Made by a program: the position numbers and the translations under genes. From Sulfurihydrogenibium subterraneum DSM 15120 (GTDB taxonomy: Bacteria; Aquificota; Aquificia; Aquificales; Hydrogenothermaceae), in NCBI RefSeq assembly GCF_000619805.1, contig NZ_JHUV01000012.1:62001-126000 (forward strand): a DNA stretch of 64,000 bases. The letters are read 5' to 3'. How positions within the stretch are numbered: the first letter of the stretch is position 1; each line of letters starts with the position of its first letter. This document shows, in pieces, positions 1-64,000 of this stretch. The notes under the pieces were generated by a model that was not told where the DNA came from, searched no databases, and worked only from the letters and a program-made list of their open reading frames with translations.

Positions 1-64
1 TAAAAAGTTGTTGTTCTACAGAAAGTCAACCTCTAACTTTTAAAATCTCAGACCTTAAAAAAAG

Positions 65-661
65 TTAAGTAATTTTTGGATACTTTTTTTCTTTATCTAT
101 AATGTGGACGTCTTCTACTGCAAACTTGTTTTCTTTTAGAAGGTTGTATACTTTCAAAGCATCTTCTTTATTTCTAAAACCAAATACTAAACCACAGTGT
201 GGATATATCTCTTTTGGAACAGGAAGCATGATGTAATTATCAATATTCTTTTCCTTCAAAAAGTTATTTGCCCTTATACCTTCTGCAACAGATACAAATG
301 TTAAAAGGTAATTAGGTTTATTAAAAGGAACTATATCTAAAAAGTGCTTAATAAAATGAAGTTTAATACCTAAGGATATAAATTTTATTTTATCAATTAT
401 ACTTTCACCTTTAAAACCTTTTCCTCTTTCTATAACAGCTATATAGTAGCCATTTTCTTCTTTAAACTCTATAAGTTTGTTTCCAGTTTCATAAGCCCAG
501 ACTTCTATATCTTTTTTAAAAGCTTTGTCATCTGCTAAAACTTTGAGTCTTTCTCCTACTGGTATTTCTTTTAACTTTTTTGATACTAACGTAAGAGGTA
601 GAGGACAAAAAAGTCCTCGTGTATCAACAACTGGTATGTTATTTACAGATAAGTTTTCCAA
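65..661 (-). CDS. TusA-like sulfur carrier fused to DUF3343 (Se/S carrier-like) domain
   Basis: A 198-residue protein made of two carrier domains. Residues about 10-75 are TusA/SirA-like, with the conserved Cys in the motif GLFCPLPL that carries persulfide in this family. Residues about 95-185 match the DUF3343 family, whose conserved Cys lies in the CGL motif, here PHCGLVFGF. TusA proteins pass sulfur from cysteine desulfurases or rhodaneses to acceptors such as tRNA thiolation or sulfur oxidation enzymes; DUF3343 proteins are called putative Se/S carriers. The start is TTG behind a GGAGGAGAG ribosome site. It overlaps the HIT gene by 23 bases and is last in the miaA-hfq-hflX operon. The two-carrier fusion implies an internal thiol relay, which is inference. 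Confidence 0.85.
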   Translation of the reverse strand: MENLSVNNIPVVDTRGLFCPLPLTLVSKKLKEIPVGERLKVLADDKAFKKDIEVWAYETGNKLIEFKEENGYYIAVIERGKGFKGESIIDKIKFISLGIKLHFIKHFLDIVPFNKPNYLLTFVSVAEGIRANNFLKEKNIDNYIMLPVPKEIYPHCGLVFGFRNKEDALKVYNLLKENKFAVEDVHIIDKEKKYPKIT

Positions 662-986
662 GAGGCTCTCCTCCTAATAAATGCCAATGTACGTGAAATA
701 CTTCCTGACCTGAGTCTTTACCTGTGTTTACTATAAGCCTAAATCCTGTTTCCGCAATACCAAGCATCTTTGCTATCTCGTTTGCTTTTAGTATTAAATG
801 TCCTATCAATGCTTTATGTTTACCTTCAAAGTAAAGGTTGTTAGGAATGTGCTCTTTTGGTATTATTAATACGTGAACCTTTGCTTGTGGCCTAATATCG
901 TGAAAAGCCATTATTAATTCATCTTCATAAACTATCTTAGCAGGAATCTCTTTGTTCACAATCTTACAAAATACGCAGTTTTCCAT
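639..986 (-). CDS. HIT family nucleotide hydrolase (HinT-like)
   Basis: A 115-residue histidine-triad protein of typical HinT length. The N-terminal CVFCKI pair resembles the zinc-binding cysteines of many bacterial HITs, and the C-terminal motif HVHWHLLGG is the His-phi-His-phi-His-phi-phi catalytic triad. Family members hydrolyse nucleoside phosphoramidates or adenylates in the cytoplasm. The ATG has a good AGGAG site. The gene overlaps hflX upstream and the TusA-like gene downstream, so it is probably translationally coupled in the operon. The exact substrate cannot be read from the sequence. Confidence 0.92.
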   Translation of the reverse strand: MENCVFCKIVNKEIPAKIVYEDELIMAFHDIRPQAKVHVLIIPKEHIPNNLYFEGKHKALIGHLILKANEIAKMLGIAETGFRLIVNTGKDSGQEVFHVHWHLLGGEPLGKLICK

Positions 987-2073
987 ACTCCTCTCCTTTT
1001 TTTATAGCATATTTTTTTAGTATATCAAATAATTTGTCAATATTCCACCCTTTTAATGCTGAAACAGTTATAGTATTTTCCGATTCATCTGGTTCTAAAT
1101 ACTCTGGAGATGGTATTACTTTATCTACTTTGTTCATTACATTTATAACTGGTTTTTCTTCAAGTTTAAGCTTTTTTAAAACTTCTTCTACAGTCTGTTT
1201 TTTTAGCATCCAATTTTCGTCAGAAATATCTATTACATGCAGGATTAAATCAGCTTCTTCAGTTTCTTTTAGCGTTGTCATAAAAGCATCCATTATCTCT
1301 TGTGGCATGTCTTCTACAAATCCTACTGTATCTGTTATTACAACTCTTTTGTTTACATTGGGAAAGTGTATGAAAGATGCTTTTGTGTCTAAAGTTGCAA
1401 ATAGTTGGTCTGATATGTAGGTATCCCTTTTTGTTAGACGGTTTAAAAGTGAGGATTTACCTGCATTTGTATAACCTACAAGTGCTACGTTAAGAATGTT
1501 AGGGTTATCTTCCCTTGTTTTTTTCTGCTGTTTCTTTTGTTTTTCTATTTCTTTTAATTGTTTTTTTATTTTATTTATCCTGTCTTTTATAGCTCTTGTT
1601 TTAATTTCTCCAAGCTTTTCTCCAGCTCCTTTTGTCTTCATTCCACCGCCAATTCTTGACAGTTCCTTACCTCTCTGATTGTATATCCTTGGAAGTTGAT
1701 GTTGTAGATAAGCAAGTTCTACTTGGAGTTTTGCTTGCTTTGTTTTTGCCCTTTTAAAGAAAATCTGTAGTATTAAATCTGTTCTGTCTAAAATTTGAGC
1801 GTTTATCTCTTGGGATAAATTAGATATCTGGACTGGAGATAGATTTACATTGAAAACAACAGTATCAGCTCCTATTCCCTCAACTAACTGTTTTATCTCG
1901 TTTACTTTCCCTTTCCCTATGTAATAAGCAGGGTCTGGGGATTCTCTTTTTTGGTACACTCTACCTAAAACAACTCCTTCTGCAGCTTCTACAAGCCCTT
2001 CCAGTTCTTCTATCTGGTACTTAAACCTTGCAGGATTTTGATTGGTGTTAACACCTACTATAATAGCTCTCAA
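964..2073 (-). CDS. hflX: GTPase HflX, ribosome-associated
   Basis: A 369-residue HflX/Obg-superfamily GTPase. An N-terminal HflX domain (about 1-110) and a basic coiled coil (about 150-190, Lys/Gln-rich) precede the G domain, which has G1 GYTNAGKSS, G3 DTVGF and G4 NKVD. HflX binds the 50S subunit and splits stalled ribosomes, notably after heat or antibiotic stress. The start is TTG, two bases after the hfq stop. The order miaA-hfq-hflX is the conserved arrangement of many bacteria, which strengthens all three calls. Confidence 0.96.
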   Translation of the reverse strand: MRAIIVGVNTNQNPARFKYQIEELEGLVEAAEGVVLGRVYQKRESPDPAYYIGKGKVNEIKQLVEGIGADTVVFNVNLSPVQISNLSQEINAQILDRTDLILQIFFKRAKTKQAKLQVELAYLQHQLPRIYNQRGKELSRIGGGMKTKGAGEKLGEIKTRAIKDRINKIKKQLKEIEKQKKQQKKTREDNPNILNVALVGYTNAGKSSLLNRLTKRDTYISDQLFATLDTKASFIHFPNVNKRVVITDTVGFVEDMPQEIMDAFMTTLKETEEADLILHVIDISDENWMLKKQTVEEVLKKLKLEEKPVINVMNKVDKVIPSPEYLEPDESENTITVSALKGWNIDKLFDILKKYAIKKGEEYGKLRIL

Positions 2074-2074
2074 A

Positions 2075-2266
2075 TTACTCTACAACTATCGTACTTATTG
2101 CGTGTTTGTATATAAGTTGTTGCTGACCATTAACGTCTAACAGTATTGTAAACTGGTCTGCGTCTAATATTTTACCTACTATTCTTGTTCCTCTGACTAA
2201 GTATACTGTTATTTCCTTTCCTTCCCTTCTGTATTCGTTCAAGATTTCATCTTGTACTGACGCCAT
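2075..2266 (-). CDS. hfq: RNA chaperone Hfq
   Basis: A 63-residue protein with the full Sm fold and almost no C-terminal tail. The Sm1 part carries the QDEIL segment and VYLVRGTRIVGKI; the Sm2 signature is YKHAIST, containing the conserved KH of the Hfq proximal face. Hexameric Hfq pairs small RNAs with mRNAs. It lacks the acidic flexible C-terminus of E. coli Hfq. Its start overlaps the end of miaA by 20 bases and hflX follows directly, so translation is probably coupled. The presence of hfq makes sRNA regulation plausible here. Confidence 0.97.
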   Translation of the reverse strand: MASVQDEILNEYRREGKEITVYLVRGTRIVGKILDADQFTILLDVNGQQQLIYKHAISTIVVE

Positions 2267-3167
2267 AAGTTTCCTCCTTTAATTTAGTTTCTATAATTTT
2301 TAGAGCATCATTCATATTTATATGACTTAAATTTAAATTTTCAAATTTTGTTTTACTTTTAAAGGTTCGTAGCTGTCTTTTTGCAAAATCTTTAGTATTT
2401 TCTATTATACTACTTTTAGCATCTTCAAGTGAGATTTTTTTATCTAAGTAAGGTAAAATTTCTTTGTATCCTATGGCTTGCATAGCTGTTATTGATTCTT
2501 TAAATCCCATATCTATTAGTTTTTCTACTTCTTTTACAAGTCCTTTTTTAAACATTTTTTCTACTCTTAATTTTATCCTTTCTATAAGCTCATCTCTATC
2601 TCTGACTAAATTAAAACCTATAAAGTTATACTTTGGATTTTCAAATCCTTGAAAAAAAGATGAAAATGGTTTTCCTGTAAGCTCGTAAACTTCTAATGCT
2701 CTTACTATTCTTCTTTTATCGTTTACGTGTATTTTGCTTGCATAATATGGGTCAACTTCTCTTAACTTTTCATAAAGAACTCTATTATCTAAACTGTAAA
2801 GTTTTTCTCTTAATTCCCAATTACTTTCAGGAGCTTCAGACAGACCGTATAGAGCTGTTTGAATGTAAAGCCAAGTCCCACCTACCACTATCGGAATTTT
2901 TCCCTTTTCTTCAATCTCTTTAACAGCTTTATCAAAATGCTGTACGTAATCTTTTACAGAGAAGTTTTCAGATGGTAAAACAACGTCTATTATGTAGTGA
3001 GGAATGCCGTCCATCTCTTCAGGAGTGGGTTTTGCAGTTCCTATGTCCATATATTTGTATATCATCATAGAATCTGCACTTATAACTTCACCGTTTAAAA
3101 TTTTGGCAAGTTTTATTCCTAACTCTGTTTTTCCTGTTGCAGTTGCACCTGCTATAACTATAATCAT
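2247..3167 (-). CDS. miaA: tRNA dimethylallyltransferase MiaA
   Basis: A 306-residue enzyme that adds a dimethylallyl group from DMAPP to adenosine 37 of tRNAs reading UNN codons. The P-loop GATATGKTELG lies at about residues 7-17, followed by DSMMIYKYMDIGTAKPT and a downstream VGGTWLYIQ motif, all typical of MiaA. Length is normal. It is first in the operon and its 3' end overlaps hfq. A promoter with a TTGACA -35 box lies about 35-60 bases upstream and overlaps the remnant nuclease reading frame on the other strand. Confidence 0.97.
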   Translation of the reverse strand: MIIVIAGATATGKTELGIKLAKILNGEVISADSMMIYKYMDIGTAKPTPEEMDGIPHYIIDVVLPSENFSVKDYVQHFDKAVKEIEEKGKIPIVVGGTWLYIQTALYGLSEAPESNWELREKLYSLDNRVLYEKLREVDPYYASKIHVNDKRRIVRALEVYELTGKPFSSFFQGFENPKYNFIGFNLVRDRDELIERIKLRVEKMFKKGLVKEVEKLIDMGFKESITAMQAIGYKEILPYLDKKISLEDAKSSIIENTKDFAKRQLRTFKSKTKFENLNLSHINMNDALKIIETKLKEETYGVSTR

Positions 3168-3200
3168 TATCTTTCTTTGTGTTAAAATAATCTTGGAAAT

Positions 3201-3229
3201 AAGATATTAAATGGAGTTTGTTTTGTCAA
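3201..3229 (-). promoter_or_regulatory. sigma-70 promoter of the miaA operon
   Basis: Read on the minus strand, a perfect TTGACA (3224-3229) is separated by 17 bases from TATCTT (3201-3206). The predicted start lies about 30 bases before the miaA ATG, which has an AAAGAAAG ribosome site. The -35 box lies inside the decayed Rpn fragment on the plus strand. Confidence 0.6.
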
Positions 3230-3288
3230 TAGAAAAGCAACCTCACGACTGGTTTTTTAAGATGATGGTGAAAAGAGATAGGAGGTGA
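3211..3288 (+). pseudogene. N-terminal fragment of an Rpn/YhgA-type nuclease gene
   Basis: A 25-codon open frame starting at ATG 3211 encodes a peptide containing KQPHDWFFKMM and stops at 3288. The pattern P-H-D-x-F-F-K is the characteristic start of Rpn/PDDEXK recombination-promoting nuclease proteins (usual form PHDKFFK). A C-terminal Rpn-like tail begins eight bases later in another frame at 3296. I infer that the central nuclease domain has been deleted, leaving both ends. It is too short to be a gene by itself; the evidence is motif likeness and position. Confidence 0.5.
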
Positions 3289-3295
3289 AGAGAAA

Positions 3296-3574
3296 ATGAT
3301 GACACTAACAGAAAAGTGGAAAATGGAAGGATTAAAGAAAGGACTAGAAGAAGGACTACAACAAGGACTACAACAAGGACTACAGCAAGGATTAAAAAGA
3401 TTGATGCAAGAATCTCAGGAAGCTGTAATAGAGATACTGGAAATAAGGTTTGGGTCTATTTCTGACGAATTAAAATCTAAAATTCAGGCTATAGAGGATT
3501 TAGAGAAGTTGAAAAGTTTAAGAAGAGAAGCTGTCAAAACTCAATCTATAGAAGAGTTTTTTAAAATGGTTTAG
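3296..3574 (+). CDS. small protein resembling the C-terminal tail of Rpn/DUF4351-type nucleases
   Basis: A 92-residue protein with no catalytic domain. It opens with an MxLTEKWKMEGxKKGxEEG segment, then tandem QQGL repeats, then a helical stretch ending in a Leu/Lys/Glu-rich tail (EDLEKLKSLRREAV). This architecture is typical of the C-terminal 90 residues of Rpn-family proteins, in which the nuclease domain comes first. A strong AGGAGGTGA ribosome site precedes it, overlapping the stop of the upstream fragment, so it may still be translated. It ends two bases before the GTG codon preceding the dapF start. It could be a decaying pseudogene or an independently expressed regulator; some Rpn genes are known to make a separate small C-terminal product from an internal start. 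Confidence 0.6.
   Translation: MMTLTEKWKMEGLKKGLEEGLQQGLQQGLQQGLKRLMQESQEAVIEILEIRFGSISDELKSKIQAIEDLEKLKSLRREAVKTQSIEEFFKMV
3353..3388 (+). repeat. three tandem 12-bp units (GGACTACAACAA)
   Basis: Three consecutive copies of a 12-base unit start at 3353, 3365 and 3377; the last has one substitution (CAG). They encode the repeated GLQQ motif of the surrounding gene. The period is a multiple of three, so copy-number change would keep the frame. Confidence 0.85.
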
Positions 3575-3586
3575 GTGAAGGGAATT

Positions 3587-4453
3587 ATGGATAAAAATTT
3601 TTTTGTTAAATCTCACGGACTTGGTAATGATTACATAGTAATAGATTCAGAAAATATAACTTTTGAGATTTCACAGGATTTTATAAAAAAAATCTGTGAT
3701 GTTCACTACGGAATAGGTTCTGATGGAATTTTGGTAAAGTATCCGTCAGATATAGCAGATTTTAAGCTAAGAATATTTAACCCTGACGGGTCAGAAGCTG
3801 AAAAAAGTGGAAATGGTCTTAGAATATTCTGTAAATTTTTATACGATTATGGCTATACAGACAAAGATGAGTTTACAGTAGAAACAAAAGGGGGAGTAGT
3901 AAAAGCAAAAATAGAAGAGAAAAATAAACTTGGAAAAGCAAAAGTTATAACCGTTGATATGGGTAAAGCTATTTTCGAAGCAAGTAAAATTCCTGTTAAT
4001 ACAGATAAAAAAGAGTTTATAGGGGAGAAAATTAAAGTCGGTGATAGAGAGTACGAAGTAAACTGTGTTTCTGTAGGAAACCCTCACTGCGTAATAATAA
4101 AACAAGAGTTAGACGAAGAAGAGATAAAAAAGTACGGCTCTTTAATAGAAAATCATCCACTTTTTCCAAACCGTATAAATGTTCAGTTTGTAAAACCTAT
4201 ATCTGAAAATCAAGCTGAGATTTTAATCTGGGAAAGGGGAGCTGGCTTTACTTATGCGTCAGGGAGTTCTTCCTGTGCTGTGGCATCTGTTTTAGTAAAG
4301 AAAGGTCTTGCAAAAAACGATATTACCATTAAAATGATAGGTGGAGAGCTGAAAATAAATGTAGACAAAGACTGGAATATAAAAATGACTGGAGAAGTCC
4401 AAGAAATCTGTAGCGGAATAATAAGCCAAGAATTTTTAGAGAGTTTAAAGTAG
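3587..4453 (+). CDS. dapF: diaminopimelate epimerase homologue with both catalytic cysteines replaced by serine
   Basis: A 288-residue DapF-fold protein. It keeps HGLGND near the N-terminus, the substrate-binding Asn positions (NPHC, NRINV) and the WERGAG motif. DapF normally interconverts LL- and meso-diaminopimelate with two cysteine thiols, one in a CGNG motif and one in an ACGTG/ACGSG motif. Here they read KSGNG (codon AGT) and YASGS (codon TCA), so both thiols are serines. The protein is full length and otherwise well conserved. ATG 3587 is preferred because GTGAAGGG upstream is a good ribosome site and family members begin just before HGLGND; GTG 3575 is the longer alternative. Either the chemistry differs, the substrate differs, or it is inactive. 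thpR follows with a one-base overlap. Confidence 0.8.
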   Translation: MDKNFFVKSHGLGNDYIVIDSENITFEISQDFIKKICDVHYGIGSDGILVKYPSDIADFKLRIFNPDGSEAEKSGNGLRIFCKFLYDYGYTDKDEFTVETKGGVVKAKIEEKNKLGKAKVITVDMGKAIFEASKIPVNTDKKEFIGEKIKVGDREYEVNCVSVGNPHCVIIKQELDEEEIKKYGSLIENHPLFPNRINVQFVKPISENQAEILIWERGAGFTYASGSSSCAVASVLVKKGLAKNDITIKMIGGELKINVDKDWNIKMTGEVQEICSGIISQEFLESLK

Positions 4454-5007
4454 TGGAAAAAAGAGTATTTATAGGAAGCTTTATAGACTGGGAAAAACTT
4501 AAAAAAAGTTATACAACCATAAAAAAAGATTTAAGCGGAGTAGTATCAGGAAGCTGGGTAAAGCCTGAAAATTTTCACATAACGTATAAATTTTTAGGCA
4601 ATACAAAGTTAGATAAGATAAATGAGATTTTAGAAATACTTAATAAATACTTTGATAAAGAACTTGAAGCAAACATTAGTTTAAAAGGGCTGGGAGTTTT
4701 TCCAAATCTTGATAATCCAAGGGTGCTTTTTTATAAAGTCGTGGAAAATCAGGTTTTAAAGGAGATATTTTTAGATTTAGAAGAGAAGCTTTATAACATA
4801 GGCTATAAAAAAGAGATAAAACCATTTGTTCCACACATTACAATCCTTAGAATAAAGGAATTAAAACAGGCTCAGTTTATAGAAAAGTTAAAAAATTACG
4901 AAGAAGAGTTATTTTTAGAGCAGAAAACTATAACAGTGAATTTAATAGAAAGTATATTAAACCCCAAGGGAGCTGTTTATAAAAAGTTGGATAATGGGAG
5001 TTTTTAA
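4453..5007 (+). CDS. thpR: RNA 2',3'-cyclic phosphodiesterase (2H family, LigT/ThpR)
   Basis: A 184-residue 2H phosphoesterase. The two His-x-Thr motifs that define the family are present: HITYKFLG in the N-terminal half and HITILRI in the C-terminal half. The family opens 2',3'-cyclic phosphates to 2'-phosphates on RNA ends and can ligate tRNA half-molecules in vitro. The GTG start overlaps the dapF stop (TAGTG), implying translational coupling. The physiological substrate is not visible from the sequence. Confidence 0.9.
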   Translation: MEKRVFIGSFIDWEKLKKSYTTIKKDLSGVVSGSWVKPENFHITYKFLGNTKLDKINEILEILNKYFDKELEANISLKGLGVFPNLDNPRVLFYKVVENQVLKEIFLDLEEKLYNIGYKKEIKPFVPHITILRIKELKQAQFIEKLKNYEEELFLEQKTITVNLIESILNPKGAVYKKLDNGSF

Positions 5008-5015
5008 AATTTTTG

Positions 5016-5044
5016 TTGCATTTTTTGCAAAAGTTTTATATAAT
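5016..5044 (+). promoter_or_regulatory. near-consensus sigma-70 promoter reading into the 5.0-5.7 kb intergenic region
   Basis: TTGCAT (5016-5021), 17 bases, then TATAAT (5039-5044), 9 bases after the thpR stop. No reading frame follows for about 680 bases on this strand, so the likely product is a non-coding transcript or the CRISPR precursor. The first expected transcribed base is near 5051. Confidence 0.65.
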
Positions 5045-5366
5045 GTTTTTAGTAGTTAATAGGTAGAATTTAAATACCTTGACAACTGAATAGGTTTAAT
5101 CCCACTTAAGTTTTTGATAATTAGCTAAAATTAGCTTATTAATAACGATTATCATTAAGTTTTGCATCGTGATAACAGAAAATATATTATTGTAATAATC
5201 AAATAGTGATAAGGGTGAAAGTGGGAATATAATAGAAAATATATTTGCATTATGTGAGGTTCGATGCAATTAACCTCAATTTGCGAGCGGTTAACGAAAA
5301 TAAAAACTACCCGCAAACCAGCGTCAGTGCTTGATTATTTAAATTTTTTTATTTTTAAAAATTAAC
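5045..5366 (+). ncRNA. putative structured non-coding transcript or CRISPR leader
   Basis: This stretch between thpR and the CRISPR repeats has no credible gene, but it contains several inverted repeats compatible with one folded RNA. CCCACTT (5101-5107) pairs with AAGTGGG (5219-5225); TTGCATCG (5162-5169) with CGATGCAA (5262-5269); GAGGTT/AACCTC form a perfect hairpin at 5256-5277; TTGCG (5281-5285) pairs with CGCAA (5312-5316); AATAATCAA (5194-5202) pairs with TTGATTATT (5331-5339), followed by a run of T (5344-5350). Not all can form at once. It follows a strong promoter. I do not recognise an Rfam class: it is not tmRNA, SRP RNA or RNase P RNA. It could be the CRISPR leader, an sRNA, or both. 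Confidence 0.35.
5141..5159. promoter_or_regulatory. possible Fur-box-like palindrome
   Basis: The 19 bases match the classical Fur operator consensus at 14 positions. It lies inside the putative transcript rather than over its promoter. In DNA this AT-rich such a match can arise by chance, so this is a weak call. Confidence 0.2.
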
Positions 5367-5368
5367 GG

Positions 5369-5528
5369 GTTTTGTCTGAACTATGTGGGATATAAAGCAA
5401 CTTGATTATACCAATCGTCAGCTGACATTCCAGGGTTTTGTCTGAACTATGTGGGATATAAAGTTTAGTTTAGGTAGAGGTTGAGAGAGTAATCTCTGCG
5501 TTTTGTCTGAACTATGTGGGAGTTAAAT
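5369..5528 (+). CRISPR. mini CRISPR array, three repeats and two spacers, no cas genes
   Basis: A 29-base repeat beginning GTTTTGTCTGAACTATG and ending GGGATATAAAG occurs at 5369-5397 and 5435-5463 (identical, both also preceded by GG) and at 5500-5528 with three changes near its 3' end. Spacers are 37 and 36 bases and unrelated. The repeat resembles the GTTTT...AACTAT..GGA..TAAA pattern of many type I-B arrays, and the decayed copy is on the right, so the leader is probably on the left (5045-5366). No cas gene is present in the window; maturation would need Cas6 encoded elsewhere. The 167 bases between the array and the smc promoter (5529-5695) hold AT-rich sequence with repeated TGATTATT words and no gene I can see. 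Confidence 0.88.
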
Positions 5529-5695
5529 ATCTTTTAAAATTTTTGTGGGAATTTTAATTTTAATTGTCGTAGATTTCTTTTTGTGGTGGTTGGTGATACC
5601 AATTGTGATTATTCTAATGATTTTTTAACTCATTTTGATTATTCCTTCTTTTATCCTATCATTGTTAAGCTCTATTAAATCTAACTTTCACGAAA

Positions 5696-5724
5696 TTGAT
5701 AAAAAAAATAACTAATGCTATAAT
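5696..5724 (+). promoter_or_regulatory. smc promoter, placed for a leaderless mRNA
   Basis: TTGATA (5696-5701), 17 bases, TATAAT (5719-5724). The smc ATG is at 5731, six bases after the -10 box, so transcription should begin at or next to the start codon. There is no Shine-Dalgarno sequence between them. Confidence 0.75.
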
Positions 5725-5730
5725 CTTTTT

Positions 5731-8700
5731 ATGTTAAAAGCATACATAGATAGAATCAACGTTTTTGGGTTTAAGTCTTACGGAGATAAACATCTTTCTA
5801 TCCCGTTAGGAGAAGGGTTTACTGCCATAGTTGGTCCAAATGGGTCTGGTAAAAGTAATCTTGGAGATGCTATCGTTTTCTGTCTTGGAATAGCCTCTGC
5901 AAAAGCAATGAGAGCCATAAAACTAACAGACCTAATTTTTTCATCAAAAGGAAAAACAGCTCCTTATGCAGAGGTTGAGATAGTATTTAAAAACAACGGT
6001 GCATTCCCTCTAAATACAGAAGAAGTAGTAATATCCAGAAAAGTAGATTTAAGCGGAAAATCAACCTATAAAATCAACTCAAGACCTGCAAAACAACAAG
6101 AAGTAGAAGAGCTCCTCACCTTAGCAGGAATACCAACCCAAGGTTATAACATCGTAACCCAAGGAGACATCTACAAATTTGTAAAAATGACCCCATCAGA
6201 AAGAAGAGACTTAATCAGTGATATAGCAGGCATTACCCAGTATGAAGAGAAAAAACAAAAAGCTCTCCAAGACTTAAACGAGTCAAACGAAAAAATAGAA
6301 AAAGTCAAAGCGGTATTAAACGAAATCAGCCACACATTAAAAAAATTAGAAAAAGAAAAAGAAGATGCACTTTTAGCCATTGACTTAGAAAACCAGATTC
6401 AACAACTACAAAATGCCATAAAGTCAGCAAAACTATACCTACTTTTAAAACAAAAAGAAGAAGTATTAAACCAAATTAGCCAAATAGAAGACCAGATAAA
6501 TAGCCTATACCTACAAAAAGAAAAAAATATAGAAAACCAAAAACAGCTTATAGAAACCATAAAACAACTTGAAGAAAAGTTAAACCAAATCCAAGAGTCC
6601 TTTCTACCAGTTAAAGAAAGAGAAGGAAGTATAACAGCACAGGTAAAATCCTTAAGCGAAAAAAAAGACCAATTTGAAAAAACTCTCCATCAGCTCCAAG
6701 AAAAACATAAAAATTTAGAAAAAGAAAAAGAAGAAAAAATAAAAGAGATACTTTCAATAGAAGAAACGATAAAAAATCTCTCATTACAGCTCCCAAAACT
6801 GTTAGAAGAGTTAAAAGAAGCAGAAAAAACATTAGAAGAAAAAAATAAACAATTACAAGAGATAGAATTTTTAGGAAGTTCAGCAAAAAATGACCTTGGA
6901 GAGATAGAAAAACAAGAAAAACAACTACTTGAAACTATAAAACAGTTAGAAAACGAAAAAACCCAGTATCAACTAAAGCTAAACACAACTCAAGAAAAGA
7001 TAAACAACCTAAACCAAGACCTATCTAAAACAAAAGAAGAAATTATTCAGATAGAAAAAACAATAGAAAACATAAAAGCAAACACGAAAGACACCCAAAC
7101 CCAAATCCAAGGATTACAAAGTGAGATAACAAGACTAAAAGTAAGAAAAGAAACATTAGAAAAAAGATTAAAAGAGACAAGAGAAAAGTTAGAAAAAAAC
7201 TTCCAAAAGTTAGCCCACATATTAGCACAGTTATCCCAATTTAGAGAAGATAAAATATCTTCAATATTAAAATCAATTCCAGGTGTTTACGGACAAGTCT
7301 CAGAGCTTATATCTTTAAAAGACTCAAAATACCAAACTGCGATAGAAGTAGCAGGAGGAGGTAGATTAAAAAACATAGTTGTAGAAGATGATTATGTAGC
7401 ACAAAAATGTATAGATATTCTCAAAAAAGAAAAGGCAGGAAGAATTACATTCATACCTTTAAACAAAATAAAAGTGTTTGATAATCCTAAATTACCATTT
7501 AAAAAAGGTCTGCTTGGATATGCGATAGACTTTGTAGATTACGACAAAAAAATAGAAAAAGCAATAAAGTACGTCTTCCAAGATACAGTTGTGGTAGAAG
7601 ACTTTGAATCCGCAAGGTCAATAGGAATAGGAACCTATAGAATGGCAACATTAGAAGGAGAGCTTTTTGAAAAATCTGGGGTAATATCTGGAGGTTTTGA
7701 AAGACAAAACATCACAATAGGAAGGTCAAACTTAGAAGCTGAAAAACAACAACTTGAAGCAGAAGATGACAAACTTAAAAAAGAAGAAGAAGCAATCCAA
7801 AACGAGCTAAAACTTATAAATAACAAAATAGCAGAAAACGAAAAAACTCTAATAAAAATACAGACAGAAACCTCAAGTATAAACCAGAGAATACAAGAAC
7901 TTACAAATCAACTAATCTCAAAGAATAATAAAGTAAGTTATTTAGAAAATGAAATATTCAATCTAAAAAAACAGTCTTTAGACTACGAAGGAAAAATTGA
8001 AAAACTACAGCAAGAGATAGAAAAACAGTCTAAAATGCTACAGTCTATATCAAATCAAAAACAAGAAATACTAAAAAAATTAGAAAGAGCTGGATTATCA
8101 ACCTTAAGAAAACAGTGGGAAGAATCAGCAAACAGAGTTTACTCACTCAAAGAAAAGATAAAAGACATTGAAAGTCAAATAAACTTACTTACAGATAAAA
8201 AAGATAACCAACTTAAAATAAGAATTTTCCAGATAGAAACAGAAAAAGAAGAGATAAGAGACCAGATAAACCAGATAAATCAAGAGATAGAAAACATAAA
8301 ATTAAAGATAGAAACTCTAACCAAAGAACTTTCTCAGCTGTGGAGAGACCTAAAAATTTCAGAAAAAGAAAGAGATAACCTTATAAACCAAATTCAAGAA
8401 TACAGAGATAAAATAAAAAATCTAAGATATGAAGAAGAAAATATAAACAAAGAAATAACAATTCTTCTACAAGAAAAAGCAAAACTACAACAAAAACTTA
8501 CAGACACAGAAGAAGAGATACTAATGCTTAAGCAAGATTATGACGGAGAGCCAGTAGAAGCTGACGTTAGAGCCTTAGAAAAACAGCTAAAAACATTAGA
8601 AGAAAAAAGAAAAAATTTAGGGTCTGTTAACCAAAAAGCCTTAGAAGATTACGAAGAAGAACTAAAAAGGTATAATGAAATAAACGAAAAGCTAACTATT

Positions 8701-9246
8701 TTAATACAAGAAAAAAAGTCTATAGAAGAGCTTATAGAAAGTCTTGAAGAGAAAAAATTACAAGCTTTTATGGAAGTGTATGAAAACATAAATAAAAATC
8801 TTGATAAAAACTTTAAAATACTGTCTCCTGGTGGAAAGGCTTACTTAGAGCTTGAAAACCCTTCAAACCCGTTAAATGGAGGAGTTTTATTAAAAGCAAG
8901 ACCAAGAGGTAAAGACTTAAAAAGACTTGAAATGATGTCAGGAGGAGAAAAAACTCTTACTGCGTTAGCATTATTATTTGCAGTCCAGCAGTATAGACCA
9001 GCTCCTTTCTACTATTTTGACGAAGTTGACGCAGCATTAGACGATGCAAACGCAAAAAAAGTGGGACAGCTGATAAAACAGCTCTCAAGTCAAGCTCAGT
9101 TTATAGTCGTTACCCACAGAGACGCTATGGCAAGTTTTGCAGACAGACTTATAGGAGTTTCAGCAAAAGACGGAATATCTCACATATTTACCCTTGACGT
9201 TAACTCTTTGATAGAAAGTGAGGAATTAGATGCTATCAGTAGTTAA
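5731..9246 (+). CDS. smc: chromosome segregation protein SMC
   Basis: A 1171-residue SMC ATPase of normal length. The head has Walker A GPNGSGKSN at about 35-43 and, at the C-terminus, the ABC signature MSGGEKTLTALAL and Walker B FYYFDEVDAALDD. Two long coiled coils (about 170-500 and 660-1000, rich in Lys/Glu/Gln/Asn) flank the hinge, which contains SIPGVYGQVSELI, IEVAGGGRLKNIVVE and GVISGGF. It forms the condensin-like ring with ScpA and ScpB that compacts and separates chromosomes. The ATG directly follows a strong promoter without a leader. Its end overlaps comM by 17 bases. Confidence 0.98.
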   Translation: MLKAYIDRINVFGFKSYGDKHLSIPLGEGFTAIVGPNGSGKSNLGDAIVFCLGIASAKAMRAIKLTDLIFSSKGKTAPYAEVEIVFKNNGAFPLNTEEVVISRKVDLSGKSTYKINSRPAKQQEVEELLTLAGIPTQGYNIVTQGDIYKFVKMTPSERRDLISDIAGITQYEEKKQKALQDLNESNEKIEKVKAVLNEISHTLKKLEKEKEDALLAIDLENQIQQLQNAIKSAKLYLLLKQKEEVLNQISQIEDQINSLYLQKEKNIENQKQLIETIKQLEEKLNQIQESFLPVKEREGSITAQVKSLSEKKDQFEKTLHQLQEKHKNLEKEKEEKIKEILSIEETIKNLSLQLPKLLEELKEAEKTLEEKNKQLQEIEFLGSSAKNDLGEIEKQEKQLLETIKQLENEKTQYQLKLNTTQEKINNLNQDLSKTKEEIIQIEKTIENIKANTKDTQTQIQGLQSEITRLKVRKETLEKRLKETREKLEKNFQKLAHILAQLSQFREDKISSILKSIPGVYGQVSELISLKDSKYQTAIEVAGGGRLKNIVVEDDYVAQKCIDILKKEKAGRITFIPLNKIKVFDNPKLPFKKGLLGYAIDFVDYDKKIEKAIKYVFQDTVVVEDFESARSIGIGTYRMATLEGELFEKSGVISGGFERQNITIGRSNLEAEKQQLEAEDDKLKKEEEAIQNELKLINNKIAENEKTLIKIQTETSSINQRIQELTNQLISKNNKVSYLENEIFNLKKQSLDYEGKIEKLQQEIEKQSKMLQSISNQKQEILKKLERAGLSTLRKQWEESANRVYSLKEKIKDIESQINLLTDKKDNQLKIRIFQIETEKEEIRDQINQINQEIENIKLKIETLTKELSQLWRDLKISEKERDNLINQIQEYRDKIKNLRYEEENINKEITILLQEKAKLQQKLTDTEEEILMLKQDYDGEPVEADVRALEKQLKTLEEKRKNLGSVNQKALEDYEEELKRYNEINEKLTILIQEKKSIEELIESLEEKKLQAFMEVYENINKNLDKNFKILSPGGKAYLELENPSNPLNGGVLLKARPRGKDLKRLEMMSGGEKTLTALALLFAVQQYRPAPFYYFDEVDAALDDANAKKVGQLIKQLSSQAQFIVVTHRDAMASFADRLIGVSAKDGISHIFTLDVNSLIESEELDAISS

Positions 9247-10750
9247 AAGCGGTGGAACTTTTGGAATAGATGGTTATATAGTTGACGTAGAAGTAAACAT
9301 CACTCAAGGACTTCCACAGTTTATAACAGTAGGACTTCCTGATACAGCTGTAAAAGAAAGTAGAGAAAGGGTAAAGTCAGCTATAGAAAACATAGGTTTT
9401 AAATTTCCTGTAAAAAAGATAACCGTAAACCTTGCTCCTGCAGATATTTTAAAGGTAGGAACTCTTTACGACCTGCCTATTGCAATTGGAATACTAACTT
9501 CTTCTGGATTGATAGACCAATCAAAATTAGAAAAAACGGCATTTATAGGAGAACTTGCCTTAAACGGAGACTTAAGAGCTGTAAAAGGTATACTTCCAAT
9601 AGCCATAAAACTAAAACAAGAAGGATTTGAAAACTTTATCTTACCACAAGAAAACTCAAAAGAAGCTGCATTAGTAGAAGGAATAAACGTTTATGGATTT
9701 AAAAATCTCAAAGAGATAGTAGATTTTTTAAATGACTCTTTAAAAAAAGAATCTGAAAAGGTCGATTATGAAAAGTTGTTAGAAGAAAAGTTAGACCATT
9801 ATGGTGATTTTTCAGAAGTAAAAGGTCAGTACGCAGTAAAAAAAGCACTTGAGATAGCAGCTGCAGGATTTCATAACCTGCTTATGATAGGCTCTCCCGG
9901 GTCTGGAAAAACTATGCTTGCAAGAAGGTTTGTTTCTATCTTACCACCACTAAGCTTTGAAGAAGCTATAGAGATAACAAAAATACACAGTGTAGCAGGT
10001 GTCCTTAAAGAAAGTATAGTAAGAACAAGACCTTTTAGGAGCCCTCACCACACAGTAAGTGATATAGCACTTATAGGAGGCGGAAGCTACCCTAAACCCG
10101 GCGAAGTTTCATTAGCTCACAACGGCGTTTTATTTTTAGATGAGCTTCCAGAGTTTAAAAAATCAACCCTTGAAGTGTTAAGACAGCCATTGGAAGACAA
10201 AGTTGTAAGTATATCAAGAGCAACTGGGAAGATAACTTTTCCAGCAAACTTTTTACTTATAGCAGCTGCAAACCCTTGCCCTTGTGGATACAGATTTGAC
10301 CCTGTAAAAGAGTGTAAATGTAGCCCAGCTGAGATTAAAAGATACTTAGGGAAAATATCAGGACCTCTTTTAGACAGAATAGACCTATCCGTTACTGTAA
10401 TGCCTGTAAAAACTACAGATTTATCATCAAACAAACCACATGAGACTTCAAAAGAGATAAGAGAAAGAGTAATAAGAGCTGTAGAGATACAGAATAACAG
10501 ATTTAAAAACGAAAAGATAAAGTTTAACAGTCAGATGACCCCTTCCCACATAGAAGTTTACGCAAACTTATCAGAAAGTGCAAGAAACACCTTAAACACA
10601 GCTGCAGAAAAGTTAAATCTAACTGCAAGGTCTTATCATCGTGTAATAAAGGTTGCAAGGACTATAGCAGATTTAGAACAAAGTCAAGAGATACTTGATA
10701 AACACATCATTACAGCAGTAAACTACAAAGTAAACGAAAATCTTATATAG
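9230..10750 (+). CDS. comM: YifB/ComM family Mg-chelatase-like AAA+ ATPase
   Basis: A 506-residue protein with the three-part ComM layout: a Lon-protease-like N-terminal domain (about 1-165), an AAA+ Mg-chelatase domain with Walker A GSPGSGKTM and Walker B LFLDELPEF, and a C-terminal helical domain. A Cys-rich insert, NPCPCGYRFDPVKECKC, is typical of the family. ComM is a hexameric helicase that drives branch migration during natural transformation. The ATG has GTGAGGA upstream and lies inside the end of smc, so translation is probably coupled. comF further downstream and the pilus genes fit a competence theme, but the link is inference. Confidence 0.95.
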   Translation: MLSVVKSGGTFGIDGYIVDVEVNITQGLPQFITVGLPDTAVKESRERVKSAIENIGFKFPVKKITVNLAPADILKVGTLYDLPIAIGILTSSGLIDQSKLEKTAFIGELALNGDLRAVKGILPIAIKLKQEGFENFILPQENSKEAALVEGINVYGFKNLKEIVDFLNDSLKKESEKVDYEKLLEEKLDHYGDFSEVKGQYAVKKALEIAAAGFHNLLMIGSPGSGKTMLARRFVSILPPLSFEEAIEITKIHSVAGVLKESIVRTRPFRSPHHTVSDIALIGGGSYPKPGEVSLAHNGVLFLDELPEFKKSTLEVLRQPLEDKVVSISRATGKITFPANFLLIAAANPCPCGYRFDPVKECKCSPAEIKRYLGKISGPLLDRIDLSVTVMPVKTTDLSSNKPHETSKEIRERVIRAVEIQNNRFKNEKIKFNSQMTPSHIEVYANLSESARNTLNTAAEKLNLTARSYHRVIKVARTIADLEQSQEILDKHIITAVNYKVNENLI

Positions 10751-10760
10751 GAGGATTCAT

Positions 10761-11336
10761 ATGAAAAAAGTCTTATCTACTGTAGCAGTTTTATCAGTAT
10801 TTACTTTTTCATTTTCTCAATCGTTAGAAGAGAGAGTTGACCAGCTTGAAAAGAAAGTAAAACAGCTTGAAGAAAGAATACTTCAACTTGAAGGAAAACC
10901 TTTAATACAACGAAAAGAAAAAGAGTCTATCTTACTAAAAGAAAATCTCAAGCCTGTTGAGTACACACTTTTAGAGAAAAAATTCCATAAAGGAGAAAAT
11001 AAACTCTACGACAGAGATGATAAAATACTTTTCGTCTTCAATTTTACTTCAAACTTTAAAAAAGATGTTGACGTTATATACGGTAATTTAAAAATATACG
11101 ACAAATCTGGAAATGAGCTTCTAACTCAGCCCGTAAAAATATACAAACCACTTGACATAATAAGAACAAATAAAATTAGACCAGGAGAAACATTTAGAAG
11201 GACATTAGAAGTGATATACGAACCTGAAAAACCTAACCTAAGGTATATAAAAGATGCTCCATTATCAGACTTAAAAGTAGATCTTGAGTTTAACAAGGTT
11301 GAATTTTCTGACGGAAGTGTAGAATTTTTGAATTGA
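10761..11336 (+). CDS. exported protein with N-terminal coiled coil, function unknown
   Basis: A 191-residue protein. Residues 1-19 form a Sec signal peptide (Lys-Lys start, hydrophobic core, Ser-rich end). Residues about 20-48 are a perfect leucine-heptad coiled coil (LEERVDQLEKKVKQLEER), a likely trimerisation or dimerisation element. The rest looks beta-rich, with several acidic and aromatic strands. No family recognised. It follows comM by ten bases with a GGAGG site, so it is probably in the same operon. Mature location is expected to be periplasm or outer membrane surface. Confidence 0.8.
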   Translation: MKKVLSTVAVLSVFTFSFSQSLEERVDQLEKKVKQLEERILQLEGKPLIQRKEKESILLKENLKPVEYTLLEKKFHKGENKLYDRDDKILFVFNFTSNFKKDVDVIYGNLKIYDKSGNELLTQPVKIYKPLDIIRTNKIRPGETFRRTLEVIYEPEKPNLRYIKDAPLSDLKVDLEFNKVEFSDGSVEFLN

Positions 11337-11362
11337 GATATCTCATAGATTTATGGTAAACT
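11333..11362 (+). promoter_or_regulatory. candidate promoter of the sigma factor gene, with a 12-bp palindrome
   Basis: TTGAGA (11333-11338), 18 bases, then an extended -10 TGGTAAACT (11354-11362). The -35 box lies in the perfect palindrome TGAGATATCTCA (11334-11345), which also covers the stop of the preceding gene and could be an operator. No T-run follows it, so it is not a terminator. Confidence 0.4.
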
Positions 11363-11410
11363 TTATTAAATAATTTAATAATAGTATTTTAACTTTTAAA
11401 GGTGTCTAAT

Positions 11411-12259
11411 ATGGCAAATCAAGACCAAGAACTCACGACCTTGCAACTTTACATGCAACAGATGGGCAAGTATCCTATGCTCACTCCAGAAGAGGAGCGG
11501 GAACTTGCCATTAGAGCGAAAAAGGGAGATAAAGAAGCCCTTAAAAAATTAGTAGAAGGGAACTTAAGGTTTGTTGTAAATATCGCTAAAAACTTTATGG
11601 GGTGGGGTGTACCTTTAACAGACCTTATAGCAGCAGGAAACTTAGGCTTAATAGAAGCTGCAAAGCGTTTTGACCCAGATAAAAATGTAAAATTTATATC
11701 TTACGCTGTTTGGTGGATTCGTCAGGCAATAATGCAGACTATATTCCAGCAAACAGGAGCTGTAAGAATACCGATAAAAGAGTCTTTATTTATATCTAAG
11801 GTAAAAAATGCCTACGAAAAGCTAAAAGAAAGTTTAGGTAGAGAACCAACGGAAGAAGAGATAGCAAAAGAGCTTAAAACTTCTGTTAAAAAGGTAAAAA
11901 ATGCTTTAGCAATAGTAAGACAGCCAGTCTCTTTGGATATGCCTTTAGGAGAAGGAGGAGAAGAAGACTTTACTCTACTTGATATTTTATCAAAGAAAGG
12001 CACTGAAGACGTAGAAAAAGATTTAGTAGAAAACACTTTAAAACAAGAGTTTGAAAAACTTCTTAATGTAATAGATGAAAGAGAAAGAGAAATAATAAAA
12101 TTAAGGTATGGACTTGAAGGTCAAGATCCAAAAACTCTGGAAGAAGTTGGAGAGATGCTTGGTATTTCAAGAGAAAGAGTAAGACAACTTGAACAAAGAG
12201 CATTGAAAAAACTAAAAGCGGCAGCATTGAAAAAACATCTACAAGACTTTTTATCTTAG
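11411..12259 (+). CDS. RNA polymerase sigma factor, sigma-70 group (RpoD-like core, no region 1.1)
   Basis: A 282-residue sigma factor. Region 1.2 starts at LQLYMQQMGKYPMLT. Region 2 has NLRFVVNIAKNFMGWG, DLIAAGNLGLIEAAKRFD and the DNA-melting aromatic cluster FISYAVWWIRQAI. Region 3 is complete, and region 4 ends with the helix-turn-helix EVGEMLGISRERVRQLEQRALKKL. It lacks region 1.1 and the large non-conserved insert of primary sigma factors, so it may be an alternative (group 2) sigma; a short primary factor is possible because I cannot see the rest of the genome. ATG 11411 is chosen because AAAGGTG is a ribosome site; GTG 11402 lies inside that site. Confidence 0.93.
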   Translation: MANQDQELTTLQLYMQQMGKYPMLTPEEERELAIRAKKGDKEALKKLVEGNLRFVVNIAKNFMGWGVPLTDLIAAGNLGLIEAAKRFDPDKNVKFISYAVWWIRQAIMQTIFQQTGAVRIPIKESLFISKVKNAYEKLKESLGREPTEEEIAKELKTSVKKVKNALAIVRQPVSLDMPLGEGGEEDFTLLDILSKKGTEDVEKDLVENTLKQEFEKLLNVIDEREREIIKLRYGLEGQDPKTLEEVGEMLGISRERVRQLEQRALKKLKAAALKKHLQDFLS

Positions 12260-12931
12260 ATGAAGGTTTTAACCTATCATAACATAGACTATCTACCAGA
12301 AAACGCTAAATTAAAAAGTCTTTACGTAAATCCTGATAAGTTTGAAAGCCAGATAAAACTTTTAAAAAAGTTAGGCTTTCAAACTGTTTTATCCGATGAG
12401 ATTGGTAAAAATAAAAAAAGTGTAGTTTTAACTTTTGACGATGCTTATGAAGATTTTGTAAAAAATGCATATCCAATTTTAAAAAAATACAACGCAAAAG
12501 GAATAATCTTTGTAGTAGCAGGATTAGTAGGTAAGTATAACATCTGGGACTGGGAAAAACTTAACGTTAAAAAACCACTTATGGACTGGGAAGAGATAAA
12601 ATTTTTAGTAAGTGAAGGTTTTGAGATAGGCTCTCACACCATGACCCACCCATACTTGACAAAGATTCCAGAAAAAACTGCAAAAGCAGAAGTAGAAGAC
12701 TCTAAAAAAATGCTGGAAGACAGGTTAGGTATTGAAGTAAAAACTTTTTGTTATCCTTACGGAGACTACAACAAGAGGATAAGAGATTTAGTAGCAGAAG
12801 CAGGATACAAAATGGCTTTCACAACTCAAGAAGGCTCATACGAAGAAAGTAAAGACATCTTTCAGATAAAAAGAAAAACAGTCTTTGGACACTACCTTTT
12901 ACCACAGTTTTTATGGAAAGTTTTAGTATGA
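12260..12931 (+). CDS. polysaccharide deacetylase (NodB homology domain)
   Basis: A 223-residue carbohydrate esterase 4 family protein. Metal and catalytic motifs are clear: LTFDDAYEDF (motif 1, catalytic Asp and metal Asp), GSHTMTHPYLT (motif 2, H-x3-H metal ligands) and FCYPYGDYN (motif 3). It removes N- or O-acetyl groups from glycans. No signal peptide is visible, so it probably works on a cytoplasmic or membrane-facing lipid-linked intermediate. The ATG follows the sigma-factor stop without a gap and overlaps the next glycosyltransferase by four bases, so the two envelope enzymes are coupled. Confidence 0.92.
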   Translation: MKVLTYHNIDYLPENAKLKSLYVNPDKFESQIKLLKKLGFQTVLSDEIGKNKKSVVLTFDDAYEDFVKNAYPILKKYNAKGIIFVVAGLVGKYNIWDWEKLNVKKPLMDWEEIKFLVSEGFEIGSHTMTHPYLTKIPEKTAKAEVEDSKKMLEDRLGIEVKTFCYPYGDYNKRIRDLVAEAGYKMAFTTQEGSYEESKDIFQIKRKTVFGHYLLPQFLWKVLV

Positions 12932-14013
12932 AAATTCTGTGGATTAACGCAAACCCAAACCCAAATCCTGGAGGGACTGAGGCACACTCTATAGACTTTA
13001 TAAACAGTCTTGAAAAAAATCCAGAAATTACTCTATACAAAGCGGTAGCAAAAGGAAGCTTCGTAGACAAAAATACAACCGATAAAAATAAATTTTACAT
13101 ATCTTTAAAGTCAGAATTTTCACCTGTAAATACTATAAAGCTGATAAATCTTGCCAGAAAATTAAAACCAGATTTTGTAATAGGAAACAACGGAAATGAG
13201 TACATAAACACCTTTTTAGCAGGAAAACTGTCAGGCTCAAAAATAATACTTTTTCGCCACATGCTAAACTATCAACCATTTTTTAACAGAAAGTTTATCC
13301 TTCCTAAAGTTGACAAAATTTTTGCAGTAAGTCAAGCAAGTAAAAACAGGCTATTAAAAGATGGTATTCCAGAAGAAAAAATAGACATACTTCCAAACTT
13401 TATAGATGAAGAAAAATTTTATTATGACCAAGAAGAAAAACAGTTAGTTAGAAAACAGTTAAACATCAATCCTGATGAAACTGTAATAACGTTTATCGGT
13501 AAAGTTGATAGAGGAAAGGGAATATATGACTATGTAGAAGTTTGTAAAGAGCTCAACAAAACTTTTAAAAATCTAAAATTCTTAATTATAGGAGATGGGA
13601 GAGATTTAAAGCCAACTTTAGAGATATTTAAAAGCTACGGATTAGAAAACAGAGTTATAACTACAGGAAATGTGATAAATCCTAACTGGTACTTAAAGGC
13701 ATCTGACGTGGTAATGGTTTTATCAAAAGGAGAGGAGAGTTTTGGAAGGACTGTTATAGAAGGTTTTGCGGTAAAGAGTTTAGTGGTTGTTTATGACGTA
13801 GAAAATCTTAAATATCTCGTAGAAAATTATAAAACGGGGTTAGTTGTAGAAAAAGACAACATAAATAAAGTTGTAAACAACCTAAAACAAGTCCTGACTA
13901 ACCAAGACCTTTATAACACTATCACAGAAAATGCATACCAAGAGTTTTTACAAAAGTATACAAAAAAGAGAGTATTACAGGATTTTTTAAACAAACTAAA
14001 AGCTTTGTTATAA
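12928..14013 (+). CDS. glycosyltransferase family 4
   Basis: A 361-residue GT-B fold retaining glycosyltransferase. The N-terminal domain has NPNPGGTEAHSIDF, the usual G-G acceptor loop; the C-terminal donor domain has FIGKVDRGKGIYDYVEV and the E-x7-E type motif GEESFGRTVIEGFA. Start ATG 12928 overlaps the deacetylase stop as ATGA, with GGAAAG upstream; the in-frame ATG 12913 is less likely. Donor and acceptor sugars cannot be assigned. With the deacetylase next door it may build or edit an envelope glycan. Confidence 0.88.
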   Translation: MKILWINANPNPNPGGTEAHSIDFINSLEKNPEITLYKAVAKGSFVDKNTTDKNKFYISLKSEFSPVNTIKLINLARKLKPDFVIGNNGNEYINTFLAGKLSGSKIILFRHMLNYQPFFNRKFILPKVDKIFAVSQASKNRLLKDGIPEEKIDILPNFIDEEKFYYDQEEKQLVRKQLNINPDETVITFIGKVDRGKGIYDYVEVCKELNKTFKNLKFLIIGDGRDLKPTLEIFKSYGLENRVITTGNVINPNWYLKASDVVMVLSKGEESFGRTVIEGFAVKSLVVVYDVENLKYLVENYKTGLVVEKDNINKVVNNLKQVLTNQDLYNTITENAYQEFLQKYTKKRVLQDFLNKLKALL

Positions 14014-14043
14014 TAGAATAAAACCTTTAAGGAGTGGAAAGCT

Positions 14044-14727
14044 ATTAAAACGATTTTTAACGCAGTTTTAAATGCTTTATTTCCAAGAGAGTGTTTGGTT
14101 TGTAATCAGCCTTTTACATTTGAAAATCAAAATATTATCTGTAAGGATTGCATAAATCAATCAAAAAATGAAGTATTATACTACTGTAGGAGCTGTGGAA
14201 AATCTGATGAGTATCCTATCTGTGAAAGCTGTAAAGTGGAGAGAAAGTATGAAGATATACAAGTATTTACTTACTACTACCATATCCAAGAAACTGTAAA
14301 ACAGTTAAAACTTTCTAAAATCAAAACTTTAGCAAAAGAGTTAGGCATTCTTATAAAAGAAGACATACAAGACTACATAAGAAAAAATAAAATTCAAAAT
14401 GTCATTTACGTACCTATATCTAAAAACGTTCAAAAAGAAAGAGGATTTAACCACTTAAAAGAGATATTAAAATATGCAGTTCCATCTTTTTTAGTGAAAG
14501 ATTATCTTATAAAACATAGAGAGACAGCTTTTCAAATGCAGCTGAATAAAGAAGACAGATTTAAAAATCTAAAAAACGCTTTTTCCCTAACAATAGACAA
14601 GATAAAAGGTAATACATTGGTTTTTGACGATGTTTTAACTACAGGTGCAACACTATTGGAGATTTACAACACAATAAAAGACAAAACAGATGGAAAAATC
14701 TACGCTTACGTGATAGCAAAAGGTTAA
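14044..14727 (+). CDS. comF: ComF family phosphoribosyltransferase-like protein, probable AUU start
   Basis: The 227-residue protein has a zinc-ribbon start (FPRECLVC..., then CKDC and later CRSC, CESC pairs) and a C-terminal PRTase domain with the PRPP loop VFDDVLTTGAT. ComF is needed for DNA uptake in transformable bacteria. The first conventional start, TTG 14095, would remove the first zinc cysteine and the conserved LFPRECL segment. Between the in-frame stop at 14014 and that TTG there is no ATG, GTG, TTG or CTG, but AAGGAG (14029-14034) sits 9 bases before an ATT codon at 14044. I therefore infer an AUU start. It precedes the CDF transporter by two bases. Confidence 0.8.
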   Translation: MKTIFNAVLNALFPRECLVCNQPFTFENQNIICKDCINQSKNEVLYYCRSCGKSDEYPICESCKVERKYEDIQVFTYYYHIQETVKQLKLSKIKTLAKELGILIKEDIQDYIRKNKIQNVIYVPISKNVQKERGFNHLKEILKYAVPSFLVKDYLIKHRETAFQMQLNKEDRFKNLKNAFSLTIDKIKGNTLVFDDVLTTGATLLEIYNTIKDKTDGKIYAYVIAKG

Positions 14728-14729
14728 AG

Positions 14730-15647
14730 ATGATATACAAAGAAAACCTTTTAAAAGAAAGGGAGAGTAAAGAGAAAAAGTCTAAAATTATTATTGCAAT
14801 ACTATTAAACCTTTTAATTGTAGTTCTACAGATAGTATTTGGACTTTATTCTAATTCTGTTTCTTTAATAACCGACGCAGTTCATAACTTTCAAGATGTT
14901 TTAAGTTTAATAGTTGCGCTGCTTGCCGTGTATGCAATTTCAAAAAAACCTTCATTTGAAATGACTTACGGATTCTTAAAAGCTGAGGCAATGGCAGGCT
15001 TTGTCAACAACTTAGTTCTTTTATTTACATTAATTTTTATATCTTATGAAGCAGTTGTTAGGCTTTTAAATCCAGAAGAAGTAAAAGGTCTTTATGTTAT
15101 TGTATTTGGATTTTTAGCTTTTGTTATCAACCTTTTTTCAGCGATAATATTAAAAACTCACCATCACCATGACCATGACTACCACCACGAAGATATAAAC
15201 ATAAAGGCAGCTTACTTACACCTTTTAAGTGATGCTTTACTATCTTTAGCTGTAGTTGTAGGCGGAGTGTTTATATACCTATTTTCAGTGTACTGGATAG
15301 ACCCATTATTATCGCTAATATTTGTAGTGTACATCTTAAAAGAAGTTTTTAAAAGTTTAAAAGAGAGCTACTTTATCCTTATGGAAGCTGTGCCAAAAAG
15401 TATTGATTTAGAGTCTCTTATTCAGGATATAGAAAAAAAATTTCCTCACATATTAGAGATTCACGATATTCATGTGTGGAGGTTAAGCTCCTCTGATGTA
15501 TATTTTACAGCTCACATAGTTTTAGATGACTTAAACTCTTTTGAAAAATTGTTAGAAGACTTAGAAGTTTTTTTAAAAAATAAAGGAATAAATCACATTA
15601 CAGTCCAACCAGAAACACCAAGCAAAAAATGTGAAGTTTTACATTAA
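14730..15647 (+). CDS. cation diffusion facilitator (zinc exporter type)
   Basis: A 305-residue CDF transporter with six predicted membrane helices. Two HxxxD motifs, HNFQD in helix 2 and HLLSD in helix 5, form the zinc-type transport site. A cytoplasmic His/Asp-rich loop between helices 4 and 5 (HHHHDHDYHHED) is typical of ZitB/CzcD-like exporters. The C-terminal cytoplasmic domain holds the HDIHVW motif that binds regulatory metal. Zn2+ (perhaps also Cd2+ or Co2+) is exported for H+. It converges on, and overlaps by 9 bases, a small membrane protein gene. Confidence 0.94.
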   Translation: MIYKENLLKERESKEKKSKIIIAILLNLLIVVLQIVFGLYSNSVSLITDAVHNFQDVLSLIVALLAVYAISKKPSFEMTYGFLKAEAMAGFVNNLVLLFTLIFISYEAVVRLLNPEEVKGLYVIVFGFLAFVINLFSAIILKTHHHHDHDYHHEDINIKAAYLHLLSDALLSLAVVVGGVFIYLFSVYWIDPLLSLIFVVYILKEVFKSLKESYFILMEAVPKSIDLESLIQDIEKKFPHILEIHDIHVWRLSSSDVYFTAHIVLDDLNSFEKLLEDLEVFLKNKGINHITVQPETPSKKCEVLH

Positions 15648-15878
15648 GTTAGTTAGCTTTAAAATCCATAAAAGTATAACGATAACAATCCAGAAAACAA
15701 CTACAAACAAAATGGTAAACTCTATACCTAAAAATAATATCTTTAATAACAAAAAGAAAAGATAAGGAAGAGCTATTAGTATAACTAATACAGCTATGGC
15801 AAACAGTATAAAAACAATAAGAGCTAAAATATAGTTTTTTAACGTTAACTCTTTTATTTCAAAATCTGTTTTATTCAT
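15639..15878 (-). CDS. small two-helix membrane protein, unknown
   Basis: A 79-residue, extremely hydrophobic protein with an N-terminal polar stretch (MNKTDFEIKELTLKN) followed by two or three long Leu/Ile/Phe/Val membrane segments. No family recognised. Its start overlaps the end of mqnE by 8 bases, which places it last in the hemA-lpt-aroA-mqnE operon. Composition could hide a spurious frame, but the overlap at both ends and the intact frame favour a gene. Confidence 0.55.
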   Translation of the reverse strand: MNKTDFEIKELTLKNYILALIVFILFAIAVLVILIALPYLFFLLLKILFLGIEFTILFVVVFWIVIVILLWILKLTNLM

Positions 15879-16989
15879 AGATTTTTATTGGATTATATAA
15901 TGTATCTCTCTCTACTGGAATTTTTCCTGCTTCTTTTATAAGCCTTATAAGTTTTTCCTTTTGTTGCTGGGTTGGAGATTTTGCACCTGCAAAGTGGGCA
16001 ATCTTTTCTTCCATTACAGTTCCATCCATATCGTCAGCTCCAAAGTTTAAAGTTACCTGAGCTGTTTTTTCTCCTATCATAACCCAGTATGCCTTTATAT
16101 GGTCTATATTATCTAACATAAGTCTTGATACTGCAATAGTCTTTAAGTCATCTATACCAGTTGTAAAGTCATATACAGGTAAATCGTTGTTTTCAGGTTG
16201 GTAGGCAAGAGGTATAAAACAGGTAAATCCGCCTGTCTCATCTTGAGCTTCTCTTATTTTTAACATATGGTCTACTCTGTCTTCATAGGTCTCTACATGT
16301 CCGTATAACATAGTAGTGGTAGAATGGAGTCCTAATTTATGGGCTGTTTTGTGTATCTCTAAGTATTTTTTATAACCTATCTTTTTAGGAGCTATTATTC
16401 TTCTAACATTTGGAGAAAAGATTTCAGCTCCTCCACCTGGAAGACTTCCAAGTCCTGCTTCTTTTAACTTTATTAACACTTCTTCGTAAGAAAGTCCTGA
16501 GATTTGAGAGAAGTAGTCTATCTCAACAGCTGTAAAAGCTTTGATGTGTAGGTTTGGAAAGTTTTTCTTTATTATAGACACAATGTTTAAATACGTTTGA
16601 AAATCCCAATCAGGATGAAGTCCGCCAACTATGTGGACTTCCGTTGCACCGTTTTCTACTGCGTATTTTGCTTTTTCTAATATCTGGTCATAACTCATTT
16701 CGTAGGCTTTTGGGTCATTTTTATCCATTTGGGCAAAAGCACAGAATTTACAGTCTAAAACACACACGTTAGTAGGGTTTATCTGTCTGTTTATAACAAA
16801 GTAGGCGTACTTTCCGTTTTTCTTTTCTGTAATGTAGTTAGCAAGATAACCAAGTGTAAGAATATCGTTAGTTTTAAATAATTTGACTCCATCTTCAAAG
16901 GTAAGCCTCTCTCCTTGAAGCACTTTGTCTATAATTGGGAAAATCTGTTTATCTGTTGCTAAAGATAAAACTCTGTCTATATCTAACAT
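15871..16989 (-). CDS. mqnE: aminofutalosine synthase MqnE (radical SAM)
   Basis: A 372-residue radical SAM enzyme with the cluster motif CVLDCKFC (Cys 76, 80, 83). It joins 3-(1-carboxyvinyloxy)benzoate to adenosine, giving 6-amino-6-deoxyfutalosine in the futalosine route to menaquinone. SLPGGGAEIF and TTTMLYGHVETYEDRVDHM are features of the MqnE/MqnC group; the length of about 370, the N-terminal extension and the GGG-A-E motif favour MqnE over MqnC. The ATG has TAGGAG upstream. Presence of this gene implies menaquinone made without chorismate-to-isochorismate chemistry. Its upstream neighbour aroA supplies the chorismate branch. Confidence 0.9.
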   Translation of the reverse strand: MLDIDRVLSLATDKQIFPIIDKVLQGERLTFEDGVKLFKTNDILTLGYLANYITEKKNGKYAYFVINRQINPTNVCVLDCKFCAFAQMDKNDPKAYEMSYDQILEKAKYAVENGATEVHIVGGLHPDWDFQTYLNIVSIIKKNFPNLHIKAFTAVEIDYFSQISGLSYEEVLIKLKEAGLGSLPGGGAEIFSPNVRRIIAPKKIGYKKYLEIHKTAHKLGLHSTTTMLYGHVETYEDRVDHMLKIREAQDETGGFTCFIPLAYQPENNDLPVYDFTTGIDDLKTIAVSRLMLDNIDHIKAYWVMIGEKTAQVTLNFGADDMDGTVMEEKIAHFAGAKSPTQQQKEKLIRLIKEAGKIPVERDTLYNPIKIYE

Positions 16990-16999
16990 ACTTTTTCTC

Positions 17000-18295
17000 C
17001 TATTTGGAAACTTTTTCTAAGTGTTTAAAAAACTCTGGATATGATATATATACACAGTCAGCATCTTTTATAGTGATACCATCTTCCGATATTAAACCTA
17101 AAATCGCAAAACCCATTGCTATTCTGTGGTCTTTGTAAGAATCAACCACTCCACCTTTTACTTTCTGTTTTCCTTTTATAATCATTCCATCTTCTAACTC
17201 TTCTATCTCTAAGTTTAATCTTTTAAAGTTTTCTACGATGGCTTTTATTCTATCACTCTCTTTAACTCTAAGCTCGTCAGCTCCTGTTATAATGGTCTCT
17301 CCTTCTGCTTGTGTTGAGACTATGGCAAGTAAAGGTAGCTCATCTATCATAGATGGAACTTCTTCTTTCACAACCTTAACACCTTTTAAATCGTTGTACT
17401 TTACTACAACGTCAGCCACAATTTCTCCTGCTTCGTCTCTTTTGTTTTTATATTCTATGTCAGCTCCCATCTCTTTCAACTTCCTAAAAAAGCCATCTCT
17501 TGTAGGATTAACCATTACGTCTTTAAGAATAATCTCTGATTTTGGCACTATTGCAGCAGCTGCGGCAAAAAACGCGGCGGAAGATGGGTCTGCTGGGACG
17601 TTTATATGGATTGGTTTTAGTCTATCTGTTTGAGATATCTTTACTTTATAACCTTCGGTTATAAAATCAATCTCAATGTTTGCTCCCATCCAGTTTAACA
17701 TCTTTTCTGTATGGTCTCTTGAGACGATAGGCTCTATTACCTCTGTAGGTGTCTTAGCATACAAACCAGCAAGTAGTATTGCAGACTTTACTTGAGCGGA
17801 CATTTTACTGTTGAAATAAGATATTCCTTTTAACTTTCCTCCTCTTATAGATATAGGAAGGTTGTTTGCATCTTTTCTACCGTCTATTTTCGCACCCATT
17901 TGGGATAAAGGTTCAACAACCCTTTTCATAGGTCTTTTTCTTAAGCTGTCATCTCCTGTTAGAGCTGCAAAAAAGTTTTGCCCTGCCAAAACTCCAAGTG
18001 TAAGTCTTGTAGTCGTTCCAGAGTTCCCCATATCTAAAACATCATCAGGCTCTTTTAATCCTTCTAACCCTTTTCCTTTTACATATATAACGTTATCCTT
18101 TTCTTCTATCTCTACTCCTAACTTTCTATATACATTTAAAGTGGTAAGAGTATCTCCTGCTTTTAAAAAGTTTTTAACAATAGACTCTCCCTCTGCTAAA
18201 GAAGGCAGTATAATAGCTCTATGAGATATAGATTTGTCAGATGGAACTCTTAAAGACCCTTCTATTCTTTTTACAGGTTTTACAGTCTTTTCCAT
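17000..18295 (-). CDS. aroA: 3-phosphoshikimate 1-carboxyvinyltransferase (EPSP synthase)
   Basis: A 431-residue enzyme of the shikimate pathway that transfers enolpyruvyl from PEP to shikimate-3-phosphate. Key motifs are PSDKSISHRAI near residue 20 (PEP and S3P binding), LDMGNSGTTTRL, LRKRPMKRVVEPLSQMGA and SRDHTEKM, and ESDRIKA and SYKDHRIAM in the C-terminal domain. MGNSGTTTRL with Gly-Thr-Thr resembles the Bacillus-like (class II) form. It starts one base after the preceding gene ends, and mqnE follows by ten bases; both lie on the chorismate-menaquinone path. Confidence 0.97.
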   Translation of the reverse strand: MEKTVKPVKRIEGSLRVPSDKSISHRAIILPSLAEGESIVKNFLKAGDTLTTLNVYRKLGVEIEEKDNVIYVKGKGLEGLKEPDDVLDMGNSGTTTRLTLGVLAGQNFFAALTGDDSLRKRPMKRVVEPLSQMGAKIDGRKDANNLPISIRGGKLKGISYFNSKMSAQVKSAILLAGLYAKTPTEVIEPIVSRDHTEKMLNWMGANIEIDFITEGYKVKISQTDRLKPIHINVPADPSSAAFFAAAAAIVPKSEIILKDVMVNPTRDGFFRKLKEMGADIEYKNKRDEAGEIVADVVVKYNDLKGVKVVKEEVPSMIDELPLLAIVSTQAEGETIITGADELRVKESDRIKAIVENFKRLNLEIEELEDGMIIKGKQKVKGGVVDSYKDHRIAMGFAILGLISEDGITIKDADCVYISYPEFFKHLEKVSK

Positions 18296-18296
18296 G

Positions 18297-19217
18297 TTAA
18301 ACCTCTATATTTTTAAATATATACCATAGTACCATAAAAATAGCGGTCAAAATTAAAAAAATTAATATAAAAACCTTTATATTACTGATTTTGTCTTCAT
18401 CTTCAAAAACATCCTGATTTAAAGCTGTCAAACTCTTTAAAACGTCTTCTCTTTCTATTACTGTTTTCCTCTGTAAAAATGCAACCATTAACGACCTTGA
18501 CGCTATTAGATTTATTAATCTTGGAATACCTTTAGACTTTTTGTGTATCTCTTCAACAGCTGATTTATCAAACTTTAATTTTTGAAAATTAGCAACCTTT
18601 AATCTATGATACAAATACTTTTCTACTTCTTCTTCTGATAAAGGTTCTAAAAAATATTTGTTGGATATTCTATTGTTGAGCTGTCTAAGTCTTGGGCTTA
18701 ACAGTTTTTCTTCAAACTCTGGCTGTCCTACTAATATGAACTGAACTAACTTCTCTTTATCTGTTTCTAAATTTGATAGCAATCTTATCTCTTCTAAGGT
18801 TTCTTCTGGGATAAGTTGTGCTTCATCAATAACTATTAAAACTCGCTTACCGTTAGACAACTGGTCTTCTAAAAAAGTGTATAATTTTTTTAATATCTCA
18901 TTTTTTGAGCTTTTTTCGTCGTATTCAATCTTAAACTCATTTAAAATGGACTTTAAAAACTCATCTGGAGATAAAAAAGGGTTTAGTATTACCCCAGCTG
19001 TGTACTTTGCAGGTAAACTTTTTAAAAACTTTTTTATTACAGTTGTTTTTCCTGTCCCTGACTCTCCTATAATAACGCCAAAGCTTTCATTTGATTCTAA
19101 AGTGTACCAAAGGATATTTAAAGCTTTTCTGTGAGTTAGAGTCTCAAAAAAATAATCAGGGTCTGGGTTTATCTTAAAAGGGTCTTCCTTTAATCCAAAA
19201 AACTGTAAATAATTCAT
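18297..19217 (-). CDS. ExeA/GspA-like AAA+ ATPase with C-terminal membrane anchor
   Basis: A 306-residue ATPase. It opens with YLQFFGLKEDPFKINPDPDY, the signature of ExeA and MshM-type proteins, followed by Walker A GESGTGKTT, Walker B VLIVIDEAQ, and a sensor segment LVGQPEFEEKL. Residues about 280-302 are one membrane helix. ExeA with ExeB helps insert the type II secretion or pilus secretin through the peptidoglycan; this protein lacks the peptidoglycan-binding domain of full ExeA. The four-base overlap with lptA puts it in an outer-membrane biogenesis operon, though its target could also be the type IV pilus. Confidence 0.85.
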   Translation of the reverse strand: MNYLQFFGLKEDPFKINPDPDYFFETLTHRKALNILWYTLESNESFGVIIGESGTGKTTVIKKFLKSLPAKYTAGVILNPFLSPDEFLKSILNEFKIEYDEKSSKNEILKKLYTFLEDQLSNGKRVLIVIDEAQLIPEETLEEIRLLSNLETDKEKLVQFILVGQPEFEEKLLSPRLRQLNNRISNKYFLEPLSEEEVEKYLYHRLKVANFQKLKFDKSAVEEIHKKSKGIPRLINLIASRSLMVAFLQRKTVIEREDVLKSLTALNQDVFEDEDKISNIKVFILIFLILTAIFMVLWYIFKNIEV

Positions 19218-19678
19218 TTTTCTTCTTTTTCTTTAGGGAATAATATTGACCTTACTCTATTACTTTTTGATAGTGCAATGGCTTTCTCTTCATCTATATA
19301 ATACTGAATCTCATCACCTTCAACAACATTTTTATCTTGATGGACTTCTGCATTGATTTTAAGAATTATTAGATTTTTATCTTTGTAATACTCAGCTTCT
19401 TTAGATTTTCCCCATTTATTTTCTTGTTGGAAGTACACATTTCCAATAGCATATATTTTTGATACATCTCCTTTATCATTTAGGTATATTTTTACAATAT
19501 CTGCCTTTAAGTTAAAATTTCCTTTTTTAACGTCCACATTTCCCGAATAAACGGCTAACTTTTCTTTATTGTTGTATTCTAACTTATCTGCATTAATTAC
19601 AATAGGCTCTTTTTTGTTTTCTGTTTGAGCGAAAACAAACCCAAAAATCAAAACCAAAATACCAAAAATTTTAACCAT
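19214..19678 (-). CDS. lptA: LPS transport periplasmic protein LptA (OstA family)
   Basis: A 154-residue periplasmic protein. The signal peptide ([17 protein letters not shown]) is followed by the OstA beta-jellyroll: INADKLEYNNKEKLAVYSGNV, then repeated strands to the C-terminus. LptA bridges the inner membrane LptBFGC complex and outer membrane LptD. ATG 19678 is chosen because GAGG lies five bases upstream and the signal peptide begins there; the GTG at 19696 is less likely. It overlaps lptC by eight bases, and together they show this organism makes LPS or LOS. Confidence 0.88.
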   Translation of the reverse strand: MVKIFGILVLIFGFVFAQTENKKEPIVINADKLEYNNKEKLAVYSGNVDVKKGNFNLKADIVKIYLNDKGDVSKIYAIGNVYFQQENKWGKSKEAEYYKDKNLIILKINAEVHQDKNVVEGDEIQYYIDEEKAIALSKSNRVRSILFPKEKEEK

Positions 19679-20201
19679 TTTTACCTCTGTATTCACTAAA
19701 AACTTTATCTAATTTTAAAAATTCTTTTTCTATATCTAAAAGTAGGTTCTTTCCTTTTGTAGTCATTTCTTTTGAGTAAATTAATGTGTCAGTATCATTA
19801 TAAACTATATTTCTTTGTGTATCTATAAATATATATTCGGTTTTCATGTTAATATCTTTACTATTAAAAATCACATCTTTATAAAATTTTGCTACTTTTT
19901 CTTTTGTATGATAAACGCTCTCTTTAGATGTTAAATCAAAGCTACCCTTTTCTCCTTCGTAATGCCCTTGTGGATTTTCTATAAAAATTTCATCTCCTTT
20001 AAGCACCATCTTTGACCCTATTAAAGTGTAAGTCTGATTTGCTTTTGATACTAAGTAAAAATTTTCTAAAGTATTATCTGAGTACTTTATCTTTTCTAAT
20101 ATTTTCTGTTTGTCTAAGTAATCTGAGATTTCTTTAAAAAGAAATGATACAGAAAGAATTATTAGAAAAATAAAGAAAAACCTTTTAATCTTCCCTAACA
20201 C
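19671..20201 (-). CDS. lptC: LPS export protein LptC-like
   Basis: A 176-residue protein with one N-terminal membrane helix (residues about 7-25, Phe/Leu/Ile-rich) and a periplasmic domain of jellyroll type. [20 protein letters not shown] and [18 protein letters not shown] match the strand pattern of LptC. LptC accepts LPS from LptFG and hands it to LptA. Sequence conservation in this family is low, so position just upstream of lptA is a major part of the evidence. It overlaps hemA by 17 bases. Confidence 0.8.
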
Positions 20202-21492
20202 TGTCCTTCTCTTGTTTTTTGTTTCTTAAATCCCATTTTGAGCTAAACATTTCTTCTATGATTTTTATATACAGGTCGTTTCCTTCTTTAGATGCCCTGT
20301 CCTTTATATAAATAGTAGGTCTGTGTAGTAGTTTATTTATTAGAGACTTAAAAGCAAGGTCTATGTTTTCTTTTTCTTTTTCTGTAAGATATGGCATCTG
20401 TTTAAAAAGCTTTTCTAACTGCTTTTCTCTCAGCTGGTCCGCGTAATCTCTTATTTGAGTGATTAACGGATTTACTTTTTGGGTATTTAGCCATTTTACA
20501 AATTTTTCTACTTCATCTTCTATTATAAGCTCCGCTCTTTGGGCTTCTATTTTTCTTTCTTCAAGATTTGAGTTTACGATAGATTTTAAGTCATCTATGT
20601 TGTACAGGTAAACTCCTTCAATTTCGTTAACATCATCCTCTACGTTTCTTGGAACTGATATATCTATTATAAATAAAGGCTCTCTTTTATTTTTTATCGC
20701 TTTTTTAATGTCTTCTTTCTTTAGTATTGGTTGAGTTGCACCTGTTGAGACTATTACGATGTCAACCTCTGGTAGAAATTCAAGTATTTTGTCAAATCTT
20801 ATAGCACTTCCATTAAACTTTTCTGCAAGTTCTACAGATCTTTCAAATGTTCTGTTTGATACGAAAATATGTTTTACTCCCAGTGATGACAGATGCTTTG
20901 CAGCAAGCTCTGCCATCTCTCCTGCACCTATCACCAGTACAGATTTATCTTTTAAATCTCCAAATATTTTCTTTGCAAGTAAAGCAGCTGCATAGCTGAT
21001 AGATACAGCTTTTCTTGATATTCCTGTAGAAGTTCTGATTTTTTTAGATACGTTTAAAGCTTTATCAAAAAGTCTTGTAAGTATGTGTCTTACTGTTTTA
21101 TACTCTTTAGCAAGGGAGAATGATTCTTTAAACTGACAGACTATCTGGGGCTCTCCAATAACCATTGAGTCTAAACTTGATGAAACTCTAAAAATGTGTC
21201 TTATCGCATCTTTACCTGTATAGAAAAACACATATTTTTCTAAAATATTTACAGACATAGAAGAAAATTGAGAGAGTATTTTTAAAATTTCATACTTTAA
21301 AGATTCACTTCCATCAAACACACCGTAGAATTCAACTCTATTACAAGTGGATATAACACATATCTCGTAAATGTTATTAAGGGAGTTTAACTTTTCTAAG
21401 ATAGACTGGTAGTTAGACTCTGTTATCGCTAACTTTTCCCTTATCTCTACAGGAGCTGTCTTATAGTTAAACCCAGTTGAAAAAATTTCCAT
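20185..21492 (-). CDS. hemA: glutamyl-tRNA reductase
   Basis: A 435-residue enzyme that reduces Glu-tRNA(Glu) with NADPH to glutamate-1-semialdehyde, the first step of C5 haem synthesis. The catalytic Cys lies in [11 protein letters not shown] near residue 50; GEPQIVCQ and the NADPH-binding domain with [15 protein letters not shown] follow; the C-terminal dimerisation helices end the protein. First gene of the hemA-lptC-lptA-ATPase-aroA-mqnE operon. Its promoter places the start of transcription at or near the ATG. Confidence 0.97.
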
Positions 21493-21499
21493 AGAGATA

Positions 21500-21527
21500 A
21501 TTTTACCACATTTGTGTTATAATTCAA
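21500..21527 (-). promoter_or_regulatory. hemA promoter, leaderless geometry
   Basis: On the minus strand TTGAAT (21522-21527), 16 bases, TAAAAT (21500-21505), then seven bases to the hemA ATG (21490-21492). No ribosome site fits between. Its -35 box overlaps the -10 box of the divergent labA promoter. Confidence 0.6.
21515..21523 (+). promoter_or_regulatory. extended -10 promoter of labA-grpE-dnaJ
   Basis: TGTTATAAT (21515-21523) is a perfect extended -10 box. No clear -35 is seen. The transcript would start near 21530 and carry an AGGAGC site before the labA ATG. It shares bases with the hemA -35 box on the other strand, so polymerase binding at the two should be mutually exclusive. Confidence 0.6.
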
Positions 21528-21548
21528 TAAAAACTATATAGGAGCAAT

Positions 21549-22073
21549 ATGAATAAAAAGATTTACAACAATCAAAGAGTTGCTGTGTTTGTGGACATAC
21601 AAAACCTTTATTACTCTGCAAGGGACACTTTTAACAGAAAAGTAAATTTTGAAAGTATTCTTCAAAAAACAGTTGGAGATAGAATATTAGTTAGAGCTTT
21701 TGCTTACATCGTAAAACTTCACGGAGTTGACCAAAAAGGCTTTATAAACACTTTAAAACATATTGGGTATCAAGTTAGAGAAAAAGAGCCTAAAATATTC
21801 AAAAGGTTAGACGAAGAAGGAAACCTTTGGACAACTATTAAAGCAGACTGGGATATGGGAATTGCTATAGATGCAATCTCACTGGCGGATAAAATTGATG
21901 TAGCCATTCTTACAACTGGAGACGGAGATTTTAAAGACCTTGTAAAATACCTTCAAACAAAAGGTGTAAAAGTAGAGATAGCAGCGTTTAAACAAACAAC
22001 AGCAAAGGAGCTGATAGAAGTTGCAGACGAATTTATAGATTTAAATGTCTTTGGTGAAGACATATTCCTGTGA
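21549..22073 (+). CDS. LabA/DUF88-type NYN domain protein, putative RNase
   Basis: A 174-residue NYN-domain protein of the PIN-like superfamily. Acidic active-site residues are in [26 protein letters not shown] and [20 protein letters not shown], the last being the LabA signature. These proteins are predicted metal-dependent RNases; the cyanobacterial LabA affects circadian output. It heads a transcript with grpE and dnaJ, so it may belong to a protein and RNA quality control unit. Its target is unknown. Confidence 0.9.
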
Positions 22074-22143
22074 GCTACTCTTGAATAACTTCCTTAAAAG
22101 ATATATCTTATATTTAAAAAATAAAAAATCTGGAGGTAAAACT

Positions 22144-22710
22144 TTGGAAGAAAACAAAGAACAAACAAATCAAGAAAATCAACAAGAAGAAGTTATTGAT
22201 AAAGATGCATTAATTGAACAACTTAAAAAAGAAAACGAAGAGTTAAAAGCAAAACTTCAAAAAACAGACGAAGCTGCAAAAAGATTAAGTGCCTTATATC
22301 AACTTATACAGAAAGATTTTGAAGACTACAAAGTAAGAACTATAAAAGAAAAAGAGCAGATAAAAGAAGAGGCTATAGAAAAATTTGCAAAAGCGTTTTT
22401 AGAAGTTGTAGATAACTTTGAAAAAGCATTAGAGAGTTTTAAGCATACAAACGATATAAACTCTATACTTCAAGGAATACAGATGACCCATTATCAAGTT
22501 ATAAACCTTCTTAAAAACTTTGGAATTGAAAAGATAGAAGATAACCAAGAATTTAACCCTATGATTCACGAAGCAATAGAAACAGTAAAATCTAAAGAGT
22601 ATAAACCAAACCAGATAGTAAAAGTTTTACAACATGGTTATACATTTAAAGGAAAAGTTATAAGACCTGCAAAAGTAATAGTATCAGTAGAGGAAGAAGA
22701 AATTACCTGA
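22144..22710 (+). CDS. grpE: nucleotide exchange factor GrpE
   Basis: A 188-residue GrpE. An acidic N-terminal tail (EENKEQTNQ...) leads into a long dimerising coiled coil (about 20-85), a four-helix bundle (about 85-130), and the C-terminal beta wing with [12 protein letters not shown] and [18 protein letters not shown]. GrpE releases ADP from DnaK and acts as a thermosensor. The start is TTG 22144, seven bases after GGAGG; the longer frame from ATG 22045 would lie in labA and add a basic, unrelated segment. dnaK is not in the window. Confidence 0.96.
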
Positions 22711-23600
22711 TGAACTTTTACAAACTTTTAGGAGTAGCTTTTAACGCTACTCCTGAAGAGATAAAAAAAGCCTACAGAAAGAAAGTTAAGTTATTTCATC
22801 CAGATATAAACCCAAATGGTAAAGAGATTTTAAAAGTATTAAACACAGCTTATGAGACCTTAATAAATCCTGAGAAAAGACAAGAGTATGACAAATACAT
22901 AAACAGAAAATCTTTAACCAGAATCTTAGAAGAAAAATTATTAGACTTTTTAGGTTTCACTGATAAACCTTTGAGAGGTTTAGATATAAAAACTACAGTA
23001 ATAATCTCTCTCCAAGATGGAATATTAGGTGGAGAAAAAACAATATCTTACGAAAGAAAAGTTGTTTGCCAAGAGTGTGAAGGAAGCTCTATAACCTCTT
23101 ACAGCCAAATAGTAAAGTGTGATAAATGTGATGGAGAGGGTAGAATCCAAACAAAAATAGGTAAGATAATCTGTTTTAAGTGTTTAGGAAAAGGTTTTGT
23201 AGTAAAAAACCCATGTAAAACGTGTAAAGGATTTGGGTACATAAAGACAATAGACCAAGTAAGCTTTAAAGTACCTATAGGTGTTGAAACGGGAAATAAA
23301 ATCAAGATAGAGGGAAAAGGACACTGTGGTTTAAATGGTGGTAAAAACGGAGACTTGATAATTAGATTTAAATTGGACACAGGCTTTTTTGAAAAGTCAG
23401 GTAAAGATTTAATTTTAAACTTAAAGTTAGATGAAGATATATCCAATTATGATTACATCCGTATAAAAAACCCTTTAAACGAGATACTTCAGATAAAAGT
23501 CCCCCCTAACTCTACAAAACACTCCGTTATAAAAGTAAAAGATGAAGGGTATATAAGTAAAACTGGAGAGAGAGGAGATATTTATATACGGCTTATTTAA
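22710..23600 (+). CDS. dnaJ: DnaJ-type chaperone without a G/F region
   Basis: A 296-residue protein. The J domain (1-65) has the HPD motif in KLFHPDINPN. The zinc domain has four CxxCxGxG-type repeats: CQECEGSS, CDKCDGEG, CFKCLGKG and CKTCKGFG. Two C-terminal substrate-binding domains follow. The Gly/Phe-rich linker of standard DnaJ is replaced by a short helical stretch (SLTRILEEKLLDFLGF), so the protein is some 70 residues shorter than usual. It starts inside the grpE stop (TGATG). It should stimulate DnaK ATPase; altered linker may change client specificity. It converges on the next gene with a four-base overlap. Confidence 0.92.
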   Translation: MNFYKLLGVAFNATPEEIKKAYRKKVKLFHPDINPNGKEILKVLNTAYETLINPEKRQEYDKYINRKSLTRILEEKLLDFLGFTDKPLRGLDIKTTVIISLQDGILGGEKTISYERKVVCQECEGSSITSYSQIVKCDKCDGEGRIQTKIGKIICFKCLGKGFVVKNPCKTCKGFGYIKTIDQVSFKVPIGVETGNKIKIEGKGHCGLNGGKNGDLIIRFKLDTGFFEKSGKDLILNLKLDEDISNYDYIRIKNPLNEILQIKVPPNSTKHSVIKVKDEGYISKTGERGDIYIRLI

Positions 23601-24064
23601 TCCCAACTGCTTGAACTACTAAAACTATCAGTCCAACTACTAAAGCTATCCCAGCTATTCCAACTACTTGAACTATCCCAATTATTCCAACTACTAAAGC
23701 TATCCCAGCTACTAAAGCTATCCCAACTGCTACTTGTATAACTATCATTGTGGAAAATATTACAGCCTAAAAAGCTATAAGCTGGGTCAGTGCAGATATC
23801 ACTGCTACTGCTTAAAGAATCATCATCGTGAAAAATATTACAACTTAGGAAGTTGTATCTTGGGTCTGTGCAATAGTTGGTATCATCATTAGTGAAAATA
23901 TTTTTAGAAAAATTAAAATTATCATTGTTGTTAATCAATCTGTTATATATCTCTTCTGATTGAGTTGAATCAGAGAGATTTCCCTTTAAAGATGAATAAG
24001 CAAAAATTATTATAGCTACAAAAGTGAACAAAATAAATACTAAAAATACAAATACAATTCCCAT
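23597..24064 (-). CDS. membrane-anchored Cys-repeat protein with Ser/Trp/Asp-rich tail, unknown
   Basis: A 155-residue protein of unusual composition. Residues about 3-25 are a hydrophobic membrane segment or uncleaved signal. Two near-copies of a 17-residue unit follow, CTDPRYNFLSCNIFHDD and CTDPAYSFLGCNIFHND, each with two Cys and one His. The last 50 residues are almost only Ser, Trp, Asp, Phe and Asn in an SSWDSF-like repeat. An AAGGAG site precedes the ATG, which supports expression. No family recognised. It could bind metal through the Cys/His units or act as a surface adhesin; both are guesses. Confidence 0.7.
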   Translation of the reverse strand: MGIVFVFLVFILFTFVAIIIFAYSSLKGNLSDSTQSEEIYNRLINNNDNFNFSKNIFTNDDTNYCTDPRYNFLSCNIFHDDDSLSSSSDICTDPAYSFLGCNIFHNDSYTSSSWDSFSSWDSFSSWNNWDSSSSWNSWDSFSSWTDSFSSSSSWD

Positions 24065-24142
24065 TGCTATATTCTCCTTTTATAGAGTTTTACTAATATA
24101 AAACTACTCCTAATTTAACTTTCTGACAAGATTTTTTGTGTG

Positions 24143-24171
24143 TTGAAAACCCGTTAAACATTCATTATATT
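24143..24171 (+). promoter_or_regulatory. promoter of the 24179 gene pair, leaderless geometry
   Basis: TTGAAA (24143-24148), 17 bases, TATATT (24166-24171), then seven bases to ATG 24179, with no ribosome site. The rest of the gap 24065-24142 contains only the AT-rich upstream region of the divergent gene. Confidence 0.6.
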
Positions 24172-24178
24172 ATTGCTT

Positions 24179-24475
24179 ATGGAAAAAGAAATAACATTAA
24201 GGTTAAAAACTTTATACGGAAAAGAAAAAGCAACGTTGGAAGAGTTGTTATCAAGCAGGTCTGGGATTAACTTGCTACCTTACGAAATAGCTGTTAATGG
24301 GTCTGTAGATTGGGAAGAGTTTAACATTCCAGAAGAAATATATAAAAAAGCTTGTATAATCTATAACAACTATTCTTACCTTATAAAGAGAGAAAAGCCT
24401 CTACCAAAAGTTAACGAAAAGCTACCAGATATAGAGGTAAGAAAAATTTTCGAGGTATTAAGAAGCATTGAATGA
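24179..24475 (+). CDS. small protein paired with a nucleotidyltransferase-like gene
   Basis: A 98-residue, mostly helical, charged protein with no recognised family. It begins KEITLRLKTLYGKEKATLEELL and ends in a Lys/Pro linker plus a short helix. It overlaps the next gene by eight bases, and the pair has its own promoter in an accessory-looking region, an arrangement common for toxin-antitoxin pairs. By size and position it could be the antitoxin; this is inference. TTG 24173 is an alternative start, but the promoter spacing favours ATG 24179. Confidence 0.6.
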   Translation: MEKEITLRLKTLYGKEKATLEELLSSRSGINLLPYEIAVNGSVDWEEFNIPEEIYKKACIIYNNYSYLIKREKPLPKVNEKLPDIEVRKIFEVLRSIE

Positions 24476-24992
24476 CAAAGAAAAAATTTTAGAACTACTA
24501 AAGCAATTTGTAGTAGAAAAAAAAGAACCATTAGAACTCTTACTTGTTGGAGCTTTAGCATTACCTTTTTATGATGTTGAATTTCGGTTTACATACGACT
24601 TGGATGCAGAACTACAACAAGGTAATATAGAAGATCTTTACTTTTATTTAAAATCTAAAGGTTTTGAAAGTGATTTAAGTGAAAATGTGTCAGGTTGGAG
24701 TGTTATCTCTATGCCATCTGGTTATAGAGAAAGATGTCAAATAGTTTATCAAAATGGTTTACTTACAATCAAAATTTTAAGTCCAGAAGATTACATTATT
24801 ATGAAGCTAAGAAGAGGAACAACACAAGATATAGAAGATGCTTTGGCAGTAGGTATTAGAAAAAAGGTAAAGAAACGAGATTTAGATGTACTTTATGAAA
24901 AGGTTTTAAAAGAATCTATCAAAGATACAGCTTTATTTAATTTTAAAAAGATCTACGCCTTATTCATAAACGAGCTTTTAAAAAGGCAGTAA
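24468..24992 (+). CDS. nucleotidyltransferase-like protein, possible toxin or antitoxin
   Basis: A 174-residue protein. LLLVGALALPFYDVEFRFTYDLDAEL resembles the core of minimal nucleotidyltransferase folds (a glycine-containing turn followed by a D-x-D pair), and SPEDYIIMKLRRGTTQDIEDALAV matches the helical part seen in DUF6036/AbiEii-like proteins, where a Lys and an Asp-rich helix follow. The usual GG/GS in the first motif is reduced to GAL, so the call is tentative. TTG start with GAGG upstream. Pairing with the preceding small gene suggests a toxin-antitoxin or defence function. Confidence 0.55.
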   Translation: MNDKEKILELLKQFVVEKKEPLELLLVGALALPFYDVEFRFTYDLDAELQQGNIEDLYFYLKSKGFESDLSENVSGWSVISMPSGYRERCQIVYQNGLLTIKILSPEDYIIMKLRRGTTQDIEDALAVGIRKKVKKRDLDVLYEKVLKESIKDTALFNFKKIYALFINELLKRQ

Positions 24993-25014
24993 TTTGTATT
25001 TAAAGCGGGGTTTA

Positions 25015-26562
25015 CTATAAACTTTCTACTTTCTCGTACTCAAAATAAACTATATTTCTCTTTTCCTTGCTAAACTCTATTCCAATTAAGTAAATCTCTC
25101 TACAGCTTCCTAAATACTTTTCATAATACCTTTTCTCTTTCATCTGACTTAAAGCCTTGTTTTCAGCTTCTTTCTCTACTACTTTAAACTCTATTATATA
25201 CGCTCTATCTTGATAAAATACAGTTAAATCTATCTTTCCAATATTAGTCGTATCTTCTGCCTTTGTGTTTAATCCACTTCCTGTAAACATTGCATACACC
25301 ACTGATGCGTAAAATCCTTCGTACCTGTCTAAATCGTTTTTTCTATACCAGTCATTTGGTATGCTTGCGAAGAAGCTGTATAATGTCTCCTTTAATTTGT
25401 CTAAATTGTTTTCTGCTATACTTCTGTAAATTTGAGACTCTGGTCTATAGCTTAGTCCAACTCTATCAATGTAGTTTAAAAATGCTTTGTTAAAACTCGT
25501 TCTTACCTCAAAATTAGGATAACTCAAAAGATAATACATCTCATCTCCAAGAGTGTAAGTATCTTTTATAGTCAAATATCCACTTTGGAATAAGATATTT
25601 TCAACCTTTACATTATCCACGTCAAGATTAGAAATAATTCCTTCATCAGCTTCCAAGTTTTCTAAGTTGGGTAGATAATACTTATTTTTGTAAAACAATT
25701 TAACTAAAAAGGTTGGAGTTCCAGTTTCAAACCAGAAAGGTCTAAATTCTTTCTTATCAAAAAATAGTAATATATCAAAAGGATTATAAACTTTATTTCC
25801 AAGCCAGTTATATCCGTTATACCAGTATTTTAGTTTTTCTAAGTCTATTCCTTCCAATCTGTCAGCAAAGACAGTTTCAAGGTCTGACTGAGTATATCCG
25901 CAAATAGTAGAAAATCTTGAATCTATAGTAATATCATTTAACTGATTTAAACCGCTAAATATAGACACTTTTGAAAATCTTGATACACCTGTTAAAAATA
26001 CAAACTTTAAATAAGGCTCAGCTGTCTTCAAAACGCTGTAGAAGTCTTTTAAGACTTCTCTTATTTCAATTACTTTCTGCGTGTCCTCTATTCTGTCTAA
26101 TATTGGTTTATCGTATTCATCTACTAATACTACAACTTGAGTTTTATACTCTTGGTAAAGTTTTAAAATCAACTTTCTAAATAAAAAGCCATAATCGTCT
26201 TCCTCTTCTATTTTAACGCTATAGATTGTAATGTGTTCTTTAAGTTGCTCTATAATCCATCTTTTTAATAAATTAACGTCGCTTACATTTCTACTGCCAA
26301 AATCAATGTGTATAATGGGATATTTTTTACTCCAATCCCAATTATTCTCCAAATACAGTCCTTCAAATAGCTGTTTATTACTTAAAAAAGCTTGTTTTAG
26401 AGTATCTACAAACAGAGATTTTCCAAATCTCCTTGGTCTGCTTAGGAAGAAGTACTTTCCGTTATCTACTAACTTTTTGACAAAAGGCGTTTTGTCTACG
26501 TAGTAGTAGTTATCTTCTCTAATACTTTTAAAGCTTTGTATTCCTATCGGTAGTTTTCTCAT
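25015..26562 (-). CDS. AAA-ATPase-like protein with C-terminal PD-(D/E)XK nuclease domain
   Basis: A 515-residue protein of the widespread AAA-ATPase_like plus PDDEXK_9 family. The N-terminus has YYVDKTPFVKKLVDNGKYFF, then the P-loop-like motif SRPRRFGKSLFVDTL and VVLVDEYDKPI (Walker B). The last 90 residues contain GKIDLTVFYQDRAYIIEFKV, the D...E-x-K nuclease core. Members are often multi-copy and lie in variable regions; a role in mobile DNA or phage defence is suspected but not established. It converges on the nucleotidyltransferase gene with 22 bases between. Confidence 0.9.
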   Translation of the reverse strand: MRKLPIGIQSFKSIREDNYYYVDKTPFVKKLVDNGKYFFLSRPRRFGKSLFVDTLKQAFLSNKQLFEGLYLENNWDWSKKYPIIHIDFGSRNVSDVNLLKRWIIEQLKEHITIYSVKIEEEDDYGFLFRKLILKLYQEYKTQVVVLVDEYDKPILDRIEDTQKVIEIREVLKDFYSVLKTAEPYLKFVFLTGVSRFSKVSIFSGLNQLNDITIDSRFSTICGYTQSDLETVFADRLEGIDLEKLKYWYNGYNWLGNKVYNPFDILLFFDKKEFRPFWFETGTPTFLVKLFYKNKYYLPNLENLEADEGIISNLDVDNVKVENILFQSGYLTIKDTYTLGDEMYYLLSYPNFEVRTSFNKAFLNYIDRVGLSYRPESQIYRSIAENNLDKLKETLYSFFASIPNDWYRKNDLDRYEGFYASVVYAMFTGSGLNTKAEDTTNIGKIDLTVFYQDRAYIIEFKVVEKEAENKALSQMKEKRYYEKYLGSCREIYLIGIEFSKEKRNIVYFEYEKVESL

Positions 26563-26569
26563 AAGATTT

Positions 26570-26578
26570 ATTTTAACA
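26570..26578 (-). promoter_or_regulatory. extended -10 promoter of the AAA-ATPase-like gene
   Basis: On the minus strand TGTTAAAAT (26570-26578) ends seven bases before the ATG (26560-26562), without a ribosome site and without a clear -35. The rest of the intergenic space to 26752 is over 80% A/T and shows no other gene. Confidence 0.5.
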
Positions 26579-26752
26579 CATTTATTTGGTTTATTATGTC
26601 CATTTTTGTATTTTTTGCAATATAATGTTTATTATATTAAAAATTACATATTGAAATTTAATATGTATATATTATTTAGATGGAATTTAAAACAAAGACT
26701 AAATTTCTGATATTATAATAGTAAAATAATCATGATTTTGGAGGAGGTTATT

Positions 26753-27421
26753 ATGAGTGTTGTTATAGTAAGACTTTACATAAAATCAAAAGAAAAAACA
26801 GGGGAGATACTAAACACTTTAAAAAAGTATAATGTTGATACAAAAAATCTATTTACTTCCTTAAGGGAAAAAGGTTTTTTTGAATTTAAATTAGATGAAA
26901 ATTATTTTAAAGATATTGAAGAAACATTAAAAGATTATGTGGATATAGAGATTGTAGAGCACCTTCAAGAAAGTCCATACACTTTAGACAACGATTCAGT
27001 AAAGGAACCTACGGGATTATTAGCTCTACTGTTATTTGATGGATTTCTGGTTCTATCTATGATAAACATTATTACAAGGAAAATTGAACTTTATGATTTA
27101 ATAACTTCAATACCTGTACTTAATAAAGTTACCATATTTATTGTCGTACTTATCAAAATCTTTATCAGCTTTATTCTTATCTCAGGAGTTGTAAAACTTT
27201 CTAAGTCAAGCATATTAGGCAGACTATTAAACGTTAAAATTGAAAATGGTCAGAAAAATTTTATTTTTTTAATGTTGCTTTTAATAATAGCTTACTTTTT
27301 ATTAGAATCTTACATTTTTGCTTTTAAAATTTTTGGCTTGTTTTTGGTAATATTTATAATTATTGCGGTATACTCTGCTTATGAATATCTTGGAATTTCT
27401 TTAAAAAGAAAAGAAGGTTAA
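26753..27421 (+). CDS. membrane protein, unknown
   Basis: A 222-residue protein. The first 85 residues are soluble, with a possible beta-alpha-beta start (SVVIVRLYIKSKEKTGEILN) like an ACT or ferredoxin-like regulatory fold. Four hydrophobic helices follow (about 87-107, 128-150, 166-190, 190-212), and the tail is basic. ATG 26753 is chosen because GGAGGAGG lies just upstream; ATG 26732 precedes that site. The last 62 bases overlap the convergent flippase gene. No family recognised. Confidence 0.7.
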   Translation: MSVVIVRLYIKSKEKTGEILNTLKKYNVDTKNLFTSLREKGFFEFKLDENYFKDIEETLKDYVDIEIVEHLQESPYTLDNDSVKEPTGLLALLLFDGFLVLSMINIITRKIELYDLITSIPVLNKVTIFIVVLIKIFISFILISGVVKLSKSSILGRLLNVKIENGQKNFIFLMLLLIIAYFLLESYIFAFKIFGLFLVIFIIIAVYSAYEYLGISLKRKEG

Positions 27422-28553
27422 ACATTAAGAAAACTGCATTTATAATAAAAATATAAGCAAGGTATTCGTATACAGAATTAAATTTTATAAACGCAAAACC
27501 TAGATAATAAAATACTAAATGTACATACACGCTAAAAAAAGCTTTTTCCAATGAGATGTTTACATAGTAAATAACTAAATTCAATAAAAGAGGCAGTACA
27601 GAAAAGATATAAAACGGTAGTATCTCATAAGCTTGTAAATATTTTTCGCCAAAAAGTAATAAAAATACCTTTTCTCCGATAAAATATAGGATAATTTCTG
27701 TGATTCCAAAGCTAAAAATCATAAATATAAAAAAGTATAGAATATATTTAACTGCTTTTTCCTTTTTTTCTGAAATTTTTACAAATATAACAGAAAATAA
27801 AGTTAGAATAAACCATATATACGCTTTTCCTAAAATAGATGCTGAAGCGAAATATCCTGCTATTAAAGGCTCAAAAATTCTTTTTATAAAAATATCATCA
27901 GCATAAACAAAAAATCCCGATGGACTTACCAATAAAAAAGATTTTATCATCTTTTTAAAAGAGAGTTTCTTTATACTACCAAAAATATTTTTATTTAAGT
28001 ATACAAGGATAATTAAACTAAAAAGCATAGAAAAAACACTAGAAGATAAGGCTCCCTCTATTCCAAACCCTAAATTAACAAAAATTATTGCGAATAAAAG
28101 TCTTAAAGTAAGTTCTAATCCGTTTAAAAAAGAATATATATCAAATCTATTTTCAGCTTGTAAATAACCCTTTTCTACATTTTCTAAAAAAATCAAAAGA
28201 GAAACCAAGGCAATAATAATAATTGAAAATGTATTGCTAATATGTAAAAAATCTTTTAAATATGGAGATAATATAGAAAGTATGCTGAAAAATAAAAGTC
28301 CTGTTATAAAAGCTACTATCCTTAAAAATCTAAGAACTTCTAGTTTTTCTTCTTTATTTTCGAGAATATTTTTTATTGCAATTGTTGGATAAACACTAGA
28401 AATAAAACCCACAGTTAACATAAAGGAATATAAGACCATAAATTCTCCATAGCCTTCTGGACCAAGCCTCCTGCTTATTATAAAGTGAAATATATATCCA
28501 ATACCATTAATATAAAAAAACATTAATGACAAATAAAGAAAATGTTTAATCAT
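27360..28553 (-). CDS. polysaccharide flippase (Wzx/MurJ-MATE superfamily)
   Basis: A 397-residue protein with about 12 membrane helices and almost no long soluble loop. YIFHFIISRRLGPEGYGEFMVLYSF near the N-terminus, with the R-x-L-G-P-x-x-Y/F-G segment, is the hallmark of polysaccharide export flippases. It would move lipid-linked glycans across the inner membrane. It overlaps the upstream GT4 gene by four bases (ATGA), linking transport to synthesis. Its 3' end overlaps a convergent gene by 62 bases. Confidence 0.88.
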   Translation of the reverse strand: MIKHFLYLSLMFFYINGIGYIFHFIISRRLGPEGYGEFMVLYSFMLTVGFISSVYPTIAIKNILENKEEKLEVLRFLRIVAFITGLLFFSILSILSPYLKDFLHISNTFSIIIIALVSLLIFLENVEKGYLQAENRFDIYSFLNGLELTLRLLFAIIFVNLGFGIEGALSSSVFSMLFSLIILVYLNKNIFGSIKKLSFKKMIKSFLLVSPSGFFVYADDIFIKRIFEPLIAGYFASASILGKAYIWFILTLFSVIFVKISEKKEKAVKYILYFFIFMIFSFGITEIILYFIGEKVFLLLFGEKYLQAYEILPFYIFSVLPLLLNLVIYYVNISLEKAFFSVYVHLVFYYLGFAFIKFNSVYEYLAYIFIINAVFLMFNLLFFLKKFQDIHKQSIPQ

Positions 28554-29620
28554 TTATTTACAATCTCTAGTAAAAATTTTTCATATTCAATAGCAAGTTT
28601 ATCCCACGTAAATTTTTTTGCATATTCTATTGCTTTTTTTCCCATCTGTAAAATCATATCTTCATTTTTCCACAAAGTTATTATCTTATCTTTTAAATCT
28701 TCGGGATTTTCGCTTTTAAAACTTAATCCAAAACCATTTTCCACAACATAAGACAATTCTGGAATATCACTAACAATAAGAGGTTTTCCCATATTAGCAG
28801 CCTCCAAAGCAACAATACCCTGACCTTCGTATCTTGAAGGCATTACTATGAATTTTGAGTTTTTTATAAAATTAACCTTTTCTTGATCATTTAAAAATCC
28901 CAGGATTTCAATCTTGTTATTTAATTCTTGTACATTTATTAAATTTTTAAGTTTTGACTCATCTTTTCCTTTACCTGCTATTTTGAGAGGAAATTCTATA
29001 TTTTGAAAAGCTTTTAGCAATACATCTAAACCTTTGTTAAATATATCTATTCTTCCAATGAAACCTATATAGCTTCCCAGCCTTACATATTCTTCCAATA
29101 ACTTTTCATTGATCCCATTAGGAATAACCTTCCCTTCTACGTTAAACTTGCGAATTGAAGTTTCGGAAACGCACATAATACTTTTATAGATACGAGGGTA
29201 AAAATTTTCTATTAAATAAAAAGGTAATCCAAACAAGCCATATCTTTTTAGAATTTGCTTACCTTCTTTGTGATGTAATTGTAATACCGTTTTCTTGATA
29301 AATAAAAAAGAGAAAATTGGATTCCATGGTGCAAAATCTTCAATTACTATATCGTATTCTTTAGCGTGATTCTTTAAATATTTTATAGATTCAAATGCAT
29401 AAGAAAAAACACTTAATTTATAACTTTTATCAGTTCCTAAAAATTTAAACTTTAAATCCCCTTCCGAATAATCTTTAGCACTTGGATATTTACCTGATAT
29501 TACGGTTATATCATGACCTTTTTCTGCTAATCTTTTGTTAAGTTCATAACATCTTACAGCTCCACCACCACCAACCCAGGGATTGTTTATATGGTCGTAT
29601 ATAAGATGAAGGATTTTCAT
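28550..29620 (-). CDS. glycosyltransferase family 4
   Basis: A 356-residue GT-B enzyme. The N-terminal domain begins ILHLIYDHINNPWVGGGGAVRCYELNK-like, with the glycine-rich acceptor loop; the C-terminal domain has GFIGRIDIFNKGLDVLL and PSRYEGQGIVALEAANMGKP, the E-x7-E motif of retaining family 4 enzymes. It is coupled to the flippase by an ATGA overlap. The sugar donor cannot be deduced. It probably adds a residue to the glycan that the flippase exports. Confidence 0.85.
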   Translation of the reverse strand: MKILHLIYDHINNPWVGGGGAVRCYELNKRLAEKGHDITVISGKYPSAKDYSEGDLKFKFLGTDKSYKLSVFSYAFESIKYLKNHAKEYDIVIEDFAPWNPIFSFLFIKKTVLQLHHKEGKQILKRYGLFGLPFYLIENFYPRIYKSIMCVSETSIRKFNVEGKVIPNGINEKLLEEYVRLGSYIGFIGRIDIFNKGLDVLLKAFQNIEFPLKIAGKGKDESKLKNLINVQELNNKIEILGFLNDQEKVNFIKNSKFIVMPSRYEGQGIVALEAANMGKPLIVSDIPELSYVVENGFGLSFKSENPEDLKDKIITLWKNEDMILQMGKKAIEYAKKFTWDKLAIEYEKFLLEIVNK

Positions 29621-29634
29621 CTTTATTTCTTCAT

Positions 29635-29795
29635 ATTTGTCTAATAAACCTTAAAGACTCTGTCTGATACCAGTATACCACTTTGTCTTTAGTCCTAGCA
29701 CTCACCTATCATACCTCTTTTATAAGCCCCTGATTATACTTCTCCACTTCCAGCTCATTAGAATATTATATACTTATAGGGCATATTAGACAAAT
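29635..29795. mobile_element. small inverted-repeat element (MITE-like), about 161 bp
   Basis: ATTTGTCTAATA at 29635-29646 is repeated in exact inverted form at 29784-29795, framing about 137 bases without a reading frame that continues. On the minus strand the interior gives short broken frames in all three phases, as in a decayed transposon. No target duplication is evident. The right end touches the stop codon of the CDP-alcohol transferase gene. The parent family is unknown. Confidence 0.6.
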
Positions 29796-30463
29796 TATTT
29801 TTTTCTAAACATTACTACTTTTAGAATTATAGAAGTAATAATTTCTGCGAAATAAAAAAGGGAAACAACAAAATAAAAATAAGGGTTCTTTATGTTTAAA
29901 ATGCCAAACAAAGTAAATAAAATCAATCCAAAATCTGATTGTAGAGGAACCAGTATATATCTATTGGAGGAAAACGAATGAGACAAGGCTTTTTTATTCA
30001 TTTCCCTTGTCAAATAACCTAAAAAAGCATCTAAAATTGAAGTGTACGGAAAGAGAACAGCAAGTGTAAAGGAAATTATACTTTTTGTTTCTTCATACAA
30101 ACTCCAGGAAATAGATATAGAAATAAAAAACACTCCTAATACATCAAATGCCACATCCAAGAATTCTCCATATTTTGATGATATTTTTTTAAGTCTAGCA
30201 ACTGTTCCATCAACTCCATCTAATATATAAAATAATAGGTATAAAATACCTCCTATGATAAAATTGTTCATATAAAACATCAAAGCAGAAGATATAACTA
30301 TAAAAAAGTTTATAAAAGTAATTGTATTAGGTGTTAATGAAGTATAGTTTGCAAGCCACAAAGCAATATTTGTATAGACTTTTTCGAAAAAAGTTATTGC
30401 TATCCAGGATTCTTTGTCTTTTAACGCTTTTTTTAAATCTTCTTTTGTGTATTTGGTCCTCAT
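29795..30463 (-). CDS. CDP-alcohol phosphatidyltransferase
   Basis: A 222-residue membrane enzyme with about six helices. The family active site D-G-x2-D-G-x-x-A-R-x8-G-x3-D-x3-D is complete in DGVDGTVARLKK followed by SKYGEFLDVAFD. These enzymes displace CMP from a CDP-linked donor using an alcohol acceptor and make phospholipids or related compounds. The sequence does not show whether the donor is CDP-diacylglycerol or a CDP-linked head group. It starts three bases after the methyltransferase gene and lies near a cytidylyltransferase fusion, which suggests a CDP-head-group donor; this is inference. Confidence 0.9.
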   Translation of the reverse strand: MRTKYTKEDLKKALKDKESWIAITFFEKVYTNIALWLANYTSLTPNTITFINFFIVISSALMFYMNNFIIGGILYLLFYILDGVDGTVARLKKISSKYGEFLDVAFDVLGVFFISISISWSLYEETKSIISFTLAVLFPYTSILDAFLGYLTREMNKKALSHSFSSNRYILVPLQSDFGLILFTLFGILNIKNPYFYFVVSLFYFAEIITSIILKVVMFRKK

Positions 30464-30465
30464 CT

Positions 30466-31182
30466 TTATTTCCTCTTCAAATAAACAGAAAATCTAAACA
30501 GGCTATTTGGGTAGTTTATGTCATGTAAGTCAAATATTTCAATATGGTACTTGCTTTTGAAAAAATTCAGGAAAAACCTCCTGTCATAATATAAATGATG
30601 TAAGTTCTTATATAGTTCATTATATTTTTCTTCCCCAATTAAGCTTTTACGAAATGTTTCGTGTGCTACCTTTTTATTTATATCAGGAATATCGGATATT
30701 ATTATCTCCCCGTTATATTTTAAAATTCTGTCAAATTCATTTAAAACTTTAATTGCATATTGAATATTTTCAAAATATAAAAATACACTATAGCAAAAAA
30801 TTTTATCTACAGAATAATTTTGTAAAGGTATATAAGCAAGCTCCGAATTTAAAAGAGTTAAACTGTTGCTGTAATAAGGATTGTGTTTGAAAGCTTCTAA
30901 AAGAGATAAAGAGTAATCTATACCAATATAATTTTTAAATTTAATTTTTTGATGTTTTAAAAACCATAAAAAAGCACCGGCTCCACAACCCGCATCTAAA
31001 ATTATATCTTCAGGTTTAAAATGGAAATATTTTGTAACATCTTTGATCCTTTTTATAAAGATTTTAGCAAAATCTCCAGCAAATCTAGTGTCATAGCCGT
31101 TAAGTTTTAATATATCTTCTAGTTCTAATATATCTTTTTCAGTTTTTTTACTATTCCATATTCTCTTCCATTCATTTTTCAA
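30466..31182 (-). CDS. class I SAM-dependent methyltransferase
   Basis: A 238-residue Rossmann-fold methyltransferase. Motif I is ILDAGCGAGAFLWFL near residue 75, followed by NYIGIDYSLSLLEAF (acidic residue for SAM ribose) and a motif IV region with VDKIFCYSVFLYFEN. The start is TTG with GGGAGG eight bases upstream; those bases lie just outside the insertion element remnant. It sits directly before the CDP-alcohol transferase. An N-methyltransferase acting on phosphoethanolamine or an aminolipid is possible, but a sugar methyltransferase in a glycan cluster is equally allowed. Confidence 0.85.
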   Translation of the reverse strand: MKNEWKRIWNSKKTEKDILELEDILKLNGYDTRFAGDFAKIFIKRIKDVTKYFHFKPEDIILDAGCGAGAFLWFLKHQKIKFKNYIGIDYSLSLLEAFKHNPYYSNSLTLLNSELAYIPLQNYSVDKIFCYSVFLYFENIQYAIKVLNEFDRILKYNGEIIISDIPDINKKVAHETFRKSLIGEEKYNELYKNLHHLYYDRRFFLNFFKSKYHIEIFDLHDINYPNSLFRFSVYLKRK

Positions 31183-31202
31183 AGCTTTTTCCTCCCAGAA
31201 GC

Positions 31203-31692
31203 GTGAACACCCACACCTAAAAAAATTTTATCACATTTTATTAACTATTTCTGCAGGAGTTTTATATCCTAAAGTGCAGTCTTATAGGTATGCTGATATT
31301 TTCTCTTTACTCCATGTAGGATTTTCTTTCCTAATTTTTATTGCTTCTTCCTTGTATTTGTTTCTTACGGTTGGTTTTTTTGTGTTTATTTGGGTTTTAA
31401 GGTTTGTCGTAAAGACCTTCAAGTCCAACTTTTTCATATCTTTTTGGCTACTAATAGAATGTGTTTCTTGATATTCCGAAGTATCTATAGGTTTTTCAGA
31501 TGTTTTTGGTTTTTGGGTAATGGTCTTTCCATTTAAACCTTGTTTTAGCTTCTCTTGTTAGTGGGACATCTTTTATTTTGTTTGATAGTTTTTTGTGGAA
31601 GAGTTTTGTTATATACATAAGAGCTCCTATAATACCTTTCATTTTACCTACCTCCTGTTTAGTAAATTTATTTTACAGGGGTAGGTGTTCAC
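31203..31692 (-). mobile_element. remnant of an IS481-like insertion sequence, 490 bp, internally deleted
   Basis: The element is bounded by imperfect 17-base inverted repeats: GTGAACACCCACACCTA at 31203-31219, and on the other strand GTGAACACCTACCCCTG ending at 31692 (14 of 17 match). Inside is a broken transposase reading on the minus strand. No target duplication is obvious. At under half the size of a complete element it is non-autonomous. It splits the methyltransferase/CDP-alcohol transferase pair from the cytidylyltransferase fusion gene. Confidence 0.8.
31231..31642 (-). pseudogene. decayed transposase, helix-turn-helix part and extreme C-terminus only
   Basis: From ATG 31642 (GGAGGTAGG site upstream) the frames encode LTREAKTRFKWKDHYPKTKN, YRYFGISRNTFY and EKVGLEGLYDKP, the helix-turn-helix start of IS481-type and related integrase-core transposases, but with stop codons and frame changes. 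Then ENPTWSKEKISAYL and the tail LGYKTPAEIVNKM appear. The DDE catalytic core between them is gone. The gene is certainly inactive. Confidence 0.8.
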
Positions 31693-31705
31693 TGTCTATA
31701 TGAAC

Positions 31706-33523
31706 TTATATATGCAGTATTCTCCTTAGTTCTTCGTAAAAATAGTAATTTTCTTCTTTTTTTCGAACAGCTACTCGAAAATAACTGGAATTTTCTTTTT
31801 TATTTTTACTTGTTATTTTTGACGTAACATCCTTTATAAAAATATTTTTTTCTAGCATTTTTACTGCTATATCTGTAGCGTTTAAATTAGGGTGTTCTAT
31901 TTTTAGAAGAAAAAAATTTGCAAAACTTGGAAATATTTTAATATTTTTTAAGTTTTTCAAATTTTCTATGAATTTTTCTCTTTCGCTTTGAATCTTTCTT
32001 AGAGAATATACATATAATTTTTTATATTTTGGAAATTCTTCGAGAAATTTTTCTGCAAAACTATTTATATTCCAAATGGGTAAATGATTTCTTATTTCTT
32101 CTAAAATTTTTTTATTTTTAGTTATTATTACACCTAATCTTAAACCTGGAATTCCCAGAGATTTTCCAAGACTTTTCAAAATTATTAAATTATTAAAATT
32201 TTTAAATCTCTTTATCATAGAATATTCCTGTGGAGCAAAGTCAATAAACGATTCGTCTACTATTACAAATTTTAAATAATTCATAGATAAAAGTTCTTCT
32301 ATATATTCAGGGTGAATTATCTGACCTGTTGGATTGTTTGGATTTGATAAAATGAGAACATCTATACCTTTATCTTTTATAGCTCTTTTTAAATCATTAA
32401 TATCTATGGTAAAGTTATCTTCTGGAAAGGTATATATTAGTTCTTTATTATTGAATATTAAATATTCATCAAAGTTAGGGTAAAGTATACCAACCTTTTC
32501 TTTATTTAATAAAAAAGAAAGTATTTTAATTATTTGCGAACTTCCATTTGTTGTTAATAAATAATCCTGCTCTACATTCAAAACAGAAGACATTTTTGCA
32601 TCTACTATATTTTGAGTAGATGAATATCCTTGTATCAGATTAGGACTATACTCTTCAAGCTTATTTCTTAGTTTTATTGGTGGAAAATAGGGATTTGTTA
32701 CAAAATTAAAATCCAAAATATCAAAATCCCATAATCCGCCGAACATTTCACTTAATTTTTTGTATTTTTCTCTAGGAGATGAAAATAATACTTCAGCTTT
32801 ATAAATATCTGCTATAGTATCTATCTCAAACCATTTAATATCTTTAATAATATATGCTTTTAATTTAGAATAGTCCATTTGTGATAAAATTTTTAATATA
32901 ACTTCATAATATTTTGATAAAGGTTGTGTTTTAATATAAAGATCTAACATAGGTAAAAATTTTTTTCTCCAAAAATCAATAGAAAATTTATATACATTTA
33001 CCGTTTTATATAATTCTGCGTACTCATTATTATCCTTAAAATCGTATAATATAAAATCAATAACTTTACGATTAGTATCTATCTTTACTACTGTACCATC
33101 CATCCACTTTTCTTTCTTATCAACAACAACCAGATTTTTATCTCTACATGTGAGAATCTTGTTTATTAGTTGTGGTTCAAAAATTAAATCTGATTCGATT
33201 AAAATAAAATCTTTATATATTTCATTTCTTGCTAACCACAAGGAATAGATATTGTTTGTTTTATTGTATTTTTTATTTTCTACAAAAGTAATATTTTTGA
33301 ATTTATTGAAATAATACTTTTCTACGAAAGAAATTATATTATTCTTCTTATATCCTACAACAATTATTACATCTTGAATATTATTTTGCACTAAACTATC
33401 CAAAATATAGCTTAATATGGGTTTTCCGTTAATATCTATCATGGCTTTAGGTCTATTCTTTGTATAAGGTAATAATCTGTAACCTATTCCAGCAGCTAAA
33501 ATAACAGCTTGAAAATTACTCAA
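31706..33523 (-). CDS. fusion: LicC-like cytidylyltransferase plus CobD/HisC-like PLP enzyme
   Basis: A 605-residue two-domain protein. Residues about 1-240 are a nucleotidyltransferase: VILAAGIGYRLLPYTKNRPK, a NNIYSLWLAR segment and LIESDL resemble phosphocholine or phosphonate cytidylyltransferases (LicC, PntC). Residues about 250-605 are a fold-type I PLP enzyme with LSNPNNPTGQ, VDESFIDF and the Schiff-base lysine in SLGKSLGIPGLRLG. The IPGLRLG form is close to CobD, which decarboxylates threonine phosphate; HisC-type aminotransferases share the fold. One reading is that the second domain decarboxylates a phosphoamino acid, such as phosphoserine, to phosphoethanolamine, and the first activates it with CTP. 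A transaminase role is the main alternative. Three bases separate it from the GT2 gene. Confidence 0.85.
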   Translation of the reverse strand: MSNFQAVILAAGIGYRLLPYTKNRPKAMIDINGKPILSYILDSLVQNNIQDVIIVVGYKKNNIISFVEKYYFNKFKNITFVENKKYNKTNNIYSLWLARNEIYKDFILIESDLIFEPQLINKILTCRDKNLVVVDKKEKWMDGTVVKIDTNRKVIDFILYDFKDNNEYAELYKTVNVYKFSIDFWRKKFLPMLDLYIKTQPLSKYYEVILKILSQMDYSKLKAYIIKDIKWFEIDTIADIYKAEVLFSSPREKYKKLSEMFGGLWDFDILDFNFVTNPYFPPIKLRNKLEEYSPNLIQGYSSTQNIVDAKMSSVLNVEQDYLLTTNGSSQIIKILSFLLNKEKVGILYPNFDEYLIFNNKELIYTFPEDNFTIDINDLKRAIKDKGIDVLILSNPNNPTGQIIHPEYIEELLSMNYLKFVIVDESFIDFAPQEYSMIKRFKNFNNLIILKSLGKSLGIPGLRLGVIITKNKKILEEIRNHLPIWNINSFAEKFLEEFPKYKKLYVYSLRKIQSEREKFIENLKNLKNIKIFPSFANFFLLKIEHPNLNATDIAVKMLEKNIFIKDVTSKITSKNKKENSSYFRVAVRKKEENYYFYEELRRILHI

Positions 33524-33526
33524 TTA

Positions 33527-34231
33527 TTACCCTCCAAATTTTAGTCTCCATACTATTATAGCTGCTTCTAAGGCTATTTTTCTACTCATTTTTGATGAGC
33601 CTCCATTTCTTTCATAAAAAATAATAGGAATTTCTGTTATCTTACAGCCTTTTTTATATAGTTTGTAAACCATCTCTATTTGAAATGCATAACCATTTGA
33701 TTTAATTTTATTTAAATCTATTTTTTCTAAACATTCTTTTTTGTAGACTCTATATCCACTGGTAATATCCGAAAACTGTTTTAAACCTAAAATAGTTGTA
33801 GCATACCAGTTGCCAAATTTAGAAATAAGTAATCTTTTAAAATCCCATCCTACAACGCTAATAGTGTTATTTATATAACGAGACCCTATAACTACATCAT
33901 AACCTTCTTTTAACTTTTCTATAAATCGTGGTATATCTTTTGGGTCGTGAGATAAATCTGCATCCATTTCAAAAAAAATATCATAACCTTTTTCAATACC
34001 CCATTTAAAGCCTGCAGTATATGCCGTTCCTAATCCCATTTTATAAGGGCGTTGTATTAAAAAAACTTTATTATCAAATTCAGGATATGTTTTAACGATT
34101 TCTGAAGTTCCATCTTGAGAGTTATCATCTACAACTAAAACGTGAATATTTTCAAAGTTCATTAAACTATCTAAAACTTTCTTTATATTTTCTACTTCAT
34201 TGTATGTTGGTAAGATTACTAATCCTTTCAC
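33527..34231 (-). CDS. glycosyltransferase family 2, polyprenol-phosphate mannose synthase type
   Basis: A 234-residue GT-A enzyme like the catalytic domain of DPM1. LPTYNEVENIKKVLDSL, VVDDNSQDGT and EMDADLSHDP (metal-binding DAD) are present, followed by VIGSRYI and GYAFQIEMVYKLYKKG. It lacks C-terminal membrane helices. It would transfer a sugar from a nucleotide donor to polyprenyl phosphate. The GTG start overlaps the GT9 stop as GTGA. A DUF2723 glycosyltransferase using such lipid-linked sugars lies in the same operon, a likely partner. Confidence 0.88.
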   Translation of the reverse strand: MKGLVILPTYNEVENIKKVLDSLMNFENIHVLVVDDNSQDGTSEIVKTYPEFDNKVFLIQRPYKMGLGTAYTAGFKWGIEKGYDIFFEMDADLSHDPKDIPRFIEKLKEGYDVVIGSRYINNTISVVGWDFKRLLISKFGNWYATTILGLKQFSDITSGYRVYKKECLEKIDLNKIKSNGYAFQIEMVYKLYKKGCKITEIPIIFYERNGGSSKMSRKIALEAAIIVWRLKFGG

Positions 34232-35268
34232 GACAAAAGTTCCTCTACAGCTTTTATAACTTTATTAGGTTTAATATCATTTAAGCATTTATATTTTTCA
34301 TCTATTTTACATTCAAGTGGTTTAGGGGAATAATAAAAGCAAGGAGAACATGGTAAATCCATTTTTATAATTTTATGTTTAACATTCCAAGGCTTTACCC
34401 AAACAGGATTTGTTGGTCCAAATATTCCAATTACAGATATGTTTATCGCACCTGCCAGATGCATTAACCCAGAATCGTTAGATATAAATAAGTCTAAATG
34501 TTTCATAATACTTGCAACTTCTCTGATAGATTTATCAGCAACTAAGACTACGTTATTGAATTTCGCATTTTCTTTGATAAAAAGATTCTCTTCCATTTCT
34601 TCTTCTGTTCCAAAAAGAAAAAAAGTAAAGTCTTTAAAATAATTGATAACTTCTAAAAAGTATTCTTTTCTCCATCTTTTACTTTGGTGGTTCTTAAAAC
34701 TACTACTTCCAGTATGGATACCAACTTTTATAGAGTTATCGTATGAAGTTAAGAATTCTCTTCCTATATTTATTTCTTCTTCAGTTAGATAAATTTTTAA
34801 ATTGGGAATGTTTTCTTTATAGTTTATTCCTAAAAGGGTTAGTATTCTTATATTTTCTTCTACACAGTGCAGATTATAATCTTCTTCAATTTTCTTGGTT
34901 AATAAAAAATCAAAGATTAAAAACTTACTATTTTTGTACTTAAAACCAAGTCTGTTTTTGGAAAATGTAAGAAAAGAGAAAATGTTGTAATCTCTTCTGT
35001 TTGATGGAAAGAAATTTATGGTAATATCATATTTAAAAGAAACATTTTTCAGAATATAGAGTATAGACTGGATTTTACTTTTATTTAGTAGTGGATAATA
35101 GATTACTTTATCTATGTTTGGGTTGTTTTGATAAATCTCCATTATAGGTTTTTTAATTGTAAAGACATCTATTATCCAATCTGGTTTATTAGCCTTCAAA
35201 ACTTCTAAGGCAGGAGTAGTCATTAAAGCATCTCCTATCCCAAACTGAGGAGCTATTAATACCTTCAT
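34228..35268 (-). CDS. glycosyltransferase family 9 (heptosyltransferase type)
   Basis: A 346-residue GT-B enzyme. VLIAPQFGIGDALMTTPALEVLK at the start and NDSGLMHLAGAINISVIGIFGPTNP near the C-terminus are family 9 signatures, with GIHTGSSSFKNHQSKRW before the donor site. A Cys-rich end (PCSPCFYY, CKIDEKYKCL) is common in this family. Members add heptose or similar sugars to the LPS core. ATG 35268 overlaps the preceding stop as ATGA and is chosen over the longer frame. Confidence 0.88.
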   Translation of the reverse strand: MKVLIAPQFGIGDALMTTPALEVLKANKPDWIIDVFTIKKPIMEIYQNNPNIDKVIYYPLLNKSKIQSILYILKNVSFKYDITINFFPSNRRDYNIFSFLTFSKNRLGFKYKNSKFLIFDFLLTKKIEEDYNLHCVEENIRILTLLGINYKENIPNLKIYLTEEEINIGREFLTSYDNSIKVGIHTGSSSFKNHQSKRWRKEYFLEVINYFKDFTFFLFGTEEEMEENLFIKENAKFNNVVLVADKSIREVASIMKHLDLFISNDSGLMHLAGAINISVIGIFGPTNPVWVKPWNVKHKIIKMDLPCSPCFYYSPKPLECKIDEKYKCLNDIKPNKVIKAVEELLS

Positions 35269-35882
35269 GCCATATACAACCCTAAAATCCACAAACTAAA
35301 AAAAGATACAAAAGCTAACAATCCCCAAAATATATTAAAGACATTTATGTTTTCACCTAATCCTTTCCAGATTAAAAATATTACAGATGAAATCCAACCT
35401 ATTAATGAAAAGCCGACGATAAAACTCCAAAAATATGATGGTGTGTTATCATACATTAATAATTTGATTTGATTCTTATAAAGTGTATTAAAGTCAGATT
35501 CTTTGTAATCATTAAATTCCCAACTTATCATTTCTTTGGCTCTAAGGGAAGCTATAATTGGAATAATTTCATCTAAAATTTCTTTATATGGTTGATATAT
35601 GCTTTTTATTTGTATAAGACTAGTTCGTAAAGTTTCGTAGCAGTATAGTTTTTCATCGTTGATAGAAAAATTTTGGCATTCCTTTTTTAATTCATCAACA
35701 GCAATCTTATTAAATGGACTAAAGGGTACACAGAACAGAATTACTTTTTCCAATGATTTAACTTTTTCTAAACCTTTTTGGTCTTTTGCTATTGTAATGA
35801 ATTTATATTGTGTATATAAACTCCTTAATAGTAATGAGATTAAAACCATTATAACTATAAATAGTACAACTTTTTTATTCAT
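35265..35882 (-). CDS. membrane protein with three helices, unknown
   Basis: A 205-residue protein: one N-terminal helix (about 4-22), a periplasmic or cytoplasmic domain of about 110 residues with four Cys (FCVP, KKECQ, LYCY), and two C-terminal helices (about 150-172, 180-203). No family recognised. It lies between DUF2723 and GT9 with overlaps or single-base spacing on both sides, so it is probably part of the glycan pathway, perhaps as an accessory subunit. Confidence 0.7.
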   Translation of the reverse strand: MNKKVVLFIVIMVLISLLLRSLYTQYKFITIAKDQKGLEKVKSLEKVILFCVPFSPFNKIAVDELKKECQNFSINDEKLYCYETLRTSLIQIKSIYQPYKEILDEIIPIIASLRAKEMISWEFNDYKESDFNTLYKNQIKLLMYDNTPSYFWSFIVGFSLIGWISSVIFLIWKGLGENINVFNIFWGLLAFVSFFSLWILGLYMA

Positions 35883-37748
35883 TTATTCCTCCGGTAAAAG
35901 ATAAGACTGTTTTGGGTCGTTATAGGCTCTTAAGGCTTTATAGATTTCTATAAATGATTGATTTTGCGGAGATTCGTATATCTTTAACTTAAAAGGTGCT
36001 AAAAATCTACCATAAGAAATAGATGCATCAACATTAAGCTCATTAAGTTTGAGCGTTGGAACTACACTACTTGCTAAGACTAAATATGCATTTGAAAAGA
36101 AATTACACATTTCGAAAGTAAATGGATCATCAACATTATGGCTTAGACATACATCTGTTGATAAGAATTTTGCCTTTTCTAAATTTATTTTATTATACCA
36201 TTCAGAAGGCGTGTTATCATTTTTGTTTACATAGAAAAATGTGTATAAAAAGGGTTTTACTTCAACAAAGTTATACAATGGATGTTGAGGAGCCAGTGCC
36301 ACTGTAGATATGAATCTTTTTTCATCCATAACTTTGATTGAATCTCCTGCAAAAAATTCAGGTATTAAAGGTTTATAAATTTCTTTTGGTTTACAACCTT
36401 CTACTCTCCATTGGATACTATTGTAATAATGAGATGTTATATGACAAACATCATCTCTATACCTTCCAACTATTTTTAAATACCATAGCTCAAAAGTGTG
36501 ATTATCTCCGTAGGTACTAACTAATGATGATACAGGACTGTAAGATAATAAATCTTTTGCGTGGTAGTAAGGAACCCAGTTATTAAAGTGGTTTGTTTCT
36601 ACAAATCTTGAAAATAAAAAAGTAAAAGGAAAAAAAACAAGAATTAATAAAATCACATTATAAACAAAATAAAAACCTTTTTCTTTTAAAAGCTCAAAAA
36701 ATACATACATAGCGTAGCAGTATATAATTGTAAAAAAAGCCAAGGCTGGTAGAAAATATTGATTCCCTGATACATAAACTGTGGCTAAATCTAAAACTTT
36801 ACTGCTTAATGTGATTTTACCCAATATAATGGAGTAGAAGAAAAACGATGTAAATAAGAATAAAAACAACTTCTTATTACTTCTGTAAATAAGATAAAAA
36901 CCTATAAATACTAGTAGCACAAATACATAAGAAAAATTAACACTAAAAAGATAAAAAAGATTTTTTAAAGTATAAATATAGGAATCAATATTACTAACTG
37001 CATTTTTTGTAGCATCTACTGAAGAACTGTCTCCGTAAAACTTTCTAAGAATCATGGCTGTAAATCTTTCAATAGTATCAGCTTTGTGAGCAGCAGAAAA
37101 ACTATCTTTTATGCTTCTTATATACAAATGTAAGTTAACAGAAAAACCAATAATAAAAAATAAAAAAGATAATGGAATTAATCTAATAAACTGTCTCCAG
37201 TAAAACAATCCTAAGACAAATAAAGGTAAGGACATTATTAAAAGTGTGTGATGAATAGAAGAACCTAAACCTAATAAAAAAGCTGACAGATAAACTATTC
37301 TTCTGTCTAAGTTATTACTTTTTATAACTTTTATTCCTAGATAAGTAAGGAGAAGTATAACGAATAAATTTAAAGTGTAAAACTTTATAACGACCGAATT
37401 GTAGTAAAAAGAATATGAAACAGCCAAAAATGAAACACCAATCAAGCCGTAAATAGATTTATTTGTTAACTCTGTAATAATCAGATATGTTAGATAGAGA
37501 GATAAAGCTGAAAATACAACTGTAAGTAAGCCAATTCTTATTCCAATGTTTGCTACAGGTAATAGGGAAAAAAGTTTTGACAACTCAATATAAAAAGGAT
37601 ATCCAGGGGGATGGGCAATTCCAAGTAAATGACTTGCTACAACCAACCCTCCACCATCACCTGTAGAAAACACAGGAAATAATGAAAAAACGTATAAAAT
37701 TATAATAAAAGCAAGCAATGTATTTATATATATTACTCTACTGTGCAT
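35883..37748 (-). CDS. DUF2723 membrane glycosyltransferase-like protein
   Basis: A 621-residue protein with about ten membrane helices in the first 410 residues and a soluble C-terminal domain. GDGGGLVVASHLLGIAHPPGYP near the N-terminus is the DUF2723 signature; the Asp and the HPPGYP motif resemble the catalytic first loop of GT-C enzymes. The family is considered to contain lipid-linked sugar dependent O-glycosyltransferases. It overlaps the second pilin gene by 16 bases, so glycosylation of pilin is a natural hypothesis. Confidence 0.82.
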   Translation of the reverse strand: MHSRVIYINTLLAFIIILYVFSLFPVFSTGDGGGLVVASHLLGIAHPPGYPFYIELSKLFSLLPVANIGIRIGLLTVVFSALSLYLTYLIITELTNKSIYGLIGVSFLAVSYSFYYNSVVIKFYTLNLFVILLLTYLGIKVIKSNNLDRRIVYLSAFLLGLGSSIHHTLLIMSLPLFVLGLFYWRQFIRLIPLSFLFFIIGFSVNLHLYIRSIKDSFSAAHKADTIERFTAMILRKFYGDSSSVDATKNAVSNIDSYIYTLKNLFYLFSVNFSYVFVLLVFIGFYLIYRSNKKLFLFLFTSFFFYSIILGKITLSSKVLDLATVYVSGNQYFLPALAFFTIIYCYAMYVFFELLKEKGFYFVYNVILLILVFFPFTFLFSRFVETNHFNNWVPYYHAKDLLSYSPVSSLVSTYGDNHTFELWYLKIVGRYRDDVCHITSHYYNSIQWRVEGCKPKEIYKPLIPEFFAGDSIKVMDEKRFISTVALAPQHPLYNFVEVKPFLYTFFYVNKNDNTPSEWYNKINLEKAKFLSTDVCLSHNVDDPFTFEMCNFFSNAYLVLASSVVPTLKLNELNVDASISYGRFLAPFKLKIYESPQNQSFIEIYKALRAYNDPKQSYLLPEE

Positions 37749-38137
37749 AAAACTCCTTTGTTATTTAAATAACACTTTGCAGTATAGTCTATAATATTGT
37801 TTAGTTTTCCAGTTATTGTTCCGTCTGAAACATAACCGTTAGGATCACAATTTATAGACCCCGATATATTTATTTGGAGATTTCCGTTAGGAACAGTAGT
37901 ATTTTGACAATTTTTTAGTGTAGTTATATCTATTGGCGTAGTTGCATTTAAATTTAATTCCTGGCATGCACCGGCTGCATCGTAAGCACAAGCTTTAACT
38001 ACAGGAAGAGCGTAAGAAGTAACTTTAGTTTTGTTCTGATACTTTATATATGTAGGTATAGAGAGACTTGCAAGAATAGAAATTATAGCTATAACAACTA
38101 TTAACTCTATTAAACTAAACCCCGCCTCCATTTTCAT
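37733..38137 (-). CDS. type IV pilin, second copy
   Basis: A 134-residue prepilin. The leader is six residues (MKMEAG), cut before FSLIELIVVIAIISILASLSIP; Glu5 of the mature protein is present. The C-terminal globular part has six cysteines in nearly the same order as the neighbouring pilin (KAC, GAC, NCQN, NCDPNG, AKC, LCTVE). It is about 40% alike to the first copy by eye. It lies behind the hairpin at 38153-38173, so expression should be lower than that of the first copy. DUF2723 follows with an overlap. Confidence 0.9.
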   Translation of the reverse strand: MKMEAGFSLIELIVVIAIISILASLSIPTYIKYQNKTKVTSYALPVVKACAYDAAGACQELNLNATTPIDITTLKNCQNTTVPNGNLQINISGSINCDPNGYVSDGTITGKLNNIIDYTAKCYLNNKGVLCTVE

Positions 38138-38152
38138 TTTAATTACCTCAAA

Positions 38153-38173
38153 AGGCAGGCAGAGAGCCTGCCT
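38153..38173 (-). terminator. hairpin between the two pilin genes, partial terminator or mRNA stabiliser
   Basis: AGGCAGGC and GCCTGCCT pair perfectly (8 bp, mostly GC, very strong for this AT-rich DNA) around a five-base loop. Reading on the minus strand the stem ends in TTTT only, so termination would be incomplete. The position just after the first pilin gene is typical of sites that keep major pilin mRNA in excess. Confidence 0.7.
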
Positions 38174-38188
38174 ATAGTAGTTAGATTA

Positions 38189-38605
38189 TTATTGAACAGT
38201 ACATTTAAATCCACCATTTTGAACACTACACTTAGCTGTATAATCTGTTACGTTTGCTAAAGTCGCTGTAACCTCTCCAGCAGTTAAAGAACCAGTTGCA
38301 TCACACGTTGGATTTGTTCCACCTATGGTAACATCTCCTCCGGGTGTTGTTGTTGTTGTCTGACAGTTTTTGCCATAAGTTGCGCTGATTGTTAGACTAG
38401 TACTAGGGTTTTCTACGCAGTAAGCAGCCAAATCCATTAAACAAGCTCTTGCTATAGGCTCTGCGTAGGATGATACCTTTGCTTTTTTCTGGTACTTCAT
38501 GTACTGTGGAATGGCAATGGATGCGAGAATTGCGATAATCGCGATTACGATAAGGAGCTCAATGAGGGTGAAACCCTTGTTGTTACTTCTGACTGTGTTT
38601 AACAT
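38189..38605 (-). CDS. type IV major pilin (PilA-like)
   Basis: A 138-residue prepilin with leader MLNTVRSNNKG, cut before FTLIELLIVIAIIAILASIAIP, then the conserved Glu5 and helix alpha-1. The globular domain has six Cys (RAC, AYC, NCQT, PTCD, AKC, KCTVQ) and Thr/Ser-rich loops that could be glycosylated. The ATG has a GGAGGT site and a near-consensus promoter, so it is probably highly expressed. I call it the major pilin for that reason. The end CTVQ matches CTVE of the second copy. Confidence 0.93.
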   Translation of the reverse strand: MLNTVRSNNKGFTLIELLIVIAIIAILASIAIPQYMKYQKKAKVSSYAEPIARACLMDLAAYCVENPSTSLTISATYGKNCQTTTTTPGGDVTIGGTNPTCDATGSLTAGEVTATLANVTDYTAKCSVQNGGFKCTVQ

Positions 38606-38640
38606 GTCTATTACCTCCTAAGAAATTAATTTATACTATA

Positions 38641-38669
38641 ACTATACATTGAATTTTTTTATTTGTCAA
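38641..38669 (-). promoter_or_regulatory. strong sigma-70 promoter of the pilin genes
   Basis: Minus strand: TTGACA (38664-38669), 17 bases, TATAGT (38641-38646). The mRNA would begin about 30 bases before the pilin ATG and includes GGAGGT. Many pilin genes elsewhere depend on sigma-54; here no GG-N10-GC element is visible and a sigma-70 promoter fits best. Confidence 0.8.
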
Positions 38670-38694
38670 TATGTATTCACAATTTTTTCACGAG

Positions 38695-39189
38695 CTACCT
38701 TTTGTAGGAAGCTTCAATAATTGACTTTGTATTGTTTGGTCCTGTAGATATAGCTGTAATTGAGTAAACTTCCCCTTTACCTCCTGGAATAGATTTCGTA
38801 TAAGCCACACCTGTAACTTCGTATCCAGGTGGTATTTCATATCCTATAAAACATACTGATACAACTGTTTCGTACAAATTTGGATCGTTAGAGAGTTTAA
38901 ATTTTATTTTTATAGGATTTTGAGCACAACTTCCCAATTGAAGATTAAATTTATTTTGATTTATAAGTGTAGCTGCATAGTTTACTCCAGAAACAGAGGC
39001 TTCTCTTGCACTTGTATATGTTTTTATATCTTCAGACACTTTAAATACTTTTGTCATCATGTAATAAATACCACCTAAAACGATTAAAACAATTATAGCA
39101 GCAGCAAGTGCGAATATTAACGTAGCACCTTTTTCTCTGTTTTTTAATGTATGTTTTTTAATGGAATTGTCTGCTCTATAATAACCCAT
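38695..39189 (-). CDS. PilX-like minor pilus protein
   Basis: A 164-residue protein with a basic N-terminal segment (KKHTLKNREKGATLIFALAAA) and one membrane helix. G-A-T-L-I replaces the usual prepilin F-T-L-I-E and no Glu5 is seen, as in PilX and GspK-like proteins. SAREASVSGVNYAATLIN is a typical PilX segment. ATG 39189 is chosen for its GGAGG site. Position after PilW and before the major pilin genes agrees. The ORF ends 90 bases before the major pilin ATG. Confidence 0.75.
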   Translation of the reverse strand: MGYYRADNSIKKHTLKNREKGATLIFALAAAIIVLIVLGGIYYMMTKVFKVSEDIKTYTSAREASVSGVNYAATLINQNKFNLQLGSCAQNPIKIKFKLSNDPNLYETVVSVCFIGYEIPPGYEVTGVAYTKSIPGGKGEVYSITAISTGPNNTKSIIEASYKR

Positions 39190-40076
39190 CTGTAATACCT
39201 CCAATCCGGATTAGTTGAAAAATCAAAAGATGCACATCCTTGATTAGATGTGTAATTTCGTGGATTTTCAGGAGTAGATTGTCTTCCACCAACTTGAACA
39301 ATCATACATAATTTTAATCCTTGTAATTTTTTCAGATTTTGATATGGATCTGTATCTAAAGTAAAAGTGTCATAAAAGTTATTATCTATACCAATGTATT
39401 TAATCTGGAAGTTTAACACACAAGAAATAATAGGTGAAGTTGTTGTAGTACTTTTTTGCAAGTTATAGGTTCCAGGTGCACACTCCTTTGGTAAATTTGT
39501 GTTATCCATATAATATTTAACTTTAAAGTAGTTCGGATAATTACTGTTTCCTATATAAAATGCATAACTGTTTTTATAATTAGTGTTAGGACTGCTTGGG
39601 TTATAGCTGTAAGATGAATCAATCAATTTTTTTGACGTATTTAATATTAAATATTTTTCAGCTATGTCTGAACAGAGCCTTCCCAAGGTATCATAAGAAT
39701 TATACATCTTAATTTTTCCATTTATATCTATAAATCCCCAACATCCTGAATTAACCTGATCTGTTGATGCTAAAGATAAAAAAGATACTGTATTGTTAGT
39801 ACTACATTTAGTCAAAACAGGATTGTCAGCTGATAAATCACAGCCTACACCATCTTTTATCTTTAATTTGTCATAATCCACTCCAAAACCTATGGATTGA
39901 AAATCTTTTATAATTTGTTCTACAAAAATGGAAACATCTTGCTCTTTTTTTGCTAATGAACTTTTACTTATGTTTTCCCTAACAACAGTTGTATAAAATG
40001 TATAAAAACCTGCCCCAATAATCAGAGATAAAGCGATAACCACCAAAAGCTCGATTATTGTATAACCTTTTTTCAT
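39144..40076 (-). CDS. PilW-like minor pilin
   Basis: A 310-residue prepilin, leader MKKG before YTIIELLVVIALSLIIGAGFY with Glu5. The long C-terminal domain has several Cys (GCDLS, TKCST, SGCWGF, LCSD, CAPG, SCVL, LCMI, GCASF). The length and place between PilV-like and PilX-like genes fit PilW, part of the tip/initiation complex with PilX, PilV, FimT-type pilins and PilY1. Both ends overlap neighbours (PilV by four bases, PilX by 46). Confidence 0.85.
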   Translation of the reverse strand: MKKGYTIIELLVVIALSLIIGAGFYTFYTTVVRENISKSSLAKKEQDVSIFVEQIIKDFQSIGFGVDYDKLKIKDGVGCDLSADNPVLTKCSTNNTVSFLSLASTDQVNSGCWGFIDINGKIKMYNSYDTLGRLCSDIAEKYLILNTSKKLIDSSYSYNPSSPNTNYKNSYAFYIGNSNYPNYFKVKYYMDNTNLPKECAPGTYNLQKSTTTTSPIISCVLNFQIKYIGIDNNFYDTFTLDTDPYQNLKKLQGLKLCMIVQVGGRQSTPENPRNYTSNQGCASFDFSTNPDWRYYRWVIIEQTIPLKNIH

Positions 40077-40729
40077 TGGTTATTCTCCTTAAAAAGTACA
40101 GTTTGTATGGATTTATATTTTTTCGTAATAGGGTCAAAGTACCACGTTATTACTCCTATTGCTTTTCCAGATTCTAATGATGTTGTCGCAACTCTTGCAA
40201 CAGTAACAGCGGTATATATTCTAAAATTAGTTATTGATATATTGCTTTTGAATGAGACTATACAATTAGGAATTTTCTGTAAAGCTTGGTTAAGACTTGA
40301 CATATTACAACTTCCATCAGAATTTGGATATATAGTTAACCAACTGCCTAAATTTGACAAAGGATTTGAAAAATTTTCATTGGTTTCGTAATAAGGATCA
40401 TAAAAATTAGGAATTGAATCTCCATCAGAATCTTCGTTTGTGAAAGTACAGTTTTCTGTAATACTTCCAGAAGGATTATATACATCGCAAGATGAAAAAT
40501 CCCAGTTATCATAATAACTTGTTGGTTGTATCTGATTGTAAGGTAAAGAGTCAAAGTATTTAATAAAATTACTATTCATTTGCGAAGCCATATCTTTCAT
40601 CTTTTGAGATGTTGAATACTGAATGTAAAACAGTATGCCTCTTAAAAAACCAATAGAAACTAATAAAATAATAATAGATGCTATTAAAAGTTCTATTATA
40701 GTAAAACCTTTAACATTTCTTAATTGCAT
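40073..40729 (-). CDS. PilV-like minor pilin
   Basis: A 218-residue prepilin with leader MQLRNVKG and core FTIIELLIASIIILLVSIGFLRG, Glu5 present. The globular part has an Asp/Asn-rich stretch (NEDSDGDSIPNFYDPYYE) that looks like a calcium-binding DxDxD loop. Four Cys lie in SCDVY, NCTF, SCNM and NCIV. Gene order and size agree with PilV. It overlaps the FimT-like gene by ten bases and PilW by four. Confidence 0.82.
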   Translation of the reverse strand: MQLRNVKGFTIIELLIASIIILLVSIGFLRGILFYIQYSTSQKMKDMASQMNSNFIKYFDSLPYNQIQPTSYYDNWDFSSCDVYNPSGSITENCTFTNEDSDGDSIPNFYDPYYETNENFSNPLSNLGSWLTIYPNSDGSCNMSSLNQALQKIPNCIVSFKSNISITNFRIYTAVTVARVATTSLESGKAIGVITWYFDPITKKYKSIQTVLFKENNQ

Positions 40730-41211
40730 GTTATACTCCCATTTTCAACTCTAACTCTACCAAATCTATCTATACAAATTGTTTTATATACGTCAAAGTT
40801 ATTTTTTAAAACTATAGAACCTAATCCAAGGCCACAGCTTGCATTCCTAGGATAACCTTTTCTATCGAAGAGGAAGTAAAAGTCTGCATTAATAGTTACA
40901 CCTGATGGTAAAGTTACAGTCCTTACAACTTGATCTGTCCCTTGGTTAAAACTGCAATTGGAATTATTATCAATAAAGATTGTGTAAGTATTTTCGTTTT
41001 CATTCCCAAAAATACCTTGAAGATTAGATTTTGATAAAGAGTAAATTTTTACAGTATTTATATCAGCAACAATCATATTAATAGCCTGATTTAATCTTTG
41101 ATTTGCAACAAATACTAATATAGGTCTTATAACTACAGCCATTAGAATACCTATTATTACCAATACAACTAAAATTTCAAAAATATTATATCCTCTTACT
41201 TTTCTATCCAT
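40720..41211 (-). CDS. FimT/GspH-like minor pilin
   Basis: A 163-residue prepilin with leader MDRKVRG and core YNIFEILVVLVIIGILMAVVI, Glu5 present. The C-terminal domain has the GspH/FimT beta pattern (VRTVTLPSGVTINADFYFLFDRKGYP, here split by loops) and ends with ICIDRFGRVRVENGSITCN, a typical GspH end. FimT-type pilins help assembly and in some bacteria bind DNA. It overlaps pilY1 by 16 bases. Confidence 0.85.
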   Translation of the reverse strand: MDRKVRGYNIFEILVVLVIIGILMAVVIRPILVFVANQRLNQAINMIVADINTVKIYSLSKSNLQGIFGNENENTYTIFIDNNSNCSFNQGTDQVVRTVTLPSGVTINADFYFLFDRKGYPRNASCGLGLGSIVLKNNFDVYKTICIDRFGRVRVENGSITCN

Positions 41212-44200
41212 AGTATAAACCCTGGTTTACCGGTGATAGGTTGTTGTGATTGTCTAACAACCACCCCGGATGATATTTGGATAAACTTTTCGTAAGTGTT
41301 TGGAGAATTTTGACTTACTGATACTTGGAAAGGATTTCCTCTTGGTGGAATACCAACTCCTAAATTTACAGAAGGATTTATAGTAACTGTTTGACCTACA
41401 GATATTGTTCCTGTTACAGCATTTGGTGATAATATTGCCGGATTAGGATAAGCGGTTCCAGATTTATAGTATAGTGCGTAAAGTTTAGAATTTCCTTCAT
41501 AGGCACAAATATCGTTTGGTGGTATAAATGTCATGAAGTCTATTATACTTCCAAAGACTAAACTTTGGGATATAACCCCTTCATTACTTAATTCCTTATA
41601 CCATCCTTTATCAACTTCCGCTGGAGTATTTCCTTTAGCTGTGTAAACTACATCTTTATTACTACATCCCGTTGAATCGCATATACAAACTTTTTTAACT
41701 TCTACTACGGTAGCTTGGATATTTTCGTTTGTAGTATCTGTGAAATCTGATTTAGTAAATGTTGTACTGCAACTTCCATTCCAACATGGATCTTTAAAGC
41801 CTATAAAGTAATTTTTATAACTTAATGTTTTATCATCCTCTGTTAGATATCTTCCTGTACCAAAGAATACCCAGAGATTTCCTTTTTCATCTTTTGTAAA
41901 GTTAGGTGCAGCTGTGACAGGTGGTGTATGGTTATTATTAGTAAATGTTTCCATATCAACAGCGTTAGAAAGTGATGCTGATGAAAGACCGTTTTTTATA
42001 ACTAATCTGTAAAATTGTCCCCAGTTATTCCATACATTTCCTTGTTTCTTTAATCCATAGAGTCCAAAGTATATAGTGTCATCTGAATAGTCATTATCAA
42101 CGTCAACTGGAAAAGTGTCACCCACTGCTGTTACAGTGTTATTTGGTAAAGGTATGGTAATTTCATTGACTTTATTTCCAGTTTTTAAATCAAAAAAGTA
42201 AATTTTAGGATTATTGACAAATTTTGAATTTGAGTCTGGTTTAGGGTCATTTGGTCCTGTTCCGACTACAACATACCAATTTCCGTTTTTGGTGGCATCA
42301 CCTAATCTTATTACGGATGGATAAGATAAGACCAAAGTATTATCTGGCAGGGTTATTTCCCATAAAACTGTTGGTGTTGAAGCTGAAGGATTTTTTAGCC
42401 AGTCTGTAATATCGAGAGCAAATAAAGAAGAACTATACGTTGTATTGCCTGCAGTTAAGGCTTTTCCTCCAAATCCCATTGTACCAATTACAATAGTTCT
42501 CCAAGAATTAGAAGTTTTGTCGTCATTAGGATTTCCATTTATTGAAGCATCAAAAACTATTACCCTACTATCTAACGTAGGAACATGGCAGTAGTCTTTT
42601 CTTCCATACCACAATAAATAAGGTATAGCATTTTTAGGTATAAAAGCAAATTCTTCCTTGCCAATCAAGTTATTTCCGGAATCCGTTGGAGAGTTTTGAA
42701 GTTTAACAGGATTATCTGGGTCTGTTGTAGATTGGTCTGTAATAGTCCCCATTCTAAAAAAGTGGAGCATTCCATCATTTGCGCCTTGAATAAGAATACT
42801 TGGTCTATTTTTATAATCTTCTGAGTTTACATAACTGTAATAAGTTGAGTCTTGATATCTATAGTCGTAATTATTTAATTTTTCGTTTGATACGACAGCA
42901 GGGGTTGAAGTGATGGTATCGCCTAATTTCCAAATTTTGTCTCCTGTCAATCCCGGGCATACATCAGAAATTTTTATTTTCATATTTCTTTTTACATAAT
43001 CATTAGATAAACAGGTAGAATCAGAAGATAAATCCTCACCTCTTAAAAATCTTATAATACATTGTGTAGTAGAATCGTTTATTGAATTATCGGAAGAATT
43101 ATTATCAACTAAATCCCAAATATTTTTAAAATCGGAAGAGTTTGAAGTAGTGAGTTCTTTTAATGAGTTTCCTGCATTGTAATAAATTCTTCTGTCAGAT
43201 GGATTACAGTTTCCAAGCCAACAGCTGCTATCAAATACGGGAATTAAATTCACTAAATCTTTTGTTCCTGTTGAAGTACATGTAGAGGTATCTGTAAGAA
43301 TAGCAGCTTTGGTTTGATTGTAATTGTAATCAAAATATATTTGGAAAATTTTGTCAACGTCGAGGTTTAAAACTTTATTTGAGTTTGTATCCTCCCTATT
43401 ATCGTTTTTGGGGTCTACCCAATAGGATCTTGAAAAACCAATCCAGTTTATATCTCTTCCTGTAGAGTCTGTATAAGAAGAAAAGAAGAAAGGTTGAATC
43501 ATTAAGGAAGAAATGGAAGTTTTTGTTGATAATGTAGCAACGGTTGAACCGGAGGAAGCACGCTTTAAAATATCCAGTATAGCATTCAAAATAGCATTCT
43601 TTATTTCAGTGGCATCTGAAGCAGAATAAAAAGTATCAGGTTGTCCATTTCCATCTTTATCCCAGTCAGGAGAAGAAGATGGAAGAGGTGTACAGCCGCT
43701 ACCTTTGCCACTACCACAGTCATCCATGTTGCAAGTATTTTGTGGATATCCAGTCAAGCTATCTGGCCAATTGCGACCATTTATATCAAAAGAACCATAC
43801 ATAGAGACATTTTTTAATGATGTTTCACCTGTACCACCCAAAAACAGACCTATTCCATAGAGAGCTTCAACCCTTGAAGATATACCAGTTTTTTGATTGG
43901 TAAAACCTCTTTTGTGGAGCCAGTAAGCTGGCACGACGGGGTCTGCGGAACTTGATTCAAAGCCATAGTCTATTGTGCATTTCCATGCTACACTACCAGG
44001 AGGACCTCCATAGTTCCACTGTCCATCCGTTAAAAGTATGACAAAGTTTTTAGCACAGGGGACTAACTTTAGCTCACTACCTTCACACTGATCATTGTTG
44101 TTTTCGTTAAAGCACTGGTACATGGGATTTTTCCATTTGTCTCCACTTCCAGATTGTGGATTTAGTCCCCCGTATCCAGGGTTTTCCTGTGCAAAGTAGT

Positions 44201-45035
44201 TATATGTATCCCAAAGTGCTGGGGCGGTAGGGGTTGCACCAGATGGGTCTTCCACATTTATGTGAGTGATGGCATTCTTGTAAGGGTTCAGGGCATCGTA
44301 GTTGTTGGATGAGGTAAAGTCCCCTATGTAAACGCTTGCATTGTTTCTTATCCTATTGCCACTAAAAAACATCACTCCTATGCGTGGCTCTAGACTCAGG
44401 TTTTTGAGCTGGAACAGTAGTGCCTGATTTATTCTATCCCAAGGAACTTTTACTTTAGTATCAGTATAAGTTTTAAGAATACATCCATAAGAATCGCAAG
44501 AAGTTTGATCACCAGATGTGCCGTAAGATTCAGGATTACATCTTTTTATCTGATAATTCCCTGTGTTTATACCCGTGTTGCAACTGCTGAGCGTTCCACC
44601 GGTTAGTGCCCACCTTACCAGGTCTATCCTGCTCATATACAGAAAGTTAAGGCAGGAACCTTTATATAATTTTCCTGTACTAATACCACTCTGCCTTTTT
44701 GGACATGTTGACGGGGTTCCACTCGACTCTTCCCAGTAGCCATTAGAGTTGTTATACTTGTAAACTTTATTGGGGTCAAAGTAGCCCTCCTCGGTGCCTT
44801 TGTATGTCCATCCGCATCCATTTGAATTATTACAACATCCATATTTACCACTTGTAGGATTGTAAGCACACCAAGACATAGAACCGCTTACGTCAATAAC
44901 CAGCATAACGTTAGGTGAGATAGCTTGCCCCATAAAAGGTGGCACATAACAATAGCTTTGCATATCAGCAGCTTTAGAAGTAAATGTATATAAAAACATT
45001 AAAGCAAAAATTAAGTTAAAGATTCTCCTGTCCAT
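41196..45035 (-). CDS. pilY1: PilY1-type pilus tip adhesin
   Basis: A 1279-residue exported protein. A signal peptide (about 1-22) is followed by a von Willebrand A domain from about residue 40 whose MIDAS motif is VIDVSGSM, with Cys-rich loops (SWCAYN, CCNNSNGC, CPKRQ). The C-terminal half is a PilY1 beta-propeller; DVDNDYSDDTIYFG there is the DxDxDxxxD calcium loop known to control PilT-driven retraction in Pseudomonas. PilY1 sits at the pilus tip, acts in adhesion and mechanosensing, and may prime pilus assembly together with minor pilins. All its genetic neighbours are minor pilins. Confidence 0.93.
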   Translation of the reverse strand: MDRRIFNLIFALMFLYTFTSKAADMQSYCYVPPFMGQAISPNVMLVIDVSGSMSWCAYNPTSGKYGCCNNSNGCGWTYKGTEEGYFDPNKVYKYNNSNGYWEESSGTPSTCPKRQSGISTGKLYKGSCLNFLYMSRIDLVRWALTGGTLSSCNTGINTGNYQIKRCNPESYGTSGDQTSCDSYGCILKTYTDTKVKVPWDRINQALLFQLKNLSLEPRIGVMFFSGNRIRNNASVYIGDFTSSNNYDALNPYKNAITHINVEDPSGATPTAPALWDTYNYFAQENPGYGGLNPQSGSGDKWKNPMYQCFNENNNDQCEGSELKLVPCAKNFVILLTDGQWNYGGPPGSVAWKCTIDYGFESSSADPVVPAYWLHKRGFTNQKTGISSRVEALYGIGLFLGGTGETSLKNVSMYGSFDINGRNWPDSLTGYPQNTCNMDDCGSGKGSGCTPLPSSSPDWDKDGNGQPDTFYSASDATEIKNAILNAILDILKRASSGSTVATLSTKTSISSLMIQPFFFSSYTDSTGRDINWIGFSRSYWVDPKNDNREDTNSNKVLNLDVDKIFQIYFDYNYNQTKAAILTDTSTCTSTGTKDLVNLIPVFDSSCWLGNCNPSDRRIYYNAGNSLKELTTSNSSDFKNIWDLVDNNSSDNSINDSTTQCIIRFLRGEDLSSDSTCLSNDYVKRNMKIKISDVCPGLTGDKIWKLGDTITSTPAVVSNEKLNNYDYRYQDSTYYSYVNSEDYKNRPSILIQGANDGMLHFFRMGTITDQSTTDPDNPVKLQNSPTDSGNNLIGKEEFAFIPKNAIPYLLWYGRKDYCHVPTLDSRVIVFDASINGNPNDDKTSNSWRTIVIGTMGFGGKALTAGNTTYSSSLFALDITDWLKNPSASTPTVLWEITLPDNTLVLSYPSVIRLGDATKNGNWYVVVGTGPNDPKPDSNSKFVNNPKIYFFDLKTGNKVNEITIPLPNNTVTAVGDTFPVDVDNDYSDDTIYFGLYGLKKQGNVWNNWGQFYRLVIKNGLSSASLSNAVDMETFTNNNHTPPVTAAPNFTKDEKGNLWVFFGTGRYLTEDDKTLSYKNYFIGFKDPCWNGSCSTTFTKSDFTDTTNENIQATVVEVKKVCICDSTGCSNKDVVYTAKGNTPAEVDKGWYKELSNEGVISQSLVFGSIIDFMTFIPPNDICAYEGNSKLYALYYKSGTAYPNPAILSPNAVTGTISVGQTVTINPSVNLGVGIPPRGNPFQVSVSQNSPNTYEKFIQISSGVVVRQSQQPITGKPGFILWIEK

Positions 45036-45037
45036 TT

Positions 45038-45316
45038 CTATTCTCCTATAGAAAACTCAACAATTTTATATTTAGTATTTTTTTCACAAGAACTGCCATC
45101 AATAGAAAAGTATATTTTCTTTCCTATAATGTTTCTATTTAGTTTTTTATCGATGGTAAAATATCTTGTACCTTTACAAGAACTGCTTTCAACGTTAATT
45201 TTTAATTCATTAGTCAGAGGAAAATAATCTTCTACTTTTCCTACTAAGAATAAATTATCAATAGCTAAAATTTTATAACTTATTAATAAAACTAAAATCA
45301 AGAAATACTTTTTCAT
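45038..45316 (-). CDS. small exported protein upstream of pilY1
   Basis: A 92-residue protein with a signal peptide (MKKYFLILVLLISYKILA) and a short mature beta-rich domain holding two Cys, in SSSCKGTRYF and GSSCEKNTKY, which may form one disulfide. AAGGAG precedes the ATG. It is two bases upstream of pilY1, so likely in the same transcript. No family recognised; a periplasmic helper of pilus assembly is a guess from position. Confidence 0.75.
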   Translation of the reverse strand: MKKYFLILVLLISYKILAIDNLFLVGKVEDYFPLTNELKINVESSSCKGTRYFTIDKKLNRNIIGKKIYFSIDGSSCEKNTKYKIVEFSIGE

Positions 45317-45391
45317 TATAAATAACTCCTTCCTTTGCTTTTTTAATGTATCTAAAGTATAAACCTTTTTCGTATAAAAATCGTGAAAAGT

Positions 45392-46114
45392 TTAAATCAG
45401 TTGACAGAATTTTTCGTAATCTTCTTTTGTGTCTATGCCGAGGGTGTCTTTTGATGCTTGAAGCACTTTGATTTTGTAGCCGTTGTAAAGTAGTCTAAGC
45501 TGTTCTAACTTTTCTACCTCTTCTAACGGAGATGGTTTTAGATTAAAAGAAAAGTCTAATAAAACTTCTTTTCTGTATCCATAGATGCCTATGTGTTTTT
45601 GGGGTTTTAGTATGGTTAACATTTTTGAAAAGTCTACATCTCTGTAAAATGGAATAGGACTTCTTGAAAAGTAAAGTGCATAACTGTCTTTGTCTGTTAT
45701 TACTTTGACTATGTTTGGATTTATGTAGTCTTCTTCCTTTTCTATTGGGTAAGATAAGGTTGCGACTTGGTCTTTTTCAAGGATTTGAAATAATTTTTTT
45801 ACGTCTTGAGGGTCTACCGTAGGCTCATCTCCTTGAAGGTTTACAACAGTGTTATAGTCTAAATCTTTTAATGCAAAGGCTATTCTGTCTGAGCCACTTT
45901 TTAAGTCTGAAGGTGTTAGTATCACTTCTACTGGATAGTCTTTTAAAACATTTTTAAACTCTAAATCATCACACACAACCACAACAGGATAGCCAACCTT
46001 TAAAGCATTTTCCACAGTCCAAGCTATAACTGGTTTACCTTTAACTGGTAAAAGTAGCTTGTCTTTTAGTCTTGTAGAGCCTCTACGAGCTGGAATAAAT
46101 ATAGCTTTCTTCAT
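45392..46114 (-). CDS. kdsB: 3-deoxy-manno-octulosonate cytidylyltransferase
   Basis: A 240-residue enzyme that activates Kdo with CTP to give CMP-Kdo for LPS inner core. IPARRGSTRLKDKLLLPVKGKP, VVVCDD, SGSDRIAFAL and VNLQGDEP are KdsB motifs, the last containing the metal-binding Asp. It overlaps the GH57 gene by four bases. With lptA and lptC it shows a Gram-negative outer membrane with Kdo. Confidence 0.96.
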   Translation of the reverse strand: MKKAIFIPARRGSTRLKDKLLLPVKGKPVIAWTVENALKVGYPVVVVCDDLEFKNVLKDYPVEVILTPSDLKSGSDRIAFALKDLDYNTVVNLQGDEPTVDPQDVKKLFQILEKDQVATLSYPIEKEEDYINPNIVKVITDKDSYALYFSRSPIPFYRDVDFSKMLTILKPQKHIGIYGYRKEVLLDFSFNLKPSPLEEVEKLEQLRLLYNGYKIKVLQASKDTLGIDTKEDYEKFCQLI

Positions 46115-48132
46115 TTCTCTGTAATCTCTAAAGTTATTTTAAAGTTTAACTCTTCTTTAAACGCTGTTAAAAATCCTATACTTAAGCCTTGATTGGTTAT
46201 GTCTATCGACTTTTCTGACTGGCTAACGGTGTTTATTGGATAGGTAAATATGTCTAACTCTTTGTTAAAGTTAAAAATTATTGTTTTTTGAGTGTAATCA
46301 TCTTTTAGTTTAAAGGTTGTAGATTTACCGTGATACACAGGCTGAGTTAGATGGTGTGGAAGGTTTGCAAAGTGAAAGTTAAACTCACAAACATAATTTA
46401 AAGTGTCTTTGTAGTTAGTCTGGAGCTGTAGGAAAGCTGTTATTTTGTTTTCTTCTACTTTGTAGGTTTTTATTAGGGTTGTGTTGTACTTTTTGTCTTT
46501 GTATATTCCTCCTTTTCTTTTAAAGACTATCTCATCTTTCGCATACTCAAGGTTAAATGGCTGATTTGCAAAGTCAGAGTACTCTCTAAAACTACATCTG
46601 TAAAAGCTTTCTAAGGTGAAGCTGTCATCTGTGATGTGGTCTATAAATGAGTTTTTTGTGTACCAGTCGTAGATAAGAAGGTCTTTAATGTGCTGTGGGT
46701 CTATCTCTAACTGAGCGTTGTGTATGGTTGTTATTCCTTCTTCGGAAGAAGCACACTGTTTTGGGTTTAATAGGTTTTTGTGATAGCCTTCTTTTCTTCT
46801 TGTTAGTGTGTTTTGAAAGTTAAACTCTTTATCTTTTAAAGATAGTTCTGTTAGCTGTCCAGACTCTTTTGAGTCAAAGATTAGTATAAGGTTTTGGGTT
46901 GTTATCTTTACTTCTTCGTAGCCGTCAAAGTCAAAGTCTTTTACTTGGATTTTTTTAGGTTTTGAAAGTTTTTCAAGCTCTTTATCTGCTTTTATTATGT
47001 ATTTGTAAGCATTATTTCTAAGGTTTGGTAAGTAAAGACCGCCAAATATTCCGTGCCACAAAACGTCATTACACTGAGATTTTAACAAATTTTCTAAAAA
47101 AGCCTTATCTTTTTTGTAGGATCTTCCAGTTGTAGAAAGGTCTAATATTCTTTTGTGAATACGGTTGCTTTCAGGGTACTTGACTAAAAAGTTGTGCCAG
47201 ATGTTGCCTTTTACAAACTTTTCAAAATGGTTCTGTAATCCGTTTTTTTCTAAAAACTCTTTTAGGTCTTCAAACTCCTCAAAATCTTCTGCAAATAAGC
47301 TCCACTCTCCCATCTCTTGGTAAGAGGTTATAGGAAGGTATGCCATTCCTATAGGTTTTTCTTCTTTTATGTAGTCTTGATAGTAGCAGGTTTTTATCTC
47401 TTTTTGAGATGATATTACTTCTAAAAATTGGTTTAACCATCTTTCTTGATAAACCCACCAGTGTGTTTTAGGCCACACTCCAAACTTTTCTCCATCGTCA
47501 AATATTATTCCAGCTGGATTTGTGCCGTATTTTGAGATTGAGTTTAGATAATCTAAAATCTTCTCTACAGGTTTAAAAGGTATTAAGTATCTTAGATTTT
47601 TATCTATTGGAAATAGATTTATTTTGTAGCCATTACTTTCGGTTGTGTAGTAGCCGTAGAGAGCTTCTTTTTTAAATCCTGCTAACAAAAAGTGATAGTC
47701 GTCAACTATAACATACTCTATTCCACACTCTACTAAGTCTGGAACTATGCTACTATCCCATACTCTCTCAGTAAGCCATAGTCCCTTTGGGGTCTGTCCA
47801 AAGTTTTCTTTTATAAAGTTGTTTAGTTTTTCTATCTGGTATTTTCTGTCATCTGATGGTATCACTGCAAGGATAGGCTCGTAAAATCCACCGCTGAAAA
47901 ACTCTATCTGTCCGTTGTCTGACAGGTCTTGCATAAGTTTAAACAAGTTTTTATCGTTGTTTTTTATGTACTCAAGAAGCCATCCTGAGTAATGGACTGA
48001 AAGTTTAAAGTTTGGATAATCCTTTACCACTTCTAAAAAAGGTTTGTATGCCTTATTAATAGCATCGTCAACTACTTCGTAAAAGTTATCTATCGGTTGG
48101 TGGCAGTGAATACCAAACAAAAGTTTAACCAT
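46111..48132 (-). CDS. GH57 4-alpha-glucanotransferase or alpha-amylase
   Basis: A 673-residue GH57 enzyme close in length to Thermococcus 4-alpha-glucanotransferase. HCHQPIDNF near the N-terminus is conserved motif 1; WLTERVWD carries the catalytic nucleophile Glu; IIFDDGEKFG carries the acid/base Asp. DUF1925/DUF1926-type beta domains follow (about 300-670). No signal peptide, so it acts in the cytoplasm on glycogen-like or malto-oligosaccharide chains. Coupled to a second GH57 gene 12 bases upstream. Confidence 0.9.
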   Translation of the reverse strand: MVKLLFGIHCHQPIDNFYEVVDDAINKAYKPFLEVVKDYPNFKLSVHYSGWLLEYIKNNDKNLFKLMQDLSDNGQIEFFSGGFYEPILAVIPSDDRKYQIEKLNNFIKENFGQTPKGLWLTERVWDSSIVPDLVECGIEYVIVDDYHFLLAGFKKEALYGYYTTESNGYKINLFPIDKNLRYLIPFKPVEKILDYLNSISKYGTNPAGIIFDDGEKFGVWPKTHWWVYQERWLNQFLEVISSQKEIKTCYYQDYIKEEKPIGMAYLPITSYQEMGEWSLFAEDFEEFEDLKEFLEKNGLQNHFEKFVKGNIWHNFLVKYPESNRIHKRILDLSTTGRSYKKDKAFLENLLKSQCNDVLWHGIFGGLYLPNLRNNAYKYIIKADKELEKLSKPKKIQVKDFDFDGYEEVKITTQNLILIFDSKESGQLTELSLKDKEFNFQNTLTRRKEGYHKNLLNPKQCASSEEGITTIHNAQLEIDPQHIKDLLIYDWYTKNSFIDHITDDSFTLESFYRCSFREYSDFANQPFNLEYAKDEIVFKRKGGIYKDKKYNTTLIKTYKVEENKITAFLQLQTNYKDTLNYVCEFNFHFANLPHHLTQPVYHGKSTTFKLKDDYTQKTIIFNFNKELDIFTYPINTVSQSEKSIDITNQGLSIGFLTAFKEELNFKITLEITEK

Positions 48133-48144
48133 AGCTCTCTCCTT

Positions 48145-50184
48145 CTACACTATCCAGTCGTAAGTAAAATCTTTCGATATGTCAATGTTTAAAACGCTGT
48201 AAACTGGCAGCTTTTCTATTATTTTATCATCTTCTAAAACTGTAAAAGACAAGTCAAAGTTTCTACAGTTAAAGAGGTTTATAGGAATTGCTATCTCAAT
48301 AACTTTTTTAGTACAAGCCTTTAACCCATTATTTTCATACAACAACGATTGAATTGGAACTATAAACTCTACTTCACAGGTTGACAGTATAGACATTTTT
48401 AACTTATAACCTTTGTCTGTTATACTTTCAACTTTACCATCTAACCTTAGGTATAGATACTCTTCATCATAGCCATAGTAAAGTTTTTCTAAGATTGTTT
48501 CAAAACTCATTGAAGACAGGTCAAATCTTAAGTCTATCTCTCCACTTTGTAGCCATTCGTAATAGTTAGACACATAACCGTCAATAATAGGTTTTAAATA
48601 ACCTGTAGGTTGTTTTAAAGTTGGTTGTTTGTATAGCTTTTTTATAGGTTTTAAAAGATTTGTGGGTATTGGTTTTTCTAACTCTTCGTAAACTTTTTGC
48701 AGGTTTAATCTAAATAGTAGGTCAAACCTATCTGCGTAATGGCTAAAGTGGTCATCTCCATACCACCAAAACCAATCACTTCCCTGTGCAATAAGTAGAT
48801 AGGTTTTCGCTTTTTGATAATTTTTACTTTCTTTTTCAGATTCTAAAATTTGTTTTGCTTGAGATAGATACTCCCAAGCAGTGTTTTTCTCAGGATGTCC
48901 TATCCAAGTAGAGAAGTTTCCGTATATCCAGCTTCCAGCTTTTATACTACTAAGGTTTTCAATTACTATGGTTTTTTCTAAAACTTCTGAAAATGTTATA
49001 ACCTCAAGCCAGTCTTGATTTGATAACTCTGTATAAAGTGCATCAAAAAAGTCTTTTCCGTTGTTTTTGTAAAACTCCCAAGCATTCTCTCCATCAAGAA
49101 TAACACTAACAACTGGATTAAATTCTACTTTTTCGTATATATGTTTTAACCTTGTTATAAAATCTTTCACTGCTTGTTTTTCATCTACATTCTGATATCT
49201 AAAACCTATTGCATCTGATAGGTATTTGTCCCTAAAAAATAGATAAACACCTTCGTATTTATAGACTTTATATATGTTTTCTAAATTTTTACTTGCTAAA
49301 CTGTTATAAAGAACGTCTTCATCGGAAGCTGTCCACTTTACATTATATTGACTAAAAAGCTTTATCGTATCGTTGCTTATACTTCCTTCTGATGGCCAAA
49401 AGCCAGAAGGCTGTATTTTAAAAACTTCTTGGTAAAAAGATACTGCATTTTTCACGTGGAGCTGAGCATCGTCTTTAAAACTTACTTTCGTTTTAGGCAG
49501 TGTAATGTTTGGTAAAGATTCTTTTGCAGAAGTTAAGTCTATTAAAAGAGGAATAATAGGATGGTAGTATGGGGTTGTTGATATTTCTATTTTTCTATTA
49601 CTTTGTAGTTTTTGATAAAAAGGTATGATTTCTTTTAAAAACTTGACAAGCTGGTTTATTAAATCTAACTTCTCTTGGTGAGTAAAGCCTGATTTTTTTT
49701 CTATAAGGCTTTTTATCAGTTGATTGTTCTCTCTTAAGTAGTTGCCAGCCCAAGAAAGTAAAAATAGGACTTGTAAGTCTATCAGCTCCTGATTTGTAAA
49801 TTTTGCATTAGATGAGTGTTTTTTTAGGTAAAGTTGATAGTACTTTTCAAATGGTTTTATCATAGTGTTAAGGTTTGCGTTAAAAGATATATCTAAAATG
49901 TAGTTTTTCTCTTCTTTTGATAAAGTTTCTACTGGTTTTTTAAAGGTTTTTATTAAATTGCAGGAGTCTGGGTTTTTTATGTATTCATACAGCTGTTTTA
50001 TTAAAGATGGAACAAGATTAAATGTTGCTTTTATCTTTGGGTATCTGCTTACGTGCCAAGGCATTTCGTAGTAATCTTTTATAGCGTGAAGAAAAACCCA
50101 AGGCATTTCAAAGACTTGAGTATAAGGGTTTTTGTAGTAAGGCTGGTGCATGTGCCACAAAAAGCAAAGATACAGCTTCTTCAT
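48145..50184 (-). CDS. GH57 family glycoside hydrolase, amylopullulanase-like
   Basis: A 679-residue cytoplasmic enzyme. WHMHQPYYKN is motif 1, FNLVPSLIKQL motif 2, GFWPSEGSIS includes the nucleophile Glu, and SVILDGENAWEFY includes the acid/base Asp. The C-terminal part (about 560-679) is a beta domain typical of this subgroup. ATG 50184 overlaps the DUF29 stop as ATGA and begins KKLYLCF, so I prefer it over 50199. It should cut alpha-1,4 and perhaps alpha-1,6 bonds. The paired GH57 gene suggests a storage glucan cycle. Confidence 0.88.
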   Translation of the reverse strand: MKKLYLCFLWHMHQPYYKNPYTQVFEMPWVFLHAIKDYYEMPWHVSRYPKIKATFNLVPSLIKQLYEYIKNPDSCNLIKTFKKPVETLSKEEKNYILDISFNANLNTMIKPFEKYYQLYLKKHSSNAKFTNQELIDLQVLFLLSWAGNYLRENNQLIKSLIEKKSGFTHQEKLDLINQLVKFLKEIIPFYQKLQSNRKIEISTTPYYHPIIPLLIDLTSAKESLPNITLPKTKVSFKDDAQLHVKNAVSFYQEVFKIQPSGFWPSEGSISNDTIKLFSQYNVKWTASDEDVLYNSLASKNLENIYKVYKYEGVYLFFRDKYLSDAIGFRYQNVDEKQAVKDFITRLKHIYEKVEFNPVVSVILDGENAWEFYKNNGKDFFDALYTELSNQDWLEVITFSEVLEKTIVIENLSSIKAGSWIYGNFSTWIGHPEKNTAWEYLSQAKQILESEKESKNYQKAKTYLLIAQGSDWFWWYGDDHFSHYADRFDLLFRLNLQKVYEELEKPIPTNLLKPIKKLYKQPTLKQPTGYLKPIIDGYVSNYYEWLQSGEIDLRFDLSSMSFETILEKLYYGYDEEYLYLRLDGKVESITDKGYKLKMSILSTCEVEFIVPIQSLLYENNGLKACTKKVIEIAIPINLFNCRNFDLSFTVLEDDKIIEKLPVYSVLNIDISKDFTYDWIV

Positions 50185-50660
50185 TGGTTGTAAGGCCATT
50201 TTGCTATTTCTTCTTTTTTAGGGTTAAAATTCATTATCTCATCAAAAGTATAAGGACTTTTTAAAGGTAAGTCTTCTAAATCTTTGTCTGTTTCTTGGGC
50301 TATCCAGCCAGTAGCATCTTTCCAAGCATCTTCTAAACATTTTTCTATTTTTGATTTTAAAGAAGGGTTTTCTTCAAGTAATCTTTTTATTTTATCTTGT
50401 GAAGTTATAATACTTATCCTCCAGCTTTTTGACCTTAAATTTGGAAAATTTTCCCATTTGTAAACGTGAACTAAAAGCCTTGTTATATAACTTGTAAGCT
50501 CCTTCTCTATAGACCTTACCATACCCTTTAACTCCTGTAGCAGGTTTTCAAGGTCTAAACTTTCAAAATCCTTTTCTTCTAAAGCCTTTATAGTTTCTAT
50601 CAACCAGAGATAGTAATCTTCTTCGTAAAGTTTTTTTAAGTCTAATTTTGTTTTTAACAT
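50181..50660 (-). CDS. DUF29 family protein
   Basis: A 159-residue helical protein. LYEEDYYLWLIETIKALEEKDFESLD and LLQELKGMVRSIEKELTSYITRLLVHVYKW are the hallmark of DUF29, a common family in cyanobacteria and thermophiles with unknown function, often present in several copies near mobile genes. It overlaps the GH57 gene by four bases; whether that reflects joint function or insertion is unclear. Confidence 0.88.
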   Translation of the reverse strand: MLKTKLDLKKLYEEDYYLWLIETIKALEEKDFESLDLENLLQELKGMVRSIEKELTSYITRLLVHVYKWENFPNLRSKSWRISIITSQDKIKRLLEENPSLKSKIEKCLEDAWKDATGWIAQETDKDLEDLPLKSPYTFDEIMNFNPKKEEIAKWPYNQ

Positions 50661-50702
50661 CTTACCTGCCTCTAAAAAGGTTTATAGGTTTAAATCTATG
50701 CT

Positions 50703-53195
50703 TTAACTTTCTTCTATCCACTTTCCTATCTTTTCTACGTACTGATTTATCAGCTCATTGGCTTTTTCTTCTGCACTTGAGTTTACGTAAAGGTGTAGGT
50801 TGTCAGAGTATTGGTCTGGAATCATCAGTATCCAAGTCCTTTTATCAATGAATATTTTTACTCCGTCTATAAAGGAAGCTTCTTTGCCTATGGCCTCTTC
50901 TGTAAACTTTCTCATCATCTTACCTTTTAGATTTGAAGGACAGGCAACTACTTTGTGAATGAATGTGTGTGGTGGTATGAGTTTTTGAATTTGTGAAAGT
51001 TTTAGCTTAGTTTTTCCCATCATCTCAAGGAGTTTGACAGAAGCAAACATTCCATCGTAGCTAAAAGACATATCGGTAAATGCGTAGTTTCCTTCAAGGT
51101 TTGCAAAAAAGTAGTAATCTTTTAAGAAGTTTGATTTTAGACCTATAAACTTTCCTCTTTCTATAATAATGTTTTCAAACATCTCATCCATAACTTCTGG
51201 AACGTAGACAGGTAGATAAACTTTAACCTGTCTGTTTACTGTCCTATCTATAAGATAAAGGATAGAAAGGAGAGCTGTCTCGTGGGATAAAATCTCTCCC
51301 TCATCAGACACAATAACAACCCTTTGACCGTTTGGGTACATTATAAATCCACAATCAATGGATAAAACTCTTACTATCTTTGATATCTCTTGAGCTGATT
51401 TTTCGTGAAAGGTTGATATTTGAGATATTTTTTTCTCGTCAAAGTAAGCATTTAGTATAACATTTTCAATAGAGAAGGTATTTATAATATCTGGATACAC
51501 TATAGAAGTTGAGCCGTTTAAAAGGTCAACTATTATTTTAAACCTGCTACTTTGAATTATTTCTTTATCTATTAATGATAAAAACTTTTCTTTGTAGGAT
51601 TTTATAGCCATAGGGTCGTCTTTTATCTCTCCAATCTGGTTGTAGTTTACTCTTCTAAAGTTTTCTCTGAAGAATATTCTTTCTATAGATTTTTCTGTGT
51701 TTGTATCTATTGGTAATCCTTCACTGTCAAAAAATAGTATCTCTGTTATAGACGGATTGTCTGGAGACTGTCTAAAGTGGACTCCTGCAACCGCATCACT
51801 TTTTGAAAGTAAGTATCTCATAACAGGAAGTGGCATAAGTTTTAGGTCAACTACGTCTAATCCAGCTCCAAGTAGTCCACCTAAGAAAGACCTTTTAAGC
51901 ATTCTGGAAGCTCTGTGGTAATCCCTTGACATAAGTATGGTTTTTCCTGCAGGTAAGATAGACCCAAAACTTGCAGCAAGCTTTGCTGCCATTTCGTTAG
52001 AAAGCTCTATATTTGTTCTTCCTGATACTTTCCCTCCTTCAAATATAGAAGCCTTCCATTTATCTCCCCATATTAGATTACTACTTATAATTGCACCTTC
52101 CTCTATAAGTTTGTTTGGCCATACTATCACATCTTTTTCAAAGTGGACGTTGTCTTTTACTTCTGTTCCTTCTGCTATAATTACGCCGTGTTCAGCTTTA
52201 ACATTTTTACCAATTTCTACATTATTACAGATAACTGCGTTGTTTAACTTTGTGTTATCCCCTACTTTACAGTCCCACCATATAACGCAGTCTTTTAAAT
52301 AAACGTTATCTCCTATCTGTGTATTTTTACCTATAACCACATTTTCAAGATAGCAGTTATTACCTATCTTTACTTCTTCATCTAATACTACTTTTCCGTT
52401 TATCGTTAAATCTTTTGGTAGTTCTTTAGTTTTTGTGTATAAAACTCCACCGTTTAGTTTTATCCTCTCTCCTTCTACATCTAACTTAACTTTGTCTGTA
52501 AGAATGTCTTTATTAACCTCTCTGTAGCTTTCAGGGTTTCCTACATCTCTCCAATAACCCTTTGCATTGTATCCATAAAGTGTTATACCTTCTTTCATAA
52601 GTTTAGGGAAAAGGTCTTTACTAAAGTCAAACGGTATGTTGTCAGGAATGTAATTTAAAATTTCTGGCTCTATTACGTATATTCCTGTGTTTATAGTGTC
52701 GCTAAAAACTTCTCCCCAACCTGGTTTTTCCAAAAACCTAAGTATTTTTCCATCTTTATCTGTTATAACAACCCCAAACTGAAGTGGGTCTTCTACTGAG
52801 GTTAAGGTAATGGTTAGTTTTGAGCCAACCGCTTGATGAAATCCTATGATTTCTTTTAAGTCAAAGTCTGTTACTAAATCTCCACTTATAACTATAAACC
52901 TTTCATCAAGATATTTAGATGCTTTTTTTACAGCTCCTGCTGTGCCGTAATCATCATCTGGAAGGACATAGTTTATCTTTATTCCAAACTCTGAGCCATC
53001 TTTAAAGTAGTTTTGAATAACCTCAGGTTTAAAGTACAAAAGTATCACAATCTCTGTAATTCCTACAGATTTAACCTTTTTTATTATGTGCTCCATCATA
53101 GGTTTATTTAAGATAGGAAGCATTGGTTTTGGTATGCTGTTAGTTAGAGGCTGGATTCTTGTGCCGAATCCTCCTGCCATTATGACTGCTTTCAT
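50703..53195 (-). CDS. mannose-1-phosphate guanylyltransferase with degenerate phosphomannomutase domain
   Basis: An 830-residue three-part protein. Residues 1-230 form a sugar nucleotidyltransferase (VIMAGGFGTRIQPLTNSIPKPM, ISGDLVTDFDL). About 250-370 is a left-handed beta-helix of hexapeptide repeats (VKIGNNCYLENVVIGKNTQI and similar). About 375-830 is phosphomannomutase-like. The mutase active sites are absent: no TASHNP serine loop (HFRQSPDNPS instead) and no DGDADR metal loop (IDCGFIMYPNGQR instead), as also seen in related cyanobacterial and actinobacterial proteins. The donor is probably GDP-mannose or a related NDP-sugar. ATG 53195 follows a GGGGG site; the longer frame to 53252 is unlikely. 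Confidence 0.85.
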   Translation of the reverse strand: MKAVIMAGGFGTRIQPLTNSIPKPMLPILNKPMMEHIIKKVKSVGITEIVILLYFKPEVIQNYFKDGSEFGIKINYVLPDDDYGTAGAVKKASKYLDERFIVISGDLVTDFDLKEIIGFHQAVGSKLTITLTSVEDPLQFGVVITDKDGKILRFLEKPGWGEVFSDTINTGIYVIEPEILNYIPDNIPFDFSKDLFPKLMKEGITLYGYNAKGYWRDVGNPESYREVNKDILTDKVKLDVEGERIKLNGGVLYTKTKELPKDLTINGKVVLDEEVKIGNNCYLENVVIGKNTQIGDNVYLKDCVIWWDCKVGDNTKLNNAVICNNVEIGKNVKAEHGVIIAEGTEVKDNVHFEKDVIVWPNKLIEEGAIISSNLIWGDKWKASIFEGGKVSGRTNIELSNEMAAKLAASFGSILPAGKTILMSRDYHRASRMLKRSFLGGLLGAGLDVVDLKLMPLPVMRYLLSKSDAVAGVHFRQSPDNPSITEILFFDSEGLPIDTNTEKSIERIFFRENFRRVNYNQIGEIKDDPMAIKSYKEKFLSLIDKEIIQSSRFKIIVDLLNGSTSIVYPDIINTFSIENVILNAYFDEKKISQISTFHEKSAQEISKIVRVLSIDCGFIMYPNGQRVVIVSDEGEILSHETALLSILYLIDRTVNRQVKVYLPVYVPEVMDEMFENIIIERGKFIGLKSNFLKDYYFFANLEGNYAFTDMSFSYDGMFASVKLLEMMGKTKLKLSQIQKLIPPHTFIHKVVACPSNLKGKMMRKFTEEAIGKEASFIDGVKIFIDKRTWILMIPDQYSDNLHLYVNSSAEEKANELINQYVEKIGKWIEES

Positions 53196-53223
53196 CTTAT
53201 TCCCCCTGTATGTATTCACAATA

Positions 53224-53229
53224 ATTATA
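53224..53229 (-). promoter_or_regulatory. -10 element of the guanylyltransferase gene
   Basis: Minus-strand TATAAT at 53224-53229 lies 28 bases before the ATG and its GGGGG ribosome site. The -35 region is weak (TGAAAA-like at the right distance). Confidence 0.45.
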
Positions 53230-53312
53230 ACCAAATAGATGAGATTTTTCATATTTAATTTTTCATAAAAGTATTAGAATATTTTAATAATTTTAAAAAG
53301 TGTGGAGGAAAT

Positions 53313-53663
53313 ATGTTTTTAGATAAAGAAACTTACAAAAAGATACACATATCTGTAAAGGAGCTGAAAGAGAAGATAGATAAAGGAGAAGATTTTATAC
53401 TTTTGGACGTTAGAGAGCCTCAAGAGTATAACTTTTCAAGAATAAAAGAAAAAGAAGCAATGCTTGTTCCTCTCATGAGTTTACCTCGTGTTATAAACAG
53501 CCTTCCAAAAGATAAAGATATATACGTTTTTTGTAGAAGTGGAAACAGAAGCCTTCAAGCAACTTTATGGCTTTTACAAAACGGATTTACAAGAGTAAAA
53601 AACGTAGAAGGTGGAATTCTTGCTTGGTCTAATGAAATAGACCCAACAGTGCCAAAGTACTGA
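53313..53663 (+). CDS. rhodanese domain protein
   Basis: A 116-residue single-domain rhodanese. FILLDVREPQEYNFSRI is the CH2A-type motif, and VFCRSGNRSLQATLWLLQNGF carries the active-site Cys that holds a persulfide. Cytoplasmic, no signal peptide. GGAGGAAAT precedes the ATG. It may supply sulfur to carriers such as the TusA-DUF3343 protein at the start of the window; that is inference. It converges on the nucleotidyltransferase gene with eight bases between. Confidence 0.93.
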   Translation: MFLDKETYKKIHISVKELKEKIDKGEDFILLDVREPQEYNFSRIKEKEAMLVPLMSLPRVINSLPKDKDIYVFCRSGNRSLQATLWLLQNGFTRVKNVEGGILAWSNEIDPTVPKY

Positions 53664-53671
53664 TATTTAAA

Positions 53672-54319
53672 TCAAATAGAGAGTTTTTGATAGTTGTCTT
53701 TGTTTAATAAATTTTCAAATATATCAAAAACTTCTTGAATGTTTATAGGTTTTTCTAACAGTAAATCTGATATGTTTAAATCTTTTTCTTTTTTCTTTAG
53801 ATATTCAAATCTTTTCTTTATAACTTCTTCATTTAATAATTTATTTTTCTTTAAAATATTCATAAGATTAGGAGAATTTTTGAAAACTTCTACAGTGTCA
53901 ATTATATCTCTAATTTTTAAGCTTTCAGGTCTATAAAAAAGCTTCTTTGCTATTATTTCCTCTGGTTGTTCTATGTAAATCTCTTTTGAATCAATTTTTA
54001 CTTTTTTAGGTTTTAAACCTGTTAGATTAGGTGCAACTATAAAATCTATTTCTTGACTGTTTAATTTTAACTTTATAAAGTTTGCTTGTTCTATATATTC
54101 TTTGCTTATCTCTTCTGCTTTTTCATTTAATCTTGGAGAAAGCCTTGTAAGTAGCTGTGGATTTTTTAAAAAAATATCTACATCTCTGCTTTTTCTATGA
54201 TGAAAATAAAACATAAGAGCAGTTCCACCCCCAAAAGCCCAATCGTCTGTATTTATATTTGCTTCTTCTAATATATCTACTGCCAGATTTAGCAATTCTT
54301 TCCAATCTATTTCTTTCAT
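53672..54319 (-). CDS. AbiEii/AbiGii-type nucleotidyltransferase, probable toxin
   Basis: A 215-residue protein. FGGGTALMFYFHHRKSRDVDIFL is the core of the AbiEii family: a GGGTAL turn followed by an R-x-S-x-D-x-D motif that binds Mg2+ and NTP. IDFIVAP provides the third acidic residue, and LEKPE/PEEIIAKKLFYR the conserved Lys segment. AbiEii-type enzymes modify tRNA or other targets and act in abortive infection as toxin in type IV toxin-antitoxin systems. It overlaps the small upstream gene by four bases and is the second gene of that pair. Confidence 0.85.
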   Translation of the reverse strand: MKEIDWKELLNLAVDILEEANINTDDWAFGGGTALMFYFHHRKSRDVDIFLKNPQLLTRLSPRLNEKAEEISKEYIEQANFIKLKLNSQEIDFIVAPNLTGLKPKKVKIDSKEIYIEQPEEIIAKKLFYRPESLKIRDIIDTVEVFKNSPNLMNILKKNKLLNEEVIKKRFEYLKKKEKDLNISDLLLEKPINIQEVFDIFENLLNKDNYQKLSI

Positions 54320-54570
54320 ACCTCAAAAAAATCCTCTAAGTGCAGATTTTTTAAGCCTCTTGGTTTTATATACTTTTCATAATACTCTTTTAGATTTTCT
54401 ATTGATATATCGTTAGCTATCATCCATTCAAATAGTTCTTTAGTTGGTATCTCTGTAAATAACACCTCTATTCTTTCGTCTTGGATATCTTTCATCTCTT
54501 TAATAGCTTTTGCAAAAACTTTATCATCTATTTCTGTTTTGTAAGCATTGTTAATTGTGATTAGTTTCAT
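54316..54570 (-). CDS. small partner of the AbiEii-like gene, possible antitoxin
   Basis: An 84-residue acidic protein (VFAKAIKEMKDIQDERIEVLF) with no clear DNA-binding motif. It overlaps the nucleotidyltransferase by four bases (ATGA) and starts only four bases after hisD ends. Genomic pairing suggests an antitoxin, but it does not look like the usual winged-helix AbiEi. Unrecognised family. Confidence 0.65.
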   Translation of the reverse strand: MKLITINNAYKTEIDDKVFAKAIKEMKDIQDERIEVLFTEIPTKELFEWMIANDISIENLKEYYEKYIKPRGLKNLHLEDFFEV

Positions 54571-54574
54571 CTTC

Positions 54575-55861
54575 TTAAATATCTTCCTTTCTGATTTTTA
54601 CGCTTAAAGCGTGAGCTTCTAAACCTTCTGAATTTGCCATGTTTATTGCGTGGTTTGCTACTCTTTCAAAACCTTCTTTTGACACGTATATTACAGAACT
54701 TCTTTTTACAAAGTCATAAACTCCAAGTGGAGAAGAGAACCTTGCTGACCTTGAGGTAGGTAAAACGTGGTTAGGTCCAAGAATGTAATCTCCAAGAGGC
54801 TCTGTTGAGTAATGTCCTAAGAATATGGCTCCTGCGTGTTTTATTTTGTTGAGTAAATCAAAAGGATTTTCTGTAACTATTTCTAAATGTTCAGGGGCAA
54901 GGTAGTTAGCAAGTTCACAGGCTTTTTCTAAATCTTCAACTATAAAAGCATGCCCATAATTATTTAAAGATTTTTCTGCTATCTCTTTTCTTGAAAAAGC
55001 TTTTAAAAGTTCGTTATATAGATAGTCTTTGACGTTTTTTGCAAGTTCTTCTGATGTTGTTATAAGGATTGATGCTGCAAGTTCATCGTGTTCTGCCTGA
55101 GATAAAAGGTCAGCTGCAACCCATTTGTAGTTAGCGGTTTCATCTGCTATCACCAATATCTCTGAAGGTCCTGCTATCATATCTATATCTACTACACCAA
55201 AAACATTTTTCTTTGCCAAAGCAACGTATATATTTCCCGGTCCAACTATCTTATCCACTTTTTTAACAGTTTCTGTTCCATAAGCCATCGCTGCAACAGC
55301 TTGGGCTCCTCCTATTCTGTAGACTGTATCTATTCCACATATAAATGCAGCTGCTAATGTATACTTATTAGGATTTGGAGAACATATTACGATTTCTTCT
55401 ACTCCTGCTACTCTTGCAGGAACTGCGTTCATTAAAACGCTGGAAGGATAGGCAGCCTTACCTCCGGGAACGTAAAGACCAACTCTTTCAAGTGGAATAA
55501 CTTTCTGTCCTAAAATCATACCATCTTCTTCTTTGAAGAAAGATTTTTCCTTTTGAAGCTCATGAAACTCGTAAAGTCTCTCGTAAGCTACCTCAAAAGC
55601 CCATCTTACTTCTTCTTCAATCTCATCGTAGGCTCTTTCCAACTCTTCAAACGGTATTATTAAATCTTCTGGATTTATCTTTATCTTATCAAACTTCTCT
55701 GTATACTCAACAAGAGCTTCATCTCCTCTTTCTTTGACGTTTTTTATAATCTCTTTAACAGCAGTTTCGTATAAATCTGTTTCAACATCAGCCCTTTTTA
55801 TTAAATACTGAACTTCTTCAACTTCTTTAAAGTACCTTCCTCTTAAATCAACTATTTTCAT
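54575..55861 (-). CDS. hisD: histidinol dehydrogenase
   Basis: A 428-residue zinc and NAD-dependent enzyme that oxidises histidinol to histidine in two steps. [31 protein letters not shown] and [16 protein letters not shown] (zinc ligands Gln and His) are all present, as is the catalytic Glu-His pair in [16 protein letters not shown] site upstream. No other his gene is in the window, so it lies apart from a standard his operon; the two small downstream genes appear to be added behind it. Confidence 0.97.
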
Positions 55862-55972
55862 TTTTAGCTCCTTTTTTTACTTAAAAATACAGACCCAGAA
55901 CCAACATATGTACTTGACTAACCTATACTTATTTCCAGGCCACTTTAAGAATGGTTTCATAGTGGTATATAT

Positions 55973-55978
55973 TATAAT
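55973..55978 (+). promoter_or_regulatory. ruvB -10 box, leaderless geometry
   Basis: TATAAT at 55973-55978 ends seven bases before the ruvB ATG at 55986. No ribosome site is present. A -35 box is not clear. The rest of the 124-base gap to hisD holds no other gene. Confidence 0.5.
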
Positions 55979-55985
55979 ATATCTT

Positions 55986-56960
55986 ATGGAAAAGTTTGAG
56001 TTATCAATTAGACCAAAATCTTTAGATGATTTTATCGGACAAGAGGAAGTAAGAAGACAGCTTAAAGTTTTTATAGAAGCTGCAAAGTTAAAAGGTAAGC
56101 CTCTTGACCACGTTATTCTCTCAGGACCTCCAGGTCTTGGTAAGACAACTTTAGCCTCAATAATAGCTAATGAGATGGGAAGTAATATAAAAATAACCTC
56201 AGCTCCTGTTTTAGAGAAAAAAGGAGATTTAATAGGACTGCTTACTTCCTTAAAAGATAAAGATATTCTGTTTATAGATGAGATACACAGACTGTCTCCA
56301 ACACTGGAAGAGATACTATACTCTGCTATGGAAGATTTTAAGGTTGACGTTATTATTGGAGGAGGGTCTGGAAGGAAAGGAAGGTCTGCAAAAGCAATCA
56401 GACTTGATTTAGCAAAGTTTACACTTATAGGTGCAACTACAAGGGTTGGTATGCTTTCTTCTCCTTTGATGTCAAGATTTGGAATAGTTTTAAACCTTGA
56501 TTTTTACGATGAAGATTCTTTATCAAAGATAATCCTAAGGACTGCTAGTCTTAACAACATTCCAATCACAGAAGAAGGGGCTTTAGAGATTGCAAAACAT
56601 TCAAAAGGTACTCCTAGAATTGCCAACAAGCTTTTAAGTAGGGTTTACGACTATGCAGTAATCCACGGAAGTAAAGTTATTGATAAAGAAGTTGCAAATC
56701 AGGCTTTAAGATTTTTATCCATTCAGGATCTTGGAATAGACAGTTTAAGTTTAAAGTATTTAAAAACCCTTGTTATTCAGTTTAACGGTGGACCAGTAGG
56801 ACTAAATACCATCTCTTTTGCTATTTCAGAAGATAAAAGAACAATAGAAGAAGTTATAGAGCCTTACTTGTTAAAGATAGGTTTTATCAAAAGAACGGCG
56901 AAAGGAAGAGTAGCCTTAAAACCAGCTTTTGAGTTTTTAAATTTAGATGATAATACTTAA
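55986..56960 (+). CDS. ruvB: Holliday junction branch migration helicase RuvB
   Basis: A 324-residue AAA+ motor. IRPKSLDDFIGQEEVRRQL opens the protein; Walker A is GPPGLGKTTLA, Walker B LFIDEIHR, sensor 1 GATTR and the C-terminal winged helix ends GRVALKPAFEFL. RuvB pumps DNA through Holliday junctions with RuvA. ATG 55986 gives the conserved N-terminus; the longer frame from 55908 adds a hydrophobic non-homologous stretch. It overlaps sfsA by 14 bases. Confidence 0.97.
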   Translation: MEKFELSIRPKSLDDFIGQEEVRRQLKVFIEAAKLKGKPLDHVILSGPPGLGKTTLASIIANEMGSNIKITSAPVLEKKGDLIGLLTSLKDKDILFIDEIHRLSPTLEEILYSAMEDFKVDVIIGGGSGRKGRSAKAIRLDLAKFTLIGATTRVGMLSSPLMSRFGIVLNLDFYDEDSLSKIILRTASLNNIPITEEGALEIAKHSKGTPRIANKLLSRVYDYAVIHGSKVIDKEVANQALRFLSIQDLGIDSLSLKYLKTLVIQFNGGPVGLNTISFAISEDKRTIEEVIEPYLLKIGFIKRTAKGRVALKPAFEFLNLDDNT

Positions 56961-57666
56961 CTCATCAGAAATCGGAAAACCAATTGAAGGGAAATTCCTA
57001 TACAGAAAAAATAGATTTGTTGGTGTTTGTCAGGTAAACGGAGAAGTGGTTGAATGCCACATATCTGACACTGGAAGATTAAAAGAGATTCTAACAGAAG
57101 GAAGGGAAATTTTACTATTAAAAAGCAGTCAAAATAATAAGCTCCTTTATAAACTCCTTTCAGCTAAAATGGAAGAAGGTTTTGTTTTAGTAAACACTTC
57201 TATTCACTCTAAAATAGGAAAAAAAATCATAGAATTAGGACTTCTTGGTTTTAAACCTAAAAAAATAAAGTCTGAAGTAGTTTACAAAGACAGTAGAATA
57301 GATTTTTTAGTTGACGAGAGATTATACATTGAGCTAAAAGGTTGTAATCTTTTGGTAGATAAACAGTGTTTATTCCCTGACGCTCCTACAACAAGAGGTT
57401 TAAAACATCTAAAACATCTTATAGAGATAAAAAAAGAAGGTTATGAATCTGCTATTATGATTTTATCATTAAGAGAGTGTAAAACCTTCCTTCCAAATAT
57501 CGAGACCGACCCAGACTTTTCTAAAATGTTTGAAACAGCCCTAAAAGAAGGTGTAAAATTTTACGGTTTTAAAGTGAAGTTTGATAAAGATTTTAACATC
57601 GTTTATAACGGAAAGTTAGAGGTTGATAAAAAACTATGGAGCTGGCTAAAGAAATCTTCTTCGTGA
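56947..57666 (+). CDS. sfsA: SfsA-type DNA/RNA nuclease-like protein
   Basis: A 239-residue SfsA family protein: FVGVCQVNGEVVECHISDTGRL (OB-like N-terminus), then a PD-(D/E)XK nuclease core IDFLVDERLYIELKGCNLL and FPDAPTTRGLKHLKHLIEI. E. coli SfsA was first named for sugar-fermentation stimulation; the family is now considered a nuclease or nucleic acid binder. It overlaps ruvB and the TRIC channel gene. Confidence 0.93.
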   Translation: MIILNSSEIGKPIEGKFLYRKNRFVGVCQVNGEVVECHISDTGRLKEILTEGREILLLKSSQNNKLLYKLLSAKMEEGFVLVNTSIHSKIGKKIIELGLLGFKPKKIKSEVVYKDSRIDFLVDERLYIELKGCNLLVDKQCLFPDAPTTRGLKHLKHLIEIKKEGYESAIMILSLRECKTFLPNIETDPDFSKMFETALKEGVKFYGFKVKFDKDFNIVYNGKLEVDKKLWSWLKKSSS

Positions 57667-58256
57667 TGAACATTATAGGTATAGTTGCATTTGCTATGAG
57701 TGGGTCTTTAAAGGCTATAAAGGAAGGTTTAGATTTACTTGGTATTACAGTTTTAGGTGTAATGACTGCACTTGGTGGTGGCATCACAAGAGATTTACTC
57801 ATAAACACAGTTCCAAACGCTTTAAAATCGTTAACGGATATGAGCGTAGCTCTTTTAGGTGTATGGCTTGCAATAATAATGTACAAGGTAGCAAAAGGGG
57901 ATATAACAAATAAGTATTATATACTCATTCCAGATGCTATTGGTTTATCAGCTTTTACAACGACAGGAGCTTTAATAGCTTACAACGCAGACGTTTCATT
58001 CTTTGGTGTTGTTATACTTGCAACTTTAACAGGAGTAGGAGGAGGAATAATAAGCGACCTTTTACTGGGAAAAGTGCCTTCAGTTTTAAGAGATGACTTT
58101 TACGCAAGCTGTAGTATAATTGGAGCTATAGGATTTTACATAACCATAACTCTTACCCAAGACCTTACAGTTTCTGCCATCGTTTGTAGTTTAATAGTCT
58201 TAATGATTAGGATAGTGGCTATACTTTACAACTGGAGACTTCCAAAGTTCCAATGA
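57636..58256 (+). CDS. TRIC (YicG/UPF0126) family membrane channel or transporter
   Basis: A 206-residue membrane protein with seven helices in two repeats of three plus one, each carrying a glycine-rich motif: TALGGGITRDLL in the first and VGGGIISDLLLGKVPSVLRDDFYA in the second. Prokaryotic TRIC homologues are trimeric potassium-type channels; some YicG proteins are thought to transport glycine. The 31-base overlap with sfsA and ATGA overlap with prmC place it in a long operon. Confidence 0.92.
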   Translation: MELAKEIFFVMNIIGIVAFAMSGSLKAIKEGLDLLGITVLGVMTALGGGITRDLLINTVPNALKSLTDMSVALLGVWLAIIMYKVAKGDITNKYYILIPDAIGLSAFTTTGALIAYNADVSFFGVVILATLTGVGGGIISDLLLGKVPSVLRDDFYASCSIIGAIGFYITITLTQDLTVSAIVCSLIVLMIRIVAILYNWRLPKFQ

Positions 58257-59101
58257 AGTTAAAAACGTTGTTTGAAGAATTAGTCAACATATTAAAAAAA
58301 GCAGACATAGAAAATCCTCAGCTAGAAGCTCTAATAATAATTCAAGAAATCCTTAAGATTCCAAAACATAAAGTCTTTTTAGACTTAGATTTAGAAGTTA
58401 AAGATTACCAAGAAGCTGTAAAAATAGCGACAGAAAGGTCAAAAAAAATACCCCTTGCATACTTAATTAAAAAGAGAGAGTTTTTCGGACTTGAGTTTTA
58501 CGTAGAAGAAGGCGTTTTAATTCCACGCCCTGAAACAGAAATATTAGTTGAGAAAGTTTTACAAAAGTTGGGAAACTTGAAAAATCCAGTAGGACTTGAA
58601 GTAGGAGTAGGAAGTGGTTGTATATCAGTATCTTTACTACACAGTAAAAAAGATTTAAAAATGTATGCCTTGGACATATCAGAAAAAGCTTTAAAGATAA
58701 CAAAGATAAATGCAGAAAAATACAATCTTTTAGACAGACTTACGTTAATAAAATTTGACGTTATTAAAGATGATACAAAAGATTTAAACTTAGATAAACT
58801 TGATTTTGTAGTTTCAAATCCCCCTTACGTATCAGAAGATGAGTATGAAAACCTTCAAGAAGAAGTAAAAAAAGAACCAAAAGAAGCTCTAATATCAGGT
58901 AAAGTTGGGACAGAATTTTACGAAAAGATAGTAGAGAAGTTTAAAGATTATCTAAAAGAAGATGGATTTTTTGCCTTTGAAATAGGAATAAATCAGGCAG
59001 AAAAAGTAAAAAGTATTTTAGAAAAAATTGGATTTAAAAATGCGAAAGTTTACAAAGATCTTGCAGGAATAGATAGAGTTTTAATTGCAAGTAAAATATA
59101 A
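58253..59101 (+). CDS. prmC: peptide chain release factor N5-glutamine methyltransferase
   Basis: A 282-residue methyltransferase that methylates the Gln of the GGQ motif in RF1 and RF2. An N-terminal helical domain is followed by GLEVGVGSGCISVSLL (SAM-binding motif I) and VVSNPPYVSEDE, the NPPY catalytic motif. The prfA gene that usually precedes it is not adjacent here. ATGA overlap with the upstream gene. Confidence 0.96.
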   Translation: MKLKTLFEELVNILKKADIENPQLEALIIIQEILKIPKHKVFLDLDLEVKDYQEAVKIATERSKKIPLAYLIKKREFFGLEFYVEEGVLIPRPETEILVEKVLQKLGNLKNPVGLEVGVGSGCISVSLLHSKKDLKMYALDISEKALKITKINAEKYNLLDRLTLIKFDVIKDDTKDLNLDKLDFVVSNPPYVSEDEYENLQEEVKKEPKEALISGKVGTEFYEKIVEKFKDYLKEDGFFAFEIGINQAEKVKSILEKIGFKNAKVYKDLAGIDRVLIASKI

Positions 59102-59119
59102 TATTTGAGGTAAGAAAAG

Positions 59120-60412
59120 ATGATAAAGGAAGAGATAAAGTTGAAAGAGGCTTTGATAGTTGAAGGAGGACACAAGTTAGAAGGGGTCTTAGAAGTTTCA
59201 GGTGCAAAAAATGCAGCTCTTCCAAATATGGCTGCAACAATCTTAACAGATGAAGAAGTTGTAATAGAAAACCTTCCAAATTTATTAGACATACAAACAA
59301 TGGAAAAATTACTTACAAACATTGGAGTTAAAGTAAATCACATAAAAGAAAAAACTTACAGCTTTAAGGTAGATAATATCACTTCTCTAACAGCTCCCTA
59401 TGATCTTGTAAGTAAAATGAGAGCTTCAATACTTATTCTTGGTCCTATGCTTACAAGGTTTGGATATGCAGAGGTTGCTCTTCCAGGAGGATGCTCTATA
59501 GGAACTCGTCCAGTAGACCTTCATCTAAAAGCGTTAGAAAAGATGGGAGCCCAGATAACTTTAGAACACGGATACATAAAAGCTTACGCTCCAAAAGGAT
59601 TAAAAGGAGCTCACATTTTCTTTGACAAGATAACAGTTACAGGAACAGAAAACATAATGATGGCTGCAGTTTTAGCAGAAGGTAAAACCGTTATAGAAAA
59701 TGCCGCATTGGAGCCAGAAGTAGTAGATTTAGCAGAAATGCTAAAAAAAATGGGAGCAAACATAAAAGGAGAAGGCACCCACAGAATAGAAATAGAAGGG
59801 GTTAAATCTTTAAAAGGAACTTACCACACTGTTATTCCTGACAGAATAGAGGCAGGAACTTTTGCAGTTTTATCAGCTTTAACAGATGGAAAGATAATTA
59901 TAAAAAACTATCCAAGCCACTACCTTGAATACGTTGATGAAATTTTAGAAAAGATTGGAATATCTGTAGTTAAACTTTCTGATAACGAAGTTATTATAAA
60001 AAGAAAAGATACATTAAAACCAGTTAATGTAGAAACAAAGGAGTATCCTCTATTCCCTACAGACCTGCAAGCTCAATTTATGACCTTACTTTGCTTTGCT
60101 GATGGAGTGTCAGAGATTACAGAAAATATTTTTGAAAACAGGTTTATGCACGTACCAGAGTTAAACAGGCTTGGAGCTGATATAGACATAAAAGGCAAAA
60201 CCGCCATTGTCAAACCTGTTAAAAAATTTAGTGGAGCTCACGTAAAAGCTACAGATTTAAGAGCAAGTGCTGCAATGGTAATAGCTGGTTTGGTTGCAGA
60301 AGGAGAAACAACAATCCACAGTATTTACCACTTAGACAGAGGCTATGAACACATAGATGAAAAACTAAAATCAATAGGTGCAAAAATAAGAAGAGAGGTT
60401 ATAGAAGAATAG
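59120..60412 (+). CDS. murA: UDP-N-acetylglucosamine 1-carboxyvinyltransferase
   Basis: A 430-residue enzyme for the first committed step of peptidoglycan synthesis, transfer of enolpyruvate from PEP to UDP-GlcNAc. The Lys of [16 protein letters not shown] and the catalytic loop Cys in [16 protein letters not shown] are present; presence of Cys rather than Asp predicts fosfomycin-sensitive chemistry. GAGGT site precedes the ATG. Confidence 0.97.
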
Positions 60413-60483
60413 GAAGAAAGAAAGTTTTCTTTAAAATAACACTTTTTTGTCTAATAATAAGCCTTTTTCTAACAAGTGTTTAT

Positions 60484-60756
60484 ATGCTGTTAGATAAGTA
60501 CTTTCCTTCTTCTGACTTAGACCTTTCTTTTATAGGACTTTTGGGACTTACAATTTTTCTACCGTTTTTTATTTTCAAACCTTCTTACATAAAAAACTGT
60601 TCTTCTACGATTTTTTTTATCGGACTTTTAGTATACCTGCCAATGGTAGTTATAAAATTTGATATAATTAATCTATTAATAATCTTATTTTACATTAACT
60701 TTATTAGTTATATTCTATGTAATAGGTTAAGGAGGAAGCTTGAAGAAAGAGATTAA
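60484..60756 (+). CDS. small membrane protein between murA and argS, start uncertain
   Basis: From ATG 60484 the product is 90 residues with three hydrophobic segments. The frame stays open back to 60361, and the stretch just before 60484 encodes RKKVFFKITLFCLIISLFLT, a convincing additional membrane helix with a basic start. No ATG, GTG, TTG or CTG exists in that upstream part, but an ATA codon at 60409 overlaps the murA TAG stop (ATAG) and has AGAGAGG eight bases before it. A 115-residue product with an AUA start is therefore possible. Family not recognised. It overlaps argS by 17 bases. Confidence 0.65.
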   Translation: MLLDKYFPSSDLDLSFIGLLGLTIFLPFFIFKPSYIKNCSSTIFFIGLLVYLPMVVIKFDIINLLIILFYINFISYILCNRLRRKLEERD

Positions 60757-62398
60757 ACAAAAAATAGAAGATATCTTAAAAAAAGAAGGACTGTTCTACC
60801 CTGAAATAGAAGACAAAATAAAGGTTGAACCACCAAAAGAGGAAAGCTTTGGAGATTTAGCAACTAACGTAGCATTTTTACTAACAAAACATTTAAAAGA
60901 AAAACCCCAAGACATAGCAGTTAGAATCAAATCACTCCTTGAAAAAGACCCAACCTTTAGTAAAGTAGAAGTCTTAAATGGATTTATTAATCTATTTTTA
61001 TCAGACAGTTATTATCATAGTGTTGTTAAAAAGGCAGTAGAAGAGGGAGACAGATTTGGAGAAAGTAAAGAAAAGAATAAAGGAAAGATAAACATAGAGT
61101 ATGTAAGTGCAAACCCAACTGGACCCCTTCACCTTGGACACGGTAGAGGAGCTGTAATAGGAAATCTTCTGTCTAACATGTACTCTTACATCGGATACAT
61201 AGTAGAAAGGGAGTTTTACATAAACGATGCAGGCAACCAGATAAAAAAGTTAGGTCAGTCAGTTTATGCAAGGTTTAGAGAGATAGAGGAGCCAGACTAT
61301 CCCTTCCCAGAAGATGGCTATCACGGAGAGTATATAAAAGACATTGCAAAAGAGATTTATCACTACGAAAGGGAGAAAATTTTAAGTATGTTATCAGAAG
61401 AAGACGCTATAGAGTTTTGCGCAGAGTATGCAAAAAATTACCTTTTAGATAAGATAAAAGAAGACTTAAAACTTATAAACGTAGATTTTGATATATGGAC
61501 AAGTGAAAAAAGTCTTTACCAACATGGTAAAGTAGAACAAGCGTTAAAATTCTTAGAAGAAAAAGGAATGATTTACGAAAAAGATGGTGCATTGTGGCTT
61601 AAAACTTCTACTTACGGAGATGAAAAAGACAGAGTTATAAAAAAATCAGATGGAAGTTATACATACTTTGCAGCTGATATTGCATACCACTACGATAAGT
61701 ACGAAAGAGGATACGACTTTATTATAAATGTTTGGGGAGCTGACCACCACGGCTACTTCCCAAGATTAAAAGCAGCTGTGATGGCTTTTGGAGTTAAAGA
61801 AGACTGGATAAACGTTGTTTTTATTCAGCTTGTTAAACTGTTTAAAAACGGTGAAGAAGTTAAAATGTCAAAAAGGTCTGGAGATTTTATCACTTTAAGA
61901 GAATTAGTTGAAGAGGTTGGAAAAGATGCAGTTATATACTTCTTTGCGTCAAAAGACCCCAATACCCATTTAAACTTTGATATAGACGTTGCTCTTACAA
62001 AATCCAACGAAAACCCCGTTTACTACGTCCAGTATGCCCACGCAAGAATATCAAGCGTATTTAGAGAAGCAAAAGAAAGATTTGACTTTGACCCAGAAAA
62101 AGAGTTTGAAGCTGACTTATCATTACTTATACAAGAAGAAGAAAAAAGCATTATGAAATTTTTATCAAACTTATCTCAAGAAGTAGAAGAAGCAACTTTA
62201 AAAAAAGAGCCTCATAAAATAACTTTCTTAACTTACGAGCTTGCATCAAGGTTGCATAAGTATTATTACCACCATAAATTTTTAATAGAAGATGACGAAA
62301 AGTTAATGAAGGCAAGACTATACCTTTTAAAAGCTGTTAGAAATGCACTTAGAACTTTATTTAAACTTATGGGAATAACTCCTGTGGAGAGAATGTAA
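60740..62398 (+). CDS. argS: arginyl-tRNA synthetase
   Basis: A 552-residue class I synthetase. The Arg-specific N-terminal domain (about 1-110), HIGH motif variant GPLHLGHGRGAVIGN, the KMSKR loop in EEVKMSKRSGDFITL and the C-terminal anticodon-binding helices with NPVYYVQYAHARISSV are clear. TTG start after AAGGAGG with short spacing. Overlaps the small membrane gene upstream and shares one base (TAATG) with the SPOR gene downstream. Confidence 0.97.
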   Translation: MKKEIKQKIEDILKKEGLFYPEIEDKIKVEPPKEESFGDLATNVAFLLTKHLKEKPQDIAVRIKSLLEKDPTFSKVEVLNGFINLFLSDSYYHSVVKKAVEEGDRFGESKEKNKGKINIEYVSANPTGPLHLGHGRGAVIGNLLSNMYSYIGYIVEREFYINDAGNQIKKLGQSVYARFREIEEPDYPFPEDGYHGEYIKDIAKEIYHYEREKILSMLSEEDAIEFCAEYAKNYLLDKIKEDLKLINVDFDIWTSEKSLYQHGKVEQALKFLEEKGMIYEKDGALWLKTSTYGDEKDRVIKKSDGSYTYFAADIAYHYDKYERGYDFIINVWGADHHGYFPRLKAAVMAFGVKEDWINVVFIQLVKLFKNGEEVKMSKRSGDFITLRELVEEVGKDAVIYFFASKDPNTHLNFDIDVALTKSNENPVYYVQYAHARISSVFREAKERFDFDPEKEFEADLSLLIQEEEKSIMKFLSNLSQEVEEATLKKEPHKITFLTYELASRLHKYYYHHKFLIEDDEKLMKARLYLLKAVRNALRTLFKLMGITPVERM

Positions 62399-63222
62399 TG
62401 GAAGACAGAGATTTAAAGTCAGCTGTAAAACAGATAAAACAGAAAAAGAAAAAAGAAACATTAGAAAGACTGATAATATTTTTATCTGGATTACTTATAA
62501 CACTTGTATTTATAGCTATAGGATTAAACTTTTACTCAAAATCAAATCAAACAGTTTCTGAACCTCAAGTAAAAATAGCTTCAGAAGCTGTTAAACCAAC
62601 TACTCCACCCCAACCACAAAGTTTACAAACAACTCCGCCAGTAGAACAACAGCAAAACAAACCTACTGAGACAAATCAAGTCCAACCAAGTCAAGAGAAA
62701 CAACAAGTAGAAACACAACCCCCTCAACCAAAACAAGAGACTGCAGAGAAATTAAGTCAAAAAGAAGTTAAAGAGCCAGTTAAACAGGAGCCTAAAGACC
62801 AAAGTAAAGCAGTCCAAAAAGTGGAAAAAGAAACAAAGAAAGAAAATAAAGAAAATGTTAAACAAGAATCAAAACCTTCTAACAAACCAGTAGAGAATAT
62901 AGAAAAACAACCTAAAAAAGAAGAAAAACAAACTGTAGCAATGAAGCAAGAAAATCAAGTAAAATCACCTTCTAAAAAAGAAGATTCAACAGCTAAAGAA
63001 ATAATAGAAAAAATAAAATCTGGATATTTTTCAATCCAAGTAGGAGCTTTCTCTACAAGAGAAAAAGCAGAAATAGAAAAAGTAAAGTATCCTAACGCTT
63101 ACATTATAGAAGAAGGCGGATTACATAAAGTTTTAGTAGGTAAGTTCCAAACAGAAAAAGAAGCAAGAGATTACCAAAAGGAAAGTGGTATAAAAGGGTT
63201 TATAAAAAGGTTAGGGTCTTGA
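62398..63222 (+). CDS. SPOR domain membrane protein
   Basis: A 274-residue protein. A cytoplasmic basic start (QKKKKETLERL) leads to one membrane helix (about 25-46), then a 150-residue low-complexity linker of Pro, Gln, Lys, Glu and Thr, and a C-terminal SPOR domain (about 200-274) with YFSIQVGAFSTREKAE. SPOR domains bind denuded glycan strands of septal peptidoglycan; the layout matches FtsN- or DedD-like division proteins. The linker should span the periplasm. Confidence 0.92.
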   Translation: MEDRDLKSAVKQIKQKKKKETLERLIIFLSGLLITLVFIAIGLNFYSKSNQTVSEPQVKIASEAVKPTTPPQPQSLQTTPPVEQQQNKPTETNQVQPSQEKQQVETQPPQPKQETAEKLSQKEVKEPVKQEPKDQSKAVQKVEKETKKENKENVKQESKPSNKPVENIEKQPKKEEKQTVAMKQENQVKSPSKKEDSTAKEIIEKIKSGYFSIQVGAFSTREKAEIEKVKYPNAYIIEEGGLHKVLVGKFQTEKEARDYQKESGIKGFIKRLGS

Positions 63223-63869
63223 TAGAATACCTTATCCCTCCTCTTACAGGAGCTTTTATAGGCTATGTGACAAACTGGCTTGCTATAAAAATGTTATTTA
63301 GACCTTACAACGAAGTAAGAATGTTTGGAATAAAAATGCCATTTACTCCCGGTTTAATTCCTAAAAGAAGAGATGAGATAGCAAATTCTATAGCAAAAGT
63401 TATCCGCCACCATCTTATAAACCCTGAGAACCTACACAGGCTCTTTATGGAAAGCTCATACAAAGAAGTTTTAGAAAACAAGTTAAACAGTGTAGTTGAA
63501 GAGATTGTTAACAAACTACTTTTAAATCTAAAAGAAGAGGTAGAAACAAAAGTAAAAATATCATTTTTGTCAGGCTACACAGATAAAATTCTTCAATCTC
63601 TATCTGATAAAATAAAGCCAATTATTATGGAAAAATCTCAGCAATCAATAAAAGAAAACTTAGAAAAGCACATAGAAGAAGAACTTCCACAGCTTCTTGC
63701 ATCGTTAGACGTTGAAAAAGTAATTTATGAAACTCTCTCTTCTATAGACATAAAACAACTTGAAGATATAGTCTTAGGATTTTCTGAAAAACAGTTAAAA
63801 CACATAACTTACTTAGGTGGGGTGATAGGCTTTTTTATAGGATTACTACAACTTCTTTTTAATTATTGA
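63219..63869 (+). CDS. DUF445 membrane protein
   Basis: A 216-residue protein with DUF445 start YLIPPLTGAFIGYVTNWLAIKMLFRP and MPFTPGLIPKRRDEIANSIAKVI, a helical middle, and a C-terminal membrane helix (about 196-215). It is shorter than many relatives but complete. The start TTG overlaps the SPOR stop as TTGA. Function unknown; family proteins are conserved in many Firmicutes and thermophiles. Confidence 0.9.
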   Translation: MIEYLIPPLTGAFIGYVTNWLAIKMLFRPYNEVRMFGIKMPFTPGLIPKRRDEIANSIAKVIRHHLINPENLHRLFMESSYKEVLENKLNSVVEEIVNKLLLNLKEEVETKVKISFLSGYTDKILQSLSDKIKPIIMEKSQQSIKENLEKHIEEELPQLLASLDVEKVIYETLSSIDIKQLEDIVLGFSEKQLKHITYLGGVIGFFIGLLQLLFNY

Positions 63870-63924
63870 AAATTTTTTTATTCACACTAAATTTAATAAT
63901 TGCTTTACACTAAAAGGTGAGTAG

Positions 63925-64000
63925 ATGGCTATATCCCCAGAGACTGTAGAAGAAGTAAACAGAGTAGCAAACGTTTATGATGTAATATCAGATTATTTAA
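63925..64000 (+). CDS. dnaG: DNA primase DnaG, N-terminal fragment cut by the window end
   Basis: Only the first 25 codons are visible. They read AISPETVEEVNRVANVYDVISDYL, matching the start of DnaG, in which a helix with E-x-V-x3-V-D-I-V-x-V-I-S-x-Y precedes the zinc domain. AGGTGA precedes the ATG. It probably follows DUF445 in a separate or same transcript. The remaining protein lies outside the window. Confidence 0.75.
   Translation, partial: MAISPETVEEVNRVANVYDVISDYL

Follow-up and report, generated by a model that had tools for sequence, protein, structure and literature searches.

A candidate cassette for making and using CDP-ethanolamine in a glycan operon of Sulfurihydrogenibium subterraneum

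Most bacteria draw aminoalcohol phosphate head-groups from membrane lipids or environmental choline, and known bacterial phosphorylcholine decoration requires either choline uptake (Lic-1) or phosphatidylcholine. According to a 2023 survey, some species express the phosphorylcholine group without any recognised pathway (PMC10434233). A locus of Sulfurihydrogenibium subterraneum DSM 15120, contained in the 64,000-nucleotide stretch of contig NZ_JHUV01000012.1 analysed here (the window), raises the question of whether three genes of a glycan operon could provide such a head-group from phosphoserine. If true, a self-contained route of this kind would explain these head-groups where phosphatidylserine (PS) decarboxylase and choline are both lacking, and an Aquificota bacterium would have a home-made head-group that is methylated and attached to a surface sugar or lipid.

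The predicted set of a 605-residue fusion of a cytidylyltransferase with a CobD/HisC-type enzyme, a methyltransferase and a CDP-alcohol transferase is borne out by the open reading frames and Pfam matches, and all three genes lie on the minus strand within the glycan operon (evidence in brackets):

27360..28553, minus strand: Wzx-like flippase, downstream of the cassette (Pfam)
28550..29620, minus strand: GT4-type glycosyltransferase, downstream of the cassette (Pfam)
29795..30463, minus strand: CDP-alcohol phosphotransferase, 222 aa (Pfam, complete D82..D107 motif)
30466..31182, minus strand: class I SAM methyltransferase, 238 aa, from a small protein family (Pfam, neighbourhoods elsewhere)
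31203..31692, no strand: degraded insertion element between fusion and methyltransferase (22-nt terminal inverted repeats)
31706..33523, minus strand: fusion protein, 605 aa, cytidylyltransferase plus PLP decarboxylase-like enzyme (ORF, Pfam, NCBIfam, fold search)
31706..32761, minus strand: fusion domain 2 (about residues 255-605), SMUL_1544/CobD-like PLP domain (tree, motif residues, fold search)
32774..33523, minus strand: fusion domain 1 (residues 1-250), LicC/PntC-like CTP:phospho-aminoalcohol cytidylyltransferase (profile and fold matches, PMC6697681)
33527..34231, minus strand: GT2 glycosyltransferase resembling polyprenyl-phosphate hexose synthases, upstream of the fusion with a gap of 3 bp (Pfam)
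34228..35292, minus strand: GT9 heptosyltransferase-like glycosyltransferase, member of the same gene run (Pfam)

The fusion combines NTP_transferase (42.7 bits) and Aminotran_1_2 (107.9 bits) in one protein, followed by Methyltransf_11 (45.8 bits) and CDP-OH_P_transf (53.6 bits) in the other two, all four scores being above the curated Pfam cut-offs. The gene fusion is genuine: other fusions in several phyla are 36-44% identical to it over nearly their full length. The expected gap of about 520 bases before the methyltransferase measures 523 bp, 490 bp of which are flanked by the inverted repeats (82% complementary) and contain only broken transposase-like frames. This relic in mid-cassette, which may lower expression of the genes downstream, and a sporadic occurrence (2/41 genomes of the family) would fit a decaying remnant without current function; against that reading, which we regard as highly improbable, all three frames are intact with full active-site motifs, as are the flanking genes.

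The scheme that we consider likely is one in which the cassette makes and uses CDP-ethanolamine, and we infer all of its reactions, the acceptor and the methylation. The PLP domain would decarboxylate O-phospho-L-serine to phosphoethanolamine, the fused cytidylyltransferase would convert this product and CTP to CDP-ethanolamine, the CDP-alcohol phosphotransferase would pass the phosphoethanolamine unit to a glycan or glycolipid made by the surrounding glycosyltransferase and flippase genes, and the methyltransferase would N-methylate the amine at the activated or the transferred stage. The analysis itself establishes the domain identities, the PLP domain's kinship, the active-site residues, the recurring neighbourhood and, within the sensitivity of the searches, the lack of other routes. 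Of the originally predicted pathway, the stretch from phosphoserine through CDP-ethanolamine to transfer onto glycan or lipid has good, if indirect, backing; N-methylation before activation, also part of that prediction, fits the pocket described below less well.

The key residues of the PLP domain are the Schiff-base lysine K454, D423, F426, W484, R462 and R583; the lysine region predicted to look like CobD is SLGKSLGIPGLRLG (fusion residues 451-464), and F426 and W484 are of CobD type. The fusion carries a decarboxylase-type signature (Phe of D-E-[AS]-F, Trp of W-x-[IV]-N and the PLP lysine), in which F426 is shared by 26/26 fusion, SMUL_1544 and rhizobial rows and both CobD-type rows and is Tyr in 20/20 HisC proteins, and W484 shows the same split (Trp vs. 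Phe in HisC). In the tree, one group (SH-aLRT 99) consists of 17 fusions, the SMUL_1544 clade (7 rows, including PDB 6oux) and 2 rhizobial rows; the 20 HisC proteins make up another (SH-aLRT 99), so that the clustering with HisC that would have spoken against a decarboxylase was not seen. The best solved fold match within the domain's own class is likewise 6oux ('SMUL_1544, a decarboxylase'), followed by 3ftb and CobD. Since the two CobD-type rows sit in the other part of the tree, outside the fusion/SMUL_1544 group, the kinship is with SMUL_1544 rather than with CobD proper. On sequence grounds, the PLP domain is probably a phospho-amino-acid decarboxylase of SMUL_1544 type that would make phosphoethanolamine from phosphoserine.

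Among NCBIfam models, the CobD equivalog TIGR01140 is the top match (172.1 bits, below its cut-off of 290.55), 17 bits above the HisC model TIGR01141 (154.6 bits, below its cut-off of 276.55); the genome's own HisC scores 159 bits the opposite way. HisC identity is ruled out by the tree, by F426 in place of the DEAY-motif Tyr and by these model scores, and a CobD serving cobalamin by the sub-cut-off score and the wrong partner genes. The same top match would suit decarboxylation of phosphothreonine, as in CobD, with CDP-aminopropanol as the product; with the score so far under the cut-off, and with a nearest characterised relative serving norcobamides, whose linker is without the methyl group, we hold this to be very unlikely. 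The phosphoserine and phosphothreonine readings may differ in substrate preference only.

By tree and fold, no characterised protein is closer to the PLP domain than SMUL_1544 (PDB 6OUX), a stand-alone protein of norcobamide synthesis without a cytidylyltransferase; its substrate there was reportedly described by Keller et al. in 2016. Campylobacter jejuni Cj1436, a phosphoserine decarboxylase that forms phosphoethanolamine for the capsule, matches the proposed first reaction and is likewise stand-alone; some SMUL_1544-like rows of the tree may be its kin. The literature searched yielded nothing on a phosphonoalanine decarboxylase, on serinol phosphate or on L-serine phosphate in capsules.

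The closest solved whole-protein architecture is the PntC-AEPT fusion Tde1415 (PDB 6PD1/6PD2, PMC6697681), which has the same cytidylyltransferase-then-PLP order and the Glu pair at the amine, and in which one protein makes and activates an aminoalkyl-phosph(on)ate. Its PLP domain is a class V aminoethylphosphonate (AEP) transaminase for phosphonates, whereas that of the window is class I/II and CobD-like. By this precedent, the PLP domain could instead be a transaminase converting a phospho- or phosphono-aldehyde or ketone to an amino-alcohol phosphate, an option also favoured by two Helicobacter-type genomes in which the fusion lies near genes for PEP mutase and a phosphonopyruvate-decarboxylase-like TPP enzyme, with no separate AEP transaminase listed nearby. 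The grouping with SMUL_1544 and apart from HisC, the CobD-type F426 and W484 and the failure to find a phosphonate supply in the window's genome make it unlikely. A Pnt cassette tailoring aminoethylphosphonate, for which the PntC-like pocket and the rhizobial split-gene relatives adjoining PEP mutase could be cited, is hardly credible and, imported phosphonate aside, already mostly refuted: within the sensitivity of the searches used, PEP mutase was found neither in the 99.95% complete genome nor in any fusion-bearing genome among the 136 Aquificota genomes searched, and the phosphonate pathway was rejected on this ground. Within the same sensitivity, PS decarboxylase did not turn up in any of the 41 family genomes, nor choline kinase (LicA) in the genome itself, in agreement with the predicted independence from PS decarboxylase and exogenous choline; LicD was not found in the genome either. 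The Lic-1 pathway (LicA-LicD) resembles the proposed scheme in cytidylyl activation followed by surface-glycan transfer, but it needs choline uptake and a choline kinase, and the window's transferase is of CDP-OH type.

Assignment of the first domain (NNIYSLWLAR, residues 90-99) to the LicC/PntC family stands by both sequence (1jyk at 1.8e-18, 6pd1 at 1.9e-13) and fold (1jyk/1jyl, TM 0.86-0.88), although its pocket is not LicC-like. In Tde-PntC, a Glu pair (E104/E196) touches the amine, vs. an Asp pair in LicC (PMC6697681); E110/E207 of the fusion correspond to the former and are kept in 19/19 fusions, and the LicC pair (D105, D192), which leaves room for trimethylamine, is not present. Because of this Glu/Glu pocket, the domain probably activates phosphoethanolamine rather than phosphocholine, so that of the two predicted products CDP-ethanolamine would be likelier and CDP-choline less fitting, and methylation, if real, would follow activation.

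Judged from gene neighbourhood, the most probable role of the methyltransferase is N-methylation of the amine once this has been activated or transferred. The protein belongs to a small family (members beginning N-x-W-K-x-I-W-N) and shows only generic class I similarity, with no specific kinship to phosphoethanolamine methyltransferases by single-sequence or fold comparison; a profile match to 5wp5 (6.6e-8) is not the best one and covers the N-terminal/Rossmann part only, and the low-confidence model (pLDDT 64, built from two sequences) gives generic fold matches. This lack of specific kinship, together with E110/E207 being identical in fusions with and without a methyltransferase neighbour (no separating residues were found at the amine contacts), would suit an enzyme that methylates the glycan while plain phosphoethanolamine is delivered. 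Such a target, compatible with the first two steps of the main scheme, has an appreciable, though minority, chance of being correct. Against it, the methyltransferase tracks the fusion across lineages with differing transferases (LicD or CDP-OH) and adjoins a lone cytidylyltransferase in Moorena, which makes the activation step its constant partner.

Fusion and methyltransferase genes adjoin in five other loci (Gloeothece, three further genomes and one viral contig), and they occur together in other lineages lacking the insertion element; an estimate of how often chance would make the methyltransferase adjoin depends on crude assumptions and is given no weight here. One methyltransferase relative has no fusion-type neighbour, and a plasmid search returned a full-length methyltransferase match only in Gloeothece and none for the phosphotransferase. 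The predicted conservation of three genes thus stands for this recurring pair and fails for the trio: the activation module is constant and the transferase is exchanged by lineage (LicD or CDP-OH type). Aquificaceae-type fusions lie directly next to LicD (6/6, in two orientations), and of the 2/41 family genomes that have LicD, one also carries the fusion and the other PEP mutase (Fisher p 0.004). A complete de novo bacterial pathway that starts at phosphoserine, with a fusion of phosphoserine decarboxylase and CTP:phosphoethanolamine cytidylyltransferase feeding a methyltransferase active on CDP-ethanolamine or on the glycan, and that ends in surface glycans bearing a methylated aminoalcohol phosphate, is possible but rather doubtful. 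It would provide phosphocholine-type decoration independently of choline uptake and phosphatidylethanolamine, and would have spread as a module among bacteria and phages.

The active site of the CDP-alcohol phosphotransferase is complete, as predicted, with all positions of D82-xx-D85-G-xx-A-R90-x8-G99-xxx-D103-xxx-D107 present. CDP-OH phosphotransferases also include users of CDP-lipid donors, so that CDP-ethanolamine is the presumed donor. The nearest solved structures are AF2299 (4O6M) and the phosphotransferase domain of IPCT-DIPPS (PDB 4MND), which similarly couple a cytidylyltransferase to a CDP-alcohol phosphotransferase using a CDP-head-group, but with inositol phosphate chemistry and no PLP domain. 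The components of the cassette are individually known (PntC-AEPT fusion, Lic-1, SMUL_1544); their combination differs.

The three genes of the cassette proved to be complete open reading frames where the original prediction had placed them, all on the minus strand and with Pfam matches above cut-off, and a degraded insertion element lies between the first two:

31706-33523, minus strand: fusion, NTP_transferase and Aminotran_1_2 in one 605-residue protein
31203-31692: degraded insertion element, 490 bp, with 22-nt terminal inverted repeats (82% complementary)
30466-31182, minus strand: methyltransferase (Methyltransf_11)
29795-30463, minus strand: CDP-alcohol phosphotransferase (CDP-OH_P_transf)

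The phosphotransferase active site is complete as predicted (motif D82 to D107 intact), and the fusion-methyltransferase distance, put at about 520 bases, measures 523 bp, of which the insertion relic, containing only broken transposase-like frames and having no second copy in the window, takes up all but 33 bp. The upstream GT2 gene is separated from the fusion by 3 bp, and the methyltransferase from the phosphotransferase by 2 bp. The neighboring genes (by Pfam, GT2, GT9, a TMEM260-like protein, GT4 and a Wzx-like flippase) place the cassette in a surface-glycan cluster. In its best and, in our estimate, fairly probable reading, the cassette would be a module making CDP-ethanolamine de novo for use on a surface glycan or lipid, with N-methylation as a plausible step. 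Its parts are of known kinds; a description of a decarboxylase-type fusion was not found in the literature searched (most subscription journals lie outside its coverage).

The best solved relatives of the cytidylyltransferase domain in a sequence search are LicC (1jyk, 1.8e-18) and the PntC-AEPT fusion Tde1415 (6pd1, 1.9e-13), and its predicted model matches the LicC fold with TM 0.86-0.88. Glu104 and Glu196 of Tde-PntC are positioned for contact with the primary amine of AEP; LicC carries Asp105 and Asp192 at these positions, making room for choline (PMC6697681). In our alignments, E110 of the fusion stands opposite Tde E104 (its pairing with LicC D105 involves a one-residue shift from the ungapped HMMER output, anchored on the metal-binding Asp), and E207, the glutamate of YYE, stands opposite both LicC D192 and Tde E196. 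Both residues are invariant in 19/19 fusions, with or without a methyltransferase neighbor. Since this glutamate pair is that of Tde-PntC, we infer from the alignment that phosphoethanolamine, a small primary amine, would be the activated substrate. Ari-PntC prefers AEP despite its LicC-like aromatic residues (PMC6697681), so that specificity is not settled by single pocket residues.

For the PLP domain, the solved relatives found by sequence are, in order, 6oux (titled "SMUL_1544, a decarboxylase"), 3ftb and CobD 1lc5. A fold-level comparison with CobD and HisC, proposed earlier as a check and run on a model with mean pLDDT 72.7 built from four sequences, ranked the PntC-AEPT fusion first (both domains match), followed by 6oux, 3ftb and CobD, with HisC structures lower. 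In an unrooted tree of 53 PLP domains (quick search, SH-aLRT without bootstrap), one group (SH-aLRT 99) unites 17 fusions with two rhizobial proteins and the SMUL_1544 clade, in which locus L151 has a distance of zero to the 6oux sequence; 20 HisC proteins make up a separate group (SH-aLRT 99). The predicted CobD-like character thus holds in part: CobD is among the best folds, and F426 and W484 are common to the fusions, the SMUL_1544 clade and the rhizobial and CobD-type rows (Tyr and Phe in 20/20 HisC), but two CobD-type rows, L111 and 3ftb, are placed by the tree on the side of HisC, making the fusion kin to SMUL_1544 rather than to CobD proper. Phosphoserine was reportedly decarboxylated by SMUL_1544 in the 2016 work of Keller et al., and by kinship would also be the substrate of the fusion's PLP domain. 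SMUL_1544 lies in a norcobamide gene cluster, adjoining CbiB (PMC7755780), and "governs norcobamide biosynthesis" in the wording of a title cited in PMC6461909.

As to other routes to the amine, no PS decarboxylase was found in 41 Hydrogenothermaceae genomes by a search that gave matches in control genomes, and the window's own genome (1.61 Mb, 99.95% complete) yielded neither choline kinase nor PEP mutase. PEP mutase was likewise not found in any fusion-bearing genome among the 136 Aquificota searched, which argues against a home-made phosphonate there; the single clear case, G013, has no full-length fusion. Some evidence runs counter to the decarboxylase reading: in Helicobacter turcicus and a relative (L023:3998-10393, L147:4779-11159), the fusion is clustered with PEP mutase, a phosphonopyruvate-decarboxylase-like TPP enzyme, and APS-kinase-like and formyltransferase-like genes; with no separate AEP transaminase listed nearby, the PLP domain of these fusions might instead transaminate phosphonoacetaldehyde. 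On rhizobial plasmids (L104:7753-11737, L105:2462-11718), an unfused PLP enzyme lies by PEP mutase, a cytidylyltransferase and a CDP-OH phosphotransferase, and the annotated stretch around these split genes contains no such TPP enzyme, so that phosphonoalanine decarboxylation would suit as a possible route to AEP. Given both kinds of phosphonate-type clusters, the PLP family may use phospho- or phosphono-substrates depending on the host. Plasmids of Priestia (L102:4534-12638) and Rahnella (L103:8980-18623) carry the fusion in natural-product-like clusters (ATP-grasp enzymes, a DXR homologue, HAD-IIIC phosphatase).

The full-length fusion occurs in 2/41 Hydrogenothermaceae genomes, the second being G011 (locus L022), and in 8/136 Aquificota genomes; in the latter search, the copy in G836 is cut off where its contig stops, and what matched in G032 is a HisC. 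LicD directly adjoins it in 6/6 cases of the Aquificaceae-type family f2, in convergent and co-directional arrangements, and lies ~2 kb upstream in Fusobacterium; directly downstream of it, a CDP-OH phosphotransferase is annotated in Rahnella and identified by sequence similarity in Priestia. Among the 41 Hydrogenothermaceae genomes, LicD is found only in G011, on a different contig from the fusion with each gene near a contig end, and in G013, the PEP mutase genome (Fisher p 0.004); in the window's own genome, LicD gave no match, and the CDP-OH phosphotransferases number five, including that of the cassette. With the neighboring transferase differing by lineage, the activation module is constant and the transferase is exchanged. 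The predicted three-gene co-occurrence accordingly stands for the fusion and methyltransferase, which recur together (Gloeothece, L143, L144, L145 and viral contig L180), but not for the transferase, which is of either LicD or CDP-OH type. The window's phosphotransferase is nearest, among solved structures, to AF2299 and IPCT-DIPPS; the donor of IPCT-DIPPS is a CDP-head-group, an analogy that suits CDP-ethanolamine as donor and does not prove it.

Searching with the Gloeothece relative, we found the methyltransferase family in 6/386 genomes of one phylum; it adjoins the full fusion in three of these (L145, L143, L144) and a lone LicC/PntC-like cytidylyltransferase in two, of the Moorena type. 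The relative at L142:5451-6161 has neither within the 16 kb read. The Moorena-type relatives (L076:7499-7969, L081:7342-7812, L146:8931-9401) are all shortened to an identical 157 codons, apparently a shared truncation. Since what the methyltransferase consistently accompanies is the activation step, our guess is that the aminoalcohol is what becomes methylated; the enzyme itself has generic class I similarity only, both by sequence and by a low-confidence model (pLDDT 64). In the PLP tree, the window's fusion groups (support 97) with Gloeothece, L145 and Pseudonocardia (where the gene downstream of the fusion has no Pfam match), apart from other Aquificota fusions, which points to a putative joint acquisition of fusion and methyltransferase by horizontal transfer. 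Gene order is fusion, methyltransferase, LicD in Gloeothece and LicD-methyltransferase-fusion at L143. On viral contig L180 (IMG/VR 3300025009_000162; family B DNA polymerase), methyltransferase and fusion are followed by LicD three genes on (3320-8359, ~5 kb); to judge by gene content, phages may carry this surface-modification module. On a second viral contig (L179:3998-9205), the fusion is followed by a gene that matches nothing in Pfam and by one for a 522-residue protein that begins with an NTP transferase domain.
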